Shown: positions 1 to 64,000 of the stretch, one piece after another
How the letters are laid out: the number at the start of each line of letters is the position of its first letter
Numbering within the stretch: position 1 is the stretch's first letter
Assembly (NCBI GenBank): GCA_021323945.1
Contig: JAJPKA010000008.1
Coordinates: 1 to 64,000 of the forward strand
Length of the DNA stretch: 64,000 bases
From: Pseudomonadota bacterium
GTDB lineage: Bacteria; Desulfobacterota; Binatia; Binatales; Binataceae
Direction of reading: 5' to 3'
The notes under the pieces: generated by a model
Seen by the model: the letters and a program-made list of their open reading frames with translations, nothing else
Database searches by the model: none
What the model was told of the DNA's origin: nothing
Translations under genes and position numbers: made by a program

Positions 1-2045
1 CGCTCGTTGCGAGAAAAGTTTGCTGATGCGGTCAAGCAGGATCCGGACGACTTGTCGCCGGATGCCCTGTTCGACGTACTCGATGCGACCACGGTGCGCC
101 GCACGCGCCATTTTGTACGCCGCTATTATCCAAACGATCGAGTGCGCGATTCGCGAGGGCGCGAGATACCGGTCCAGTTTCCGACGCCGCACGTCCAGGC
201 GATCAATTATTCGCTGGACGATGAGCTTCCGGGCTTTTTCGAAGACTTCAAGCTCGCCTTGGCGCCGGAGGAGGGCGAGCCATTACTGACTTTGGCCCGG
301 TACGCTCCAAGTCAGTACCGCCGCGGCGCCGCTTCGGATCCCGGCGAAGCCGCCCTCATAGGGTTGCTGCGGTCGGCGTTGTTGAAGCGCTTCGAGTCTT
401 CCGGTCACGCTTTCGCAGCGACAGCCGAGAAAATGGTGCGGGCACATGATGCCTTTCTCGAAGGGTTGGACCGGGGCGTGATCCTGACCGCCGAAGCGAT
501 CGAAGAGTGGGAACAGACCGATAATGATGAAGCTCTAGACGATTTGATTCGCACGTCTGGTTCCCTGAGTACCAAGGGCTACGAGGTCGAGAAGCTGCGA
601 GCCGACGTTCAGCGCGATCGCGACTTGCTACGCGGCTTCGCCAGCCGAGCTGAGGCCGTGAAGGCTGAAAATGACCCCAAGCTCGCCTGCCTGATCGAAG
701 CGCTGGTTGAAATCGAAAAGCAGGCGCGCAGAGATGGCCTCGACGAACACGATATTGGGAACAAGCGCAAGGTCATCATCTTCTCCTACTTTGGGGATAC
801 CGTCGAATGGATTACCGAGCATCTAAAGAAGGCGCTCGAAACCGATCATCGGCTCGCGCCGTATCGAGGCCGCATGGTCTCGGTGGTCGGCGACGAGTCA
901 CTTGGCGGCATCACGCGCGAAAAGGCGGTCTTCGGTTTCGCTCCAGAGTCGAGCGAGGCGCCGCCCGGAGCCGACAAGGACCTCTACGACATTCTGGTAA
1001 CCACCGATGTCCTGGCTGAAGGTGTCAACCTTCAACAGGCGCGGAACATTATCAACTACGATTTGCCGTGAAACCCGATGCGACTGGTGCAGCGCCATGG
1101 ACGCATCGACCGCATTGGCAGCCCGCATCGCGACGTGTACGTCCGGTGCTTCTTCCCAGACAGGCGGCTGAATGATTTGCTCGACTTGGAATCGCGAATC
1201 CGTAGGAAGCTCAAGCAGGCGGCGGCGAGCATCGGGGTAGAGCACGAAGTAATTCCGGGCGCTGCGACCGGGGACCAGGTGTTTGCCGAGACCCGCCAGG
1301 AGATCGAAAAGCTCAGGCGTGAAGACGCGAGCATTCTCGAGAATGCCGGTGAAGATCCATCAGCCCATTCTGGGGAGGAATATCGGCAAGAACTTCGCAA
1401 GGGGCTCGAACGTTACGGAGAGAAGGCGATCATCGGGCTTCCCTGGGGGCCGGGTCGGGTTTCGTCAATGGTCATGCGTCCGGCCACTTCTTCTGCGCCA
1501 AGGTGGGAGACCGTGTCTTTCTGAGGTTCGTTCCGGCCGAAGGCGACGCGATTGTGAGAGACACGCTGGGATGCCTCAAGCTAATCGCATGCAGGGATGA
1601 CACTGCGCGTTACGTCCCGGAGCACGCGCGAGAAGCGGCATACGCGGCCTGGCGGCGCGCGCAGCGCGACATCTTTGAGGAGTGGAAGTTCGCGACTGAC
1701 CCAGCGAACTTGCAGCCTCGGGTCAGGGCAGGGATGAAGGTGGCTGCGGACCACATACGAAAATATCCGCCGCCGGATTTCACTCAAGAAGAAATCGATC
1801 GGTTGATTGAATGTATCGAGGCGCCCTGGGGTGTCCGAATTGAGCGGCAGATAAGGCAGTGCCTCAATGGCGGCAAAGGTATCGACGCCTCGCTTGCGAT
1901 TGCGGCAAAGGTCAGGGAACTCGGGCTGGAGCCGTTCAAACCGCCAACGCCCCTGCCGCCAATAGAAGAGGATGAGGTGCGTTTGGTCTGCTGGCTGGTG
2001 GTCTACAAAACGCAAATCGGTGCCGGCGATTCTGTTGGCCGATAG
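1..2045 (+). pseudogene. SNF2/RapA-type SF2 helicase, 3' part, disrupted
   Basis: The reading frame is open from the window edge, so the N-terminal helicase lobe is missing. What remains is a C-terminal helicase lobe: a VIIFSYFGDTVEWI strand, then DILVTTDVLAEGVNLQQA (motif V), then motif VI with QRHGRIDRIG. The frame is interrupted twice. A TGA at 1069-1071 sits where the family has Trp (NYDLP-stop-NPMRLVQ), a TGG-to-TGA change. A one-base loss in the G run at 1445-1449 shifts the frame; with one more G the protein reads on as PWGAGSGFVNGHASGHFFCAKVGD and ends at 2045. Long helical insertions between the lobes resemble phage-defence SNF2 helicases such as DISARM DrmD, but that is only a guess because no partner genes are visible. 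Either a decaying gene or two sequence errors. Confidence 0.75.
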
Positions 2046-2257
2046 CTGTGGACAGGCGGGGATAGCGATTCGATCGGGAATTTCGGCAAGAATAAACTCA
2101 TTTCGTCAAGAGGTGGCTGACGAAGTCGTTCGATCCTAAATGATGTAACAGCGCGGGGGAGCTGCTTCCGCGCCCTAGCAGTGAACTCGAACGCATCAAC
2201 GCCTCCCCAATGCCTCGAAGTTGCCGGCTAAATCCTCGACAGTCACGGCTTTAAAGG

Positions 2258-3259
<1,002 letters not shown>

Positions 3260-3355
3260 CTAGAGATCGTAAGTTCGTGCTCTTTGCTTGCAGCGTTCCT
3301 GGAATTTGAGGCGCATAGTGCAAGACACCGAAGTCAAGTCCGCGCAATCAGCCGC

Positions 3356-4246
3356 TCAGTCGAGCAGCCTTTTCAACTGCTCGAGGTCTGCTGCCATGTC
3401 CCTCATGTCGGGACCGGGCTCCGTCTCCAGGCACATCGGAATTCCCGCAAAACGAGGGTCGTTGACCAGCCGGCGGAAGGTCGCGAGTCCCAGGTGCCCT
3501 TTGCCGATGTGCTCATGGCGATCAACATGTGAATTGAGCGGCTTCATTGAATCGTTAACATGAAAGGCGACCAGCCGCTTGAGCCCTATGTATCGGTCGA
3601 GTTCAGCAAACGCCTGCTCGTACCCTTCGACGGTGCGAAGATCGTAACCAGCGGCGAAAGCGTGCTCGGTATCAAAGCAGAGGCACAGTCGCTCGTTTTC
3701 AGTGACCGCGTCGAAGATGCGAGCCATCTGCTCGAACCGCGAGCCTAGCACACTACCCTGGCCGGCCGTGATTTCGAGGGCAATTCTCACCCTGTAGCCC
3801 GCGCAGGCGCGATGAGCCTCATCGATCGATTGGGCGATGGTCTTGATGCCGGCTTGCTCGCCCGCCCCCATGTGTGCGCCGGGATGGGAGATCAGAAATG
3901 GTACACCCAGGACCTCGCACCGATTGAGCTCATCAATAAAAGCTTCTATCGACTTCTGGCGCAACTTCCCATCGGGCGCACCCAGGTTGATAAGATAGGA
4001 GTCATGTGCAACTACCATCCGGATTCCGCTTTCCTCGCGGGCCCGCGTGAAGGCCTCGATCTCCTCGGGCGGGTAGGGCTTGGCCGCCCACTGCCTGGAG
4101 GAGCGGGTGAAGATCTGAATGCACTCGCATCCGATCTGCTTGCCACGTCCAAATGATTGGCTCACACCTCCGGCTATCGAGACATGTCCGCCGAGGAGCG
4201 GACGGCTCCCACGACTGATGTTTGCTGTTGCACTCACGCCGGGCAT
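3356..4246 (-). CDS. nfo: endonuclease IV (AP endonuclease)
   Basis: Cleaves DNA 5' to abasic sites in base-excision repair, using a tri-zinc site in a TIM barrel. The 296-residue protein has the family blocks in order: GGHVSIAGG at the N-terminus, AHDSYLINL, SHPGAH (zinc His), LEITAGQGS (zinc Glu), CFDTEHAFAAGYD (zinc Asp and His), AFHVNDS, DRHEHIGKGHLG (zinc Asp and His) and LETEPG (last zinc Glu). CFDTEHAF has Glu where most homologues have Cys; this does not affect the zinc ligands. It precedes trpS on the same strand. Confidence 0.95.
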   Translation of the reverse strand: MPGVSATANISRGSRPLLGGHVSIAGGVSQSFGRGKQIGCECIQIFTRSSRQWAAKPYPPEEIEAFTRAREESGIRMVVAHDSYLINLGAPDGKLRQKSIEAFIDELNRCEVLGVPFLISHPGAHMGAGEQAGIKTIAQSIDEAHRACAGYRVRIALEITAGQGSVLGSRFEQMARIFDAVTENERLCLCFDTEHAFAAGYDLRTVEGYEQAFAELDRYIGLKRLVAFHVNDSMKPLNSHVDRHEHIGKGHLGLATFRRLVNDPRFAGIPMCLETEPGPDMRDMAADLEQLKRLLD

Positions 4247-4438
4247 CGTAACGCAATTCGAAAATATCCGGAATCCCCGAGTATTGAATTGCTACCTAAA
4301 ACCGTAAACCAAAGGTAGTGCTACTGGCTTGGCTCCGCTTTACTGGGGGTCGCAGCCTACTAACAAAGTCCCGACACGGCGCCAATCCAAAGCCTCGTGG
4401 TCGAGCCCTTTCACTTCAAGCGCCAGCTGATAAACCTG

Positions 4439-5965
4439 CTACCAGCTACCCTGTCGAAAATTCACGCGGCCACCGAAACTTCGGAGCTGAAATGGCACGT
4501 GTTCGTCGTTGGGGCCGCTTGGTTCGCGCGGCGAGGGCTTGGTGGGGACGGGCGTGTAGGAGTATTCCGCGTGGTTTGAGTAACTTGCGTAGTAGGCGAG
4601 TGCGCCGGCTATCGCGGAGTCGCCATGACGAGGGTTGCCATCGGAGTCACGCAGGCGGCGTTCAATCAGGCGGGCCACACCCTGCTGCATTCGTAACATC
4701 TTGTGATCCGCCAGGATATCCGCGTCACGCGGCAGCTCGATTTTGCCGTCCTCGAAAGCGGCTTTGTAACGGGGCATGTTGTTGCGATACCACTCGACGG
4801 ACAGCATCACCTGTTCAATCCGGCTTCCATACCGGAGCGCGGCTTGCTCGGCGAGATATTGGCCGTTGCCACGCGCGTCCATCGCGCCGCCGACAAAGCG
4901 CGGCAGGTGATCGACAATATAAAACAGGACCTGTGCCTGCTGTGCGAAAGGCACATTGCGCAGCTCGACCAGGAATGGCGTCCGGCGCACCAGGTCCGAG
5001 GCGATTTGCATCGGCCAGATCACGGTGAGATCGCCCGAGCGGCCGAAATCCTCGCCAAAGCAACTCATTAATCGGGTATCGAGGCGCTTCATCACCGGAG
5101 CCAACTCAGCGGCGATCCAATCCTCGGCATCTTTGGCCAGTGATTCACTGCCCCGTTCAAGCGCCGACGAACGACAGTGCCAGCGCAACACCGGAATGTC
5201 GTCTCTCATTCGAGCCTCGACCAGCGTGGAGGGGAGGAAAATGCCGCTGCTCGCGCTCGGTATGCAATGCAACTCCTCGTCCGCATCGTCGCCATACTCG
5301 GCCATCAGCTGGGCGCGCCAGGCGCTTTCCCCCTCGGCCGTCCACGTCAGGTTCCGATGCCGGCAAATTGCGCGGTAGAGACCCTCCGCGAGGGCATCGT
5401 CAAACGTCGTCCGGTGGAGCGAATAGGGTTTGCGGCCAGCGCGGATCTCGGTGACGAGCTCGTTGAACGGATTGTCAGCGCCATTATGAGTCGAGATGAC
5501 GTGGACCCGTCCGCCCCAAATGGTGAATGCCAGGGCAGCCTTGAGCAACTCAGCCAGGTCATCATGGAAGGCCGCTTCGTCGATCACCGCCACGCCCTGC
5601 TTGCCCCTCAGATTAGCGGGGCGTGATGACAGCGCGACGATCTTGTGGCTGGAACTGAAGCGGATCCGGTAGGCGAGAATATCCCTGGTCTCGTCCTCGA
5701 TCACAGTCTGCTCGATTGCCGCGGCTGCGCGCTGAAAGCGCTTCACCCATCCCGCGGCCGCCTCGACAAACTCGAGCGCCATCTCTCTGTTGTAGCCAAT
5801 GTACCACCAGTCAGAACCGTTCTGTGCCGCGGCGTCGAGTGCCGCATCCGCCGACTCCGCCCAGGTGATGCCGATGCGGCGGGACTTCTCGTAGACCTTG
5901 ACCGCGGAACGGTCAGCGATCCAGCGCCGCTGGTAAGGCAGGAGAATTGGTTGGATCGGGATCAC
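4439..5965 (-). CDS. Mu gp28-like phage terminase large subunit (orphan)
   Basis: Large terminases pump phage DNA into proheads with an ATPase domain and cut it with an RNase H-like nuclease domain. This 508-residue protein starts with LLPYQRRWIADRSAVKVYEK, as in Mu-like gp28 proteins, with an atypical Walker A region EKSRRIGITWAE (about residues 26-37). The Walker B is VAVIDEAAFHDD (about 125-136), followed by a HVISTHNG coupling motif. The nuclease domain begins near 300 with FGEDFGRSGDLTVIW, whose acidic residue is expected to bind metal. The frame is intact with a GTG start. No small terminase, portal, capsid, transposase or lysis gene lies nearby, so it is a prophage relic or a retained single gene. 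Confidence 0.82.
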   Translation of the reverse strand: MIPIQPILLPYQRRWIADRSAVKVYEKSRRIGITWAESADAALDAAAQNGSDWWYIGYNREMALEFVEAAAGWVKRFQRAAAAIEQTVIEDETRDILAYRIRFSSSHKIVALSSRPANLRGKQGVAVIDEAAFHDDLAELLKAALAFTIWGGRVHVISTHNGADNPFNELVTEIRAGRKPYSLHRTTFDDALAEGLYRAICRHRNLTWTAEGESAWRAQLMAEYGDDADEELHCIPSASSGIFLPSTLVEARMRDDIPVLRWHCRSSALERGSESLAKDAEDWIAAELAPVMKRLDTRLMSCFGEDFGRSGDLTVIWPMQIASDLVRRTPFLVELRNVPFAQQAQVLFYIVDHLPRFVGGAMDARGNGQYLAEQAALRYGSRIEQVMLSVEWYRNNMPRYKAAFEDGKIELPRDADILADHKMLRMQQGVARLIERRLRDSDGNPRHGDSAIAGALAYYASYSNHAEYSYTPVPTKPSPREPSGPNDEHVPFQLRSFGGRVNFRQGSW

Positions 5966-6284
5966 GCGGCGCCGTGGCGTGCAGCGAGCGATCCCCCCGC
6001 CAGGAGTAGCCGGTCGTCTCGCTCAGTCTTCTGATTCGCTCGAGCGTGACCGAGTCAGTCGCCCGCCGCTGCCCGCTGTCAAACAGCGTAGCTTTGTTCT
6101 GTCTTTGGGCGGATGACCGTGGCTGGATCCGCCGAGCTCTATGTCGGCTGGAATCGTGCTTCAGAGGCGGCTGAGAAGAATTCAGCTCCGAATTGTTCGT
6201 CACGGTTCGAGCGTAAGTCGTGCGACGGCTGCGCTTGAACAGGTGTCATCGTCATCTCGTTCGTCATTCCCGAGCTGACGCCGC
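5966..6284. other. intergenic, no gene seen
   Basis: About 320 bases between the terminase start and the DUF1329 stop, both minus strand. A 96-codon open frame crosses it (5913-6203, minus) but it is Arg/Ser-rich, overlaps the terminase and resembles no small terminase subunit. I see no Mu-like end sequence or attachment-site repeat. Confidence 0.4.
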
Positions 6285-7571
6285 CTATCGCATAATCAGG
6301 TTAAGTCCCGCGGGAGTCGCGTAACGCGCGTCATCGTGATATTCGGGTGGTGCCTGCTCGTTGATGTAATAGGGACGGCCAAGCGCGGGATCGAGCGAAA
6401 CTGACGCGTGATTGCGCTGAATATCCCAGAAAACTTCGGTTTCGAACGGCGCCGTGTTGACCACTCCCACTCCGGGAACTTCGATCTTCACCGGAAAGAG
6501 GGCTATCATTTTCAGGGGCTTCATGCTCATGTCGTCCATGTCCTCCCAGAGCGGCGAGGCAAAGTGGCTGTCCGCGTACATGACCCTGCGGCCATAACAA
6601 TAATGGGCGGCTCGACTTGGGATTTTTTTAATGCTTAGGACGTCAACATCACGAACTTGCCATTTCCCCCACTTGGGCGACGGCCAGCCGAGCGGCATCT
6701 CGATATCGGCCGGAAATGCCGCGGTGGGCAATTGCGGATCAATCAAGGCGATCATTTTGCGTCGAGCGAGGTATTCGACCTCGAGTTCCGTCAAATTTGA
6801 ATCAAAGCCGTTGTGAAAATCCTCCGTCGTCGCATCCATTCCGGCGCTTTCGGCACAGCGTGCCAGCCTGGAAATAGGTTGATAGCGCCGCAGCGCAGGT
6901 AGGAAGACATACTGTTCTTCGGGCCGCATCAGGTCCGCGTAATTCACCGTCAGATAGGCCGTATACCGTAACTGCTCCGGTTCCAGTTCCATGAACCATT
7001 CCGTGAAGTATCGCGCATTAGGGCCCGACGGCTCGACCGGAGCGTTCGGGTCGGTGTTGTAGCTCAACTGCCGCTTCACCCAGGAGTATGCCTGGCAGTT
7101 ATAGTTGAGCGTGGCATCGATCGCACATCCCAAGCCATAGGTTTCTACGGCTAGATGAGGAATATAGCGATACCAGACATTCGCGAGCGTCTTCCACCCT
7201 TTGTGTGGTTCGGTTGGGTTGGGGAATGGTATGCCGCCACGATAGTTGGTCAAGGTAAGACCACCGTCGGGAAGCTCGATAAGGCGCACGCCAGATGCGT
7301 ATTTCTCGGTTGCGGCCAAATAATTTTTTGGCAACGGACGGATCGTAGTAGGCCCGATCTCGATGCGCACATCGGAGGGCATCTTCCAAAAATACCTGCC
7401 TTCAAACAAAGCGATCATTCCATCGGGCATAAAGGCGCGATAGTTTTGCCAGTTCGAGGTTGTTATCACAGTTCCCGGTGAGATAGCTGCTTGTGCGGCA
7501 GCTGCAGTTGCGATAGCCGCGCTCGCCAAGTAGAGAGCAATCGCGCCAGCGATTCCCCTGACAGTCAGCAT
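6285..7571 (-). CDS. DUF1329 family exported protein
   Basis: A 428-residue protein of the DUF1329 family: exported beta-rich proteins related to LolA/LolB-type folds, common in proteobacteria that degrade hydrophobic substrates. The molecular function is not established. Visible family features are an N-terminal signal peptide (MLTVRG, then an Ala-rich hydrophobic stretch ending near AAAQA), a central segment with RYFTEWFMELEPEQLRYTA, and a C-terminal block around VEVFWD-like sequence and DARYATPAGLN. The ATG at 7571 is chosen because AAAGGAG lies 9 bases upstream; a longer frame from 7685 adds 38 polar residues before the signal peptide and is unlikely. The flavin reductase gene lies upstream on the same strand. 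Confidence 0.85.
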   Translation of the reverse strand: MLTVRGIAGAIALYLASAAIATAAAAQAAISPGTVITTSNWQNYRAFMPDGMIALFEGRYFWKMPSDVRIEIGPTTIRPLPKNYLAATEKYASGVRLIELPDGGLTLTNYRGGIPFPNPTEPHKGWKTLANVWYRYIPHLAVETYGLGCAIDATLNYNCQAYSWVKRQLSYNTDPNAPVEPSGPNARYFTEWFMELEPEQLRYTAYLTVNYADLMRPEEQYVFLPALRRYQPISRLARCAESAGMDATTEDFHNGFDSNLTELEVEYLARRKMIALIDPQLPTAAFPADIEMPLGWPSPKWGKWQVRDVDVLSIKKIPSRAAHYCYGRRVMYADSHFASPLWEDMDDMSMKPLKMIALFPVKIEVPGVGVVNTAPFETEVFWDIQRNHASVSLDPALGRPYYINEQAPPEYHDDARYATPAGLNLIMR

Positions 7572-7678
7572 TTTTGGCGACTCCTTTAGGCAAGCCCGAT
7601 CACAATTCGCGCTAGCGGTTGAATCTGGTTCGGGGCTTCGAGTTTCAGAGTTATTGGCTGTGATCGGTCGAAATGAAT

Positions 7679-8200
7679 TCACCAACCTCGGCGGTCACGC
7701 GGCCAGACTCCATTGCCGCCGAGATAGACATAATCGAGTTCGAGCGAGGTCAGCGGACGCTCAGAATGGCGAAGGCAGACACCGACAGGCTCGGCGATGA
7801 AAAGCGTATGGTCCCCTACAGCAAATGAATTCACAACTTTCGCCTCAATCGATATGGCGGCCATTTTCAGCCATGGGACCCGCAGCTTGGGAGAAAGGTC
7901 GTACTCGATCTCAGCCAGGTTATCGGGGTGTTTCGCGCGTGCCGAAAAGAAATAGTCTTCCAACTGCCTGCCACGCGTCCCGACGATGTTCAAGCCAAAC
8001 ACCCCGGTACGTGCGACGATGGAACGCGAGAAATGATCGTTATCGACCGCCGCGGAAAAGAGAACCGGCTCGCCGGAGACCTGGGTAACCCAGGAAGATG
8101 ACATTCCGTGATGTTGACCCGCCTCGGCAACGGTCAGGACGTAGATTCCGGTCGTTAGCGCCGCCATGGCTTCGGCCAGGTCTTTTTCCATTTTGGGCAT
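7679..8200 (-). CDS. flavin reductase-like domain protein
   Basis: Small FMN-binding split-barrel protein of 173 residues. Such proteins reduce free flavin with NAD(P)H to supply two-component monooxygenases, or bind FMN with other roles. Family features are the N-terminal ALTTGIYVLT strand, GMSSSWVTQVSGEPVLFSAAV (flavin-binding loop), a SRSIVARTGVFGLNIV segment, and the C-terminal VNSFAVGDHTLFIAEPVGV strand pair. It ends about 107 bases before the DUF1329 start on the same strand. No oxygenase partner is adjacent, so the substrate is unknown. A second ATG at 8191 is an equally plausible start. Confidence 0.85.
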   Translation of the reverse strand: MPKMEKDLAEAMAALTTGIYVLTVAEAGQHHGMSSSWVTQVSGEPVLFSAAVDNDHFSRSIVARTGVFGLNIVGTRGRQLEDYFFSARAKHPDNLAEIEYDLSPKLRVPWLKMAAISIEAKVVNSFAVGDHTLFIAEPVGVCLRHSERPLTSLELDYVYLGGNGVWPRDRRGW

Positions 8201-8288
8201 TCCGTCACTAAGTTAGCATGTTGAAGGCGATGCTGATCTCTCCCGTCAACTCCTGCTCAGGAGACGCCGGCTCGTTGCAGATGTGATT

Positions 8289-8308
8289 AGCGGCTCGGAC
8301 TAGCCGCT
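8289..8308. repeat. 7-bp inverted repeat, hairpin
   Basis: AGCGGCT, six bases, AGCCGCT in the divergent gap between the flavin reductase and L,D-transpeptidase genes. No T-tract follows in either direction, so it is not a clear terminator; its position fits a control element equally well. Confidence 0.3.
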
Positions 8309-8395
8309 TACACCCAAAAATCACTTTCCTCGCCCGAAAACCGAATTGACCGTGAGGCTAACACATTTAGAATGAGGTGGGGAGGAATGGCGAGG

Positions 8396-9400
8396 ATGCG
8401 TAGCTCTCATCTGTTCGGGGTGACAGCTGCCGGATTGTTCCTATGGTGCGTAAGCGTCGCGAAAGCGCAATCAATGGCTCCTTCGCACGTAAATCAGACG
8501 GGCTTACCAACGCGAGTCCGGGCAAGCTCGGATTCCGCAACTTCGATGATCTGCGATGGCTCGGGCAACATCTGTATTCCCATCAATTCTGCAACCCAGG
8601 TGCGCGGACAACTGAGCCCATCCTTGCTGCACGGCACTACCCATTCCGTGCCGGCTGATTCACCGGCAGTGTCGGATGTGTCCGCCCAATCAAACCAATC
8701 GCGCAGCCCAAAGGTGATTGACACCCGGCTTATCTGCGATTCCTCGGGAAAAGTCTGCGCTCCCGCCCAACCGCCATCCATGGTTATGGGTTTGCATGCC
8801 ACAACATCCGTGAAGGCGCCTGTCTCTGAGGCCAGCAAAGCCACCGATGGCGCGCAATATCCTTCCGCTAAAGCTTCCGGGCTGAGCCCGATAAATCGCA
8901 CGAGTTCTGCCCAGGAACCCCGGCCAATTAACACCGCGAACGAAGATGTGAGTGACGATCCACTTGACTGGTCCGTGCACGCTTATAAGTCGCGGCATCG
9001 GCTCGAGGTCTACTATAAGGGCCATCTCTACAAGACCTATCACGCGGTCTTTGGCCGAAACCCGTTTGGCGGCGCCAAGTTGTGGGAAGGCGACCGCCGC
9101 ACTCCCGAGGGCAATTACCTCATCGTTGGCAAGCACCGCAGCTTAAGATTCGGATGGTTTTTGCATCTGAACTATCCGAATGAGCGGGACCGCGAACGAT
9201 TCGAGCAGAGCCGGGCGGCACATTTGATCCCGGCAAGCGCGCATGAAGGGGGCGAGATTGGGATTCACGGGACCGACTCGCCTTATCTAAATGTCGCCGA
9301 AGTTGACTGGACCACCGGCTGCATTTCCGTCGATAATGCTGCTATCAGCGAACTGGCGCATCTTCTGCCGATCGGCACGCTCGTGGTAATTAACCCATAA
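8396..9400 (+). CDS. exported L,D-transpeptidase (YkuD domain)
   Basis: Predicted periplasmic L,D-transpeptidase that forms 3-3 peptidoglycan cross-links or anchors lipoproteins to the wall. A signal peptide (MRSSHLFGVTAAGLFLWCV, cleavage after AKAQS) is followed by about 170 residues of low-complexity Ser/Pro/Ala-rich linker. The C-terminal YkuD domain has YKGHLYKTYHAVFGRNPFGG, IGIHGTD and TTGCISVDN, the last holding the catalytic Cys. The linker holds a repeated unit, ICDGSGNICIP and ICDSSGKVCAP, each with two Cys. The ATG at 8396 has GGGGAGGA about 9 bases upstream; frames from 8372 or 8387 start inside or on that site. Confidence 0.9.
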   Translation: MRSSHLFGVTAAGLFLWCVSVAKAQSMAPSHVNQTGLPTRVRASSDSATSMICDGSGNICIPINSATQVRGQLSPSLLHGTTHSVPADSPAVSDVSAQSNQSRSPKVIDTRLICDSSGKVCAPAQPPSMVMGLHATTSVKAPVSEASKATDGAQYPSAKASGLSPINRTSSAQEPRPINTANEDVSDDPLDWSVHAYKSRHRLEVYYKGHLYKTYHAVFGRNPFGGAKLWEGDRRTPEGNYLIVGKHRSLRFGWFLHLNYPNERDRERFEQSRAAHLIPASAHEGGEIGIHGTDSPYLNVAEVDWTTGCISVDNAAISELAHLLPIGTLVVINP

Positions 9401-9533
9401 ACGTGAGAGGCCGACGTCACGATTAAGCTGTCAAGGAAGCTGGGCTCTCACACGTTCGTCATAAGTTCGGGACGCTCAGAGCGCGCGGCCGGGCCTCGGT
9501 CGGCCTGCTGCCGCGCAAAGGGAGGACAAATCC

Positions 9534-10718
9534 GTGGAAGCTCCGAATGGTGAGTTCAACTTCACACGGTTGGAACGGGTAATATTCGGCCCAGGCAAAG
9601 TCAGCGCACTGGGTAACGAGATGGAACGCCGAGGGCTCAAGCGGGCAGTGGTTGTGACCGGCAAGAGTCTTGGCCGTTCTCGCCTGCTGGATCAGGTTAC
9701 GGCAGCACTCGGCGCACGCTGTGCTGCAGTCTACAAGGGTGCTCAGCAGCATGTGCCCTTGAAAACGGTTCGTGAGCTGATTGATGAAATCAAACGTGCT
9801 GAGGCTGATTGCCTGGTCAGCTTCGGCGGTGGCAGTCCGATTGATACGGCCAAAGTGGCCGCCGCCGCGATATTGACCGGCCGAGACCCAGGGGCAGCTC
9901 GAATCGACTTTGGTCGCACTGATGGCACTATCGACGATGCTCGCGATTTGGTGGAAATCGCGATTCCGACCACCCTGTCCGCGGGTGAATACACCCCGGC
10001 CGGTGGTGTTACCAACGAAGCGACCCGAATCAAAGGTGGTGTCATCGACGCTCGGCTGCAGCCCCGAACCATAATTAACGATCCCGCCCTTACCGTGGAA
10101 ACGCCCAATTGGCTGTGGGTCGCCACCGGAATGCGAGCCCTTGACCATGCGGTCGAGGGAATCTATTCGATGCGGCATCAACTTATTAGCGATACGTTGG
10201 CGGTTAAGGCGATTTCGCTCCTGATCGAGCACTTGCCGGCTTCGATCAAAACCTCAGGGGACGAATCGCTCGTCCATCGCGGCTATTGCCAGATGGCGGC
10301 CTGGTTCTCAATCTTCGGCGGCTTGAATACGCGTTTCGGTGTTTCCCACGCGCTCGGACATCAGATCGGCCCCAGGTGGGACGTGCCACACGGGGTTACC
10401 TCCTGCATCACCATGCCGCATGTGATGCGGTTTATGGCGGGCATCGCTCCCGAGAGGTTTGGCCCAATTGCCGAAGGTCTCGGCGTCCAATTCGATCGCG
10501 CGAACCCGCGCCCTGCCGCCTTGGAATGCGCGGATCGAGTTGCCGCGTTCATCGCCCAATTTGATGTCCCTCATACCTTGAAAGATGCGGGCGTTCCGCG
10601 TGACGAGATCCATCAGATTGCGGGAACCGTCTTGGACGAAGTCGAACATTCCAAGGTAGTGGATCGGCCAGTGACTCGCGAGGACATCATCAGCCTTCTC
10701 GAGGCGGCCTATCAATAA
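9534..10718 (+). CDS. iron-containing alcohol dehydrogenase family protein
   Basis: A 394-residue group III (Fe-dependent) alcohol dehydrogenase, NAD(P)-linked. The group includes butanol dehydrogenases, maleylacetate reductases and hydroxyacid-oxoacid transhydrogenases, and the substrate cannot be fixed from sequence. The nucleotide-binding motif GGGSPIDTAK is at residues 98-107. Likely metal ligands are in ALDHAVEG, GVSHALGHQIG and WDVPHGVT. The start is GTG, set by GGAGG about 8 bases upstream; no ATG precedes it in frame. The neighbouring genes are unrelated enough that no operon is obvious. Confidence 0.88.
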   Translation: MEAPNGEFNFTRLERVIFGPGKVSALGNEMERRGLKRAVVVTGKSLGRSRLLDQVTAALGARCAAVYKGAQQHVPLKTVRELIDEIKRAEADCLVSFGGGSPIDTAKVAAAAILTGRDPGAARIDFGRTDGTIDDARDLVEIAIPTTLSAGEYTPAGGVTNEATRIKGGVIDARLQPRTIINDPALTVETPNWLWVATGMRALDHAVEGIYSMRHQLISDTLAVKAISLLIEHLPASIKTSGDESLVHRGYCQMAAWFSIFGGLNTRFGVSHALGHQIGPRWDVPHGVTSCITMPHVMRFMAGIAPERFGPIAEGLGVQFDRANPRPAALECADRVAAFIAQFDVPHTLKDAGVPRDEIHQIAGTVLDEVEHSKVVDRPVTREDIISLLEAAYQ

Positions 10719-10895
10719 TTATCAATTATCGCGGGCCTGCTCTGGGTGCGTCGAAGTAACTCTTGGCCGTCCTGCGCAGGGTAAAAATCGAAACCGTGTT
10801 GCGCTGAGAGCACGCTAGCTGTCCACGGCCGACTTAACGTCAACTGGTCCACTGTGGCCTGAGACGCCATGGCACATTGGAGGGAAGGTCAGCAA

Positions 10896-11600
10896 ATGTG
10901 GGTCCACCGCTTTTCAAACCGGGCCAGATTGTACCTCCCAGATAAAGCATTTACGCTCGTGAAGCGGCTCGGCACGGCGGTTTTGACCCCGTTCGTGTTC
11001 AGCATCGCGACGGGGCATTTTCGTAGCGCGCTCTGCGGTCGGGCGGTCGATCGCCACGGAAATCCCCTGCCTTGGTATTCGTACCCGATGATTGAGTTCC
11101 TGGCGAGTAAGGATTTTCACAACCGGCGCGTCCTGGAATGGGGTGCGGGGCAATCGACGCTCTGGTGGGCTGGTCGCGCGGCTGAGATTGTGTCCTTTGA
11201 GGATGAGCTCGAATGGTACGAACGCCTGTGCTCGCAAGGCCTCTCAGAACGCGTAAAGCTTTATTACGTACCAACCAGCACCGAGGGCTGCGAGCGATGG
11301 ATAGAAAATACCTTTGACGTGATAGTAATTGACGGTTTGAACCGCCAAATGGCTGCCGAGAAGTCGATCAATTGGCTCTCAAGTGATGGAGCTCTCTTGC
11401 TCGATAACTCCGATGGATATTGGGGCAAGCCGGGAACATATCCGATCATCGATCTATTCCGCAACGCTGGATTCTATCGGTTGGACTTTTATGGATTCTA
11501 CCCCTCCTGGATTAGCGTTGGGGTCACCTCGCTGTTCTTCAAGGATCGGTGTTTTTTGCTTGAAGGCAAAGAGAATCCGGTCCCAAAATTGGTCAGTTAG
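10896..11600 (+). CDS. class I SAM-dependent methyltransferase-like protein
   Basis: A 234-residue protein with a Rossmann-type methyltransferase core. Motif I reads VLEWGAGQSTLWWAGRA (about residues 78-94), followed by an acidic strand end (VSFEDELEWYERL) and DVIVIDGLNR as the motif IV-like strand. This pattern resembles methyltransferases acting on sugars or small molecules, and related proteins are often found in polysaccharide clusters, but none is here. The ATG at 10896 is preferred because GGAGGGAAGG lies just upstream; an ATG at 10869 precedes that site. The acceptor is unknown. Confidence 0.7.
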   Translation: MWVHRFSNRARLYLPDKAFTLVKRLGTAVLTPFVFSIATGHFRSALCGRAVDRHGNPLPWYSYPMIEFLASKDFHNRRVLEWGAGQSTLWWAGRAAEIVSFEDELEWYERLCSQGLSERVKLYYVPTSTEGCERWIENTFDVIVIDGLNRQMAAEKSINWLSSDGALLLDNSDGYWGKPGTYPIIDLFRNAGFYRLDFYGFYPSWISVGVTSLFFKDRCFLLEGKENPVPKLVS

Positions 11601-12187
11601 CTTAATTAAAACGAGGCTGGCGGCGCCAACCGGCTTCGGTTTCTCTCTGACATCTCGACGAAGGGCCCGGGGAGCTGGTGGTTGCAGTCCTTATGTGGCA
11701 TTTCCCTTTGAGCGAGATGCTAAATATACTCGGTTTCGGCCCGCGGTCACGGAGCTTTGCTCTTCCTGGCGCGCCTGGAAGCATATAAAGAGCAAATGAA
11801 TGAAATGGATGGTTTGCCACGCAGACGCAGACTGTCAGGCGGTTTGGGATTCAGCCGTGCACCTGAAAGAGCTGTGTCAAGGCTTGGCGCTTAGCGCGGG
11901 CCACCAAAACGCTAAGGCGTCCAGTCAATCAAGCATCTCAACAAGACGAGCTGATAATGGGTTGCCGACCGAGTTTTTGCAAGCTTGAGGTGACGACAAG
12001 TGGATCATTCGACCCCAGGGACGAATCGTTTTTTTCCGAGAGAACGAAGTCACCGGAATTTCTGCCAGCTGGCATTTACCGAACAACCAATAACCAAACT
12101 GTTCCTGTCTTCGAATTTCCGCAAACGCCCATGGTATCAGGAATCCGTCATCAAGCATCCTCGACGGCGATAAAGGAGGGTCGAGCA
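11601..12187. other. intergenic, no gene seen
   Basis: About 590 bases on which I could support no gene. Short frames on both strands show no family resemblance. Its end carries the strong ribosome-binding site AAGGAGGG (near 12173-12180) of the next gene. Confidence 0.4.
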
Positions 12188-12583
12188 ATGAGCGTGGAAA
12201 CCAATAAGGAAATGGTCAAAAGTACCTGGCAAGCATTTGTCAGAGGAGATCTCAAAAGCGCCTTCGCCAACATGTCCGACGAAGTCAGTTGGCTAATTCC
12301 GGGCAATCTGAAAAACCTTTCCGGGCTACGCAAAGGCAAAACTGCCATCCTCGAATTTGCGCGCAATGCCGCCAAGATCTTTCCGAACGGCTTACAGACG
12401 CAGATTAACCGTGTCTATGGCGATGGTGACACGGTGATCATGGAGTTGACCAATCGTGGCAAATTAGCCAACGGCAAAGACTACGAGAACGAATATTGCT
12501 TCGTGTTCGAAATCGAAAGCGGCAAAATTCGCCGCGTACGCGAATACGTTGATACCCAGAAAGCGAACGAGTTGATGTCCTAA
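12188..12583 (+). CDS. SnoaL/NTF2-like fold protein
   Basis: A 131-residue single-domain protein of the SnoaL-like (nuclear transport factor 2 fold) superfamily, which includes small isomerases, cyclases and proteins of unknown role. Family features are an N-terminal helix MVKSTWQAFVRGDLKSAFANM, the strand DEVSWLIPGN, a central AILEFARNAAKIF helix, and the C-terminal strands YCFVFEIESGKIRRVREYVD. The ATG at 12188 has a near-perfect AAGGAGGG 8 bases upstream; the same frame is open further upstream but without sequence resembling the family. The substrate is unknown. Confidence 0.8.
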   Translation: MSVETNKEMVKSTWQAFVRGDLKSAFANMSDEVSWLIPGNLKNLSGLRKGKTAILEFARNAAKIFPNGLQTQINRVYGDGDTVIMELTNRGKLANGKDYENEYCFVFEIESGKIRRVREYVDTQKANELMS

Positions 12584-12677
12584 CGGTGACGACTCACGCA
12601 TACATCGGGGTCGCACCTGCCTGGAGCGGCGAGACCGCTACCAGAAGCTGGCCGGGCTGCACGCATGGTATTACAAG

Positions 12678-13463
12678 ATGACCCAGGCAAAATATGGCGA
12701 CGTTTCAGTCGAGCTTAAGGATTATGTCGCGCAGGTCGAAATTCATCGGCCCCCTCACAATTTCTTCGATGTACAGTTGATTCGCGATCTCGCCGAGGCT
12801 CTCAGCGCGTTGGATGACGATCCGCGGTGCCGCGCCGTCGTGTTGGCTGCCGAGGGCAAATCGTTCTGCGCCGGGGCCAACTTCGCCAACCCCGCAGCAA
12901 CCGGGGTAGAACCCGGTACGGCCAGAAGTAATCCTCTCTACTCCGAGGCGGTGCGCCTGTTTAGCTGCAAAAAGCCGCTCGTCGCCGCGGTGCAGGGTCC
13001 TGCAATTGGCGGGGGTCTCGGATTGGCGCTTGTGGCTGATTTCCGCGTAGTTTCGCCACAGGCGCGGTTTTCAGCCAACTTCGTGAAAATCGGCATCCAT
13101 CCGGGATTCGGACTCACCTATACGCTGCCGCGCCTAATCGGCTACCAGCGTGCGAATTTGATGTTTTTGACCGGTCGTCGCATAACAGGCAAGGACGCTC
13201 TTGAATGGGGATTGGCGGACGTACTGGTTGAAGAGCACCTGCTGCGTCCCACAGCCGTGCAGTTGGCGGCCGAGATAGCCGAGAATGCCCCTTTGGCGGT
13301 TATGTCAACTCGAGCCACCATGCGCCGCGGTCTGGCCGAGGCGGTTAAGGCGCAGACCGACATCGAGTTTGTCGAGCAGGACTGGCTGATGCGCACCGAG
13401 GACCATCGAGAGGGTATTAAAGCGGTCGCCGAACGCCGCCCTGGCAGGTTCCTAGGCCGTTAA
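12678..13463 (+). CDS. enoyl-CoA hydratase/isomerase family protein (active-site variant)
   Basis: A 261-residue crotonase-fold protein binding an acyl-CoA. The CoA oxyanion-hole segments are present: GKSFCAGANF and QGPAIGGGLGLALVADFRVV. The two glutamates that do hydration in rat mitochondrial enoyl-CoA hydratase (Glu144, Glu164) align here with Gly (GGGLGLAL) and Phe (SANFVKIG), so simple hydration is unlikely. The loop GIHPGFGLTYTLPRLIG matches the region that carries catalytic residues in isomerase relatives. It may be an isomerase, lyase or thioesterase-like crotonase. It lies 64 bases before a carboxylesterase gene on the same strand, possibly cotranscribed. Confidence 0.85.
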   Translation: MTQAKYGDVSVELKDYVAQVEIHRPPHNFFDVQLIRDLAEALSALDDDPRCRAVVLAAEGKSFCAGANFANPAATGVEPGTARSNPLYSEAVRLFSCKKPLVAAVQGPAIGGGLGLALVADFRVVSPQARFSANFVKIGIHPGFGLTYTLPRLIGYQRANLMFLTGRRITGKDALEWGLADVLVEEHLLRPTAVQLAAEIAENAPLAVMSTRATMRRGLAEAVKAQTDIEFVEQDWLMRTEDHREGIKAVAERRPGRFLGR

Positions 13464-13527
13464 CGTGCAACACCACGTACTGGCATATCAGTAGACAACC
13501 TTGCGAGAGCTTTAACAGAGGTGAGCG

Positions 13528-14472
13528 ATGGTTCAACTTGATCCGCAGATGAGGGCAGTGCTCGACCAGGCCGCCGCAGCCGGCGGCAAGCCGTTCTATC
13601 AAATGACACCCAGCGAGGCGCGCCAGGCAATCGACGCCATGTTTGCCGCGTTTCGCGGGACGCCAGTAGATATCGGCAAGGTCGAAGATCGCAAGATCCC
13701 GGGGCCAGCGGGCCAAATACCGATCCGGATCTATACTCCCAAGGGTAATGGACCGTTTGGAGCCCTGGTTTACTTTCACGGCGGTGGATGGGTTATCGGA
13801 AATATCGAAACGCACGACGCGACCTGCCGCCAGCTCACAGCAGGTGCCGGATGCGTTACCGTCTCAGTCGACTATCGCCTTGCACCGGAGCATAAGTTCC
13901 CCGCCGGTCCGGAAGACTGCTACGCGGCAACTAAATGGGTTGCTGAAAATGCCGGTTCTCTGAACGTTGACCCAAATCGGCTTGCCGTGGGTGGCGACAG
14001 CGCCGGTGGTAATCTGGCTGCTGCCGTCGCTCTGATGGCGCGCGATCGGGGAGGTCCCAGGTTAGCCTTTCAACTCCTCATTTATCCAGCAACTGATTGC
14101 GCCAACGACACTCCGTCGCAGCGGGAATTTGCACAAGTCTCGCGTGACTATCTCTTGTCGCGAGCTGATATGGAGTGGTTTTGGGGTCATTATCTGGGGC
14201 CCAATGACAAAACCAATCCAGTCGCCTGTCCGGCCCGAGCTTCAAGCTTCGCCAACCTTCCCCCAGCGTTCATCATTACTGCCGAAGTCGACCCATTACG
14301 CGATGAGGGAGAAGCATATGCAGAAGCGCTTCGCAGAGCAGGTGTCAATACCAAATTGAAACGATACAATGGCGTTTGTCATGGCTTCTTCAGCATGGCC
14401 TCGGTGATCGACAAAGGCCGTCAGGCGGTTGACGACTCATGCGCGGAGTTACGTTCAGCGATAGGTAAATGA
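13528..14472 (+). CDS. HSL-type alpha/beta hydrolase (esterase)
   Basis: A 314-residue carboxylesterase of the hormone-sensitive lipase family, hydrolysing short-chain esters. The oxyanion motif HGGGW is at residues 84-88, the nucleophile elbow GGDSAGG has Ser158, the acid is Asp255 in EVDPLRDEG, and the base is His285 in VCHGF. The N-terminal cap region contains PSEARQAIDAMF, usual for the family. The ATG has AGAGGTGAGCG just upstream. It follows the crotonase gene closely and may act on the same pathway, but the substrate is unknown. Confidence 0.93.
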   Translation: MVQLDPQMRAVLDQAAAAGGKPFYQMTPSEARQAIDAMFAAFRGTPVDIGKVEDRKIPGPAGQIPIRIYTPKGNGPFGALVYFHGGGWVIGNIETHDATCRQLTAGAGCVTVSVDYRLAPEHKFPAGPEDCYAATKWVAENAGSLNVDPNRLAVGGDSAGGNLAAAVALMARDRGGPRLAFQLLIYPATDCANDTPSQREFAQVSRDYLLSRADMEWFWGHYLGPNDKTNPVACPARASSFANLPPAFIITAEVDPLRDEGEAYAEALRRAGVNTKLKRYNGVCHGFFSMASVIDKGRQAVDDSCAELRSAIGK

Positions 14473-14549
14473 CAGCTGCCCGACGCTAAGCTTGAGCGAT
14501 CACGATGCCGTGCGGTAGCGCATGACTCAAGATGAATTGGAGTGAACAA

Positions 14550-14584
14550 AAGTGCCGGCGCCTGTTATTCAGGTATCGGCACTT
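14550..14584 (-). terminator. stem-loop with T-rich 3' flank on minus strand
   Basis: AAGTGCCG pairs with CGGCACTT, enclosing a 3x3 internal loop, a second stem CCTG/CAGG and a five-base loop. Read on the minus strand the stem runs into CTTTTGTT, so it looks like an intrinsic terminator for minus-strand transcripts. No minus-strand gene is known just above it. It may also end plus-strand transcripts of the esterase, whose stop is 78 bases away. Confidence 0.4.
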
Positions 14585-14638
14585 CGTTACCGAAGCCCAC
14601 AGTGTTGTGAAGCCTGCACGCCCAGTCCCTTGACAGTC

Positions 14639-14698
14639 GTAAGCCATGGTGGCGTTACGAGAACCCTGCGTTCCAACCTGAAGCCACGGTTGGCTTAC
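14639..14698. repeat. long imperfect inverted repeat
   Basis: GTAAGCCATGGTGGC at 14639-14653 pairs with GCCACGGTTGGCTTAC at 14683-14698: a perfect outer 8-bp arm and an inner TGGC/GCCA with a small mismatch between. The 29-base centre is unstructured by eye. It lies in the 382-base gap before the asd-like gene; no known leader or riboswitch was recognised. Confidence 0.4.
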
Positions 14699-14854
14699 GT
14701 CTGTCGAAGCATTGGATGTTTGACGTCGACCGCCAAGTAAAATCCTACTGAGAGGCTAGAGGACGCTCTTCGCGCGGTACGGTCTCCCGTCGATCCAATA
14801 ACTATACTTGGCATCAAACGCGAGTTGGCGGCAAATCCAGGAGATAAGCCATCA

Positions 14855-15937
14855 GTGACGAAAATTCCAGTTGCAATTGTGGGAGCGACCGGAATTGCCG
14901 GTCAGCAAGTGTTGTCGGCCCTTGCTGATCACCCGATGTTTGAGGTAGCGGCGCTTGCCGCTTCTGAAAGGTCGGCGGGCCGCAATTTCGAACAAGCGAT
15001 TACCGACTCGCAAAGCGGCATGCTGCGCTGGTACGTCGGAGGAGAGCCCCCGACTGAAGCCTTGGCACTCGAGATACAGGATGCAAGATCCCTGCGGCTT
15101 GACGGAGTCAAGCTTGTCTTCGCCGCAGTTGAGTCAGAGGCTGCTCGCGAACTGGAACCGCTTTACGCCAGACATCTGCCCACAGTCAGTACAGCCAGGC
15201 CCTATCGGATGGAACCGGATGTGCCCTTGGTGATACCGGGAGTTAACCTTGACCATCTCGCGATCATCGGGGAACAGCGTAAGCGACGGGGATGGAAGGG
15301 GTACATTGCGACATTGCCCAACTGCACGGCCACTGGTTTGGCAATCACCCTGAAGGCGCTCGAGCAATCATTTGGGGTTGATGCGGTTGTCGTCACTACC
15401 ATGCAGGGTATTTCCGGGGCCGGTCGCGATCTGCCTGCACTCGACATCGTCGAGAATATCATTCCCTACATTCCGCGCGAGGAAGAGCGCGTTGCTATCG
15501 AAACACGCAAGATTCTCGGGCGGATCGGTGAAGGCGCGATCGCCGACCTGCCGATCAAGATTAGTGCAACCTGCACGCGAGCCTCGGTTCTAGCCGGCCA
15601 TACCGAGTCGGTGGCCGTCAGCCTGAAGCAACCTGCAACAATCGAGCAAGCGATCGAAGCTCTTGAGGCGTATGGACGCGACTTCACTTCACTGGGCCTA
15701 CCTACCTCTCCTCGTCACATGATCACGGTTCATCGCAATCCGATGCGTCCTCAACCACGGCTGGACCGCGACACGGAGAACGGAATGACTACCTCCGTGG
15801 GACGGATTCGTCCGGACGAGGTGATGCCCAACGGAATCAAGTACCTGCTGGTGAGCCATAACGCGGCGATGGGGGCTGGTCGAGGGGCCGTGCTACTCGC
15901 GGAATACCTGGTCCATGCCGGGCTTGTGTCAACTTGA
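14855..15937 (+). CDS. asd: aspartate-semialdehyde dehydrogenase, archaeal/fungal type
   Basis: Reduces aspartyl-4-phosphate to aspartate-semialdehyde with NADPH, feeding lysine, threonine and methionine synthesis. The N-terminal Rossmann motif is VAIVGATGIAGQQVL, and the catalytic Cys lies in LPNCTATGLAI, the spelling typical of archaeal and fungal ASADH rather than the classical bacterial form. Also conserved are the TTMQGISGAGR loop, SATCTRASVLAGHTESVAV with the substrate-binding Arg and catalytic His, and NPMRPQPRLDR. The GTG at 14855 has AGGAG about 11 bases upstream and yields 360 residues; a TTG at 14825 would add ten residues. The gene stands alone. Confidence 0.85.
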   Translation: MTKIPVAIVGATGIAGQQVLSALADHPMFEVAALAASERSAGRNFEQAITDSQSGMLRWYVGGEPPTEALALEIQDARSLRLDGVKLVFAAVESEAARELEPLYARHLPTVSTARPYRMEPDVPLVIPGVNLDHLAIIGEQRKRRGWKGYIATLPNCTATGLAITLKALEQSFGVDAVVVTTMQGISGAGRDLPALDIVENIIPYIPREEERVAIETRKILGRIGEGAIADLPIKISATCTRASVLAGHTESVAVSLKQPATIEQAIEALEAYGRDFTSLGLPTSPRHMITVHRNPMRPQPRLDRDTENGMTTSVGRIRPDEVMPNGIKYLLVSHNAAMGAGRGAVLLAEYLVHAGLVST

Positions 15938-15944
15938 TGGGAAT

Positions 15945-17444
15945 TCACGTTGAATCTGAGCCCAGTGTCAATGCTAGAAAGTCCGCCAAATGCATGACTC
16001 GAACCGCGGACATGCGTCGATTGAGCTCCGCGGCTATTTGAAACTCACAGCCGGGATTCGAGAGCACGACATATTGGGCGCCAGTGGCCAGTATGTTGTC
16101 AACCTTGCGACGCACCAGCTCTCGCGCCATCGCTCTCTCAGTCAGGTTATAGCTGCCGGCTGAGCCACAGCAGAGATCCGGCTCGGCCAATTCCACAAGC
16201 TGGACCCCGGGCAGTGACCGCAGCAATTCTCGAGGTTGATCACGTACACCAAGTCCATGCGCCAGATGACAAGAGTCGTGGTAGGTGACACGGATGGCCG
16301 ACTGTTTAGGCGTGTTTGGTCTGAGGCTTCGTGAATCCGCTTTCATAGCGTGCGCCTGGCGGCAGCCTGCCAAGCCGGAAACGCTCAGGCGGTCTTTTTG
16401 CTCCTTTTCAGAAGTTAAATTCGCCGTCTTCGCGTCGTCAGAAGAGGACAGGGTAGGGCGGGCGGCCAGCAGAAGTGAGCTCAGGTCAGTGACGCGCGCG
16501 GCTATCTCGCGCGCAGCGGTAGAAAACCGCGGGTCATCTTTAAGCAGTTCGCCGTATTGGGCAATCACTGCAGAACAGCCCGACGCTGCTGAAATGATCG
16601 AGTCAGCGCCGCTGGAGCTCATTGCGTCCACGTTTGCCCGCGCAAATTGGCGAGCGCGAACAAGATTGCCGTGGTGGATGTCCAAGGCACCACAACACAC
16701 GGTCTTGGCCAGTTGTCTCACCTGATAACCGGCTGCCGCGAGCAATCGTTCGCAATTCAAGTTGGCCCACGGGGTGAGCACTTGCGCGACACAACCGTGA
16801 TGAATCACGACGCTTCCGAGCCCTGTTTCCGCTTCCGCGTCGGTTTGACGAAAGAAACTTCGCTGCACTTTGCGATTCATCGCGAGCAGGCTCTGTTGCG
16901 CCTTCAAGGTCGGCACTAAATCGAGCCAATCTCGAGCTGCGGATGGCAGCAGAGCACGAAGAACCCGGCGCGCGCCGATACGTTCGGCGATTCTCAGAGG
17001 TGCCAGTACCGCCCGAAGCCGTCCAGGGTACGGAAACACCCAACCGATGAGTCGATTGCGAAGTCGCTCGAACAGACCGCGATGCCAATTCCGTTCGATG
17101 TGACTGCGCGCACTTTCGATCAGCCGTCCGTATCGAACTCCCGATGGGCAAGCGGTCTCACATGCCCGGCATTCGAGACATAGGTCGAGATGACGCACTG
17201 CGTCGCGATCAAGGTCCAGACGGCCTTCTACCAGTCCTTTCATCAGGTAGATGCGGCCACGGGGCGAGTCCATTTCGGCTCGCGTGATGACGTAGGTTGG
17301 GCACGATTCGAGGCACAACCCACAGTGTACGCAGTCAAGTATCAGGTCATAGTCAATGAGGTCGCGCACCGCCGGTTTGGAAGGTGGTGTCGACACCTTT
17401 GCGCTGACCCGAAGCTGGCCTTGGTATTCGGATATGTCGGCCAT
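15945..17444 (-). CDS. glcF: glycolate oxidase iron-sulfur subunit (GlcF-like)
   Basis: Predicted electron-transfer subunit of membrane-associated glycolate oxidase, which oxidises glycolate to glyoxylate. Two ferredoxin-type [4Fe-4S] motifs lie near the N-terminus: CVHCGLCLESCP (Cys38, 41, 44, 48) and CLECRACETACP (Cys89, 92, 95, 99). Two CCG domains follow, with CCGALDIHHG and CCGSAGSYNL, typical of heterodisulfide-reductase-like domains. At 499 residues it is longer than usual GlcF (about 410-440). The extra length sits in a Ser/Lys-rich stretch before the second CCG domain (SSSDDAKTANLTSEKEQKD). It follows glcE by 29 bases. Confidence 0.9.
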   Translation of the reverse strand: MADISEYQGQLRVSAKVSTPPSKPAVRDLIDYDLILDCVHCGLCLESCPTYVITRAEMDSPRGRIYLMKGLVEGRLDLDRDAVRHLDLCLECRACETACPSGVRYGRLIESARSHIERNWHRGLFERLRNRLIGWVFPYPGRLRAVLAPLRIAERIGARRVLRALLPSAARDWLDLVPTLKAQQSLLAMNRKVQRSFFRQTDAEAETGLGSVVIHHGCVAQVLTPWANLNCERLLAAAGYQVRQLAKTVCCGALDIHHGNLVRARQFARANVDAMSSSGADSIISAASGCSAVIAQYGELLKDDPRFSTAAREIAARVTDLSSLLLAARPTLSSSDDAKTANLTSEKEQKDRLSVSGLAGCRQAHAMKADSRSLRPNTPKQSAIRVTYHDSCHLAHGLGVRDQPRELLRSLPGVQLVELAEPDLCCGSAGSYNLTERAMARELVRRKVDNILATGAQYVVLSNPGCEFQIAAELNRRMSAVRVMHLADFLALTLGSDST

Positions 17445-17473
17445 TTTTGAGCTCGGCTAAAGCGTGGCCTCTC

Positions 17474-18742
17474 TCATATTCCAGCGACGAAACAGCCTGG
17501 GTTAAAGATATTCTTCGGATCGAACGTCGCCTTCAGGCGACGCATCAAGCCGAGAGCCCCTTGCGTTGGTACGTCAAACATTTCGACGCGGGAACCGGCC
17601 CCCTCGCGGACCTGCAGCACTCGCAGATTGCCCTGCGCGGAGTGAACTACGTTGCGCCAACGTTCCACGGACTCCAGAACTTCATCATCGCTCCGATTCG
17701 AAGGAAGAAACACTTGGGCAACTCCAGCCGCAACGTGCGAACGGAACTCGGCAGCAAGGGCTTGCAAACATCGCGGCAGCTCAGCCGGAAGTACCGCGAT
17801 CTGCGCAACCAGCGCGGCGTCGGCAAAATCAACATCTCGCAAGCGGTTGTAATAAAAGATGGCCTGCTGATCGCTCAATATCTGGGTATTGCGTCGCAGA
17901 GCATTACTTATGTGTGCACGGTAGTAGTCGACTTCCGCGTTGTTTCCACCAAAGCCTGCGAGCACCAGGCTGCGATTGGGCCGATCAAATTTTTCGCCGA
18001 ACCAGGGACTGAGTACTTCCAGGTGAATGAGGCTTGCGGCCTTTTGGGTCCGCTGAGCGGCGGCCAGGGCTTCGTCGGTCCGCTCGAATGAGGCAATGGC
18101 GAGCGAATAATTGTCCGGCGTGGGTCGTACCTTGAAAGTAGTTTCGGTGATGATTCCCAAAGTGCCAAATGCCCCGGTCATCACTTTCATCAAATCAAAA
18201 CCTGCAACATTCTTGACCACCCGGCCCCCGCCCCGGACGAGCCGTCCGTCATGGCCGACGAAACGGATTCCGATCAAAAGATCGCGCGGACGGCCTTCAC
18301 TTAGCCGAAGAGGGCCGCACTTGGCTGCGCCGATCAATGCGCCAAGTGTGGTTAGTTCCGGGTTCGGCGGATCACATGGCAATCGCTGAGACCGGTTTGC
18401 GGTTACCGCGTTTAATGCGCCAAGGGTCAAACCAGCTTGCGCAACTACAGTCATGTCATCCGGTTCGTAGTCGATGATACGATTCATCCGCACCAGCGAA
18501 ATACCCACGGTGGCGGGCTGACGCCGAATAATCGTCAGGGTGCGGCCTGCACCCATCGGTGCCAAGGTGAATGCGTCACTCTCGCATTTGCGAACAATCT
18601 CCGCAATCTGTTGCGCGTTTGAGGGCTCGATAATCACCCGGGCGATGCGAAGCTCGTGCTCCCGGGGGGGACGCACACTTTCGTAACCGGCGATCGGGCT
18701 GAAGACTTGCCTCAAATCCGAGTAGTCGAGTTGGTGTGTCAA
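17474..18742 (-). CDS. glcE: glycolate oxidase FAD-binding subunit (GlcE-like)
   Basis: A 422-residue FAD-binding protein of the GlcE type, partner of GlcD and GlcF. The FAD_binding_4 domain (about residues 30-200) includes APMGAGRT, VVAQAGLTLGALN, LPCDPPNPELTTLGALI and GGRVVKNVAGFDLMKVMTGAFGTLGIIT, where the flavin phosphate loop lies. The C-terminus ends FDPKNIFNPGCFV, the usual end of this family. It is read just before glcF and 68 bases after pmbA. The catalytic GlcD subunit is not in the window, so this pair must rely on a distant glcD or a different partner. Confidence 0.9.
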   Translation of the reverse strand: MTHQLDYSDLRQVFSPIAGYESVRPPREHELRIARVIIEPSNAQQIAEIVRKCESDAFTLAPMGAGRTLTIIRRQPATVGISLVRMNRIIDYEPDDMTVVAQAGLTLGALNAVTANRSQRLPCDPPNPELTTLGALIGAAKCGPLRLSEGRPRDLLIGIRFVGHDGRLVRGGGRVVKNVAGFDLMKVMTGAFGTLGIITETTFKVRPTPDNYSLAIASFERTDEALAAAQRTQKAASLIHLEVLSPWFGEKFDRPNRSLVLAGFGGNNAEVDYYRAHISNALRRNTQILSDQQAIFYYNRLRDVDFADAALVAQIAVLPAELPRCLQALAAEFRSHVAAGVAQVFLPSNRSDDEVLESVERWRNVVHSAQGNLRVLQVREGAGSRVEMFDVPTQGALGLMRRLKATFDPKNIFNPGCFVAGI

Positions 18743-18810
18743 GGCTGCTCAATCAGCTGGGCCAGCTACTGCCGGATCTGCTTGTATAGGTTGCTGCTGC
18801 CGGCCGTCTG

Positions 18811-20361
18811 CTATCCCCGGCCCATCGCTTCGGCAATCCCGATTGGAGCCAGGCTCAGTCCTTTCACTGCTATTGCTGGCACAAAATAGAGTTCGGGCGA
18901 ACCCCAGATGACGGCGGGCTGAGATTTAGAGCTGATGGCCAGTGGGTTGCGGAAAACCTGGTCGATATTCGCGTTGAGCCGCAGGCAGTTTGGCGCCAGT
19001 GGAGCTGTGAACTTGCCGCACCGAATCAAATACGAATCCCCGCTGACGGTGCAGGTGACATCGCCCGCACGTTGGCCGTTAATTGGATACGTGTACCATA
19101 CTCGGCCAATGTAAAGACCATCACCCACTGCAGCCAGCAAATCTTCGTCGTCGACTCCGCCGCGCGTGCTCATTACCACGTTAGTGGGAGTCGCTCGCGG
19201 CAGAGCGTCGAAGCGCCTGGCGGCTCCCTCTCCCAGGCGGTAGGCGCTGTAAGGAGGAAATTCGCTGCCAAAATGCTGGAAGCCGGGTCCCAGCTTTTTA
19301 TCGCGCTCTTCGTCGTTCATCAAGCGATTGCTATCATAAAACGACGACAGCAAACCTACCAGCCGTCCGTCGCGAATCAGTTCGGTTTTGCGCGACGGAA
19401 GCCCCTCACAAGTTAGATGCCGAATCAGGGGACTCTCGCTCGCATGGGGATCGTCGCAGAGCGTGATGCGCGGATCCATTACTTCGCTGCCGAAGCGTCC
19501 CTGGTACACGGAGCTCGACGTCTGGAACGCAGCTGTAGTAAGCGAGGGCAAAGCTATATAGTTGAGGATCTCGGCCACCGGTTGCGGCCCCAACACCACG
19601 CTATATTGACCTCCGTCGGGCCGCTCGCCGTGGCGAAGCTCGAGCGCCCGTCTCACCGCGTCTCGCCCGAGCGAAGCCGCCGCTTCTTGCAGGTCGGCCC
19701 GTGACCCACCGATTGCGGTGGCCGTGCCCTTGGCCTCAAAGGCCTCAATTAAAATTGTAACCCCGGAGACAAAATGAGCCCCCTCGTCGACGAGAATTGC
19801 TCCAGAAGTGGAATTGGTAATGGCCACCCGTTCGCGAATCAGTGAGAGGTCTCCGCCCAGAACGAAGCCGGGATGAGCCAATTTAAGAGGGGCTTGCTGT
19901 TTAAACTCCTTGACGGCGCTGCAGACTATCTCCCAGGCTGAGGCCGCGAGAACGCCTTCGCTCGAAATAAACAAATCAGAATTCGGACGAGCAGAGCCCA
20001 ATTCTTCAACACTGGGAGGAATACTGGGAAAACCGGGAAAATGCGGATCCACCATCAAGGCCAGGCGTGCCCGGCTGAGGGCCTCGTGCAATGCAGCAGA
20101 GCCCAACTCACCGGCGATTGAAGCATGTCCGATTTCATGGCGGTCGCGCTTGGTGACGATGCGCAAGGCAAACCCATCAGCCTCGAGTGACTTAAACTCC
20201 TCGATTCCTCGCGACGGAATATCCGAGGTGTAATTGAAACGCACCACCTTGTGCTCACTTGACGAGCAGTAAAGCTCGTAGGCGGCCAGCTGTTCTTCTC
20301 GAGCGAGTATCCGCTGCGCTTCGCGCACAAATTTTTTTAGCTCGTTGACGGTTCGCATCAT
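18811..20361 (-). CDS. TldD/PmbA family protein, PmbA (TldE)-like subunit
   Basis: A 516-residue member of the TldD/PmbA family. In E. coli TldD and TldE form a heterodimeric metalloprotease that trims modified peptides and processes microcin B17. This protein lacks the HExxxH zinc motif of the TldD partner, as expected of a TldE/PmbA subunit. Typical family segments are GFALRIV, VEELGSARPNSD, GPQPVAEILNYIALPSLTTAAF, GFGSEVMD-like sequence and the C-terminal GDGLYIGRVWYTYPINGQRAGDVTCTVSG. It follows the tldD gene by 21 bases on the same strand. The peptide substrate is unknown; no RiPP precursor was recognised nearby. Confidence 0.85.
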   Translation of the reverse strand: MMRTVNELKKFVREAQRILAREEQLAAYELYCSSSEHKVVRFNYTSDIPSRGIEEFKSLEADGFALRIVTKRDRHEIGHASIAGELGSAALHEALSRARLALMVDPHFPGFPSIPPSVEELGSARPNSDLFISSEGVLAASAWEIVCSAVKEFKQQAPLKLAHPGFVLGGDLSLIRERVAITNSTSGAILVDEGAHFVSGVTILIEAFEAKGTATAIGGSRADLQEAAASLGRDAVRRALELRHGERPDGGQYSVVLGPQPVAEILNYIALPSLTTAAFQTSSSVYQGRFGSEVMDPRITLCDDPHASESPLIRHLTCEGLPSRKTELIRDGRLVGLLSSFYDSNRLMNDEERDKKLGPGFQHFGSEFPPYSAYRLGEGAARRFDALPRATPTNVVMSTRGGVDDEDLLAAVGDGLYIGRVWYTYPINGQRAGDVTCTVSGDSYLIRCGKFTAPLAPNCLRLNANIDQVFRNPLAISSKSQPAVIWGSPELYFVPAIAVKGLSLAPIGIAEAMGRG

Positions 20362-20382
20362 TTCAGCCGCGCATATGAATGA

Positions 20383-21987
20383 TCATTGAATAGCGCCGCC
20401 AAGCCTGGCGCGTGATCGCATCGTCGGACCCCCGTTGGACATACGCTTGACCTGCATCGGCTGTCCCTTACCACAATTGGGGATTGCGATGAGCCGCAAG
20501 TCGTTGCCCACAGCATCGATCAACATGAAGAACCGCTTGGAATCGGCGACCACACTGCCCGAGCGATAAAGCCGGCCGAGCTGGCCACGCTCGATCTCGT
20601 AGATGCGCCGGGCGGAGATGCGAAAGTTTTCGCGCGACTCCGCGATAGATGGGATGGAGTTACCGCAGACGTAGTAGCCGCGCTCCACCTCCGAGATTAT
20701 CTGTGCAGGATCGCTTTCGCCCGCCATAAAGAAGGTGTTTGACATTCGCACCAGGGGAACATGCCATGCCTCACTCGCGCGCGCGGAACCGTTGGGTTCG
20801 GCGCGCAGCACCGCGGCTGTTGCACGCGAGTTCAGAAAGTCTCGGAAGACGCCGCCTTCGATATGAATGACCCGTCGTCCAGGAGTGCCTTCGTGGTCAT
20901 AGCGATAATGACCATAGCCGTTTATAGTGGGATCCGAGCACGCCCATAAGAGTGGAGAGCCGATGGGGCGTCCGATTTCGTTCTGTTCCAACGTTCGAAA
21001 TAGCCAGCTGCGCCCCGCATACGCCGCTTCCATTTTGAGCGCGCGGTCAGCCTCGCACGGATGCCCGACAATTTCGTGGACTACCAGCGCATTGAAATGA
21101 GGATCGGTAACGACAACCACTTCCCGGTCTGGCGGCTGTAGAACTGGAGCACGAGCAAGTTCGCGCGCCTCCTCGGCGAGCTGCAGCGCGAAGCTCCGCA
21201 GGTCGGCGGACGGCATCAAATTGTCACGCCATCCCTCTGTGAGTGCTTCGAAGCCTCGCTGCTGACCAATTGTATCGTAAATTTCCTGATGTCCCGAGTT
21301 CGATTGTGCGACGACGTAGCAGTCGCCCTGCGCGAACGCAAATGCCTGCGAAATCATCGCACCTGCACTATTTACGAAAAGCTCCTGACGCAACTCTAAA
21401 GTTGCTGCGATCGCGTTGTACGCTATATCTTTGCCCAAAGCACTGACGGTCGAGGATGCTTCGGTGCATAAATTCATAAGCTCGCTGGCACCAACCGTCC
21501 GCGGATCGCGACCGAAAGTTGCTTCGATCTCGTCGCGCGCGGTTGACGGTTCGATTGGTAGCGCATCGCAACCTGAAAGTCCGAACAGCTTGGCCACGCG
21601 AGCATGCTCGCGGACGTTGGCTTTGGCTCGATCGAAGGCGTTTTCCAAAGCTTTGCTTAAAGCCGCTGACAACTTGTTATTGTTGAGCGCGAGCCGCCCG
21701 ATCTCGAGCCCTGTCTGACCGCGGCCGATAAAACCACCGATCCCTTCACAATCAACCGTAATGCCTAATGCTGCCGTCTCGTTCGCAGTGCCGTCGCGCG
21801 GCGTCCCATCGTTGGCGACCGCGTAACGGCTAAAGACCGCTTCGAAACGCATTTCCGCCCGAGCGGCGCCACGATGGGTTTGAACAAAGCGCCGCAGAGT
21901 GGGCTCTGCAGCTTCCCGCAAGAAATTCAATGCATCAAAAATCTCAGTCACGGCAGAGTGCGGATGGGGACAACCAGTGACCAACAA
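20383..21987 (-). CDS. tldD: TldD-like metalloprotease
   Basis: A 534-residue TldD-type catalytic subunit. The zinc-binding motif HEIVGHP is at residues 304-310, after the FNALVVHE strand. The third ligand region is expected in the SYCG-like C-terminal segment, here YYVCGNSIPSIAESRENFRIS. The HIEGGVFRDFLNSRATA and GNDLRLIAIPNCGKGQPMQVK segments match family members. It comes first in a minus-strand run tldD-pmbA-glcE-glcF with short gaps. The N-terminal 30 residues are variable, and a later start is possible. Confidence 0.88.
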   Translation of the reverse strand: MLVTGCPHPHSAVTEIFDALNFLREAAEPTLRRFVQTHRGAARAEMRFEAVFSRYAVANDGTPRDGTANETAALGITVDCEGIGGFIGRGQTGLEIGRLALNNNKLSAALSKALENAFDRAKANVREHARVAKLFGLSGCDALPIEPSTARDEIEATFGRDPRTVGASELMNLCTEASSTVSALGKDIAYNAIAATLELRQELFVNSAGAMISQAFAFAQGDCYVVAQSNSGHQEIYDTIGQQRGFEALTEGWRDNLMPSADLRSFALQLAEEARELARAPVLQPPDREVVVVTDPHFNALVVHEIVGHPCEADRALKMEAAYAGRSWLFRTLEQNEIGRPIGSPLLWACSDPTINGYGHYRYDHEGTPGRRVIHIEGGVFRDFLNSRATAAVLRAEPNGSARASEAWHVPLVRMSNTFFMAGESDPAQIISEVERGYYVCGNSIPSIAESRENFRISARRIYEIERGQLGRLYRSGSVVADSKRFFMLIDAVGNDLRLIAIPNCGKGQPMQVKRMSNGGPTMRSRARLGGAIQ

Positions 21988-22066
21988 CCTTCGACGCCTC
22001 GGTTTGTTTCCTCAGCGATTGCCGATCAATCAGTCCGCGAAAGCGGTCTCATTGCGCTTTCGACTT

Positions 22067-23266
22067 TCAGATAACTCCTTGTTGCTTTAGTTCCTCCAGG
22101 TCGGAGTTCGTCAATCCCAGCATTTCGCTGTATACTTCGGCATTGTGCTGGCCTAGCAACGGGGCGCTCCGCACCTCGGCCGGTGAATCTTCGAGTTTTA
22201 CCGGACATCCCGGCATCGTGAACCTTCCGCGAACCGGGTGATCGACCGTAACCACCATGCCACGCGCTTTAAGGTGCGGGTCGTTCAGCAGTTCAACGCT
22301 GTCGAGCACAGCGCCGCATGGAACTCCCGCCTCACCCATGATCTTCATGACTTCGTGCTTTGAATGCTGCATGGTCCAGCTCTCGATGAGCTTGGTCAGT
22401 TCCTCGATGTATTTTTCCCTTTCCTTACGATCTTTAAAGCGCGGATCCTCAGGAACTTCCGGATGTCCGATTATGTTGCATAACGACTGCCACATCTCGG
22501 GTGTGGTGCAGAGCATGTAAACATAGTCGTTCGGACCGCCCGGAGCGCACCTGAAAATGTCACCCACGGCTCCTCCCCCGAGGCGATTGCCCCGCCGCGG
22601 CGTTGGTTGATGCGTGATGTAAGTGTCCATCATGGGCACACGGACGAAGTTGAACACCGCCTCCTGCATGGCGACCTCAACTTTCTGTCCCCGGCCGGTT
22701 CGCTGCCGCTGGATATACGCGGCAAGGACACCGCAGGCTGCATGAATGCCGGTCCCGGTGTCACCGATAGTTGGTCCGGGCTTGAGGGGCGGCGAACCCG
22801 GGAAGCCGGTTAACGACATCGCCCCGCCGGCGGCTTGTGCAATCATGTCGAAACTCTTGAACTTGCTATACGGTCCGTAAGTGCCGAATCCTTTGATAGT
22901 TAGATAGATCAGACGAGGATTGACTTCGCGCAGATAATCGTAACCCAGGCCAAAGCTTTCGAGCGTGCCCAGCGAATAGTTCTCGGCAAGCACGTCAACC
23001 TGTTTGACCAGCTCAAGAAACATCTGCTTGCCGCGATCCGACTTGAGGTTTAGCGTGATGCTGCGCTTGTTGGCATTGAGCAGGATGAAGTAATGTGAAT
23101 CGACTCCGGGCTGCTCTGTGACCATCCAGCGTCCCTGCTCGCCCATTCTTGGCGGTTCGACTTTAATCACTTCAGCGCCCAGCCAGGCCAGCATCTCAGT
23201 ACACGAGGTGCCAGCTTCAAATTGTGTAAGGTCGAGGATCTTCATGCCAGCTAATGCCTTTTCCAT
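22067..23266 (-). CDS. CaiB/BaiF family CoA-transferase
   Basis: A family III CoA-transferase of 399 residues that moves CoA between carboxylic acids via aspartyl-CoA anhydride. Conserved blocks are LAGMKILDLTQFEAGTSCTEML, ADLGAEVIKVE-like AWLGAEVIKVEPP, NKRSITLNLKSDRGK, FDMIAQAAGG and the catalytic Asp in GPTIGDTGTGIHAA. The C-terminal LGQHNAEVYSEMLGL is also typical. The substrate (formyl-, carnitine- or succinyl-linked) cannot be told. The ATG at 23266 is preferred because GGAGGT lies 7 bases upstream; an upstream frame adds 11 residues. It stands in a neighbourhood of CoA-linked catabolic genes. Confidence 0.92.
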   Translation of the reverse strand: MEKALAGMKILDLTQFEAGTSCTEMLAWLGAEVIKVEPPRMGEQGRWMVTEQPGVDSHYFILLNANKRSITLNLKSDRGKQMFLELVKQVDVLAENYSLGTLESFGLGYDYLREVNPRLIYLTIKGFGTYGPYSKFKSFDMIAQAAGGAMSLTGFPGSPPLKPGPTIGDTGTGIHAACGVLAAYIQRQRTGRGQKVEVAMQEAVFNFVRVPMMDTYITHQPTPRRGNRLGGGAVGDIFRCAPGGPNDYVYMLCTTPEMWQSLCNIIGHPEVPEDPRFKDRKEREKYIEELTKLIESWTMQHSKHEVMKIMGEAGVPCGAVLDSVELLNDPHLKARGMVVTVDHPVRGRFTMPGCPVKLEDSPAEVRSAPLLGQHNAEVYSEMLGLTNSDLEELKQQGVI

Positions 23267-23403
23267 GGATGACCTCCGCGTCAAGCCAGCTTTCGCCACT
23301 TACAGCGCATTGGGAAGCTGTAGAGTCATGCGGCGACTGACGATCAGCTCTGCAAGTGCGCTGGTTTCTTCTACCGCCTCCTCCTGCTAACGGCAAGCCA
23401 CCT

Positions 23404-24036
23404 CTAGTGAGGCAAAGTCGCGAGGAAGAGGCGCACGACTTCGATCACCGCGGCAAGATTCTGTTGATCTGTTCGGCCCGAACCAGCGTGAGCTCTGAAC
23501 GAGTGATCGCCTCCCTCAATCCATGCGATTTGCACCCGCGACGAAAGGACATATTTTTCGACTTCAGCGCGGCCGCCAAAGCGATCACGGCTGCCCTGTA
23601 CGATCAAGGTTGGTGTTTCTATTGACTTGAGGTGTCTAATTCGACTATCGGACGATACTCTGCCCGGCGGATGAAAAGGGTAGCCGAGGCAGATCAGGCC
23701 TCGTACTCCACACTCGTCGGCAATCATGCTGGCAATCCGGCCGCCAAGCGATTTTCCGCCGATGACGAGCCTTTGACCCCCACCTAATGACTCAACAACC
23801 GCCCGCCAACAGTCGACCAAGACGGGCTCCCTGTCCGGTGCTTTGGGTCTACCATGCTCACGCCGAGCGCGCATATAAGGGAATTCAAAGCGTACGACCC
23901 GGCATTCGGTACCGGCGAGCCCGCGCACGATTTCTTCCATAAAGGGCGAATCCATTGGTGCCCTTGCACCGTGGGCAAGCACCAAAGTCAGGGGCGCGCT
24001 GGCAGAGCCATCGAATTTAAATTCGCCGGAATTCAT
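23404..24036 (-). CDS. alpha/beta hydrolase (KANL3/Tex30-type fold)
   Basis: A 210-residue alpha/beta hydrolase of the dienelactone-hydrolase-like/Tex30 group. LVLAHGARAPMDSPFM carries the oxyanion segment, GGKSLGGRIASM has the nucleophile Ser, a late GSRDRFGG carries the acid, and GDHSF carries the catalytic His. The ATG at 24036 begins just before the domain (MNSGEFKFDG). A longer frame to 24174 adds 46 basic, unlike residues and has no ribosome-binding site. The substrate is unknown. It lies divergently from the dehydrogenase gene at 24461, so the intervening bases hold both promoters. Confidence 0.75.
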   Translation of the reverse strand: MNSGEFKFDGSASAPLTLVLAHGARAPMDSPFMEEIVRGLAGTECRVVRFEFPYMRARREHGRPKAPDREPVLVDCWRAVVESLGGGQRLVIGGKSLGGRIASMIADECGVRGLICLGYPFHPPGRVSSDSRIRHLKSIETPTLIVQGSRDRFGGRAEVEKYVLSSRVQIAWIEGGDHSFRAHAGSGRTDQQNLAAVIEVVRLFLATLPH

Positions 24037-24460
24037 CGACGGTCCGTCTTTAACCTCGGCTGATCGCCGCGCTACTTGTTTCCTAGATAAGGTGGATTTC
24101 GCCAGTCGATCAAGGACGATGCTCTGTTGCCAGTTAGGAACAGCCTTTCGTCGACGATGGTAGCGCGCTATCACTGATGCGCCGAAGCACCATACGGATG
24201 ACGATTGGCCGAAAGCTCGCTACAGACCCAGGACAGTCGCTTCTCTCCACGGCCAGTCCATCGTATTCTGGCAACGGCGGCGCTGAGCGGCATGCGGAGT
24301 AAACTGAACAAAGCTACGAGCCTGAAGTCAGCGAAACCAGGTCAATCGATTTCGAAAATCAATGCGGCAGTTCGCTACTCTGTACTAATCGGCGGTGACG
24401 CGGCGCGGAAAATACGCCCGTAGTTCACTGCTGGGGGATCGCGAGAGCTAGGAAGCTAAA
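24037..24460. other. divergent intergenic region
   Basis: About 420 bases between divergent genes. It presumably contains two promoters, but I could not pick convincing -35/-10 pairs. No palindromic operator, repeat or gene remnant was recognised. Confidence 0.35.
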
Positions 24461-25327
24461 ATGGAAATCGCATGGATCGGAACCGGAATCATGGGTGCGC
24501 CGATGGCGCGCCGCCTCATCCGGGCGGGCCATCGCCTGCGGGTCTTTAATCGTACGCCCGAAAAGGCGCGCGCCTTGGTCAATGATGGAGCGGTACTCGC
24601 GTCCGACGCAGCGAGCGCCGCAAATGACGCACGGACGATTTTCATTATGGTCCCTGACACTGCCGATGTTGAAGCTGTGATCGGCAAAATTCAGCCCTCT
24701 TTGACACGCGGGCAACTGGTTGTAGATATGAGCACTGTTGCCCCAGAGTTCGAGCGAAGGACAGCCGAGCAACTGGCACAACTCGGCGTTGATTATCTCG
24801 ATGCACCGGTTTCGGGTGGTGAAACAGGCGCAATCGAGGGTACGCTCACCATTATGGTTGGGGGCGACGAGGCGGCATTTAATCGGGCCCGCCCGCTACT
24901 CGAACTTCTCGGCAAACGCATCACTCATATGGGCGCTTCTGGTGCAGGCCAGACAACCAAACTGGCGAATCAAATAGCCGTGGCGCTCACTCTCGAGGCG
25001 GCCGCGGAAGCGTTGTTATTTGCTTCAAAGGGCGGTCTTGACCCAGGTCGAGTGCTGGAGGCGATCGGTGCCGGAGCCGCTTCGTCGTGGCAATTGAACA
25101 ATTTGGGGCCCAAAATCATCGCCAAGGATTATCGCCCCGGCTTTTTTGTCAAATTAATCCGTAAGGACCTACGGCTGGTTACCGAGGCGGCAAACCAGCA
25201 TGGAATAGCGCTCCCCGGATTAAACCTTATGACGTCGATGTTTAATGCGACTGCAGCGCTAGGTCATGACCTCGACGGTACTCAGGCCTTGGCCGAAGCG
25301 CTGCTGAAGCTAGCCACCGTAGAATAG
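24461..25327 (+). CDS. 3-hydroxyisobutyrate dehydrogenase-like NAD(P) oxidoreductase
   Basis: A 288-residue beta-hydroxyacid dehydrogenase that oxidises 3-hydroxyisobutyrate, tartronate semialdehyde or a related short hydroxyacid with NAD(P). The dinucleotide motif GTGIMG is at residues 7-12, the substrate-binding DAPVSGG at 114-120, and the catalytic Lys167 in GAGQTTKLANQ. The C-terminal helical domain has KDLRLV, also conserved. The substrate cannot be chosen among valine catabolism and glyoxylate pathways. It is 13 bases upstream of a crotonase gene on the same strand, consistent with an operon for CoA-linked branched-chain breakdown. Confidence 0.9.
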   Translation: MEIAWIGTGIMGAPMARRLIRAGHRLRVFNRTPEKARALVNDGAVLASDAASAANDARTIFIMVPDTADVEAVIGKIQPSLTRGQLVVDMSTVAPEFERRTAEQLAQLGVDYLDAPVSGGETGAIEGTLTIMVGGDEAAFNRARPLLELLGKRITHMGASGAGQTTKLANQIAVALTLEAAAEALLFASKGGLDPGRVLEAIGAGAASSWQLNNLGPKIIAKDYRPGFFVKLIRKDLRLVTEAANQHGIALPGLNLMTSMFNATAALGHDLDGTQALAEALLKLATVE

Positions 25328-25340
25328 GAGGGAGCAGCCC

Positions 25341-26159
25341 GTGGCGGACGATCAGGAATTACTGGTAAGCAATCGCGATGGCGTCCTGTACCTGACACTC
25401 AACCGGCCAGACAAACTAAATGCTCTCAGCGACGGCATTATCAATGGCCTGCTCAATAGCCTTCACGAGGCCGCGGTCGACGACAAGGTCGGCGCGGTTG
25501 TCCTGACCGGCGCTGGCCGAGGCTTCTGTGCGGGCGGCGACATTGGTCGGATGCGCGAACGCAACGACAGAGCAGCGGCCGACCAGAGCCAGACTTTGTC
25601 ACTGGAGCGCCGAATTGCCGTGCTTCGGCGCTCCGAGGAGGTCAGCCTCCTGCTGCATGAGATTCCGAAGGTCACGATTGCAGCCGTCAATGGTCCGGCC
25701 GCCGGTGCCGGGTTTAGCCTCTGCCTGGCGTGTGACATTCGCCTGGCTTCTGATCGGGCGCGGCTCGGAACAGCGTTCGCCAGAGTCGGTTATTCGGGCG
25801 ATTTCGGGGGCAGCTATTTCCTCACCAAAATCGTCGGGACTGCAAAGGCCCGCGAATTATATTTCACTGCGGAAATGCTGACGGCGGAGCAGGCGTTGCG
25901 CGAGGGTATCGTAAATCGCGTCATACCAGCCGAGTCGTTTGCTGAAGAAGTCCACGCTTTTGCGCGGCGCATCGCGTCCGGACCGCGCATTGCCTATTCC
26001 TACATGAAGGCCAATCTGAACGCGGCAGTTTCTTCCACTGCTCGCGATCTGCTCGAGCGCGAAGCAATCGGGCAGTCACTCACGGCTCTCACCGAAGATC
26101 ACAGAGAAGCAGTGAAGGCGTTCCTCGAAAAACGCGAACCGAAATTTTACGGCCGCTAG
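25341..26159 (+). CDS. enoyl-CoA hydratase/isomerase family protein (PaaG-like)
   Basis: A 272-residue crotonase. CoA-binding segments are GRGFCAGGDIGRM and NGPAAGAGFSLCLACDIRLA. The positions of hydratase Glu144 and Glu164 hold Ser (GAGFSLCL) and Phe (TAFARVG). The loop GYSGDFGGSYFLTKIVG carries an Asp at the position used by PaaG-type isomerases (PDxGG), so isomerisation of an enoyl-CoA or epoxy/oxepin-CoA is more likely than hydration. The GTG start has AGGAGGGAG 8 bases upstream and follows the dehydrogenase stop by 13 bases, so the two are probably cotranscribed. It is one of four crotonases in the window. Confidence 0.87.
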   Translation: MADDQELLVSNRDGVLYLTLNRPDKLNALSDGIINGLLNSLHEAAVDDKVGAVVLTGAGRGFCAGGDIGRMRERNDRAAADQSQTLSLERRIAVLRRSEEVSLLLHEIPKVTIAAVNGPAAGAGFSLCLACDIRLASDRARLGTAFARVGYSGDFGGSYFLTKIVGTAKARELYFTAEMLTAEQALREGIVNRVIPAESFAEEVHAFARRIASGPRIAYSYMKANLNAAVSSTARDLLEREAIGQSLTALTEDHREAVKAFLEKREPKFYGR

Positions 26160-26342
26160 TTCTTCGACGTGGCTTGCGCGTCATCCCAAACCCTGCCGGC
26201 GCTGTCAGAAGCTTCTTCGACCTTTGCGGTTGGTCGCTTATGAGAGCGAATCTGACATAACTAATAGTCTTCTGAGCCCCAGTGGTGACCGCGTTCAACC
26301 AAAGACAGCTGCGAATGTTTCTCCTTGGAAGCAGCCAAAAAC

Positions 26343-26386
26343 GCGCGACGACCCGAAGCAGCTGAGCCATACTCGGATCGTCGCGC
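26343..26386. terminator. long hairpin between convergent genes
   Basis: A 14-bp stem, GCGCGACGACCCGA with TCGGATCGTCGCGC, one mismatch and a 16-base loop. It lies between the converging crotonase (stop 26159) and katG (stop 26475) genes. No T-tract follows, but position and strength suit a bidirectional transcript end or RNA 3' protection. The rest of this 315-base gap shows nothing else. Confidence 0.45.
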
Positions 26387-26474
26387 ACTCATTGAAGGAT
26401 TAGTCCGCTGTCCCGGTTGCCCTTCCCTGAAGCCTCCTCGGAATCAGCGATCTCGGCTCCCGCGTTCAGTTCCG

Positions 26475-28820
<2,346 letters not shown>

Positions 28821-28838
28821 CTAGCTGAGGTCTCGTTC

Positions 28839-29360
28839 TCAGCCAACTCCATCGGGTTCATCCGAGGTCGGGGCTGAGCGCGTTCGCTTTTCGGCCATCT
28901 GGCAACGTCCGCAAAGCGCATCGATTTCCAGCGAACAGCGCAGCAACGCGAATTCCCCAAGATTAGGTCTACCTTCCAGCAGCTTGTCTATCTCCGGGAT
29001 CTCGATGTCGTGCACGCGTCGGCAGCGGACGCAAAGGACGTGGTGATGAGGCTCGACGTTGCCGTCATAACGGGCGACGTCATGCAGCAAGGTGACTTTG
29101 CGCGCCTCCCCGACCTCACAAAATTGCTCCAAAATTCTGTGCACGGTGGCCAGTGACACGTGCGGATGATCGCGTCGTACTATTGCACATACCTCATCTG
29201 TACTCGGATGATTTTCGGAGGCGAGCAGAGCCTTTATAACCGCCAGCCTCTGCGGCGTGACAGCAATCCCCCGCTTGCGGCATCGCGCGACAAACTCATC
29301 GAGCCGTCGAACTGAGTATGTCTCGCGCCACCGTCGGTCGACCAAGCGAAGCTCTCGCAT
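28839..29360 (-). CDS. perR: Fur-family peroxide-type repressor (PerR-like)
   Basis: A 173-residue Fur-superfamily metalloregulator. A winged-helix domain (GIAVTPQRLAVIKALLASENHPSTDEVCAIV, then HPHVSLATVHRILEQF) is followed by a dimerisation domain. ARYDGNVEPHHHVLCVRC holds the His/Asp metal site that PerR proteins use for peroxide sensing, and two structural-zinc pairs are visible: CVRC and CGRC. The ATG at 29360 is favoured by CAGGA upstream; a TTG at 29375 would add five residues. It lies directly before katG on the same strand, so it probably represses katG and itself. A PerR rather than FurA identity is likely, not certain. Confidence 0.87.
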   Translation of the reverse strand: MRELRLVDRRWRETYSVRRLDEFVARCRKRGIAVTPQRLAVIKALLASENHPSTDEVCAIVRRDHPHVSLATVHRILEQFCEVGEARKVTLLHDVARYDGNVEPHHHVLCVRCRRVHDIEIPEIDKLLEGRPNLGEFALLRCSLEIDALCGRCQMAEKRTRSAPTSDEPDGVG

Positions 29361-29561
29361 ATTTGATCCTGGCAAGCCATCAAGGCCGAAAGACGACGAA
29401 CGACCAACGCCGAAGGGAGGAAGATGAGGGCCGACAGGATGGGTAATCTGCAGGCTCAGCCGATACCTGCTCTCACCTGCAACTAATTACTAAATCCCTT
29501 AGCACTTCAGACAGAATTGTCAACCAGTTGCGAATTGTTACTGACAAATACGCGCAAAGCC

Positions 29562-29579
29562 GTCACGTCGCTCCGTGAC
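29562..29579. promoter_or_regulatory. possible operator, GTCACG-N6-CGTGAC
   Basis: A perfect inverted repeat of two 6-bp arms centred 63 bases before the higBA-like ATG and in the gap divergent from perR. Position and symmetry suit a dimeric HTH repressor such as the HigA part of the neighbouring fusion. PerR cannot be excluded, but the site does not resemble the AT-rich PerR box. Function is inferred. Confidence 0.35.
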
Positions 29580-29632
29580 ATCTAAATGATAAAGGCGTAT
29601 GAGGAACCCATCGAGACTCTTTGGGGAACCGT

Positions 29633-30223
29633 ATGATCAAAACGTTCCGATCTCGCGACGCCGAGCTTTTGGCCGCGCGGAAGTCAGTTCCGATCTTCCA
29701 TGCGGTTGAAATCGCTCAAGCTATGGAGCAGGTAACGCGGAGAAAACTGGCTCAGTTGAACGCTGCCGAGGAACTGGGCGACCTCGCCGTGCCTTCGTCA
29801 AACTGCCTTGAATCGACATCCTTCGCGGGCGATCAGGGGCACCGGATCCGCGTGAGTTATTGCTGGGAGCTCCGTTTCCTATGGCGACGTGATGCTTACG
29901 ACGTCGATTTGGTCCGTCGCAGCCGTAACCCAGTGCTGGTTCGCGGCAAAAGGGAAAACGGCTTACTGCCGGCGATTTATCCCGGTGAGATCCTGCAGGA
30001 TTTCATGAGACCGTCTTTGATTGGTGTGACTGAGCTGGCGTATGCCACGGGCTTACCGAAAGCTCAGCTCACAGCAGTCATTAGTGGACAGCTAGAGATC
30101 AGCGCTGACATCGCTTTCAGACTAGGCAGATTCTTTCACACCACGCCGAGCTTCTGGCTAAACTTGCAGCGCGATTACGAACAACAGCTTGCGGAAAGCG
30201 CCAGGCTCGCTGCGATCGGCTGA
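29633..30223 (+). CDS. HigB-HigA toxin-antitoxin fusion protein
   Basis: One uninterrupted 196-residue frame joins two proteins that are normally separate. Residues 1-96 match HigB (RelE-fold ribosome-dependent mRNase): MIKTFRSRDAELLAARK, ALNAAEELGDL-like linker and CWELRFLWRRDAYDVDLVRR. Residues 114-196 match HigA (Xre-type HTH antitoxin): YPGEILQDFMRPSLIGVTELA, a GLPKAQLTAVISGQLEIS turn and AFRLGRFFHTTPSFWLNLQRDYE. HigB normally ends shortly after the DAYDV strand in DYH; here VRRSRNPVLV leads on to HigA. There is no stop, ATG or obvious ribosome-binding site at the junction; a GTG at residue 101 is the only alternative. The ATG at 29633 has GGGGAA upstream. Confidence 0.82.
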   Translation: MIKTFRSRDAELLAARKSVPIFHAVEIAQAMEQVTRRKLAQLNAAEELGDLAVPSSNCLESTSFAGDQGHRIRVSYCWELRFLWRRDAYDVDLVRRSRNPVLVRGKRENGLLPAIYPGEILQDFMRPSLIGVTELAYATGLPKAQLTAVISGQLEISADIAFRLGRFFHTTPSFWLNLQRDYEQQLAESARLAAIG

Positions 30224-30338
30224 AGTCTCCACCAGGTCTGGCGATTAGTTAGGTGACTCAATCGCGCAGACGCTGCCGGAGCTGGAGCTCCATCGGACCA
30301 ACACACTTGAGATCTGAAGAGGTGGATAGTCAATTCTC

Positions 30339-31109
30339 TTAACGGCCTGTCCAACGGGGCTGGCGCTTCTCCAGAAAGGCGCGAATGCCTTCCTTGGCAT
30401 CCTGACTGTTTCGGACGACCCTTGCCATTGCCAGCAGATCATCGTGCCAGGCATTATTCGAATTGCTCAAAGCTCGGCGCATGCTCTGTTTCATCACCCG
30501 CAGACTCAGGGGCGCGTTTGCTGAGATGCGTTCCGCCCATGAATTTACCGTCGCATCGAGGTCTGCGTTCGGCACGACTTCGTGAACCATGCCCATGCGC
30601 AGCGCGCGTTCCGCATTAACCGGCTCAGCTGTATAGAGAATCTGCGCGGTGTTGGCAGCTCCGATAATCTCGATGAGTTTGCGGATAAAGTCGTACGGTA
30701 CCAGTAGGCCAACCCGGGCGACGGTCATACCAATCCGAAGATCTTGGGCAGCTATCCGCAGATCGCAGTGAAGTGCCAGCTCGCAGCCGCCCGCCAGCGC
30801 AGCTCCCTGCACTGCGGCGATGGTCGGGACAGGAAGATGAGCAAGGCGATGAAACACTCGCTCGATGTTCACGGCACCTTGTCCGCCTTCCAGCCTGTCG
30901 GCCTCGGCTAGGTCCAGACCGGAACAGAAGCTTGAACCCGCACCACGAACTATCACCGCGCGAATTTCCTGGTCGCCTTCGATTGAGGTGATGGCGTCGT
31001 CCAGTGCCTGCATAAGTGCGACGTTAAGGGCGTTGCGCTTTTCGGCACGATTCAGCGTTAAAGTGACGAAGTGGTTATGGCGCTCAACCTTCAGCACTGT
31101 CTCCGGCAT
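30339..31109 (-). CDS. enoyl-CoA hydratase/isomerase family protein
   Basis: A 256-residue crotonase. GSSFCSGLDLAEAD and QGAALAGGCELALHCDLRIA are the CoA/oxyanion segments. The first hydratase glutamate is kept (GGCELAL), but the second position holds Val (MTVARVG), so the reaction may be isomerisation, decarboxylation or an incomplete hydration. The C-terminus ends FLEKRQPRWTGR, as in the next gene. It is a clear paralogue of 31233-31994 (matching N-terminus, NAEKRNALN block and NSQDAKEGIRAFLEKR tail) and is read downstream of it after 123 bases, pointing to a tandem duplication. Confidence 0.9.
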   Translation of the reverse strand: MPETVLKVERHNHFVTLTLNRAEKRNALNVALMQALDDAITSIEGDQEIRAVIVRGAGSSFCSGLDLAEADRLEGGQGAVNIERVFHRLAHLPVPTIAAVQGAALAGGCELALHCDLRIAAQDLRIGMTVARVGLLVPYDFIRKLIEIIGAANTAQILYTAEPVNAERALRMGMVHEVVPNADLDATVNSWAERISANAPLSLRVMKQSMRRALSNSNNAWHDDLLAMARVVRNSQDAKEGIRAFLEKRQPRWTGR

Positions 31110-31232
31110 TTCGGTTACTCCTGTGTTAAACCAAGGCTACGTGCGTGGCAGCTACGGATGTGACGCCGCAACTCCCGCTGTTCGGTTCAGAGCTTTCTGA
31201 TGTGGGTCAATTGATCGTCGGGAATTCCCGAC

Positions 31233-31994
31233 TTATTGTCCACGCCAGACGGGCTTGCGTTTTTCGAGAAACGCGCGCACCCCTTCCCGGGCATCCTGAC
31301 TGTTCCGCACCCGATTACCTAGCTCATCAAGGTCTGAATGTTCGACCTCGAAGGCCTTGCTCATCACCCGAGCAATCATCTGCTTCATCGCCCGCACCGA
31401 GAGCGGCGCATTCCCGGCAATTGTTTCTGCCCATTGGACCGCAGCTGCCGAAAGTGATTCGTCGGGGACGACCTTGTGAACCAAGCCCATTTCGCGCGCT
31501 CGGTTGGCTCCAACCGGTTCAGCCAAAAACATGATTTCCGCGGTATTGGCCGGGCCGACCGTTTCGACGAACTTGCGAAAGATCCAGTATGTTGGCAAGT
31601 AACCAATGCGCGCCGGAGTCATTCCCAGCCGTGCGCCTTCAGCGGCGATTCGCAGGTCACAGGTCAAAGCCAGTACTAGACCGCCAGTAAGCGCATCACC
31701 ATGAACCGCAGCGATGGTTGGTACCGGTAGCTTCTGCAGCCGCGCGATGATCTTTTCGAAACTCAGTCCGCCCGGGCCCATCTGTTCGATGTCGCGGAGA
31801 TCGAGGCCGGAGCAGAAACTTCGACCCTCGCCGCGAATCACCACAGCCCGAACGTCGGGGTCACGTTCGACCGATTCCAACATCTGGTCGAGCGCCGCTA
31901 TGACCGCGCCGTTTATTGCATTGCGCTTCTCAGGGCGGTTGAGCGAGAGGGTCACATAATTGTGATTACGTTCGATTTTAACTTCGTCTGCCAT
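31233..31994 (-). CDS. enoyl-CoA hydratase/isomerase family protein (paralogue)
   Basis: A 253-residue crotonase and sister of the gene just downstream. GRSFCSGLDLRDIEQMG and VHGDALTGGLVLALTCDLRIA hold the CoA-binding parts. Both hydratase glutamates are replaced: Val in GGLVLAL and Pro in MTPARIG, so it is unlikely to be a classical hydratase. C-terminal DAREGVRAFLEKRKPVWRG is shared with its paralogue. The catalytic difference between the copies suggests they diverged after duplication. The substrate is unknown. Confidence 0.88.
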   Translation of the reverse strand: MADEVKIERNHNYVTLSLNRPEKRNAINGAVIAALDQMLESVERDPDVRAVVIRGEGRSFCSGLDLRDIEQMGPGGLSFEKIIARLQKLPVPTIAAVHGDALTGGLVLALTCDLRIAAEGARLGMTPARIGYLPTYWIFRKFVETVGPANTAEIMFLAEPVGANRAREMGLVHKVVPDESLSAAAVQWAETIAGNAPLSVRAMKQMIARVMSKAFEVEHSDLDELGNRVRNSQDAREGVRAFLEKRKPVWRGQ

Positions 31995-32203
31995 TCGTCG
32001 ACCTTGCTCGGGTTAGCTCACCCATGATGACCATCGCATGATGCGACTTTCAGTATCAACCGATCGGTAAGCCCTCGAAAGAAAAAGCCTCGAGGAAACT
32101 CAGCATAGTGCGCGCCGTTGCAATCATGCTCAGGTCGATCCGCCATCGCGACATCGCTGGAAGTTAACGGGGTGTGACAAACGGCCGCCAGATGCGGATC
32201 CCT

Positions 32204-33703
32204 TCACGGCAGCATCGAAACTGCATGTAATGCTGGACGTCCCAGCGCTGAAGCGAAAGCGTTCACCGCCGCACCCATGTAAGGTTGCGGGTAAATACCC
32301 AAAGCAATAACACCCGCCACGCCAACTGCAATACTGATAAGGAGACCGGGCCGCCGACTCATTGATTCAACGGCCACGCCACCTTCACGCATATACATTG
32401 CGACGATTACACCGACATAGTAGTAGGCTGACACGACACTGTTGAGCACGGCGATGATTACTAATCCGGTGAAGCCGGCATTCAGCGCGGCGGCAAAGAC
32501 GTAAAACTTGGCGACGAAACCGGCAAGCGGTGGTACACCGGTGAGCGAAAGCAGGCAGACAGCCATCGCCGCGGCCAGCCCAGGATGATCACGTGCCAGG
32601 CCGCGATAGTCGTCGATCTGGGCATGGCTTTCAGCACCGCGATCGAGGGCCACCACGACTCCGAATGCCCCCAGGCTTGTGAAGGCGTAAGCCAAAAGGT
32701 AATACAAGACCGCACCCCCTGCCTCGCGACCATTTGCCGCAGCCATTCCGACTAGCGCGTAACCCGCATGGGCGATGGCCGAATACGCCAGCATCCGTTT
32801 GATGTTGCTTTGTACCAGGGCGATAACGTTCCCAGCGGTCATGCTTAGTACTGCAAGGGCCCACAGCACAGGGCTCCATTCGGTGGCAAGCGGATCCAGG
32901 CTGGTGAAGAAAATGCGCAGGAAGCCAGCAAATGCGGCGAGCTTGACGGCAACCGCCATGAACGCGGTAATCGGGGTGGGCGCCCCCTCGTAAGCGTCCG
33001 GGGTCCACATATGGAACGGAACGGCGGCGACTTTGAAGCCGAAGCCGATTAACAACATCCCCAGCCCTAACAACAGCAGTGGATTGACCGCCGTCCTGGC
33101 CGCAATCGATGCGTGAATCGCTGTCAAGCGCACACTCCCTGTCGCGCCATACAACAGCGCAATTCCATAAAGAAGAAAGCCCGTGGAGAAGGCTCCCAGA
33201 AGAAAATATTTGATCGCGGCCTCGTTTGATTTTGCATCGCGCCGGATAAAACCAGCCAACGCGTAGACTGCGATCGACATGGTTTCGAGGCCGAGGAAGA
33301 TGATGATCAGATCGCCCGCCGCTGCCATCAATAGCATGCCAAGCGCGGCGAAGGCCACCAATGCATAGTATTCGGCACCAGCCAGGCCCGCATCTGCTGC
33401 ATACTCCAAGGACATCGCGACGGTTAAGGCGGTTGCGATGATAATGATAACTTCGAAGAAGACTGCGTAATCATCGACCGCCAATGAACCGCGGAACGCG
33501 GCAGTGTTTTGGCCCAGCTCGAACATGGTCAGCAGGAACGCCGCCAGCAGCGCGACCAACACGATAAAGCCCAGAGCTGCGCTGTCCTCGTCATCAACGC
33601 GAGTGCCGGCCAACATTACTACAATTGCACCGACCGAAAGTGCGATTAGCGGCAGGATAGCTAACCAGGAGAAATCTATGGTGGTGAGATTAAGGGGCGT
33701 CAT
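32204..33703 (-). CDS. nuoN: NADH-quinone oxidoreductase subunit N
   Basis: A 499-residue antiporter-like membrane subunit of complex I, one of three proton-pumping modules. It has about 14 hydrophobic segments, a conserved Glu in IIIFLGLETMSIAVYALAGF, and a Lys in GFKVAAVPFHMWTPDAYEG, the Proton_antipo_M signature of NuoN. The start overlaps the nuoM stop by four bases (ATGA), so translation is probably coupled. It is the last gene of nuoHJKLMN. Confidence 0.96.
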   Translation of the reverse strand: MTPLNLTTIDFSWLAILPLIALSVGAIVVMLAGTRVDDEDSAALGFIVLVALLAAFLLTMFELGQNTAAFRGSLAVDDYAVFFEVIIIIATALTVAMSLEYAADAGLAGAEYYALVAFAALGMLLMAAAGDLIIIFLGLETMSIAVYALAGFIRRDAKSNEAAIKYFLLGAFSTGFLLYGIALLYGATGSVRLTAIHASIAARTAVNPLLLLGLGMLLIGFGFKVAAVPFHMWTPDAYEGAPTPITAFMAVAVKLAAFAGFLRIFFTSLDPLATEWSPVLWALAVLSMTAGNVIALVQSNIKRMLAYSAIAHAGYALVGMAAANGREAGGAVLYYLLAYAFTSLGAFGVVVALDRGAESHAQIDDYRGLARDHPGLAAAMAVCLLSLTGVPPLAGFVAKFYVFAAALNAGFTGLVIIAVLNSVVSAYYYVGVIVAMYMREGGVAVESMSRRPGLLISIAVGVAGVIALGIYPQPYMGAAVNAFASALGRPALHAVSMLP

Positions 33704-35268
33704 TTCGAGCCACGAACGTCTGCAGTTACGGTCGCGCCTGCTGATTCGGGTAAGAAACCCGAAGATGCCACCACCTGCTCGCGCTGAACTTCGGCCTGCG
33801 CGTCTTTTACGCGCACGAGCAGAGCATCTATTGAGGGTTGCATGCGATTCAGCAGCGGTCGGGGATAAAGCCCCATAAAAAGCACCAGGCCAACCAACGG
33901 CAGCATCACGGCGATTTCTCGCTTATCGAGATCTGCAATGGTAACGTTTGCTGCTTTGGTCAGCGGACCCCACATCACGCGCTCGTAGGCCCACATCATG
34001 TACAACGCCCCGAGAATAAGGCCGGTCACTGCGCCGTAGACCGCAACTTTGCGGCTGAAATAGGTACCAAGCAAAATTAAGAATTCACCCACAAAACCGT
34101 TGAGGCCTGGCAAGCCAATTGACGACAACATCATCACCATGAAGACCGAGGCGTAGATGGGAACGCTGCTCCAGAGACCACCAAATTCAATGATTTCGCG
34201 GGTATGGCGCCGCAGATAGAGCATACCGACCAGCAGGAACAGCGCCCCGGTGGACACTCCATGATTCAGCATTTGGTAAATCGCTCCCTCCAGTCCCTGC
34301 GTATCGAAGGCAAAAATCCCAAGGGTGACGAAGCCGAGATGGCTCACCGATGAATAGGCTATCAGCCTTTTCAAGTCCGGCTGTACCATCGCTACCAGCG
34401 CTCCGTAAATGATGCCGATCACCCCGAGCGCCATGAAGACCGGAATGGCCTCGACCGCCACCGCGGGAAACAGCGGAATCGCGAAGCGGATAAATCCATA
34501 CGCTCCTGCTTTGAGCATCACGCCGGCCAAAAGCACTGAGCCGGCTGTCGGAGCCTCCGTATGCGCGTCTGGCAACCAGGTGTGCAGTGGCCAAAGTGGC
34601 ACTTTGATGGCAAATGCGATTGCAAATCCGGCGAATAGCCATCGCGCCTCTGTTGCTGAGAGCCGGATTTTGTAGAGCTCCGGCAGATCAAAGGTGACGT
34701 AACCGAGTGAGCCGCGCGCGGCACGGGCCACATAGATGATCGCAATCAGCATCAGCAGCGAGCCCAACATTGTGAACAGGACGAATTTGAAGGTTGCGTA
34801 GATCTTACGCCCGTGTCCCCAAATGCCGATGAGGAAGTACATCGGCACCAGCATCGCTTCCCAGAAGACATAGAACAGAAACAGGTCAAGCGCGAGAAAG
34901 GTCCCGAGCAGTGCGCTTTCCAACAGCAGCATCAGGAAACAGAATTCGCGCGGGCGACTCTCTATGTCGCCACCACCCGAGTAGAGTAGCGAGAGACTGA
35001 TAAGAATCGTGGTAAGCAGGATCAGAAACAGACTGATCCCGTCGATTCCCAGGTGATAGGAGATGCCGAATTGGGGAATCCACGGGAAGTGCTCAACGAA
35101 TTGATAGCCACTCGCATGCGGATCGAAAACGGCCAACAGGTACAAACTCCAACCGAGCGGAATCAATGAGAAAATGAACGCGGAAATCCAGACGCTGCGC
35201 TCTTCGCTTTGCAGCAGGACCGCCGCGGCGCCGAGCAATGGCACGAAGATCAATAACGTGAGCGGCAT
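33700..35268 (-). CDS. nuoM: NADH-quinone oxidoreductase subunit M
   Basis: A 522-residue antiporter-like subunit of the complex I membrane arm. The signature glutamate lies in LFYVFWEAMLVPMYFLIGIWG, and the channel lysine and His in FAIKVPLWPLHTWLPDAHTEAPT. The KRLIAYSSVSHLGF helix and the LSSIGLPGLNGFVGEFLIL segment are standard NuoM. It overlaps nuoN by four bases and follows nuoL by 22. The hydrophilic C-terminal tail of about 40 residues is longer than usual. Confidence 0.97.
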   Translation of the reverse strand: MPLTLLIFVPLLGAAAVLLQSEERSVWISAFIFSLIPLGWSLYLLAVFDPHASGYQFVEHFPWIPQFGISYHLGIDGISLFLILLTTILISLSLLYSGGGDIESRPREFCFLMLLLESALLGTFLALDLFLFYVFWEAMLVPMYFLIGIWGHGRKIYATFKFVLFTMLGSLLMLIAIIYVARAARGSLGYVTFDLPELYKIRLSATEARWLFAGFAIAFAIKVPLWPLHTWLPDAHTEAPTAGSVLLAGVMLKAGAYGFIRFAIPLFPAVAVEAIPVFMALGVIGIIYGALVAMVQPDLKRLIAYSSVSHLGFVTLGIFAFDTQGLEGAIYQMLNHGVSTGALFLLVGMLYLRRHTREIIEFGGLWSSVPIYASVFMVMMLSSIGLPGLNGFVGEFLILLGTYFSRKVAVYGAVTGLILGALYMMWAYERVMWGPLTKAANVTIADLDKREIAVMLPLVGLVLFMGLYPRPLLNRMQPSIDALLVRVKDAQAEVQREQVVASSGFLPESAGATVTADVRGSK

Positions 35269-35290
35269 AAGATCCGATTCGAGGACTTAC

Positions 35291-37234
35291 TTAGTGGCGA
35301 TGGACCAGGTACACGTAGTAACCCGCTATCGCCAGCACGCCGGCCAAATATGCCAACGCGTAATGTTGGACGTTGCCAGTAGCAATCCGGCGCAAGCCTT
35401 CTCCGCTGGCCTCGACTCCTAATCCCGTGCCGTCGACCGCGCCATCGATGATTGCTGAATCGACACCACGGAAAAGGACGACCTGCGACAGCCAAAATAA
35501 GGGGCGGCTCACCAGCGTGTTATAGATCTCGTCGATATAGTATTTGCGCAACAGCATGCGATATAGCGGCGACAGGTTGCGCGCCAATCGTGCCGGTAAC
35601 CCCGGCGTCATCACATAGAAGCTCCAGGCCAGCGCAATGCCGCTGACGGCCAATCCAAACGCAATCGCGCTTAGAACCGCAGGCGACAAGCTACCGCGGG
35701 CGAGCGTTGCAGCCGGCGTGAGTTTCAGGGTAGGGCAGATCGGCATCAGGAAGCGGCCAAAGGCGTCGCCCCACAAAATCCCATCCGGCAGTCCGATCCA
35801 ACCGCCAATGAGACAACACAGCGCCAGAATAACTAGCGGTACGGTCATAACCGCAGGAGATTCATGAACATGGCCTCTCTTTGAGGCGTCGATTCGTGAG
35901 GCACCATGGAACGTCAGAAAAAGCAGTCGGAACATGTAGAAGGCCGTTAGCCCCGCGGTGACGACGCCAACTGCCCATAGCCAGATGTGGCCACTCGCGT
36001 AGGTGCTAGCGAGGATCGCGTCCTTTGAGAAAAATCCGGCGAAGGGTGGGATGCCACTAATCGCGAGTCCGGCGACCAGCATTGTGACCCAGGTAACTGG
36101 CATAGTCCGCTTTAGCCCACCCATATGGTTCATATCCTGTTCACCATCCAGAGCGTGGATGACCGAACCGGCACCTAAAAAGAGCAGGCTCTTAAAGAAA
36201 GCGTGTGTCATCAAGTGAAAAATGCCGCTCGCGAAAGCTCCTACGCCCACTCCCAACATCATGTAACCTATTTGGCTGATCGTCGAATAGGCGAGCACGC
36301 GTTTGATATCGGGTTGAACAATCGCAATAGTTGCCGAAAATATCGCGGTCACAGCACCGACCGTCGCGACAATTGTCATCGCCTGGGACGAAAGTGCGTA
36401 AAGAAAGTTAAGTCGTGCAACCATATAAACGCCGGCCGTCACCATCGTAGCGGCATGGATCAGCGCGCTGACAGGCGTCGGGCCGACCATAGCATCCGGC
36501 AACCATACATACAGCGGGATCTGCGCTGATTTCCCTGTGGCCCCCAGGAAGAGTAGCGATCCGGCGAGCGTTGCCACGGGTGCCAGTGTCTCCCGGTGCT
36601 TTGCCATCTCGGTAAAAGTCAGCGTCCAAATGCCGCTACTGGCCAGGGCTGAGATGAGCGTCAAAATTCCGAGAACAAATCCGGCGTCACCCACACGATT
36701 GACAATAAAAGCCTTGCGCCCGTTATAGGCAAACTCGGCATTGTCATACCAAAAGGCGATCAGCAGGTATGAGCAAAGCCCGACGCCCTCCCATCCCACG
36801 AACATCAACAAAAGGTTATTGGCCAGCACCAGGATCAGCATCGCGAAGGCAAAAAGGTTCATGTAGGCAAAGAAGCGAGCGTAGTCCTCGTCTTCGCCCA
36901 TATAGCCATCCGAGTAAAGGTGGATTAACGCCCCTACGCCAGTCACTACCAGCACCATGACCCCGCTGAGGGCGTCAAATCGGAATGCTATGTCGAAATG
37001 AAAGCGACCTGCCTCGATCCAGGGCCACAAATCAAAGCCCAACGCGGCACCGCGCGGCATGCCAAGCAGGGTTGCGAATGCCGCCAGGGCGGCGGCGAAG
37101 GCCAGGAAGATCGCGGCGGGTGCGATGAAATTAACTACTCTGCGGCCGCAGCGCTGACCAAAGAAAATATTGAAGATTACCCCGAGCAGGGGGAACAACA
37201 GGATTAAACCCAAAGCCGGAAAGTCGTGTGTCAT
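35291..37234 (-). CDS. nuoL: NADH-quinone oxidoreductase subunit L
   Basis: A 647-residue distal proton-pumping subunit of complex I. The Glu is in LLLMFVGWEGVGLCSYLLIAFW, the Lys in GKSAQIPLYVWLPDAMVGPTP, and the C-terminal part carries the long lateral helix region followed by a last membrane segment. KRVLAYSTISQIGYMMLGVG is another family signature. It lies between nuoK (47-base gap) and nuoM. Confidence 0.97.
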   Translation of the reverse strand: MTHDFPALGLILLFPLLGVIFNIFFGQRCGRRVVNFIAPAAIFLAFAAALAAFATLLGMPRGAALGFDLWPWIEAGRFHFDIAFRFDALSGVMVLVVTGVGALIHLYSDGYMGEDEDYARFFAYMNLFAFAMLILVLANNLLLMFVGWEGVGLCSYLLIAFWYDNAEFAYNGRKAFIVNRVGDAGFVLGILTLISALASSGIWTLTFTEMAKHRETLAPVATLAGSLLFLGATGKSAQIPLYVWLPDAMVGPTPVSALIHAATMVTAGVYMVARLNFLYALSSQAMTIVATVGAVTAIFSATIAIVQPDIKRVLAYSTISQIGYMMLGVGVGAFASGIFHLMTHAFFKSLLFLGAGSVIHALDGEQDMNHMGGLKRTMPVTWVTMLVAGLAISGIPPFAGFFSKDAILASTYASGHIWLWAVGVVTAGLTAFYMFRLLFLTFHGASRIDASKRGHVHESPAVMTVPLVILALCCLIGGWIGLPDGILWGDAFGRFLMPICPTLKLTPAATLARGSLSPAVLSAIAFGLAVSGIALAWSFYVMTPGLPARLARNLSPLYRMLLRKYYIDEIYNTLVSRPLFWLSQVVLFRGVDSAIIDGAVDGTGLGVEASGEGLRRIATGNVQHYALAYLAGVLAIAGYYVYLVHRH

Positions 37235-37281
37235 ACCTGCATGTTGGTCAAGCTGCTTGCCACTGCCTGGTGCGAAAAGCG

Positions 37282-37584
37282 CTACCAGCGCAGCAAATTC
37301 AGTTCATCGGCGTTTACGGTCGCTCGATTGCGAAAAACCGCGATAACAATGCCCAAGCCCACTGCAGCCTCTGCCGCAGCGACCGTAATCACGAAAAACA
37401 CGATCACTTGTCCATCAATAGACCCGACTTGCCGGCCGAGCGCAATGAACGCGAGATTAACGGCGTTTAGCATCAGTTCGATCGACATCAACATTACGAT
37501 GACATTGCGGCGAATCAGGACTCCGAGCACGCCAATCGCGAACAGTAAAGCACTTAGTACCAGGAAGTAGCTTATGGGAGTCAT
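37282..37584 (-). CDS. nuoK: NADH-quinone oxidoreductase subunit K
   Basis: A 100-residue three-helix membrane subunit of complex I. Conserved acidic residues in the second and third helices are visible in [11 protein letters not shown] and [12 protein letters not shown]; these Glu residues are part of the proton path. It follows nuoJ by 11 bases and precedes nuoL by 47. Length is typical. Confidence 0.96.
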
Positions 37585-37595
37585 TGCCGTAACGG

Positions 37596-38213
37596 TTAAG
37601 CGCTGCCTGCACGTGGTGTTGTCGTTTGCTGCTCAGCCGACACTGACATTGACCTCGACATTTGTCTTGGCGACTCGGCCGTTGCCAAGTCAGAGCCGGC
37701 TGCTGCGGACAGCCCAGCCGAGAGCGGTGGACGACGGGCCAGACCGATTGCGCCAACCACGGCAGCCAGGAGAAGCAAAGAGGTTATTTCGAACGCGACG
37801 AGGTAGTCCGAAAACAGGTGCCGACCCAAAGTCGTGATGGTGCCCTGGGTGAGAGCGCTAGCTCCCGGAGTGGAAATCCTCGATGTGTGCAGGAACAAGG
37901 TGGCGAATTCCGCGGCCAGAGCAGCCGCGCCGATTGCACCAAATAATTTCAAGCCCAGATATCCGCTGAACCCTTCAGCTTGGAGATTCAAGAGCCAGAT
38001 CACGAACAGAAACAGCACCATTATGGCGCCAACATAAATAATAATCTGGAGGAACCCTACCGTTACCGCCCCGAGCCCAACGAACATCACACCTATGTCA
38101 AGCAGATTCACAGCCAGTGCCAATAGGCAATGAACCGGATTGCGCTGAGCGATGACGCCCAATGCGGAGAGCGCGGCGAGCACGGCTAGGAAAAAGAAGA
38201 GACCCAGCGACAT
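37596..38213 (-). CDS. nuoJ: NADH-quinone oxidoreductase subunit J
   Basis: A 205-residue membrane subunit J of complex I. Five hydrophobic segments include [19 protein letters not shown], and the [20 protein letters not shown] helix is the most conserved part of NuoJ. The start at 38213 shares one base with the nuoH stop (TAATG), so I prefer it to a long upstream frame that would lie inside nuoH. A hydrophilic tail of about 35 Ser/Thr-rich residues follows the last helix. It directly follows nuoH; the nuoI gene normally between them is absent. Confidence 0.93.
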
Positions 38214-39334
38214 TAGTAGTGGGCTCCTGCAATAACTACAACAAAAGCGGTTAGGATCAAATTCAGCACGCCTACCGGTAGCAAACCCTTCCAACCGAAC
38301 TGCATCAACTGATCGTAGCGAAAACGTGGCAAGGTCCATCGGACCAGTATCTGGAAGCAACAAAAGAATACAGTCTTTAGCCAGAAGGCCACGATCTGCA
38401 AAATTGCAACAACGTAGTTTGGCAGAGGGAGGAAAACGCCATGCGGGCCGGGAAAATGGAAGCCGTCGGCGTAAAGCCATGGTACCTGCCATCCGCCAAA
38501 AAAGAACAATGTAACCAGCACCGCCACCAGCACCACCTCAGCAAAGTCGGTTATCATGAAAACCGCTTGCTTTCCCCCGGAATATTCAGTGAAGTAGCCA
38601 GCTACTAACTCCGATTCAGCCTCTGGTACATCAAACGGCACACGCTTCGATTCGGCCATCCCTGCCGTCAGCAGCAGCAGAAAAGAGACGGGCTGAACAA
38701 GAATTCCCCATCGCGGCAACCATCCAAACCAAACTCCGCCTTGGAGGCGGCAGATCTCTTGCAAATCCAGGGTGCCATAGGTCACGACGACCGCCAGGAA
38801 AGCGAGACCAAGCGCCAGCTCGTAGGAAATCATTTGCGCACTGGCGCGAATACCACCGAGCAAAGACCAGCGGTTGTTCGAAGCCCAACCCCCCAGCGCG
38901 AGTCCGTAGACACCGATCCCGATGACCGCGAGCAGATAAAGAGCGGCCACGTCAACGTGTGCGGCTTGAAGGTTAACGTTGCGCTGCGCCACCCTCAGGG
39001 TGTCGCCTACCGGGACGACGGCAAAGGCAATTAAAATCGGGAACAGCGCTAGAAAAGGAGCCAGGCCATGCAGGAAATGATCTGCGCCGTCCGGAACGAA
39101 ATCCTCCTTGGTAAACAGTTTCAACGGATCCGCCAGCAGCGTGTTGACTAGGCCCAGATTCGGCAGCCCGAGGCGGCGGCCCCAACCGAATACCGCGGCC
39201 CGATTGGCGCCTATCCGGTCCTGAATCAAGGCCGCTCCCTTGCGTTCAAACCACAGCAACACGCCCGACAAGCCAAGAACCAGCAGGACAATCACAATCG
39301 CCTTGATCGCACCAATGACCAATTCAATTAACAT
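38213..39334 (-). CDS. nuoH: NADH-quinone oxidoreductase subunit H
   Basis: A 373-residue subunit that anchors the peripheral arm of complex I and forms the quinone site. Family signatures are FERKGAALIQDRIGANR near the N-terminus, GLANTLLADPLKLFTKE-like VNTLLADPLKLFTKEDFVP, GWASNNRWSLLGGIRASAQMISYE and AESKRVPFDVPEAESELVAGY. It opens the nuoHJKLMN run, and no gene for subunits A-G precedes it; the next gene is divergent rsmD. Confidence 0.97.
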   Translation of the reverse strand: MLIELVIGAIKAIVIVLLVLGLSGVLLWFERKGAALIQDRIGANRAAVFGWGRRLGLPNLGLVNTLLADPLKLFTKEDFVPDGADHFLHGLAPFLALFPILIAFAVVPVGDTLRVAQRNVNLQAAHVDVAALYLLAVIGIGVYGLALGGWASNNRWSLLGGIRASAQMISYELALGLAFLAVVVTYGTLDLQEICRLQGGVWFGWLPRWGILVQPVSFLLLLTAGMAESKRVPFDVPEAESELVAGYFTEYSGGKQAVFMITDFAEVVLVAVLVTLFFFGGWQVPWLYADGFHFPGPHGVFLPLPNYVVAILQIVAFWLKTVFFCCFQILVRWTLPRFRYDQLMQFGWKGLLPVGVLNLILTAFVVVIAGAHY

Positions 39335-39630
39335 GACACTGTTGGGCGGAGCCCTCCTCGCCCGCGCACACTCTTCGCCTCATGCTCCAAAACCATCACT
39401 TCCGGGCTGCACCTCCCCCTGGTCAGGGGGAGGCCAGGTGGGGGTTGACAAACTCACATTACAGCTAACCCAAATTCGCCACGCACGCTAGACCCGAAAC
39501 CCTGGTTTGGAAAAAGAGTACTCGCTGAGTATGGTCAAAGTGGGAAACGAGCTGTTCAAAATGGTTTTATAGAGCTGGTGATCATAACGGAAATCTTTGC
39601 CGGTTGGGGGTCGCAGGAGGTGGATTCCCT

Positions 39631-40206
39631 TTGGCTGCGATGCGGTTAATCGGCGGCGAACATCGGGGGCGCAAGCTCATCGCCCCGCGCGGTGTGCGCA
39701 CCAGACCGCTAACCGCAAGAGTCCGCGAATCAATTTTTTCGCGCCTGACCTCGCGCGACATCATAACCGACGCAAGCGTGCTGGACCTATTCGCCGGCAG
39801 TGGCGCTTTCGGATTGGAAGCCTTGTCTCGCGGCGCCCGTCGGGTGGTTTTTGTCGATCGTGCACGAATGTCCGCAAACGCGATACGACAGAATTTGCGC
39901 CAACTCAACCTTTTAGACCGGGCCCTCATCATCAACGCCGATTATCGCGCAGCTTTAAAGGAACTGAGTGCCGGGGCTCAGTGTTTCAGGCTGATATCTG
40001 TAGATCCACCATTTAATGCAGATTCGACCGCTGAAATCCTTGCGCTGATTGCCACTCTCGGTCTATTAGCCCCAGATGGATTAGTGGTTACACGGCAGTT
40101 TCATCGGACCCCTGAACCGGCGGTGACGGGACTTGAGCGCATCAGCCTGGCAAGAATCGGCGATCATCGGGTCGCTCTGTACCGGAATCTCCGGCGCGAT
40201 GACTGA
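39631..40206 (+). CDS. rsmD: 16S rRNA (guanine966-N2)-methyltransferase
   Basis: Methylates G966 of 16S rRNA in the small ribosomal subunit. The family hallmarks are MRLIGGEHRGRKLIAPRG, RPLTARVRESIFSRL, DLFAGSGAFGLEALSRGA (SAM binding) and the NPPY-type catalytic motif, here SVDPPFNAD with Phe. The chosen TTG at 39631 has AGGAGG 10 bases upstream and adds three residues to the conserved MRLIGG; an ATG at 39640 is the alternative. coaD follows 71 bases downstream, a common pair. Confidence 0.92.
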   Translation: MAAMRLIGGEHRGRKLIAPRGVRTRPLTARVRESIFSRLTSRDIITDASVLDLFAGSGAFGLEALSRGARRVVFVDRARMSANAIRQNLRQLNLLDRALIINADYRAALKELSAGAQCFRLISVDPPFNADSTAEILALIATLGLLAPDGLVVTRQFHRTPEPAVTGLERISLARIGDHRVALYRNLRRDD

Positions 40207-40277
40207 CGACCAGGCCCGCCAAATCGCCAGCGCCTGGGGGCCGTTAGATCTGCCGCATCCGCATAGTGGAAGATTCG

Positions 40278-40784
40278 ATGGTAAACAAGAATAAAGCTCT
40301 CACAGCAATTTATCCGGGTAGTTTCGATCCCATTCATTTCGGCCATATCGACATTATTCGACGCAGTGTGGTTATTTTTGACGAGGTGATCGTCGCGGTC
40401 GCCTATAACCCACACAAGGACTCGGCCCTATTTACGCCCGACGAACGGGTTGAAATGATCCGCGAAAGCATCCGTGATCTCGAACCCCGTGCCCGAGTCG
40501 ACAAGTTCAGCGGCCTGTCAGTGGACTACGCGGAAAGGATTGGCGCTAGCGTAATCATCCGCAGCCTGCGTGCGGTTACGGATTTCGATTATGAACTCCA
40601 GATGGCACATATGAACCGTCAGATGAAGCCTAATATCGAGACGGTTTTTCTATTTGCCAACCCGAAGCTGTTTTTCTCGGCTTCACGTCTAATCAAGGAG
40701 GTTGCGGGTTACGGTAAACGCCTGCCCGAACTCGTTCCGGACGGGGTAATGAATCGGCTACGAGTGAAACTCCAAGTGGATTAG
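40278..40784 (+). CDS. coaD: phosphopantetheine adenylyltransferase
   Basis: Penultimate step of coenzyme A synthesis: joins 4'-phosphopantetheine with ATP to dephospho-CoA. The 168-residue length is normal. The nucleotidyltransferase motif is AIYPGSFDPIHFGHIDII, with HFGH at residues 20-23; the usual TNGH is replaced by IHFGH. VIIRSLRAVTDFDYELQMAHMNR is the substrate-binding block, and the end has SASRLIKEVAGYGKRLPELVP. The ATG at 40278 has GGAAGA upstream; an in-frame GTG at 40266 is the alternative. Often paired with rsmD, as here. Confidence 0.94.
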   Translation: MVNKNKALTAIYPGSFDPIHFGHIDIIRRSVVIFDEVIVAVAYNPHKDSALFTPDERVEMIRESIRDLEPRARVDKFSGLSVDYAERIGASVIIRSLRAVTDFDYELQMAHMNRQMKPNIETVFLFANPKLFFSASRLIKEVAGYGKRLPELVPDGVMNRLRVKLQVD

Positions 40785-40832
40785 CCTGAAAAACCGACAG
40801 CGATGTCGGTCCACGGCATCGTCGCCACTAGG

Positions 40833-41861
40833 CTAAGGGTCCGGTAGCGCAACAAAGTCATAGGTGGGAGGAAGCTTGTCGCCAATTCTGCTTAGAGTCC
40901 GCTCATCACCTTCGATTCGGATGAGACCCCCATCACTTAGGGCACCCAGCACGGCCCCTGCAAGATCCTCGCGCATGCGCATAACCATGCCGCGAGTCGT
41001 ATGCGAGAAGGAGCCGTCGGCCAGCAAGGTTCGGAAACTTTCGCCACTATCGCAACTGCAGAACACACGGGCGTCGGCTCCGGCCGCACCTACCGCCCAG
41101 GTAGGTGGTGGCCCAGCCGCTGCCGCGGTGTAGACTGCTCCCTGTTGACCGCGGCCGACCATGAGCGGGATCGCATATGTGCGGCTCAATCCCTTGGCCA
41201 GTCTCCATGACATTCCTCCGTCGCCAGTGACGTACAGGCCCCGGCCGGTTGTTGCATATATTCGCTGCGAGTCGTTCGGATCGACCAACAGACAATGAAC
41301 ATCGGAAGGGATGCTGTGGTTGGCTGGCTCAAAGCTCGCGCCACGATCCCGTGAGCGGTACACGCCGCCCTCCTCGACCCCAACATAGATGGTGTCAGGT
41401 TGAACCGGATCGAACGCGATCGTTCGGATATGGGGAATATGTGGAGATTGGGCAAACCCCCATCGCTCTCGTCCCGGCATTTTCAGGAACGATGTGCACT
41501 CATAGAAGCTGTGGCCACCGTCATCGCTTCTGAAGAGTCGGGCATGGGAGGTGCCGACAAAAAGCTGACCAGGAACGTCCGGAGCAGCGGCGACCGCCCA
41601 AACTTCCTCATCACGAGCGTTCCTTGGGGTAATATCATGCCAGCTCCGACCCCCGTCGCTGGACCGTGCCAGTGACGACTTTCCGCGCGCGCTGCCCGCT
41701 TGCAGGTTATTAATAGACCCCGCGTAGATGACCTCAGGCTGAGTGCAGTCCTGAGCCATGCACCAGACCGAAGCTGGGTCGGCCAGCGCCAGCAAGGGTG
41801 TCCCGCCCCGTGTGAGATCGAGTAAGACAATGCCTTTGGCCGTTCCCACGCAAAGTCGCAT
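40833..41861 (-). CDS. BNR-repeat (sialidase-like) beta-propeller protein
   Basis: A 342-residue protein with at least five Asp-box repeats of the S-x-D-x-G-x-x-[WF] type: SSDGGRSW, SDDGGHSF, SRDRGASF, TGDGGMSW and SCDSGESF. The spacing of about 40-60 residues indicates a beta-propeller. No signal peptide is seen, so it is probably cytoplasmic. Related proteins are named as sialidase-like or Ycf48-like, but sialidase catalytic residues are not visible here, so no enzymatic function is assigned. It ends 48 bases beyond coaD on the opposite strand. Confidence 0.75.
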   Translation of the reverse strand: MRLCVGTAKGIVLLDLTRGGTPLLALADPASVWCMAQDCTQPEVIYAGSINNLQAGSARGKSSLARSSDGGRSWHDITPRNARDEEVWAVAAAPDVPGQLFVGTSHARLFRSDDGGHSFYECTSFLKMPGRERWGFAQSPHIPHIRTIAFDPVQPDTIYVGVEEGGVYRSRDRGASFEPANHSIPSDVHCLLVDPNDSQRIYATTGRGLYVTGDGGMSWRLAKGLSRTYAIPLMVGRGQQGAVYTAAAAGPPPTWAVGAAGADARVFCSCDSGESFRTLLADGSFSHTTRGMVMRMREDLAGAVLGALSDGGLIRIEGDERTLSRIGDKLPPTYDFVALPDP

Positions 41862-42062
41862 GGTGTTCCCCCCGCGTCGCCTGTCAGCTCAGATCCAAAT
41901 CGATTCCACTCTTTGTGATACTAACTCGCCGAAAGCAGTGCCGCCACACGGCGGCTGCGGCAGAGGCGGCTGGGGCAGCCAATTAGACGGATCAGAATGG
42001 TCAGAAACTTAAAATATTGTTGATGCGAAGAGGAGTTCGACGAATGGCCGTCTCTACGCGAG
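41862..42062. other. intergenic with GC-rich hairpin
   Basis: Upstream of the BNR gene. GCCGCC (41940-41945) and GGCGGC (41950-41955) form a six-pair hairpin with a four-base loop, and more GC-rich partial repeats follow. No gene was found. Confidence 0.3.
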
Positions 42063-42143
42063 CTAAAGGATTGCCCGGATCACGAGCGCTAAAATCTGCG
42101 CGATTAGCTGTTCGACGACAACTCGCAGAATCAAGCTCAGCAT
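42063..42143 (-). CDS. small hydrophobic peptide, 26 residues
   Basis: A 26-codon frame starting with ATG and ending TAG, too short for usual gene finders. Its start is preceded by a strong AAGGAGGGAGAGC, ideal in spacing. The product is almost entirely Leu/Ile/Val/Ala with one Glu, two Arg and two Gln (MLSLILRVVVEQLIAQILAL, then VIRAIL), so it would be a single membrane helix. It matches no family I know. Type I toxin-like peptides, small membrane regulators or chance are possible; the ribosome-binding site makes chance less likely. The neighbouring intergenic DNA is rich in palindromes. Confidence 0.45.
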   Translation of the reverse strand: MLSLILRVVVEQLIAQILALVIRAIL

Positions 42144-42320
42144 GCTCTCCCTCCTTGGTTGACTTGTTCAAACCCTAGCATTCGTGCTGCTTTAGATGGT
42201 GCATTCGAGGTTAACTTTCGGTTAAAAAGCCGGAGGAAGGGAGGAACGGGGGGATTTGCCAGATTTTCGGCGTCCCTGGCGGCTTTCGGCAGGCGCGTTT
42301 GCCTTCGATTGAGTGCTGCT

Positions 42321-42350
42321 CGTGGTTCACCGTGTTCTCGGTGAACCACG
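42321..42350. repeat. 12-bp perfect inverted repeat
   Basis: CGTGGTTCACCG, six bases, CGGTGAACCACG: a perfect 12-pair hairpin in the gap before lspA. No T-tract follows in either direction, so it is not a normal intrinsic terminator. Confidence 0.6.
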
Positions 42351-42503
42351 AAGCGGCGACCTAAGTCATGTCGTTGGCTCCGCTCGAAAGTGCTTTTATG
42401 CGCGATGCACGAGACGGACGTGCGTCCCAACCCGAATGCTTCCTGCGTGTTTCGTCGGCTGCGCTGGACGGCGGTTCTTTATCTCGATTATTTCTAGCTT
42501 TCT

Positions 42504-42519
42504 ATGGTCTTAGGACCAT
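42504..42519. repeat. short perfect inverted repeat
   Basis: ATGGTC, four bases, GACCAT, 154 bases to the right of the 12-bp hairpin in the same intergenic region. Confidence 0.4.
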
Positions 42520-42548
42520 TATGTAGGAGCCCGTAGGTCCGTTGTCGT

Positions 42549-42567
42549 CACGGAACCCGGTTCCGTG
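42549..42567. repeat. 9-bp palindrome with single-base centre
   Basis: CACGGAACC-C-GGTTCCGTG, a 19-base near-perfect palindrome, 88 bases from the lspA stop. It could be a protein-binding site or, less likely, a transcript end for lspA. Confidence 0.5.
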
Positions 42568-42654
42568 GCTTAGGGAGCACACCCCGGATAACGATTGATC
42601 GCGACGGCTTGGCCGCATATAGCGGGATGATCGAATTTTGCTGCGCCTTCGGCT

Positions 42655-43239
42655 TCAGTGCTTCGCGGTCAAAGCATCTCGTGTCCGACTTTCGAGGAGG
42701 CTGACAACCATAATGGTCGCTACACCAACGGTTATCGCGCTGTCCGCCAGGTTGAATACAGGGTAACTGAATGCACCGTGATGGAAATAAATAAAGTCAA
42801 TCACACGACCTCGTACCAGCCGGTCGATGAAATTGCCGAGCGTGCCTCCCAGGATCAGAGCTAATCCATTCCGCGAGCTAACCGAAGTACCTTCCCGGGC
42901 GATCAGGATCATCAGCACGACCGTCGCGATCGACGAGAGCGCCAGAAAGAAGATATCGCGAATCGCGCTGGGCATTGTCGAGAAGAGGCTGAAGGCTGCT
43001 CCCGGATTCAGCGTGTAGGTAAGGTCGAGCCAGTTCGGAATCACCGTCCACGTCTCGTGGAAAGGTAATCGACCAGCGACGTAGAACTTGGACAGTTGAT
43101 CCAATGCAACTACCGGAAACGTTATAGTAGCTAGCGCGGCGCATAAATTTCTGGCCGACCACGCGATCATCTCACTTGCCGCCGCGCCAGTCACCGGTGC
43201 TGGATCCATTGGTATCAGGTCTGCACTATGGCACGGCAT
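42655..43239 (-). CDS. lspA: lipoprotein signal peptidase (signal peptidase II)
   Basis: Inner-membrane aspartyl protease that cuts the signal peptide from prolipoproteins. Four hydrophobic segments are present. The two catalytic Asp lie in GTLGNFIDRLVRGRVIDF and VFNLADSAITVG; the DQLSKFYV and NPGAAFSL segments are other family signatures. The 194-residue frame overlaps the ileS end by 25 bases, and an internal ATG at 43209 would remove the overlap and about ten residues. The ileS-lspA order is a common pairing. Confidence 0.95.
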   Translation of the reverse strand: MPCHSADLIPMDPAPVTGAAASEMIAWSARNLCAALATITFPVVALDQLSKFYVAGRLPFHETWTVIPNWLDLTYTLNPGAAFSLFSTMPSAIRDIFFLALSSIATVVLMILIAREGTSVSSRNGLALILGGTLGNFIDRLVRGRVIDFIYFHHGAFSYPVFNLADSAITVGVATIMVVSLLESRTRDALTAKH

Positions 43240-46220
43240 CGTACACAGAGTTCCGGATGCCCGCCATCAGCATAGTAGCACCAGCATCTTTGGCATTTTT
43301 GGCCGGGCGCTCGCTGACCGACGAGAATCGCTGGTGGATTATCGCTGATCCTCGCGAAATGGCCGTCACTGTGAAATTCACGTGCCCCGCCCGCTCGGGC
43401 GAGAAGTTGCCTTACCTCGGGCTCGGCCAGAATCTTGACCTCTGAAACTATGAATAGCTCTTTGAGGAGGTCACGATCGGCCTGAAGGTCTGCCCATCCG
43501 TCGCCGGTAGTGCCGTCGCCGGTAGTGCCGACCGCTATCTGAGCTTCGAGTGGCGCGCCGATAGTACCCGACTGGCGCATTTGCTCGAGGAGCTTCAGGG
43601 TTTGGTCGCGCAGCTGTAATAACCGCTGCCATCGCGCTTCGAGCGCCGGATCCAGCAACTCAGGTCGGGCCGCGGGTAGGGTCAACAGATGGACACTCTC
43701 CGCGGTTCTTCGCGGAATTCGAAGATATACCTCGTCGGCAGTGAATGGGATTAATGGCGCCAGCATTCGTACTAGAGCATCCAGCACGACATAAAGCGCA
43801 GTTTGGGCCGAACGCCGCTCGAACGAATGGGCTCCGGAACAATAGAGCCGGTCACGGGCGACATCTATGTACAGCGAACTCAAGTCCACCACGACAAAAT
43901 TCAAGATGGCATGAAAGGCGGCCTGAAAGTCATAATTCTCGAAAGCCTTCAAGACCGTGGACTTCAACCGTTCGAGCCGCGCCAGTATAAAGCGGTCCAA
44001 CTCCGGCAAGCGCTCGATCGTCACCGCGTCGCGCTCGGGGTCGAAATCGTAAAGATTACCCAGCATATAACGGCAAGTGTTGCGGAGTTTGCGATACGAC
44101 TCTGAAACAGCCGAATAGATGGTCTCGCCGAGTGCGATTTCCGCCGTATAATCCAGCGACGCATAGACCAGGCGCAGAACATCGGCTCCTAACCGCTCAA
44201 CGATTTCAATCGCGTCAGGGGAGTTGCCCAGCGACTTGGACATCTTACGCCCCTGTTCGTCAACGGTCAGGCCATGATTAATAACATTGCGGAAGGGTGC
44301 GCTGCCCCGTTCGGCTACCGCGCAGACCAAAGATGAGCCGAACCAGCCGCGCGCCTGCTCGACCGCTTCAAGATAGGCGTCGGCCGGCCACGTCAGTTCA
44401 GATCGTAGCCCCAGCACTGCATTCTGAGACGAGCCCGAGTCAAACCAGACGTCCAAAACATCTTCTTCTTTTGCGAAATCAGTCCCTCCACACTTGCTGC
44501 ACTTGACCTTGTCCGGGACGAAATCGGCGGTTGGGCGCGCAAACCAGGCGTCAGAACCCTCTTGAGCGAAGAGCTGTTCGACGCGACGCATCGTTTCGAT
44601 GTCGAGCATAATTTCACGGCAGCTGGTGCACCGCAGAGCGGGGATCGGAACACCCCACGCACGCTGTCGCGAAAGACACCAGTCCGGACGCGTTTCGGTC
44701 ATGTTGCGGATTCGTTCGCGCGACCATGACGGGACCCAATTAACCTGATCTATCGCTTCGAGAATCCGAGCGCGCAACTGACGATGGTCAATATTGAGGA
44801 ACCATTGCTCGGTTGCCCGAAAGATCAGCGGATTCTTGCATCGCCAGCAGTGCGGGTAGCTATGGCTATATTGATGAGCTGCCAACAGAGCGCCAATCTT
44901 GCGGAGATGCTCGACGATACTGTCGTTAGCATCGAATACGTTCTGTCCCGCCCACTGGCCGGCATCCGCCGTAAACCGACCTTGGTCATCAACCGGCGTA
45001 AATGGAGTAAGGCCATATTGCGAGCCCACCACGAAGTCTTCGTAGCCGTGGCCAGGGGCCGTGTGAACCAAGCCTGTACCCGTTTCAGCAGTAACGTGGT
45101 CGCCGTACATCAGCTTGACATCGCGCCCGGTGAAAGGATGACGAAAGATGTTCTGGCCGTCGAATCGATGCAGTACTTCGCGGTCGAGCGGGATTGTCCC
45201 CTCTACCGGCAAAGCGCATTCGCTCGCTATGGACTGGACGAGTTTCTCGGCGACAATGTAATACCGGCCGCTGATCTTGAGCGCCACATAATCAAAGGCG
45301 GCGTTGAGGCAAATACCAAGATTGGCGGGCAAGGTCCATGGTGTGGTGGTCCAGATCAACGCGTATAGGTTGGCTGCTTTGTGCGCGGCGGCCAGCTCCG
45401 CCCGATCTGCCGGGTCGGCCGCGAGCGAGCCTGCGTCGGTCAGATTTGAATTAAGCGCAAAAGCGACATAAATCGATGGCGAAACGTGTAGGTCGTACTC
45501 AACCTCTGCCTCAGCCAGGGCGGTCCGATCACTGAAACACCAATATACCGGTCTTAGCCCGCGGTAGACGTAACCGCCCTCGACCATGTGCCGCAGTACA
45601 GTTACCTCCGCGGCGTCATACTCCGGGCTCATGGTCAGGTAGGGTGCAAACCAGTCGCCAATCACTCCGAGGCGGCGGAAATCACTTCTCTGAAGCTCGA
45701 TCCATTTTTCTGCTTCCGCTCGGCACAAACGTCGCAGTTCCAGTTTCGAAATGGTTCGCGCGCGGTCGCCCAAATCGCGGGAAACCTTGTACTCGATCGG
45801 CATTCCATGGCAGTCCCATCCGGGCACATAGGGAGTTGAAAACCCCATCATCGAACGTGACCGCACGACGAAATCCTTCAAAATCTTGTTGAGGGCGGTG
45901 CCCAAATGAACGCGGCCATTGGCGTAAGGCGGTCCGTCGTGGAGCACCCATTTGGGCCCATGCTTGCGCGCCTCGAGCAATCGTCCATAAAGGTTCAGTT
46001 CATCCCAGCGCCGCAGCATCTCAGGCTCGCGCTTGGGTAGATTTGCCTTCATGGGGAAATCGGTTTTGGGAAGCTGAAGGGTCGCTTTGTAATCCTTTGC
46101 TGGCACGTCCAGCTCTACGCCGAAAGCCACTTCGGCGTACTTGACCTCCTGTATTATGTCTTGGGTAGCTGCCTCTGACACGCAAGAAACCGCCCTGCTG
46201 ACAGAGTTCTTCCGTGTCAC
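43215..46220 (-). CDS. ileS: isoleucyl-tRNA synthetase
   Basis: Charges tRNA-Ile and edits mischarged valine. The 1001-residue protein has DGPPYANGRVHLGTALNKIL (the HIGH motif appears as HLGT), FSTPYVPGWDCHGMPIEYKV, the editing-domain block TTPWTLPANLGICLN, and [13 protein letters not shown]-terminal zinc-binding pair CQRCWCYY and CVRC completes the family. A 15-base direct repeat (43498-43527) encodes a doubled TTGDG near the C-terminus. The first 40 residues are unlike other IleRS; an in-frame GTG near DVPAKDYKATL is a possible later start. The 530 bases upstream show no T-box-like sequence. Confidence 0.95.
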   Translation of the reverse strand: MTRKNSVSRAVSCVSEAATQDIIQEVKYAEVAFGVELDVPAKDYKATLQLPKTDFPMKANLPKREPEMLRRWDELNLYGRLLEARKHGPKWVLHDGPPYANGRVHLGTALNKILKDFVVRSRSMMGFSTPYVPGWDCHGMPIEYKVSRDLGDRARTISKLELRRLCRAEAEKWIELQRSDFRRLGVIGDWFAPYLTMSPEYDAAEVTVLRHMVEGGYVYRGLRPVYWCFSDRTALAEAEVEYDLHVSPSIYVAFALNSNLTDAGSLAADPADRAELAAAHKAANLYALIWTTTPWTLPANLGICLNAAFDYVALKISGRYYIVAEKLVQSIASECALPVEGTIPLDREVLHRFDGQNIFRHPFTGRDVKLMYGDHVTAETGTGLVHTAPGHGYEDFVVGSQYGLTPFTPVDDQGRFTADAGQWAGQNVFDANDSIVEHLRKIGALLAAHQYSHSYPHCWRCKNPLIFRATEQWFLNIDHRQLRARILEAIDQVNWVPSWSRERIRNMTETRPDWCLSRQRAWGVPIPALRCTSCREIMLDIETMRRVEQLFAQEGSDAWFARPTADFVPDKVKCSKCGGTDFAKEEDVLDVWFDSGSSQNAVLGLRSELTWPADAYLEAVEQARGWFGSSLVCAVAERGSAPFRNVINHGLTVDEQGRKMSKSLGNSPDAIEIVERLGADVLRLVYASLDYTAEIALGETIYSAVSESYRKLRNTCRYMLGNLYDFDPERDAVTIERLPELDRFILARLERLKSTVLKAFENYDFQAAFHAILNFVVVDLSSLYIDVARDRLYCSGAHSFERRSAQTALYVVLDALVRMLAPLIPFTADEVYLRIPRRTAESVHLLTLPAARPELLDPALEARWQRLLQLRDQTLKLLEQMRQSGTIGAPLEAQIAVGTTGDGTTGDGWADLQADRDLLKELFIVSEVKILAEPEVRQLLARAGGAREFHSDGHFARISDNPPAILVGQRAPGQKCQRCWCYYADGGHPELCVRCRAIVQT

Positions 46221-46598
46221 GCTCTTCCGAGCTTAGCATAACTGTCGCGTCTTCATCATGATAAGGGCGAAAGAGACCCGCTTGCTTCCGCCGCGTCTGA
46301 GCGTGACGGAAGCGCGGGTGTTGCTTGGATGCTGGTTTTACAAATCCTGGGCGGGCCGAGAGAAGACTCCAGCGGCGCATTTGAGTTGTGGCTTTGACGG
46401 ATGAGGTGACACCTTGCGGCCTGATGTGGCGGATTTTTCTCGTAGACCATTGCCGGGCAAGTGCGCAAGCGCTAAATGAAAGAGAAGCTTGACGGGGATG
46501 ACCACTGACAAGTGCTGCATCGTGCAGCCAAAGACGCGCAACGACTGCTAGGCCAATCCCGCATGATGGTCGACATAAGATGGTCGGATGACGGACAG
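46221..46598. other. intergenic, no gene seen
   Basis: Upstream of ileS. I looked for a T-box specifier stem and antiterminator sequence on the minus strand and found none. Short frames here show no family resemblance. Confidence 0.35.
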
Positions 46599-46667
46599 AT
46601 GACCCCGATGAGTCTGCGCGTTACCGACGTCGAGCGCAACCTGCAATACTATCAAGGCGCGACTTAA
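46599..46667 (+). pseudogene. possible glyoxalase/VOC-family N-terminal remnant
   Basis: A 22-codon frame reads MTPMSLRVTDVERNLQYYQG then ends. This is close to the opening of many glyoxalase/VOC proteins (a strand, then DVERSLAFY). Nothing resembling the remaining domain follows before the next gene, so it would be a broken fragment. The match is short and could be fortuitous. Confidence 0.3.
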
Positions 46668-46748
46668 TCGTTCCCCCTCTACAAAGACCGAAATGCGTCG
46701 CCAGAATCTGAACATCGTTCCAGGTAGTCACAGTGAGGAGGCTGGACT

Positions 46749-47417
46749 TTGCGAACAGGACCTTTAGTGCGACGAGGAGCCCACTCAATGCGGGCCGCTC
46801 AGCCTACGGCAGCAACACCACGTCACCCGCGGCTCTTCAGTAAGCAAAATCTCCAGTTACAAGCTTTCTCCCTGCCGCCTGCTGCCCCCGCGAGCGGAAT
46901 TGCCTCAAGCTGTCGCCTGCCGATTAACCTTCGTAGCTTCCTTGCCCAACAGTTGGGATGTGAATCGGATGCCAGCGACGACACCATCCTTAAATATGCT
47001 GCGCACGCCGACCAGTTCACATTGAATAAACTGGCGCGAGCGATCCGCCGTTACTCCACCGCCCTAGCTCACGAGGCATGGGTGCAATGCAGTGTGCCGG
47101 TAATCAGTTTTGCCGAGGCCCATCAACGCGGTTGCGCAGTGGTTCTTTGCCTGCGCTGTGCCAGAGTTGATTTTGGCGACGGGGCGCTGAACGATCATCA
47201 GAGTAATGGGTGCGTACCTATCACCCTGTGCAGAAAAGAAACCTGCCAAACACACGCCTCGACGACGAAGGATCCCGTCGCAGATGTTCCGGAACGGGTC
47301 CAACGTCTGGTCGAGGAGTTCCGGGCATTGCGCAGCGCATTTGGGTTATGCCACTTCGATCTCGATTGTTACCTGCGCGGCTCACACCTGATTCTGATGT
47401 GGCGGCCGCTCGGATAA
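46749..47417 (+). CDS. hypothetical protein, cysteine-rich C-terminal half
   Basis: A 222-codon frame not matched to a known family. The start is TTG (46749), supported by GAGGAGG about 9 bases upstream. The N-terminal 60 residues are low complexity (many Ala, Pro, Arg), followed by a helix-rich region LRSFLAQQLG and SDDTILKYAAHADQFT. A cysteine-containing segment (VLCLRCARVDF, then CVPITLCRKETCQTH) could bind a metal, and the end has FGLCHFDLDCYLRG. Codon use and start make it plausible, but it could also be non-coding. Confidence 0.4.
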   Translation: MRTGPLVRRGAHSMRAAQPTAATPRHPRLFSKQNLQLQAFSLPPAAPASGIASSCRLPINLRSFLAQQLGCESDASDDTILKYAAHADQFTLNKLARAIRRYSTALAHEAWVQCSVPVISFAEAHQRGCAVVLCLRCARVDFGDGALNDHQSNGCVPITLCRKETCQTHASTTKDPVADVPERVQRLVEEFRALRSAFGLCHFDLDCYLRGSHLILMWRPLG

Positions 47418-47579
47418 ACCCACCCGGATGCGGTGAGGCTTGGGAGTCGGACAAATCTGACCCAAGCTCTCGCTTTCGCCTGCTCTGAATGCTGTTGGTG
47501 TGCGTGCCGATAATGTTGTAACTGAGAACTGCGCTTCTGCTGGGGCCGATGCCCGAGCGCAGCAGCTAGGTTAGCGGAG

Positions 47580-47777
47580 TCAGATAGCTGACGCTCGCCG
47601 ACGGCGTTGCTCTTTTCGACGACGGCGCTGTGCCTCGGAACGCTTGCGTTTTCGGCGGACACTCGGCTTCTCGTAGAATGCCCGCTTCTTCATTTCCTTG
47701 AAAACTCCCTCTTTGGCCAGTTTGCGCTTGAGCACGCGCATAGCCTGGTCCAAAGAGCCTTCAACCCTAATCTCCAT
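47580..47777 (-). CDS. rpsU: ribosomal protein bS21
   Basis: A 65-residue small-subunit ribosomal protein that helps initiation of translation. The sequence has the family pattern: MEIRVEGSLDQAMRVLKRKL, FKEMKKRAFYEKPSVRRKRK and an Arg/Lys-rich tail. The ATG at 47777 has ACGGAGG just upstream. A longer upstream frame contributes 32 residues unlike bS21 and is rejected. It stands apart from other ribosomal genes, which is usual for rpsU. Confidence 0.95.
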   Translation of the reverse strand: MEIRVEGSLDQAMRVLKRKLAKEGVFKEMKKRAFYEKPSVRRKRKRSEAQRRRRKEQRRRRASAI

Positions 47778-47883
47778 AAACCTCCGTACGGTCCACGCGA
47801 ATTGACAATCGACAATAAGGCCAGCTTGACGCAGTGTCAACCAAAAGGGCTCATGGCGACCTATCCACAGCAAAGCGACCGCC

Positions 47884-49272
47884 TCAGGGTGTTGATGCGG
47901 GGAGTTGCTGCGGCTTTTTCAGGAACAACAACAACACCATCGCCGTCAGATTCAAGGCAGCGCTCAGATTAAAGGCTAGCCTGTAGCTATGTGCCGCGTC
48001 ATAGATGAGGCCGGCGATCAATGGGCCAAACGCCGCTGGCGCGCCGGCCAGTGCGAAAATGAACCCGACGATAGCGCCAATCTCGGCGCGGCCAAAAAAA
48101 TCGCCCACCACTGCCGGAAACAGGGCGGTCACGCCTCCATAAGAAAACCCGAATAAGGCCGCGGAAATATATAAGAGAACGATGCCCGAGCTCGCGGTGA
48201 AGCCGGCAAACGAAAGCCCTTGGAACAGCAGGCAGGCACCAAGACTGACAATGCGACCAAACCGATCAGAAAGTGGTCCAATCGCCAGGCGCCCCGCAAA
48301 CCCCGCGAAGCCGATCACACTTATCGTCATTGCTGCCGCGAACGCCGAGACCCCCATGTCGGTCGCAAACGGAACGATATGCACCATCGGCATAAAGACG
48401 ACCAGCCAGGTCAGAGTGAAGATGATGTTCAGCAGCCAGAATGCCCCTGTGTGTCGGGCTTCTGCCAATGTGTAACTGCGTTCTTCCGCAAGATCAGCCG
48501 ATAATTGTTGCGCAACTGGATCTTCGTCGAGGCCGTCCGGGCGTAATCCGACAGCTTCCGGCTGCTGCACCATTAAACATGAACAGCCAGCTATTGTGCA
48601 TAGGGCGAGAAGACCAAGAATCAGGTATGCATCTCTCCATCCATCCTTAAGTATGAGTGCATTGGCCAGCGGGGGAAAGACAAACATCCCGAAGCTCGCT
48701 CCAGCCGAGGCAATGCTCAAAGCCAGACCCCGCCGGCGGGCGAACCATCGCACGACCGTCGCATTACATGGAACGTAGGCCGCGCTCATCCCTAACGCAG
48801 CAATTAGACCGAGAGCCAGGTAGATGTGCCACAAAAGGTGAACCCGGCTCATCAGCATGACTCCGGCCCCTAACAGGCAGCCGCCGGTCAGCAGCACGAT
48901 GCGAGGTCCCCATCGATCGGTCAGTCTTCCACTGACCAGACCGAGAGCGCTGTAGACAAATACGTAGATCGAGTAAGGAAGTGACAGGCTTCCGCGATTC
49001 CAGCCTGTATCAGCTGAAATATATGGCATAAACACGCCATAGCTGAACTGAACTCCATAAGCGATGCATAAAATGCTAAATGCGCTCGCGACAATCAGCC
49101 ATCCGTAAAAGATTCGTCGCGGCTGTCTATCGAATGCGAACGGACCCTTTCCGGTGTCGCCTAGCTGTTGAGATGCCGCACTGCTCAATTCGGCTTCAGT
49201 CTGCAAGGTGCTCGCGAATAGTGGCTTGAGGTTAGCTGTAGGATACGGAGAACCGTCGAAAAGTCTTTTCAA
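47884..49272 (-). CDS. MFS transporter
   Basis: A 462-residue major facilitator superfamily permease with about 12 hydrophobic segments, resembling oxalate/formate antiporters and monocarboxylate-type carriers. The loop after helix 2 has the conserved GRLTDRWGPR motif, and the second half repeats it as GPLSDRFGRIV. The first 50 residues are hydrophilic, before GWLIVASAFSILCIAYGVQF. The substrate cannot be assigned. Confidence 0.88.
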   Translation of the reverse strand: MKRLFDGSPYPTANLKPLFASTLQTEAELSSAASQQLGDTGKGPFAFDRQPRRIFYGWLIVASAFSILCIAYGVQFSYGVFMPYISADTGWNRGSLSLPYSIYVFVYSALGLVSGRLTDRWGPRIVLLTGGCLLGAGVMLMSRVHLLWHIYLALGLIAALGMSAAYVPCNATVVRWFARRRGLALSIASAGASFGMFVFPPLANALILKDGWRDAYLILGLLALCTIAGCSCLMVQQPEAVGLRPDGLDEDPVAQQLSADLAEERSYTLAEARHTGAFWLLNIIFTLTWLVVFMPMVHIVPFATDMGVSAFAAAMTISVIGFAGFAGRLAIGPLSDRFGRIVSLGACLLFQGLSFAGFTASSGIVLLYISAALFGFSYGGVTALFPAVVGDFFGRAEIGAIVGFIFALAGAPAAFGPLIAGLIYDAAHSYRLAFNLSAALNLTAMVLLLFLKKPQQLPASTP

Positions 49273-49435
49273 CCCCTTGGTTCACTTCCACGACAGCAAA
49301 GCGCTCTCGTAATCCCAATCATCTCAGATTGCCTCATGCGCCATGGTTTCTCGGGTAGCTGTTCATACTACACACTGGCGGCAACCACCAAATGCGCTCT
49401 CGTCTGATAGCGAGTACGATCGAGGTCTGCCCATT

Positions 49436-49963
49436 ATGCCGCAGTTGCGCGACGTCCTGATCGATCGGCCCCGCGTGTTGTTCGTCGGGATCAATCCAAG
49501 TTTGCGGTCAGCTCAGCTGGGCCATCACTTTGCGGGTCGCGGCAACCCGTTTTGGCGTCTCTTGTCTGCCGCGCGCATTGTGCCAGAGCCCTTGACCTAC
49601 GAGGACGACCAGAAACTGGTACGTTACGGGTTGGCATTGACCAATTTATGCAGTCGCGCAACGCGCTCAGCTTCGGAGCTGCAGCGCGACGAGATCCAAC
49701 GCGGCAAAGCTAAGCTGCTTCGAAAGATCGCCCGTGTGCGACCGATGGTAGTGGCATTCGTCGGAGCGACAATTTATCGTTATTTTGCGGACAGTCCGGC
49801 CGAGTACGGCGTGGGTCCGAAGCGTCAAATAATCAAAGGGGCACGGATCTTCGTCCTACCCAACCCTAGCGGCCTCAATGCCAACTTCCCCGGCTTCAAG
49901 GACAAGCTTGTGTGGTTTGAGCAACTACGGGAGTTCGCCCACCTCCCATCCATCGACCGTTAG
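49436..49963 (+). CDS. mug: G/U mismatch-specific DNA glycosylase (Mug-like)
   Basis: Removes uracil or alkylated cytosine derivatives from G-mispairs. The 175-residue protein has VLFVGINPSLRSAQLGHHF (the Asn is the catalytic-water residue of Mug), RGNPFWRLLSAARI, TNLCSRATRSASEL and the DNA-insertion loop LPNPSGLNANF. The ATG at 49436 has GAGGT 10 bases upstream; an in-frame start at 49343 adds 31 unlike residues. It is divergent from the MFS gene. Confidence 0.88.
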   Translation: MPQLRDVLIDRPRVLFVGINPSLRSAQLGHHFAGRGNPFWRLLSAARIVPEPLTYEDDQKLVRYGLALTNLCSRATRSASELQRDEIQRGKAKLLRKIARVRPMVVAFVGATIYRYFADSPAEYGVGPKRQIIKGARIFVLPNPSGLNANFPGFKDKLVWFEQLREFAHLPSIDR

Positions 49964-50658
49964 TCATGACAGCCATTGACAACCATCACAGACGCCAGGG
50001 CCCTTGCTGCGAGAAGCGATCGTCAGGCACGGGCATTGCTCGCTCGTGCGGCAGCACGGAATTTGCTGAGCCAGGGGATGATTGCGATTTGACCAAGGGC
50101 TGAACACCAAACTTTGGCTTGGATGAATTTTGAATGGTTTATTCGGACATTTACACGGTAACTCGTCGCCAACATTCACGACTTTCGGCCGCTGCGCCGG
50201 CGAGCTTGATATGGAGGATGCGAAAAAGCCCTCAGAGCACGTGTCCCGACAAAAGCACCGCAACATCAGCGCTTCGAAAATGAATTTGCAACCATAGAGA
50301 AAACTAAATAGTTGCCCGCCGTCGCCCAAAATCAGCTCCCGGGCAACACCCTAACAAGGCGATCAACGCGGCTCGAATCTCATTGAAACAATAGGAGCGA
50401 AGGTGAAATAAGCTCACGAATCAGCGCGGATTCTACACCATGCTCGGGCTTTTCGTTGTTAGCAGTTCAATTACGGCTCAGCGTGTACAAACTATATTTG
50501 GGTCCCGACAGCATACTGTACACCAAGCCTTAGTAGTACAATCCCAAACGCAGTTAGTCGCAATGACTATAATTAGGCAGACGGAACCTTGGCTAAGCCT
50601 CTGAAACCCGGCGATAGCTTCCAACGAATATATTGTAACATTATACTTAGAGGCTGCA
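49964..50658. other. intergenic, no gene seen
   Basis: About 700 bases with no supportable gene. Short frames on both strands have no recognisable domain. TGTACA occurs twice in the second half, but no array or mobile-element end is visible. Confidence 0.35.
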
Positions 50659-51114
50659 ATGCTAAAAGCCCGTCAAAATACCTGGTACGTTGTTGCGGAC
50701 GCGACTAAAGCGCGCATAGTCAAATTGGATGATGGTCCGGTTCGATCAACTGGCAAAGTCGAGCCAACGATCGTTGCCGTTCTCAACGAACAATTCATCG
50801 GCCACAATCTGAAGTCGCGCGAGGTCCTCGCCGATCGCGGAGGTCAGCGCACCCCAGGTCATCCCGCGATACCGGCTGATCCGCACAAGCACGCAAAAGC
50901 GGAGTTCGCGCTTGAACTTGCCCGCGTACTCGAGAAAGCTTTGAACGAACGCCGATTCGAGCACTTGATCCTGATTGCTCCGCCCGAGATGCTCGGCAAC
51001 ATACGGACTGCGCTCAGCGAAGAGGTGAAAAAGCGCGTGTTGGTCGAGGAGGATAAAGATTTAACCCAGCTTCCCGATAATGAATTGGCCCAACGGTTGG
51101 CCGAGCTGAGTTAG
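50659..51114 (+). CDS. host-attachment-type protein
   Basis: A 151-residue protein resembling the family annotated as required for attachment to host cells (first named in Agrobacterium), whose function is poorly known. WYVVADATKARIVKLDDG opens it, GGQRTPGHPAIPADPHKHAKAEFALELARVLEKAL is the central block, and HLILIAPPEMLGNIRTAL and VLVEEDKDLTQLP end the fold. The ATG has GAGG only 4-5 bases upstream. It has no apparent operon partners. Confidence 0.8.
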   Translation: MLKARQNTWYVVADATKARIVKLDDGPVRSTGKVEPTIVAVLNEQFIGHNLKSREVLADRGGQRTPGHPAIPADPHKHAKAEFALELARVLEKALNERRFEHLILIAPPEMLGNIRTALSEEVKKRVLVEEDKDLTQLPDNELAQRLAELS

Positions 51115-52214
51115 CGGTCGGTAAGAGTCCTGTAAGAGCGAGCTTACTCGTATAACAATCTCGCCTAGTGACGCGGCTCGCTTAATATTTAGCGCCGGGG
51201 GCGCTAACATATGCGAAACTAGTGGCTACGTCGATTGGCGAACTGGTTGCTGGATACGACGATACTTTAGGAAACTACACTAGAGCGGAGGCATCCGGAT
51301 TGGAATGTGACTGATCAGTCCGAAGGTCTGTAGCGCTCAAACAACAAAGACGGCTACAAAGACGATTATGGTAAGGAGTTTTTTAGTCGCAGCCATCGAT
51401 ATATAGGCGTTTACAGACGACGGTGCCAATCCGATCAGAAGAAGTATTATAATGACGAGGTCGATCAGGATTATAACAGCTCTTGGCTAAAGGTTGTCGG
51501 CCTCGACTGTTTTTTAGAGGTCAGCAAGGCGACGTAACTAGCTGGTGGGTTCAACGCTTCGAGTAAGTAATTTCTACATTTCGCAAAGCTCAATTCGATT
51601 TTCGAGTTTTTCATTGCGCGTTCATACGAAATTGGCTAGCAGCGTCTCTATGTGCACATAAGATAATTCGCTGCGGATCCGCCGCAGCCAGGTCCCCTGC
51701 AGTCGCGCTAGCAGCTGTCATCGACCTCGATAACTGTCACCGTCTACCTCAGTGGTGGCGAACCGTTCTGGTCCGGCTTTGAACCGGCGACGAGCTGGTT
51801 TCGTGTAGATGGATTTGCGCTTTGCCGCAAGTTCAGAGAATCTTGACGCGATCAGCGCAGTGAGGACTACGCACGATTACTGTACAGTTGCGGAAAACTC
51901 GAGATCCTAAATCGTGGAAAGATGCGACATGTAGTTCTGCATGTTGATTAATCGCAGAGGTCGATCGCTGCTATTGCGAAGGCGGGCAGTTGGAGCTCGG
52001 GTACATTTGGTGCCGCTCAAAATTTATGCTCAGTTTCGGCGCGACTTGCGTCTGAGAGCCAGAGATTCCGAGGCTTCAACGCAGAGAGATCAACAAAAAC
52101 TTTTTATTGGAGAATATGGTGGCGCTGGAAGTGTCTGTGGCTACTTGATTCTGTGGTTACTCTGGAACTATATGTTCCTGAATTCGCGACCAGCTGGTGA
52201 TCTCAGGAAAGCGT
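51115..52214. other. long intergenic region, mostly no gene
   Basis: About 1.1 kb, more AT-rich than its neighbours, with no convincing conventional gene. TTAGCGCC-GGG-GGCGCTAA at 51189-51207 is an 8-pair hairpin after the host-attachment gene, without a T-tract. GCTGCGG and CCGCAGC form a second hairpin near 51670-51690. On the minus strand, 51337-51486 reads as strongly hydrophobic codons but lacks a proper start until an ATG that leaves 19 residues. A 98-codon frame at 51941-52237 overlaps the amt start and is rejected. Confidence 0.4.
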
Positions 52215-53537
52215 ATGAGCTTATCAAGGCGATTTGAGGCATGCGCCACCATCGTGATGGCGTTGTTGTTCTCGGGAGCTCCGGCACTGGCAGCTGATGC
52301 GACCACAGTCAGTGCGGGCGATACCGCGTGGGTATTGACTTCATCTGCCTTGGTTCTGCTCATGACCGTGCCCGGACTGGCACTTTTCTATGCGGGTATG
52401 GTGAGGCGCAAGAACGTGCTGGCTACGCTGATGCAGAGCTTTATTCTTGCGGCACTAATCTCTGTGCAGTGGGCTTTATGGGGTTACAGTCTTGCATTTT
52501 CGCCGTGGCACGCAATCATTGGGGGCTTGCAGTGGGTAGGTCTTGCCGGGGTTAGTGCGAGCGCAGCGTACCCGGATTATTCGGCGACGATTCCGCATCA
52601 AGCCTACATGGTCTTCCAATGCATGTTCGCGGTAATCACGCCGGCACTGATCACCGGCTCCTTTGCAGAGCGGATTTCTTTCAAGGGCTTTCTCGTCTTC
52701 AGTATCCTGTGGGCGACTGCGATCTACGATCCGCTGGCGCACTGGGTTTGGGGAGTGGGCGGTTGGTTGCATCGCCTTGGCGCACTCGATTTTGCCGGCG
52801 GGACCGTTGTTCACATTTCGTCCGGGGTGTCAGCGTTAGCTGCCGCCTTGATTATCGGCCGACGTCAAGGCTATTTGCGCGAGCCGATGCTGCCGAACAA
52901 CTTGACGTTAACCATAACCGGTGCGGGATTGCTATGGGTGGGGTGGTTTGGCTTCAATGCCGGCAGTGCATTGGCAGCGAACGCACTGGCGGTTTCAGCG
53001 TTCGTGGCCACTAATCTTGGTGCCGCCGCCGCAACCCTTTCATGGGTGGTCGCTGAATGGCTGTGGGTGGGCAAGCCTACCGTTCTCGGCGCGGCCAGTG
53101 GAGCCGTGGCCGGGTTGGTGGCGATTACACCGGCCTCGGGTTTCGTTGGGCCGATGGCTGCGATCGTTATCGGTCTTGTTGCAGGAGCCCTTTGCTATGC
53201 GGCGGTGCGAGGAAAAGTGAAGTTCGGTTATGACGACGCGCTCGACGTCGTCGGCGTGCATGGCGTTGGAGGTACTTGGGGCGCACTGGCGACTGGTCTG
53301 TTCGCCAATGTTGCCGTCAACGCGGCTGGAGCCAACGGATTATTTTTCGGCAATCCCCATCAATTGGTCATCCAGGCCATAGCTGCCGCGGCCAGTATCT
53401 CGTTTGCATTCGTCGGCAGTCTAATTCTCTTGAAAATTACCGACGTCATCGTCGGCCTCCGGGTTGATCAGGACGCCGAGCGTATGGGCTTGGATCTGAG
53501 CGAGCATGACGAAAATGCCTATGCGCTCGAAGCCTGA
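52215..53537 (+). CDS. amt: ammonium transporter
   Basis: A 440-residue inner-membrane Amt/Rh channel for ammonium. An N-terminal signal peptide (CATIVMALLFSGAPALAA) is followed by about 11 membrane segments. The signature AIYDPLAHWVWGVGGWL carries the conserved Asp, and the pore twin histidines lie in GGTVVHISSGVSALA and VGVHGVGGTWGALATG. The ATG at 52215 is chosen because AGGAAAG lies 5-6 bases upstream; a GTG at 52197 precedes it. No glnK/glnB gene for its usual regulator is adjacent. Confidence 0.95.
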   Translation: MSLSRRFEACATIVMALLFSGAPALAADATTVSAGDTAWVLTSSALVLLMTVPGLALFYAGMVRRKNVLATLMQSFILAALISVQWALWGYSLAFSPWHAIIGGLQWVGLAGVSASAAYPDYSATIPHQAYMVFQCMFAVITPALITGSFAERISFKGFLVFSILWATAIYDPLAHWVWGVGGWLHRLGALDFAGGTVVHISSGVSALAAALIIGRRQGYLREPMLPNNLTLTITGAGLLWVGWFGFNAGSALAANALAVSAFVATNLGAAAATLSWVVAEWLWVGKPTVLGAASGAVAGLVAITPASGFVGPMAAIVIGLVAGALCYAAVRGKVKFGYDDALDVVGVHGVGGTWGALATGLFANVAVNAAGANGLFFGNPHQLVIQAIAAAASISFAFVGSLILLKITDVIVGLRVDQDAERMGLDLSEHDENAYALEA

Positions 53538-53568
53538 GCTGCGTCGAAGGCGCCGCTGGGCGATGATC

Positions 53569-54258
53569 TCAGACTGCCGGGGGTGGGTCAGATTCTATCG
53601 AAGCAGCAAAGCCGCGCAGGGCATGGGCTACGAATGCACGTACCCGTGCCGGGTCTTTCTTGCCACGCTGACCAGGAATGTCTGTGTGGGTGAAAGAATC
53701 GACGCCCCACGGCCGAACCGCGGCGATGGCCTGTTCAACATTGTCTGCTGAGAGCCCGCCCGCCAGAATTACCGGCACGCGCGAGCGCTCCACGATAATA
53801 CGGCTGACGAGCCAATCATGGGTTTCACCGCCGGCAAAAGGAAGTCCTTTGGCGCCTGATTCGAGCATTAGATAATCGACGGTATTCTGGTGAGCTTCGG
53901 CTTCAGCAACCGTCTCGCCGGCTCGTACTGCAATCGCGCGCAACAGGCGAACAGGTGCGATACGATCACGTATCCAGGCGCAATCCTCTGGCTCGATCTC
54001 CCGTGCTGCCACATGGACGACGTCGGGTCGCACGGCATCGACCATCGCACAAATCTCTTCGCGATTGTCCGATAGGGACAGCGCCACGCCGCTTGCCCTG
54101 GGCCGCACCGCCGCAAGGATTGCACGCGCTCGCTCATTGTCGACCGCTTCTGCCAGTACGCCTGGTTCTCCGACAACGACCCCGATCAGATGAGCACCGG
54201 CTTCGGCGGTCGCTATGGCGTCTTGGATACTGGTCATGCTGTAGACTTGGACAATCAT
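53569..54258 (-). CDS. phosphoribosylanthranilate isomerase (TrpF)-like protein, active-site variant
   Basis: A 229-residue TIM-barrel protein closest in pattern to TrpF. Shared elements are the N-terminal strand plus EDA-like helix (SMTSIQDAIATAEAGAHLIG), the PDVVHVA strand, and the phosphate-binding end VILAGGLSADNVEQAI with VDSFTHTD. The residues of TrpF catalysis differ: the KICG Cys (general base) is replaced in VQVYSMT by Tyr-Ser, and the Asp that is the general acid aligns with Glu in YLMLESGAKG. It probably binds a phosphosugar but may not isomerise phosphoribosylanthranilate. No other trp genes are near. ATG at 54258 preferred. Confidence 0.7.
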   Translation of the reverse strand: MIVQVYSMTSIQDAIATAEAGAHLIGVVVGEPGVLAEAVDNERARAILAAVRPRASGVALSLSDNREEICAMVDAVRPDVVHVAAREIEPEDCAWIRDRIAPVRLLRAIAVRAGETVAEAEAHQNTVDYLMLESGAKGLPFAGGETHDWLVSRIIVERSRVPVILAGGLSADNVEQAIAAVRPWGVDSFTHTDIPGQRGKKDPARVRAFVAHALRGFAASIESDPPPAV

Positions 54259-54384
54259 GGCTGCCGAGCCTTTAATCTGGATGCGCAATCGTACCAAACA
54301 TCAAAATCAAAGCGGAAATCTCAAATCTGCAACCCACTGGCAGTATCGCTAACATGGGTGGATGTTTCGTGCTAATCAATAGCC

Positions 54385-54748
54385 ATGGCTATTTTTCGGA
54401 TGTATATGGGTGCGGACGGGAAGTCTCATTTGGAAGAACTCTGAGTGAGCCTCCGTTGCTGCGGCAACCGCAGGCCGCCGACCACATCGTATTCTCTGAA
54501 CAACCTGAGGGGAAGTTTATTGATTAGCACCCTGCGCCCCGGCACCAATATGCCATTCGATTTCCGGCGAGCTGGAGATTGGATTCGGCGATGGTACCGT
54601 GCGCCGCTTCGGACCGGGTGACGCACGCTTGGTCGAGGACACCACCGGACAAGGCCATACGACTCGGTTTCTTGAAGCCGGGACCGGTGATAACGGCGGT
54701 TATACCCTTATCCTGATCGTTCGCGACCTATCGCTTTCGGTTAGTTAG
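54385..54748 (+). pseudogene. cupin-domain protein, decayed
   Basis: Pieces of one cupin protein occur in order but in different frames. 54385 opens with MAIFRMYMGADGKSHLEEL, then stops. The adjacent frame reads EPPLLRQPQAADHIVFSEQ, then PEGKFID, a TAG where Trp is expected, then HPAPRHQYAI. A second shift leads to SGELEIGFGDGTVRRF and GPGDARLVEDTTGQGHTTR, then LEAGTG. So there are at least two one-base losses and one nonsense codon. The end overlaps the mutM 3' end by about 20 bases. Intact relatives are small single-cupin proteins of unknown substrate. Confidence 0.7.
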
Positions 54749-55630
54749 CGTCTCCAGTGCATCAAGCGTACGGGGCCAGTCCTGACGCAACAGACGTGAC
54801 ATTGCGCGATCGGCCAGCAGCTTTCCGCCGGTCTGACAGCGTGCGCAGTAGTTGCATTCATTGGCTGCATAGCGGATGCGCTGAATCGGGGCGCGGCAGC
54901 GTGGACACGGTTTGCGATACCGGCCATGCACGGCCATCCCTTCCTGGAACGCGGTCACCTTTTCGGGAAAAGCTCCAGCGGCGCGGCTCCTCAAGCGCGC
55001 GATCCAGCCTTCGAGTACGACGCGGGTTGCGTTGAACAGTCGCGTAATCTCCTCAGACGTAAGCTTATGCGTGGTCGCGGCTGGTGATAATCGCGCTTCA
55101 AACAGGATTTCGTCCGAGTAAGCGTTGCCGATCCCGCTGAACAGACGGGGATCGGTAAGTGCACGCTTAAGTGTGTGATTTTCCAATCTGAGCGCAGCAG
55201 TGAATTCTTCAAGGCTCGCATCAAGCACCTCAAGGCCACCCGGATCCAGTGCACGCAATCCGTTTTCGCCGGCGACCAAATAGAGCGAGGCACGCCGCTG
55301 CGTGCCGGCCTCACTCAGCCACAGCGAACCGTTGGAGAAATCGAATACCGCCAGCGCTCGAGGCGAAACTGCAGCGCCGCGCTCCTTCCAGTGAAGGCGA
55401 CCGACGATCATCAGGTGAAGCACCAGCCACAAATCATCCTCCAGCCCAATGGCAACACGCTTACCGGCTCGGCGCAATTCACGAACCCGCCGGCCTTGAG
55501 CATCCGAAAGTGGCGGGTTGACGCTGCGCAGCAGAAAGGGGCTGCGCAAAACGATGCGTTCGAGAATTTGACCACTTATCCGCTGGTGAAGCGCTTCGAG
55601 ATAGACAACTACTTCGGGCAGCTCCGGCAC
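54728..55630 (-). CDS. mutM: Fpg/Nei-family DNA glycosylase
   Basis: A 300-residue bifunctional DNA glycosylase/AP lyase removing oxidised purines such as 8-oxoguanine. After removal of the first residue the N-terminus is PELPEV, whose Pro is the catalytic amine and Glu3 the helper. GRRVRELRRAGKRVAIGL carries the conserved Lys, and FSGIGNAYSDEILFEARLSP has the Asn of DNA binding. The C-terminal zinc finger is CPRCRAPIQRIRYAANECNY with CARC. The GTG at 55630 with GGAGG 8 bases upstream places PELPEV right after the start; a longer frame to 55663 would bury it. Fpg versus Nei cannot be settled. Confidence 0.9.
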   Translation of the reverse strand: MPELPEVVVYLEALHQRISGQILERIVLRSPFLLRSVNPPLSDAQGRRVRELRRAGKRVAIGLEDDLWLVLHLMIVGRLHWKERGAAVSPRALAVFDFSNGSLWLSEAGTQRRASLYLVAGENGLRALDPGGLEVLDASLEEFTAALRLENHTLKRALTDPRLFSGIGNAYSDEILFEARLSPAATTHKLTSEEITRLFNATRVVLEGWIARLRSRAAGAFPEKVTAFQEGMAVHGRYRKPCPRCRAPIQRIRYAANECNYCARCQTGGKLLADRAMSRLLRQDWPRTLDALETLTNRKR

Positions 55631-56251
55631 CAGTTTAACCTCCGGACACACTCGCTGAAGCAATCAGTCGATCCTTCATGGATGCACGATAAATGTTACA
55701 GTTTCGCGAGCGACCAGGTTCGAAGTACGACTTGATAGACGTACGACTCCAGAGGAATAGAGGCATCGATCTGGTAAACATCGATCCTGATTTCCCCCTC
55801 CAACTGAACTATCGCTTTGATGGAATGTCAAAAGTTGCAGATCAACGGCTTTGGTGAACTCAACCGGTCCCAAGGTTAGATGGCGTTGAGCAGCCTAAGG
55901 AAGCCTTGCAGCTCCCTTGAATGCACCGCGGTCTACTTTCAAAGGTCCAGCGCGTCAGTTCCCATCAGGCATTTTGACAACTTCAAAACGAGCGGCCAAA
56001 CAGAGAAAGTTCAGTTCCCTCGAAGTTGCCGTCGACCCAAAGCGAGATTCCATCCCCATGAAGCGCCAAACATCACTTCGTCGCCGGCCAGCCCAGCCGC
56101 CGCAACCAGCGGATTGCGCACAAAGTTGCGTTGCCGCATTTGAGGGCCCTATAAAGTCTGCTAATGGGAGAATCGAAGGGAAATTCCGATTTCCGCCAAC
56201 TCCTGCCAGTTTCTCCCAGACAGCGGCACACCTCGGCGCGGAGGTTATACC
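55631..56251. other. intergenic; mostly no gene
   Basis: About 620 bases before the SDR gene. The SDR ribosome-binding site GGAGGTTATACC ends it. The minus strand has a short frame with GDGISLWVDGNFEGTELSL-like sequence broken by a stop; it may be a scrap of a protein gene but I cannot assign it. Confidence 0.3.
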
Positions 56252-57046
56252 ATGCAGTTTGAGAATCAAGTCGTATTGGTGACTGGCGCGGGACGCGGTA
56301 TCGGCAAGGAAATAGCGCTCAGCTTTGCTCGCCAGGGCGCGGATATCGGCGTCGCCGACGTCAACGAAGACACGGCGCAGGCGACTGCGAACGAAATCGA
56401 AAAGCTTGGACGCAAAGCGTTCTTCACCCGGGCAGACGTGAGCGATTATGGTCAGGTGCAACAATTCGTCTCGGGCGCGATGCGCCAGCTGGGCCGGATT
56501 GACGTGCTGGTGAACAACGCTGGAATCGCCCAGCCGCAGCCGTTCCTGGAAATCACACCCGAAAACTGGGAAAACCATCTACGGATCCATCTCTTTGGCA
56601 CTTTCTACTGCTCGCAGGCAGCGGCACGGGAGATGGCCAAGCGCAAGTACGGCCGGATTGTTTCCATCGCTTCGGTAGCGGGGCTTATGGGTCCCATCGA
56701 CCTTGCCCCCTATGGTGTCGCCAAGTCGGGGATAATCGGGCTGACGCGCGCTATGGCGTTGGAGCTGGCCGATTACGGCATTACCGCCAACGCGATTGCG
56801 CCGGGTCCGATCGACACCGAGATGATTCGCGCGGCGTGGAGCAAAGAAGCACTCGAGGAACGCGCAAGTCATCTGCCGATCCGCCGTCTTGGACAAACCA
56901 GTGAGATTGCGCACGCTGCGATGTTTCTAGCGTCCCCCGATTCAGGGTTCATCTCCGGCGCGACTCTGGTGGTCGATGGCGGCTCGGTAGCGGCGGGCGC
57001 CTACATGGTTGAAAAGTATCGACGCCGCAAAGCCGGTCAGGCATAG
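56252..57046 (+). CDS. SDR-family oxidoreductase (3-oxoacyl reductase-like)
   Basis: A 264-residue classical short-chain dehydrogenase/reductase, FabG-like. TGAGRGIG (11-18) binds the dinucleotide, NNAG (88-91) is structural, and the catalytic residues are Ser141, Tyr154 and Lys158 in SIASVAG and YGVAKSG. NAIAPGPIDTEM and SGATLVVDGGS complete the family. A strong GGAGG lies 7 bases before the ATG. Substrate cannot be set; the acidic ADVNED segment after the second strand suggests NAD preference. Confidence 0.93.
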   Translation: MQFENQVVLVTGAGRGIGKEIALSFARQGADIGVADVNEDTAQATANEIEKLGRKAFFTRADVSDYGQVQQFVSGAMRQLGRIDVLVNNAGIAQPQPFLEITPENWENHLRIHLFGTFYCSQAAAREMAKRKYGRIVSIASVAGLMGPIDLAPYGVAKSGIIGLTRAMALELADYGITANAIAPGPIDTEMIRAAWSKEALEERASHLPIRRLGQTSEIAHAAMFLASPDSGFISGATLVVDGGSVAAGAYMVEKYRRRKAGQA

Positions 57047-57279
57047 TAGCAGACAAACTTCGGTGCCCTTGCCCGCTAAGGCGGCGGGCGAGGGGGCTCG
57101 AAACGGTCACCGCAATCGAGCTGCGGCCAACCGCTGAAGGTTGCAGCACGGCGTCCGGACTGCACTGTGCGAGATTTCATCGGCGGCAAGATCTGTTAGC
57201 AGTCGCGGACCAAATTATTCGATGCTCGCCGAATGATCGGTGCATGATAGTCCCTTTGCGGCTTAATCCGCTGAGGGGT

Positions 57280-58242
57280 TTAAGCCTTCAGTTCGACCAG
57301 GAATTCCAGGAGAGCGGCATTTACTTCTGCTGGCTTCTCCTGCTGCGTCCAATGGCCTGCACCTTTAATCAGGACAGTTTTTCGCAGGTTCGGAACAAAA
57401 GCTTCCATGCCATCACAAAGCGATGGCCGCAAAACCGGGTCATATTCCGCTGTAATCATGAGCGCTGCCTGTTTGACCCGTTGTTCAATCTGAGCACTTT
57501 CTTCCCAGTTTCGATCGATACACCGGTACCAGTTCAAGCCACCGCGAAAACCTGTGCGTTCGAAGGCCCGAACGAACACTTCGAAATCTTCGGCGGTTAG
57601 AAAATTACCATGAGGACGGTCAGGCAGACGATCGAGAATCCCACCTCCGGCGGAACCGAAAACTCCGGGCGGCGCCCCGGTCTCAAGTGTCCCTGCCAGG
57701 TCCTCGCCGCCCTGGTAGAAACCGCGCAAAGAGCGCCGGACATCGCGCTCGAGCTCGGCTTCCGCTACGCCAGGTTCCTGGAAATAGAGGATGTAATGGA
57801 ACTTACCTTGAGCCATCGCCTTCATCAACTCAGTTGGTTTCACCGGCGGGCGTGGCAAAAAGGGCGTGTTGATACCGATGACTCGTTCGACTCGTTCAGG
57901 GGCCATCAATGCTGCGTTCCAAGCCACCACTCCGCCCCAATCGTGGCCGACGATCACGCACTTGGTCAGACCAAGGGCATCCAGTAGGCCGATGATGTCG
58001 GCCACAAGTTGTCTCTGAGTGTAAGCCTCGATCGGCAAGGGCACATCGGTTTCGCCATAACCGCGCTGATCGGGCGCGATTGCGCGAAAGCCGGCGTTGG
58101 CAAGCGCCCGCATTTGATGACGCCACGAATACCAAAGCTCCGGAAAACCGTGACACATCACAATCGGATACCCCTCACCCGCTACCACGACGTGCATACG
58201 GATTCCGTTCGTGTTCACGAACTGATGTTTGAACTCATTCAT
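57280..58242 (-). CDS. epoxide hydrolase-type alpha/beta hydrolase
   Basis: A 320-residue soluble epoxide hydrolase-like protein, adding water to epoxides. The oxyanion motif HGFPELWYSWRHQ begins at residue 31, the nucleophile Asp101 is in GHDWGGVVAW, and the His297 base is in GAGHWTQQEKP. The cap domain (about residues 140-230) has the tyrosine-rich GKFHYILYFQEPG region, which is expected to activate the epoxide oxygen. The gene converges with the SDR gene. Haloalkane dehalogenase is a less likely relative since the HGxP motif is of epoxide-hydrolase type. Confidence 0.9.
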   Translation of the reverse strand: MNEFKHQFVNTNGIRMHVVVAGEGYPIVMCHGFPELWYSWRHQMRALANAGFRAIAPDQRGYGETDVPLPIEAYTQRQLVADIIGLLDALGLTKCVIVGHDWGGVVAWNAALMAPERVERVIGINTPFLPRPPVKPTELMKAMAQGKFHYILYFQEPGVAEAELERDVRRSLRGFYQGGEDLAGTLETGAPPGVFGSAGGGILDRLPDRPHGNFLTAEDFEVFVRAFERTGFRGGLNWYRCIDRNWEESAQIEQRVKQAALMITAEYDPVLRPSLCDGMEAFVPNLRKTVLIKGAGHWTQQEKPAEVNAALLEFLVELKA

Positions 58243-58420
58243 AAGTGCCCTGGCCTTGCGTTCATGAGACTGCGTTTAAAAGTTGCCGGAGTCGAACTGA
58301 CTTAGAGGTTAGCGGTTATGAGCGCGCATTGACAGTTTCGCGCAGGCCGCCTTATTTTAAGTCATCGTTGATCCACGTCTGCCCAAGATGGCCTTGGGCC
58401 TCATAAGGAGAGTTACTACT

Positions 58421-59071
58421 ATGAACCGCGATTTCGAGTTCAAGCAGCTTCTAAGGGCCTATCGCTCCGGGCTGATTACGGAACAGACCTTCGAGCAGGA
58501 GATGGCCAATCTGGAAGCCGGCGCTGAGACAACGAGCGGCACTAACGGTGCAGGGGGTTTTCGGGCGTTTGGCAAGACGTACGCCAATGAACGCGAGGCG
58601 ATTGTTGCTTTCCTGGACCGCGCTCGCGTGGCCGAGGCTAACGCCGGCATAGCGTTCAACAACTGGGCAAATCTATGCAAGACAGACTGCATCCGCAGCG
58701 GCCTTCGCATGATTTCCGAGCGGGAAAGCTATCACGGGCGGATGTTTGAGCGGCGCTTGCGAGAACTCGGGGCTGAATGCCGCGCGACCCTCTCTGATGA
58801 CACCCGGAAATTCGCCGAGGCGATCTCCGATCAGAGTTTGTCAGACAACGAAAAGTTACTGCGCTTCAACAAGCTGGTCCCAGATCCCGAGGCAGCCGTC
58901 AAGCCAATCTGCGAATTCGCCGAGATGATCAAAGATGACCTCGAAACCAAAGAGATGCTCAAGCTCTTCTATGAGGACGAGCTCTCAAGCACCAAATGGC
59001 TGCAGTACGCTTGCGCGGCCTTGAACGCGCCGGCACAAGCCAGCCAAACAGCCCAACAGCCTTCGGCCTAG
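58421..59071 (+). CDS. ferritin-like domain protein of unknown role
   Basis: A 216-residue protein with likely four-helix ferritin-like fold. A short N-terminal helix pair (FKQLLRAYRSGLITEQTFEQEM) precedes helices beginning REAIVAFLDRARVAEANAGIAF and RSGLRMISERESYHGRMFERRL, which carries an ExxxH-like set of metal-ligand candidates. The pair EMIKDDLETKEM and LKLFYEDELSSTKWL supplies acidic residues for a second helix pair. Diiron or dimanganese binding is possible but not shown. The tail is Ala/Gln-rich. AAGGAG is 10 bases before the ATG. A hairpin follows the stop. Confidence 0.6.
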   Translation: MNRDFEFKQLLRAYRSGLITEQTFEQEMANLEAGAETTSGTNGAGGFRAFGKTYANEREAIVAFLDRARVAEANAGIAFNNWANLCKTDCIRSGLRMISERESYHGRMFERRLRELGAECRATLSDDTRKFAEAISDQSLSDNEKLLRFNKLVPDPEAAVKPICEFAEMIKDDLETKEMLKLFYEDELSSTKWLQYACAALNAPAQASQTAQQPSA

Positions 59072-59079
59072 CGAATCCG

Positions 59080-59118
59080 CACCTCGGTGGCGCATCGAAG
59101 TCTTGCGCCATCGAGGTG
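59080..59118 (+). terminator. strong hairpin after ferritin-like gene
   Basis: CACCTCGGTGGCGCA pairs with TGCGCCATCGAGGTG around a nine-base loop, with a single G-T pair, beginning 9 bases after the stop. There is no U-tract, so it may end or protect the transcript rather than act as a classic intrinsic terminator. The rest of the 317-base gap to the P450 gene holds nothing recognised. Confidence 0.5.
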
Positions 59119-59388
59119 GCGCGCCGATGAAACTGGCGCCGCGAGCAAAAAGTCCTTTGCGAGTTCTGCGGATCTTCGCTCTCACTCGGCAAGTGAGATG
59201 AAAAAAGTCATTTTCCACCCGGGGGTGTTTCCTATAGGCTCTCGCGCGGTCGCTTTCTCGACAGACGGAGTCGCTCGCTTACTTTAGCGACGCACGAAGC
59301 TTAGGAGCGTGACCCGCAGATAGCGGCTCTTGGGCTGGAATTCGGGAAAGCGCGACTCGAGGTCTCCACACGGCCGGCTGCCGCATAC

Positions 59389-60624
59389 TCATTTAATCCG
59401 GTAGCGGATCGGCATATGCTTGATGCCGCCCACGAAGTTGGAGCGCATTCGTTGGATCGGTGCTGCCAGCTCGACGCTATCGAGTCGTTCAGCCAATAAT
59501 CGAAACATCGCCTGCAATTCCAGACGGGCCAGATTGGCGCCAAGGCAATAGTGTTCGCCCATCCCGAAAGCCAGATGGGGATTGGGGTCGCGGCGAATAT
59601 CAAAGCGATCAGGATCGTCGAAGACCTCTTCGTCGCGATTGGCGGATGGGTAGAACATCGCGACAACATCGCCTTCGCGTATGGTTTGACCCCGGAGCTC
59701 AGTGTCGGCTGTCGCTATACGGGTGAATTGCACCACAGGCGAGGTCCATCGCAGGATTTCCTCGACCGCCGATTTCACCATTAGCTGAGGGTTGGCTTTG
59801 AGCAAGGCGAACTGGTCCTGGTGCTCGATCAGGGCGTAAAGGCCGCCACTTATCGCGTTGCGCGTCGTTTCATTGCCGGCAATTATTAGCAGCGCAAAAT
59901 ATGATAACAACTCGAACTGTGGCAGCGGATCCCCGTTAATTGTTCCGTTAGCCAGGGTACTGGCAATATCATCGCGCGGCTCCCTGCGTCTGTCCTCGAC
60001 CAATTGGGAAAAATATTGAAAAAATTCCATTCGCGCCCGTTCGAGAGTCTCCTCGATTGTCTCACTGCCGGCAAACTCAGGATCGGAGGGAGCAATCATC
60101 GAGTTGCTCAGCCGAAACATCAATTCCCAGTCTGACCGCGGGATCCCAAACATCTCGGCGATCACCGCCAGTGGCAATTTTGCCGCCACCTCGGTAACGA
60201 AGTCGCATTCAGTTCGGTCCACGATCTTTTGAATCACTTCTGTTGTAACCTGCTCGACTTGCGTGGACAGCCGTTGCACCGCTCGTGGAGTGAATCGGCG
60301 ATTAACCACTCCCCGATATAGAGCGTGTTCAGGTGGATTCATATTGAGCAACTGGCGCAGGAAGACCATATCGTCGGGTGGGGCGCCCTCCTGCTCGACT
60401 GTCACGAACAGGTATTGACTACTGCGAAATAGTTCTGGCTGACGTGAAATTGTAATAATGTCGGCGTGTTTGGTTATTGCCCAGAAGGGCCGGACGCCAG
60501 GTCGCTGATAGTAAAAGACGGGCGCCTTGGACCTAAGTAAGGCCCACTCTTCGTGCGGATACCCGCGCTGGACATACAGATCAGGATCGACAATATCGAT
60601 TGATTCCAAGTTTTCTTGTGTCAT
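59389..60624 (-). CDS. cytochrome P450
   Basis: A 411-residue soluble bacterial P450 monooxygenase. The oxygen-activating I helix has AGNETT (249-254), the ExxR motif is Glu289 to Arg292 in EEILRW, and the haem ligand is Cys360 in FGMGEHYCLGANLARLELQ. The N-terminus is hydrophilic, so it uses ferredoxin/ferredoxin reductase, but neither is nearby. It resembles steroid/terpene-type P450s of the CYP125/CYP142 sort in its NMNPPEHALYR segment, though the substrate is not assignable. It converges with the ferritin-like gene. Confidence 0.95.
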   Translation of the reverse strand: MTQENLESIDIVDPDLYVQRGYPHEEWALLRSKAPVFYYQRPGVRPFWAITKHADIITISRQPELFRSSQYLFVTVEQEGAPPDDMVFLRQLLNMNPPEHALYRGVVNRRFTPRAVQRLSTQVEQVTTEVIQKIVDRTECDFVTEVAAKLPLAVIAEMFGIPRSDWELMFRLSNSMIAPSDPEFAGSETIEETLERARMEFFQYFSQLVEDRRREPRDDIASTLANGTINGDPLPQFELLSYFALLIIAGNETTRNAISGGLYALIEHQDQFALLKANPQLMVKSAVEEILRWTSPVVQFTRIATADTELRGQTIREGDVVAMFYPSANRDEEVFDDPDRFDIRRDPNPHLAFGMGEHYCLGANLARLELQAMFRLLAERLDSVELAAPIQRMRSNFVGGIKHMPIRYRIK

Positions 60625-60807
60625 CGCCAGCTCTAATCCGCTTTGTGTTATGCCTAGGCTAACATGCCGGTGGTTGCCAGCATATCTGTGGGAGCGCGGG
60701 GGCTTTTCTCCCGGCTAGACCCGGCTGGCGACGTTGGATCGCTTTGCCGGCAGACGGACTTTGGGAACGTCTTTGCACCACATTCATCTGTGCTAGTTTG
60801 CTAAACA

Positions 60808-62304
60808 ATGGCGGGCCAGCTCGAGTTCCAACTCAAAACTGCCGAGCGTCGCGTTGCGCTGAGCGTAAGCCAACTGGTGCGCCTTGTCCGCGAGACGCTC
60901 GAACTCCACCTTGACCAGTGCTGGGTAGTTGGCGAAGTCTCAAATACGCGTCTGGCTCCCTCGGGCCATCTTTACTTTACGCTCAAAGACGCCCGCGCCG
61001 CGATCAACGTCGTGATGTTTAGTTCGGCAGTGCGTCGAATGCGCTTCCGGCTCGACGATGGGATACAGGTCGTCGTGCGGGGGCGGGTCAATCTCTACGA
61101 GCATCGGGGCACGCTGCAATTTTATGCCGAGGAAGTCGAGCCGCGAGGGTTTGGCGCTCTACAGTTAGCGTATGAGCAGCTTAAGCAGCGGTTGGCGCGC
61201 GAAGGATTATTTGACGCCGCGCGCAAGCGGACCCTGCCGATACTGCCACGCCGGATTGGGATTGTTACGGCCCTTGGGGGGGCAGCACTGCGCGACTTGC
61301 TCCGCGTGCTGCTCGATCGCTATCCCAACCTTCATATCATTATCAGGCCGGCCTTGGTTCAAGGTCCGAGCGCACCGCTGGAAATCGCCTCGGCGCTCGA
61401 CGACCTGAATGCTGATGGCAATGCCGAGGTAATAATCGTGGGACGCGGCGGCGGTTCACTTGAGGACCTTTGGGCTTTTAACGATGAGACGGTTGCCCGT
61501 GCCATTTGCCGTTCACGAATCCCCGTAATTTCCGCGGTAGGCCATGAAATTGATTACAGCATCGCTGACTTTGTAGCTGATGTCCGCGCGCCTACGCCGA
61601 CGGCAGCTGCCCAAATAGCAGTGCCCAACAAGGCGGACCTGCGCGGCCGGCTGTTCGAGAAACAATCCGCCCTGGTCAACGGTGTTGAGCGACAAACGTC
61701 GGCGCTACGCCATCAGCTTGTACGACTCGAAAGTCGTTTACCCGAACCGCGCATTCTGCTCCGGCAGCTGCGGCAGCGGCTGGACACGGCGTGGGAAGAA
61801 TTAGTCGAGGCGGCTAATTCAAGGGTCAGCAGGCATCGCGTCCTTCTTCGTGAATTTGCAACACGTACCAGGATCTCTCCGGGCATTGTCGCTGCGGGCC
61901 GGCTTCGCGTTGCTCACAGCGCTACCCGCCTCGCACAGGCAATGAGCGCGCGAGCAGGTAGCTGTCGTGTTACGCTCGAGCGAAATATCGCTTGGTTGAA
62001 CGAGACAAATTTACGGGCACCTGTCAGCCAGGCGCGCTCGCGTTTGAGTCGGTTGTTTAATCAGCTCGAAACCGCCTGGCGTTCGCGCCTCCACCAGCAA
62101 CGCCTGACGCTGGCGGGACAAGCCGGCCGTCTAGATGCAGTCTCGCCTTTGCGAGTGCTCCACCGAGGTTACGCTCTTGTAACGAAAACGCGTGACGGTG
62201 AGACAGTTGTGGATGCGGCACAGGTTGAGTTGGGGGATGAACTCGATATTCGGCTCGGTCGCGGTAGGCTGTATGCGCGCACTCTAGGCCGCAATCTTTC
62301 CTAG
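60808..62304 (+). CDS. xseA: exodeoxyribonuclease VII large subunit
   Basis: Catalytic subunit of exonuclease VII, which degrades single-stranded DNA. The OB-fold is near the N-terminus (LDQCWVVGEVSNTRLAPSGH and YFTLKDARAAINVVMF). The nuclease domain shows RRIGIVTALGGAALRDLL, GRGGGSLEDLWAFNDE and RIPVISAVGHEIDYSIADFV. The remaining third is a long Arg/Gln-rich coiled coil ending LRVLHRGYALV. The 498-residue length is somewhat above E. coli (456). The small-subunit gene follows after 188 bases. Confidence 0.96.
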   Translation: MAGQLEFQLKTAERRVALSVSQLVRLVRETLELHLDQCWVVGEVSNTRLAPSGHLYFTLKDARAAINVVMFSSAVRRMRFRLDDGIQVVVRGRVNLYEHRGTLQFYAEEVEPRGFGALQLAYEQLKQRLAREGLFDAARKRTLPILPRRIGIVTALGGAALRDLLRVLLDRYPNLHIIIRPALVQGPSAPLEIASALDDLNADGNAEVIIVGRGGGSLEDLWAFNDETVARAICRSRIPVISAVGHEIDYSIADFVADVRAPTPTAAAQIAVPNKADLRGRLFEKQSALVNGVERQTSALRHQLVRLESRLPEPRILLRQLRQRLDTAWEELVEAANSRVSRHRVLLREFATRTRISPGIVAAGRLRVAHSATRLAQAMSARAGSCRVTLERNIAWLNETNLRAPVSQARSRLSRLFNQLETAWRSRLHQQRLTLAGQAGRLDAVSPLRVLHRGYALVTKTRDGETVVDAAQVELGDELDIRLGRGRLYARTLGRNLS

Positions 62305-62492
62305 ATACCGCTATGATTTTGTATGGAGTTTTGCTTTGGCTCGAAAGTGAAAGCAAAGCCAGCCTGGGCCGCTGCCTGTGGCCACCGCAGGTGATGAAAC
62401 ACCTCCCTGCTGCGCGCGTTGCGGGAGCGCATCGCCGACCCGGGCGGTTACGTGGACGCCAGCAATCTTCGGCTCAGTAAATCTAGTGCACT

Positions 62493-62774
62493 ATGGCAGA
62501 TTCAAATCCAAAAAAATTTGAAGATGAAATGGCCGATCTCGAAGCCATCGTCACTAAGATCGATTCAGGGGAACTTTCGCTGGAAGAATCGATCGCCGCG
62601 TTTGAACGGGGTGTAGCGCTGGTTCGCTCGCTCAATCAAAAGCTCGACGAGATCGAGCGTCGGGTCGAAGTCTTGATTCGCGATTCTCGCGGCGAATTAA
62701 AACGTTCGCCCTATCAGGGCGAACTTGGGTCCAGCGCTAAAAGTGAAGATCCGGAGGAAGACGATACCTTCTGA
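62493..62774 (+). CDS. xseB: exodeoxyribonuclease VII small subunit
   Basis: A 93-residue small helical subunit that binds the coiled coil of XseA. The family pattern is FEDEMADLEAIVTKIDSGEL, then SLEESIAAFERGVALVRSL and LDEIERRVEVLI. The C-terminal third is acidic and variable (SSAKSEDPEEDDTF). The gene is downstream of xseA in the same direction, so a joint transcript is likely. Confidence 0.95.
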   Translation: MADSNPKKFEDEMADLEAIVTKIDSGELSLEESIAAFERGVALVRSLNQKLDEIERRVEVLIRDSRGELKRSPYQGELGSSAKSEDPEEDDTF

Positions 62775-62873
62775 TGGGCGAACCCAGTCAGCGACAGCTT
62801 CATTAGAGTCGCCCTTGCCTGTTAAATATATAGAGTTAAGTTCAGGGTAAGCCGCCAAAAGCAGGAGAGTCAA

Positions 62874-63179
62874 ATGTACGTCTCACGCCGTCTTTTCCAT
62901 ACTGTTCCCGGAAAAACTAGTGAAGTGGAACGAGAACTGCAGAAGTTGCGCGAAATGGTCAAGGCGGCAGGCGGCACCGCTGTTCGTATCCTGCATACTC
63001 ACTTTGCTTCGCTTGGCGCAGCGGACGCGGTGTTCGAGCAGGAAGCCCCAGACCTTGAGACGCTCGAGCGACAAATTCGGCAGTTAACCGCGAGTCAGGA
63101 ATTCCAGAGCTGGACTCAACGCATGTCCAGTTTATTAACACAATCCCCCAAACGCGAGGTTTACATAGTCCACAATTAA
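62874..63179 (+). CDS. small protein with possible dimeric alpha-beta barrel fold
   Basis: A 101-residue protein. MYVSRRLFHTVPGKTSEVER opens with a strand and helix typical of NIPSNAP/ABM-type barrels, and there is a central TAVRILHTHFASLGAADAVF strand pair, a helix, and the end REVYIVHN. An AGGAGA site lies before the ATG. The family is a guess; function is unknown. It follows xseB by 99 bases in the same direction. Confidence 0.55.
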   Translation: MYVSRRLFHTVPGKTSEVERELQKLREMVKAAGGTAVRILHTHFASLGAADAVFEQEAPDLETLERQIRQLTASQEFQSWTQRMSSLLTQSPKREVYIVHN

Positions 63180-63405
63180 ACAATAAATTCAACGAACATC
63201 CGAGTTGATGGCTGCTTTGCCATCGCGGGAAGCGCTTACCCGTTGCCATGGTAGAGTGGCGGGGAGTAAAAATCTGCGGCCCAAGCTGGAGATGGCGAGC
63301 CCCCCTCGAAGAGCGATTTGTCAAACGACACTCCTCCCGATCCACGCTTCTCCTCGCGCGTAGCAGCAGAATCAACGGTCCCAGAGATAGCGTTAGTCGA
63401 TTTTT
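63180..63405. other. intergenic, nothing seen
   Basis: About 225 bases between the small protein gene and the DUF2318 protein, which converge. No clear hairpin or other feature was recognised. Confidence 0.3.
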
Positions 63406-63897
63406 TCAAAACAGCCAGTGTCCGGCTTTGACGTCGACCACGCTAATTTTGGCCTGGTTGCCTTGGATTTTGCTGGGAAGCCGAACGGGGATGCAGGAGG
63501 CCTTGCCAGTATCCATCTGTGTCAGCCGGTAACGGTTCCCACACAGCCGACAGATGAGATAATGACCCGAATAGGTATAGCCCTGATGAAACTTGTAGCA
63601 CTGTCCACACGCATCGAAGATTGCGTGAGCGTTGCCCTTGCTGTCCCGCGCTGGCAGGAATCTTATTAGCTGGCCGCTATCTTCGCGGTAGCAAAATGCC
63701 CATACCGCTCGTGGCGCTAGCCTATCCAGGTTTATCGTTAAGGTCTCGGTCCCGCCCAGCAGTTTGCAAGGTATGTGGGAGAGGGACCTGGTCAACGCTG
63801 TACCGAGGACTGCAACGGCAGTCAGGACGGTTGCAAATTTGATCGCCCTGCGTTGCATCACGCAGGAGAATGTACGGCCGCTGGCCGTTGCGGTCAA
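63406..63897 (-). CDS. DUF2318 family membrane-anchored protein
   Basis: A 163-residue protein (TTG start; ATG at 63858 gives 150 residues). A hydrophobic segment near the N-terminus (KFATVLTAVAVLGTALT) anchors it to the membrane. The DUF2318 signature is visible: FDACGQCYKFHQGYTYSGHY, then LICRLCGNRY, giving two CxxC pairs that probably bind a metal or act in redox. Relatives occur beside iron/copper-uptake or ABC-type permease genes. Its start is only 3 bases after the stop of the next gene upstream, so the two form an operon. Confidence 0.85.
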   Translation of the reverse strand: MTATASGRTFSCVMQRRAIKFATVLTAVAVLGTALTRSLSHIPCKLLGGTETLTINLDRLAPRAVWAFCYREDSGQLIRFLPARDSKGNAHAIFDACGQCYKFHQGYTYSGHYLICRLCGNRYRLTQMDTGKASCIPVRLPSKIQGNQAKISVVDVKAGHWLF

Positions 63898-63900
63898 CTC

Positions 63901-64000
63901 TCACTGCTGCAGCTCTTCGCGTATCGAGTACATCTTCTGGCGCGCCTCGGCGATGTAAGCGTCAAGATTGCGACGATGATTGGCAAACAATCCGGTGGGT
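63901..64000 (-). CDS. C-terminal end of an unknown gene
   Basis: About 33 codons remain before the window edge, ending TGA at 63901-63903. The sequence reads PTGLFANHRRNLDAYIAEAR, then QKMYSIREELQQ, a helical, charged tail. It lies 3 bases upstream of the DUF2318 gene and is read in the same direction. The start lies outside the window, so neither identity nor function can be given. Confidence 0.5.
   Translation of the reverse strand, partial: PTGLFANHRRNLDAYIAEARQKMYSIREELQQ

What the first reader, a model, noticed from the sequence alone, without database searches (positions are those of the whole stretch)
29633..30223. HigB toxin and HigA antitoxin joined in one frame
Two normally separate proteins are encoded by a single 196-residue ORF, with no stop, internal ATG or ribosome-binding site between. 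A toxin fused to its own antitoxin would be held inactive in cis, unless cleaved or internally re-initiated. It could be a self-regulating transcription factor, a protease-activated toxin, or a fossil from a lost stop codon. The HigB end (DYH) is replaced by linker.
Basis: partly seen in the sequence, partly recalled or inferred. Interest (0 to 1): 0.7.

Follow-up and report, generated by a model that had tools for sequence, protein, structure and literature searches.

The report
Detoxified HigB–HigA gene fusion
A bacterial toxin gene and its antidote gene have merged into one open gene whose toxin half has lost its cutting residues, so the product is probably a harmless leftover or recycled protein, of a kind already catalogued elsewhere, rather than a leashed toxin.

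Summary
The fusion is real. One open 196-codon frame encodes a HigB-like toxin domain followed by a HigA antitoxin domain. HigB–HigA fusions are already catalogued (Table 2 of PMC11980606), so the architecture is known.

The near-universal C-terminal Asp-Tyr-His is Arg-Arg-Ser, and an Arg present in all 61 aligned relatives is Glu. The closest relative in the class has the same seven-codon gap between the genes, so stop codon, ribosome-binding site and start codon were replaced in place. The usual upstream operator palindrome is missing, and the antitoxin half has lost an Arg whose counterpart is needed for DNA binding in P. aeruginosa HigA.

No orthologous fusion exists in the other 40 genomes of the family or 147 of the class. 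Four independent fusions turned up in class and phylum; three also have a wrecked toxin end. Against a simple fossil, the toxin half kept its hydrophobic core (17 of 25 conserved positions) while shedding polar ones (8 of 30 kept), beyond neutral simulations. Best reading: a detoxified higBA relic whose fold was kept, possibly for another binding role. Function is untested.

The parts
29633..30223 (+). fused higB-higA open reading frame, 196 aa
   Evidence: translation;-6 families and PDB relatives
29623..29627 (+). GGGGA Shine-Dalgarno-like motif five bases before the ATG
   Evidence: read from the sequence
29633..29914 (+). HigB-like (RelE-fold) toxin domain, codons 1-94; keeps 23 of 52 conserved columns, catalytically degenerate
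29915..29923 (+). codons 95-97 CGT CGC AGC (RRS) at the place of the DYH catalytic end
29924..29926 (+). codon 98 CGT (R) at the place of the ancestral higB stop codon
29936..29938 (+). codon 102 CTG at the place of the ancestral higA ATG; GTG of codon 101 just before; no Shine-Dalgarno upstream
29969..30220 (+). HigA-like antitoxin (HTH, XRE) domain, codons 113-196
30065..30067 (+). codon 145 (Q), normally Arg in the HTH (93% of relatives)
30092..30094 (+). codon 154 (L), counterpart of P. aeruginosa HigA Arg49, normally Arg (89%)
29568..29632 (+). 65 nt upstream of the ATG where relatives carry the operator palindrome; none recognisable here
29562..29579 (.). GTCACG-tcgctc-CGTGAC dyad, even spacing and further upstream than the family operator; probably chance

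Best explanation
This is a detoxified higBA module fused in place. In an ancestor, higB and higA lay in the same frame a few codons apart, as in most relatives seen here. Substitutions replaced the catalytic DYH end, the higB stop, the higA ribosome-binding site and the higA ATG without changing the length of the spacer, so both halves are now read as one protein (shown by comparison). The toxin half should not cleave mRNA (inferred from loss of the active-site end and an invariant Arg). The two domains are predicted to fold as one compact unit (model only). The operon's own operator and the antitoxin's operator-contacting Arg are gone, so it is probably no longer a self-regulating toxin-antitoxin switch (inferred). 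The retained hydrophobic core of the toxin half suggests the fold was kept by selection after toxicity was lost. The likeliest role is therefore a domesticated binding protein, perhaps a DNA binder of new specificity, or a very recently abandoned one (inference; function not shown).
For: DYH is at 97-98% in 61 aligned relatives and is RRS here; the Arg of QWR is in all 61 and is Glu here. HigB half keeps 23 of 52 conserved columns (44%) against a mean of 85% in 95 relatives. GraT's active site is a cleft around His92, the H of that end (PMC6393540); solved HigB variants include delta-H92 and Y91A (5iwh, 5ixl). In the closest relative of the class, L036, the seven codons after the last shared core codon, then the start codon, line up one for one: GGC TAT CAT TAA GGA GGA TAT ATG against CGT CGC AGC CGT AAC CCA GTG CTG. 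That spacing of 7 codons is one of the two commonest (18 of 75), and 66 of 75 relatives have a Shine-Dalgarno-like motif there while this one does not. Operator dyad: 75% of 91 relatives against 18% of shuffles, absent here. HigA Arg49 counterpart lost. Hydrophobic 17/25 against polar 8/30 kept; neutral simulations reach this in 0.1%, natural relatives never. Three of four other fusions found also lost the toxin end. No other HigB-like toxin in the genome.
Against: No activity was measured. The hydrophobic-core test weakens to p 0.03 if residues 60-73 are realigned generously, and to 0.06 if the DYH columns are also left out. There are no orthologues, so selection after the fusion cannot be measured directly. 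The HigA half also diverged strongly and has the longest branch of its tree. AlphaFold hardly senses destabilising changes and the model leans on intact relatives.
Confidence: 0.6

Rival explanations
1. A neutral fossil: the module was abandoned, fused by loss of the stop, and is drifting without function; it is open only by luck or because the decay is recent.
For: Longest branch in the concatenated tree (1.58 against a median of 0.29); catalytic site, operator and higA start signals all gone; frameshifted higB genes next to intact higA occur in relatives (L012, L021); the genome's only other clear higA, on C8, is frameshifted and has no toxin; no orthologue in the rest of the family.
Against: Open frame after heavy change: 18% of neutral runs of the toxin half and 41% of the antitoxin half stay free of stops at the same loss, before counting frameshifts. 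Conserved hydrophobic positions of the toxin half are kept far more than polar ones. Codon-position GC is as in neighbouring genes.
Confidence: 0.25
2. A working autorepressor: a permanent HigB-HigA complex that binds its own promoter.
For: The HTH fold is intact; HigB does not stop HigA of P. vulgaris from binding the operator (PMC6393540).
Against: No family-type operator dyad upstream; the counterpart of HigA Arg49, essential for DNA binding in P. aeruginosa (PMC6987408), is Leu, and the 93% Arg of the recognition helix is Gln.
Confidence: 0.07
3. A latent toxin held inactive in cis and released by proteolysis of the linker or balanced by internal initiation.
For: The chain is predicted to fold with both domains in place; a GTG lies at codon 101; fused toxin-antitoxin proteins such as EzeT exist (PMC4803016).
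Against: Catalytic DYH and the invariant Arg are replaced; no Shine-Dalgarno before codons 101-102. The only internal AGGGA (29951-29955) precedes a CTG by ten bases.
Confidence: 0.04
4. An assembly or sequencing error that hides a stop between two ordinary genes.
For: The genome is a 22-contig draft; single-base errors can fuse genes, and two of the other fusions (L014, L253) look like one frameshift.
Against: No frame near the junction carries DYH; stop, Shine-Dalgarno and start are all replaced by substitutions with the ancestral spacing kept, which needs many independent errors.
Confidence: 0.03

Closest known systems
HigB-HigA-like fusions (PF_HigB-like mono-gene modules), Table 2 of mBio 2025 (PMC11980606): 17 prokaryotic and 3 eukaryotic entries
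   Same: N-terminal PF05015-type HigB domain fused to a C-terminal HigA domain in one gene
   Different: Those authors take the abundance of fusions to mean that some are functional. Here the catalytic end and the higA start signals are lost. Their sequence tables (supplements) could not be read, so overlap with their list is unknown.
Two-gene higBA modules of the GraTA / P. aeruginosa HigBA type
   Same: Gene order, domain order, same-frame layout with a gap of 7-8 codons in the commonest cases, folds
   Different: No stop, Shine-Dalgarno or ATG between the halves; no DYH; no operator dyad; the operator-contacting Arg is lost
Fusion in genome G071 (L056)
   Same: One open frame HigB-HigA, same class
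   Different: Single-base stop loss (TGG where a stop stands in relatives) with DYH, Shine-Dalgarno and ATG intact
Fusion in genome G159 (L252)
   Same: One open frame; DYH changed to DLP in place; degenerate toxin half
   Different: HigA Shine-Dalgarno and ATG kept; different HigB subfamily
EzeT, a toxin with its antitoxin domain in one chain (PMC4803016)
   Same: Toxin and antitoxin in a single polypeptide
   Different: Unrelated zeta-toxin family; its toxin domain is active when the antitoxin part is removed

Membership tests
HigA family antitoxin (TIGR02607) | score above the curated cut-off | tested here: met
   62 bits against 47.7
HigA family antitoxin (TIGR02607) | operator-contacting residues of the HTH (P. 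aeruginosa Thr40/Asp43/Arg49) | tested here: not met
   Arg49 counterpart is Leu154, Thr40 counterpart is Gln145
HigB-like toxin (PF05015) | score above the curated cut-off | tested here: not met
   21.4 bits against 27; 22.7 in the genome search
HigB-like toxin (PF05015) | RelE-type fold | tested here: met
   model matches HigB chains 6f8s_B, 4w4g at TM 0.83
HigB-like toxin (PF05015) | catalytic C-terminal DYH and the conserved Arg | tested here: not met
   RRS and Glu79
HigB-like toxin (PF05015) | ribosome-dependent mRNA cleavage | not testable with these tools
   needs expression
Type II higBA toxin-antitoxin module | two separately translated products | tested here: not met
   one frame; no Shine-Dalgarno or ATG between the halves
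Type II higBA toxin-antitoxin module | operator dyad in front of the toxin gene | tested here: not met
   best odd-gap dyad 5 of 7 pairs, as in shuffles
Fused HigB-HigA-like mono-gene modules (PMC11980606) | HigB-like domain fused N-terminally to HigA domain in one gene | tested here: met

The most novel reading that the evidence does not exclude
The HigB fold was stripped of its RNase site and kept as a structural partner fused to HigA, making a domesticated binding protein or regulator with a new target; such detoxified fusions may be the common fate of higBA modules that fuse.
Probability: 0.25. Interest if true: 0.45.

Novelty: new member of a known kind. Interest (0 to 1): 0.3.

Why it matters
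It is a warning against reading fused toxin-antitoxin genes as leashed toxins: in four of the five fusions met here the toxin's catalytic end is broken, and in this one the signals for a separate antitoxin are gone too. It also shows how easily same-frame higBA pairs can fuse by losing one stop codon.

Tried and rejected
A scan of genome contigs with the fusion itself found no relative. Phages and plasmids hold only two-gene relatives or lone HigA under 60% identity among the listed hits. PADLOC gave nothing. The dyad at 29562-29579 was considered as an operator and set aside: its even spacing and distance do not match the family. A first per-domain conservation run was discarded because the HigB ends were cut out wrongly; one search replaces it. 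The key HigB mechanism paper (PMC5027501) is not held; the PDB titles of HigB mutants and PMC6393540 were used. A pair of compensating small indels around residues 61-69 was suspected from other-frame readings but could not be proved.

Full report
What is there. The frame 29633-30223 is open for 196 codons, with a GGGGA motif five bases before the ATG. Residues 115-187 match the HigA antitoxin family well above its cut-off. Residues 26-92 match the HigB-like toxin family below its cut-off but match the solved toxin GraT (6f8s_B). With 61 relatives as alignment, nearly all two-gene pairs read through their stop, AlphaFold gives pLDDT 93.7 and pTM 0.90, and the two halves match solved HigA and HigB chains. 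It is the only PF05015 match in its genome, scoring below the cut-off.

Where it comes from. Most two-gene relatives met here have higB and higA in the same frame with one stop between: 76 of 96 non-redundant loci, a share raised by the spanning query. The gap from the last HigB core residue to the HigA start is most often 7 or 8 codons (18 and 22 of 75). In the closest relative in the class, L036 (42% identity), it is 7 codons, as here. L036 reads GTC GGC TAT CAT TAA GGA GGA TAT ATG GCT CGC; this gene reads GTC CGT CGC AGC CGT AAC CCA GTG CTG GTT CGC. The catalytic end, the stop, the Shine-Dalgarno and the ATG were thus all replaced in place, without a net change of length. What looks like a linker is the old spacer plus four extra codons (AGG GAA AAC GGC) in the HigA N-terminus. 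A Shine-Dalgarno-like motif precedes higA in 66 of 75 relatives and is absent here.

State of the toxin half. It keeps 23 of 52 conserved columns (44%; other loci mean 85%, sd 10). The C-terminal DYH, at 97-98% per residue in the 61 aligned relatives, is RRS; the Arg of the QWR motif, in all 61, is Glu. The active site of GraT is a cleft around His92 (PMC6393540), and solved HigB variants include delta-H92 and Y91A. Loss of RNase activity is therefore very likely, though inferred.

State of the antitoxin half and promoter. It keeps 57% of conserved columns (others 80%). The counterpart of P. aeruginosa HigA Arg49, shown essential for DNA binding (PMC6987408), is Leu154; the 93% Arg in the recognition helix is Gln145. 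In 75% of 91 relatives an odd-gap dyad of at least 6 of 7 pairs lies within 65 nt of the toxin start (18% of shuffles); here the best has 5. Autoregulation of the usual kind is unlikely.

Fossil or kept? The gene sits on the longest branch of the concatenated tree (1.58 against a median of 0.29). Yet the frame is open, its codon-position GC is like its neighbours', and in the toxin half conserved hydrophobic positions were kept (17 of 25) while conserved polar ones were lost (8 of 30 kept). Neutral simulations brought to the same loss reach this contrast (0.41) in 0.1% of runs, and the largest among natural relatives is 0.19. Realigning residues 60-73 generously leaves p 0.03, and leaving out DYH as well leaves p 0.06. 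So a long, purely neutral drift is disfavoured but not excluded.

Spread. One other genome of the genus, 40 others of the family, 147 others of the class and 394 others sampled from the phylum hold no orthologous fusion. The katG-fur pair next to it is conserved in family members; in the nine fur loci read there was no fusion within the flank held, about 1.5 kb or less. Four unrelated fusions were found: L056 (TGG at the stop position, DYH kept), L014 and L253 (frameshift in the toxin end) and L252 (DYH to DLP, stop lost in place). Three of the four lost the toxin end in frame; all four keep the HigA ATG. This gene alone lost both.

What is known. Table 2 of PMC11980606 lists 17 prokaryotic and 3 eukaryotic HigB-HigA-like fusions and 12 PF_HigB ones. 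The architecture is therefore known, and this is a further, catalytically degenerate member. The host is an uncultured bacterium; the nearest named NuoN relatives are metagenome-assembled Proteobacteria and Deltaproteobacteria at 66 and 63% identity.

What is shown and what is inferred. Shown: one frame, two domains, in-place loss of stop, start signals and catalytic residues, missing dyad, no orthologues in the sets searched. Inferred: no RNase activity, no autoregulation, fold kept by selection. Not known: whether the protein is made and what it binds.

Noticed in passing
genome contig C8:53569-53804 (locus L251): A second higA of another subfamily, split by a frameshift and without a higB beside it: another decayed toxin-antitoxin remnant in the same genome.
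   Followed up: partly
L252 (G159:C78:17697-18251): Another single-frame HigB-HigA with DYH changed to DLP and a degenerate toxin half, in a different HigB subfamily; parallel detoxification.
   Followed up: partly
L056 (G071:C31:18152-18721): HigB-HigA fusion with TGG at the stop position and DYH, Shine-Dalgarno and internal ATG intact: the best natural candidate for an active fused toxin with a separately made antitoxin.
   Followed up: partly
L012 and L021: higB genes frameshifted next to an intact higA in the same family of bacteria.
   Followed up: no
window 26475-29375: katG catalase-peroxidase with an adjacent Fur-family regulator, conserved as a pair in several genomes of the family.
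   Followed up: partly
window 30339-31994: Two tandem enoyl-CoA hydratase/isomerase genes beside the nuo cluster.
   Followed up: no
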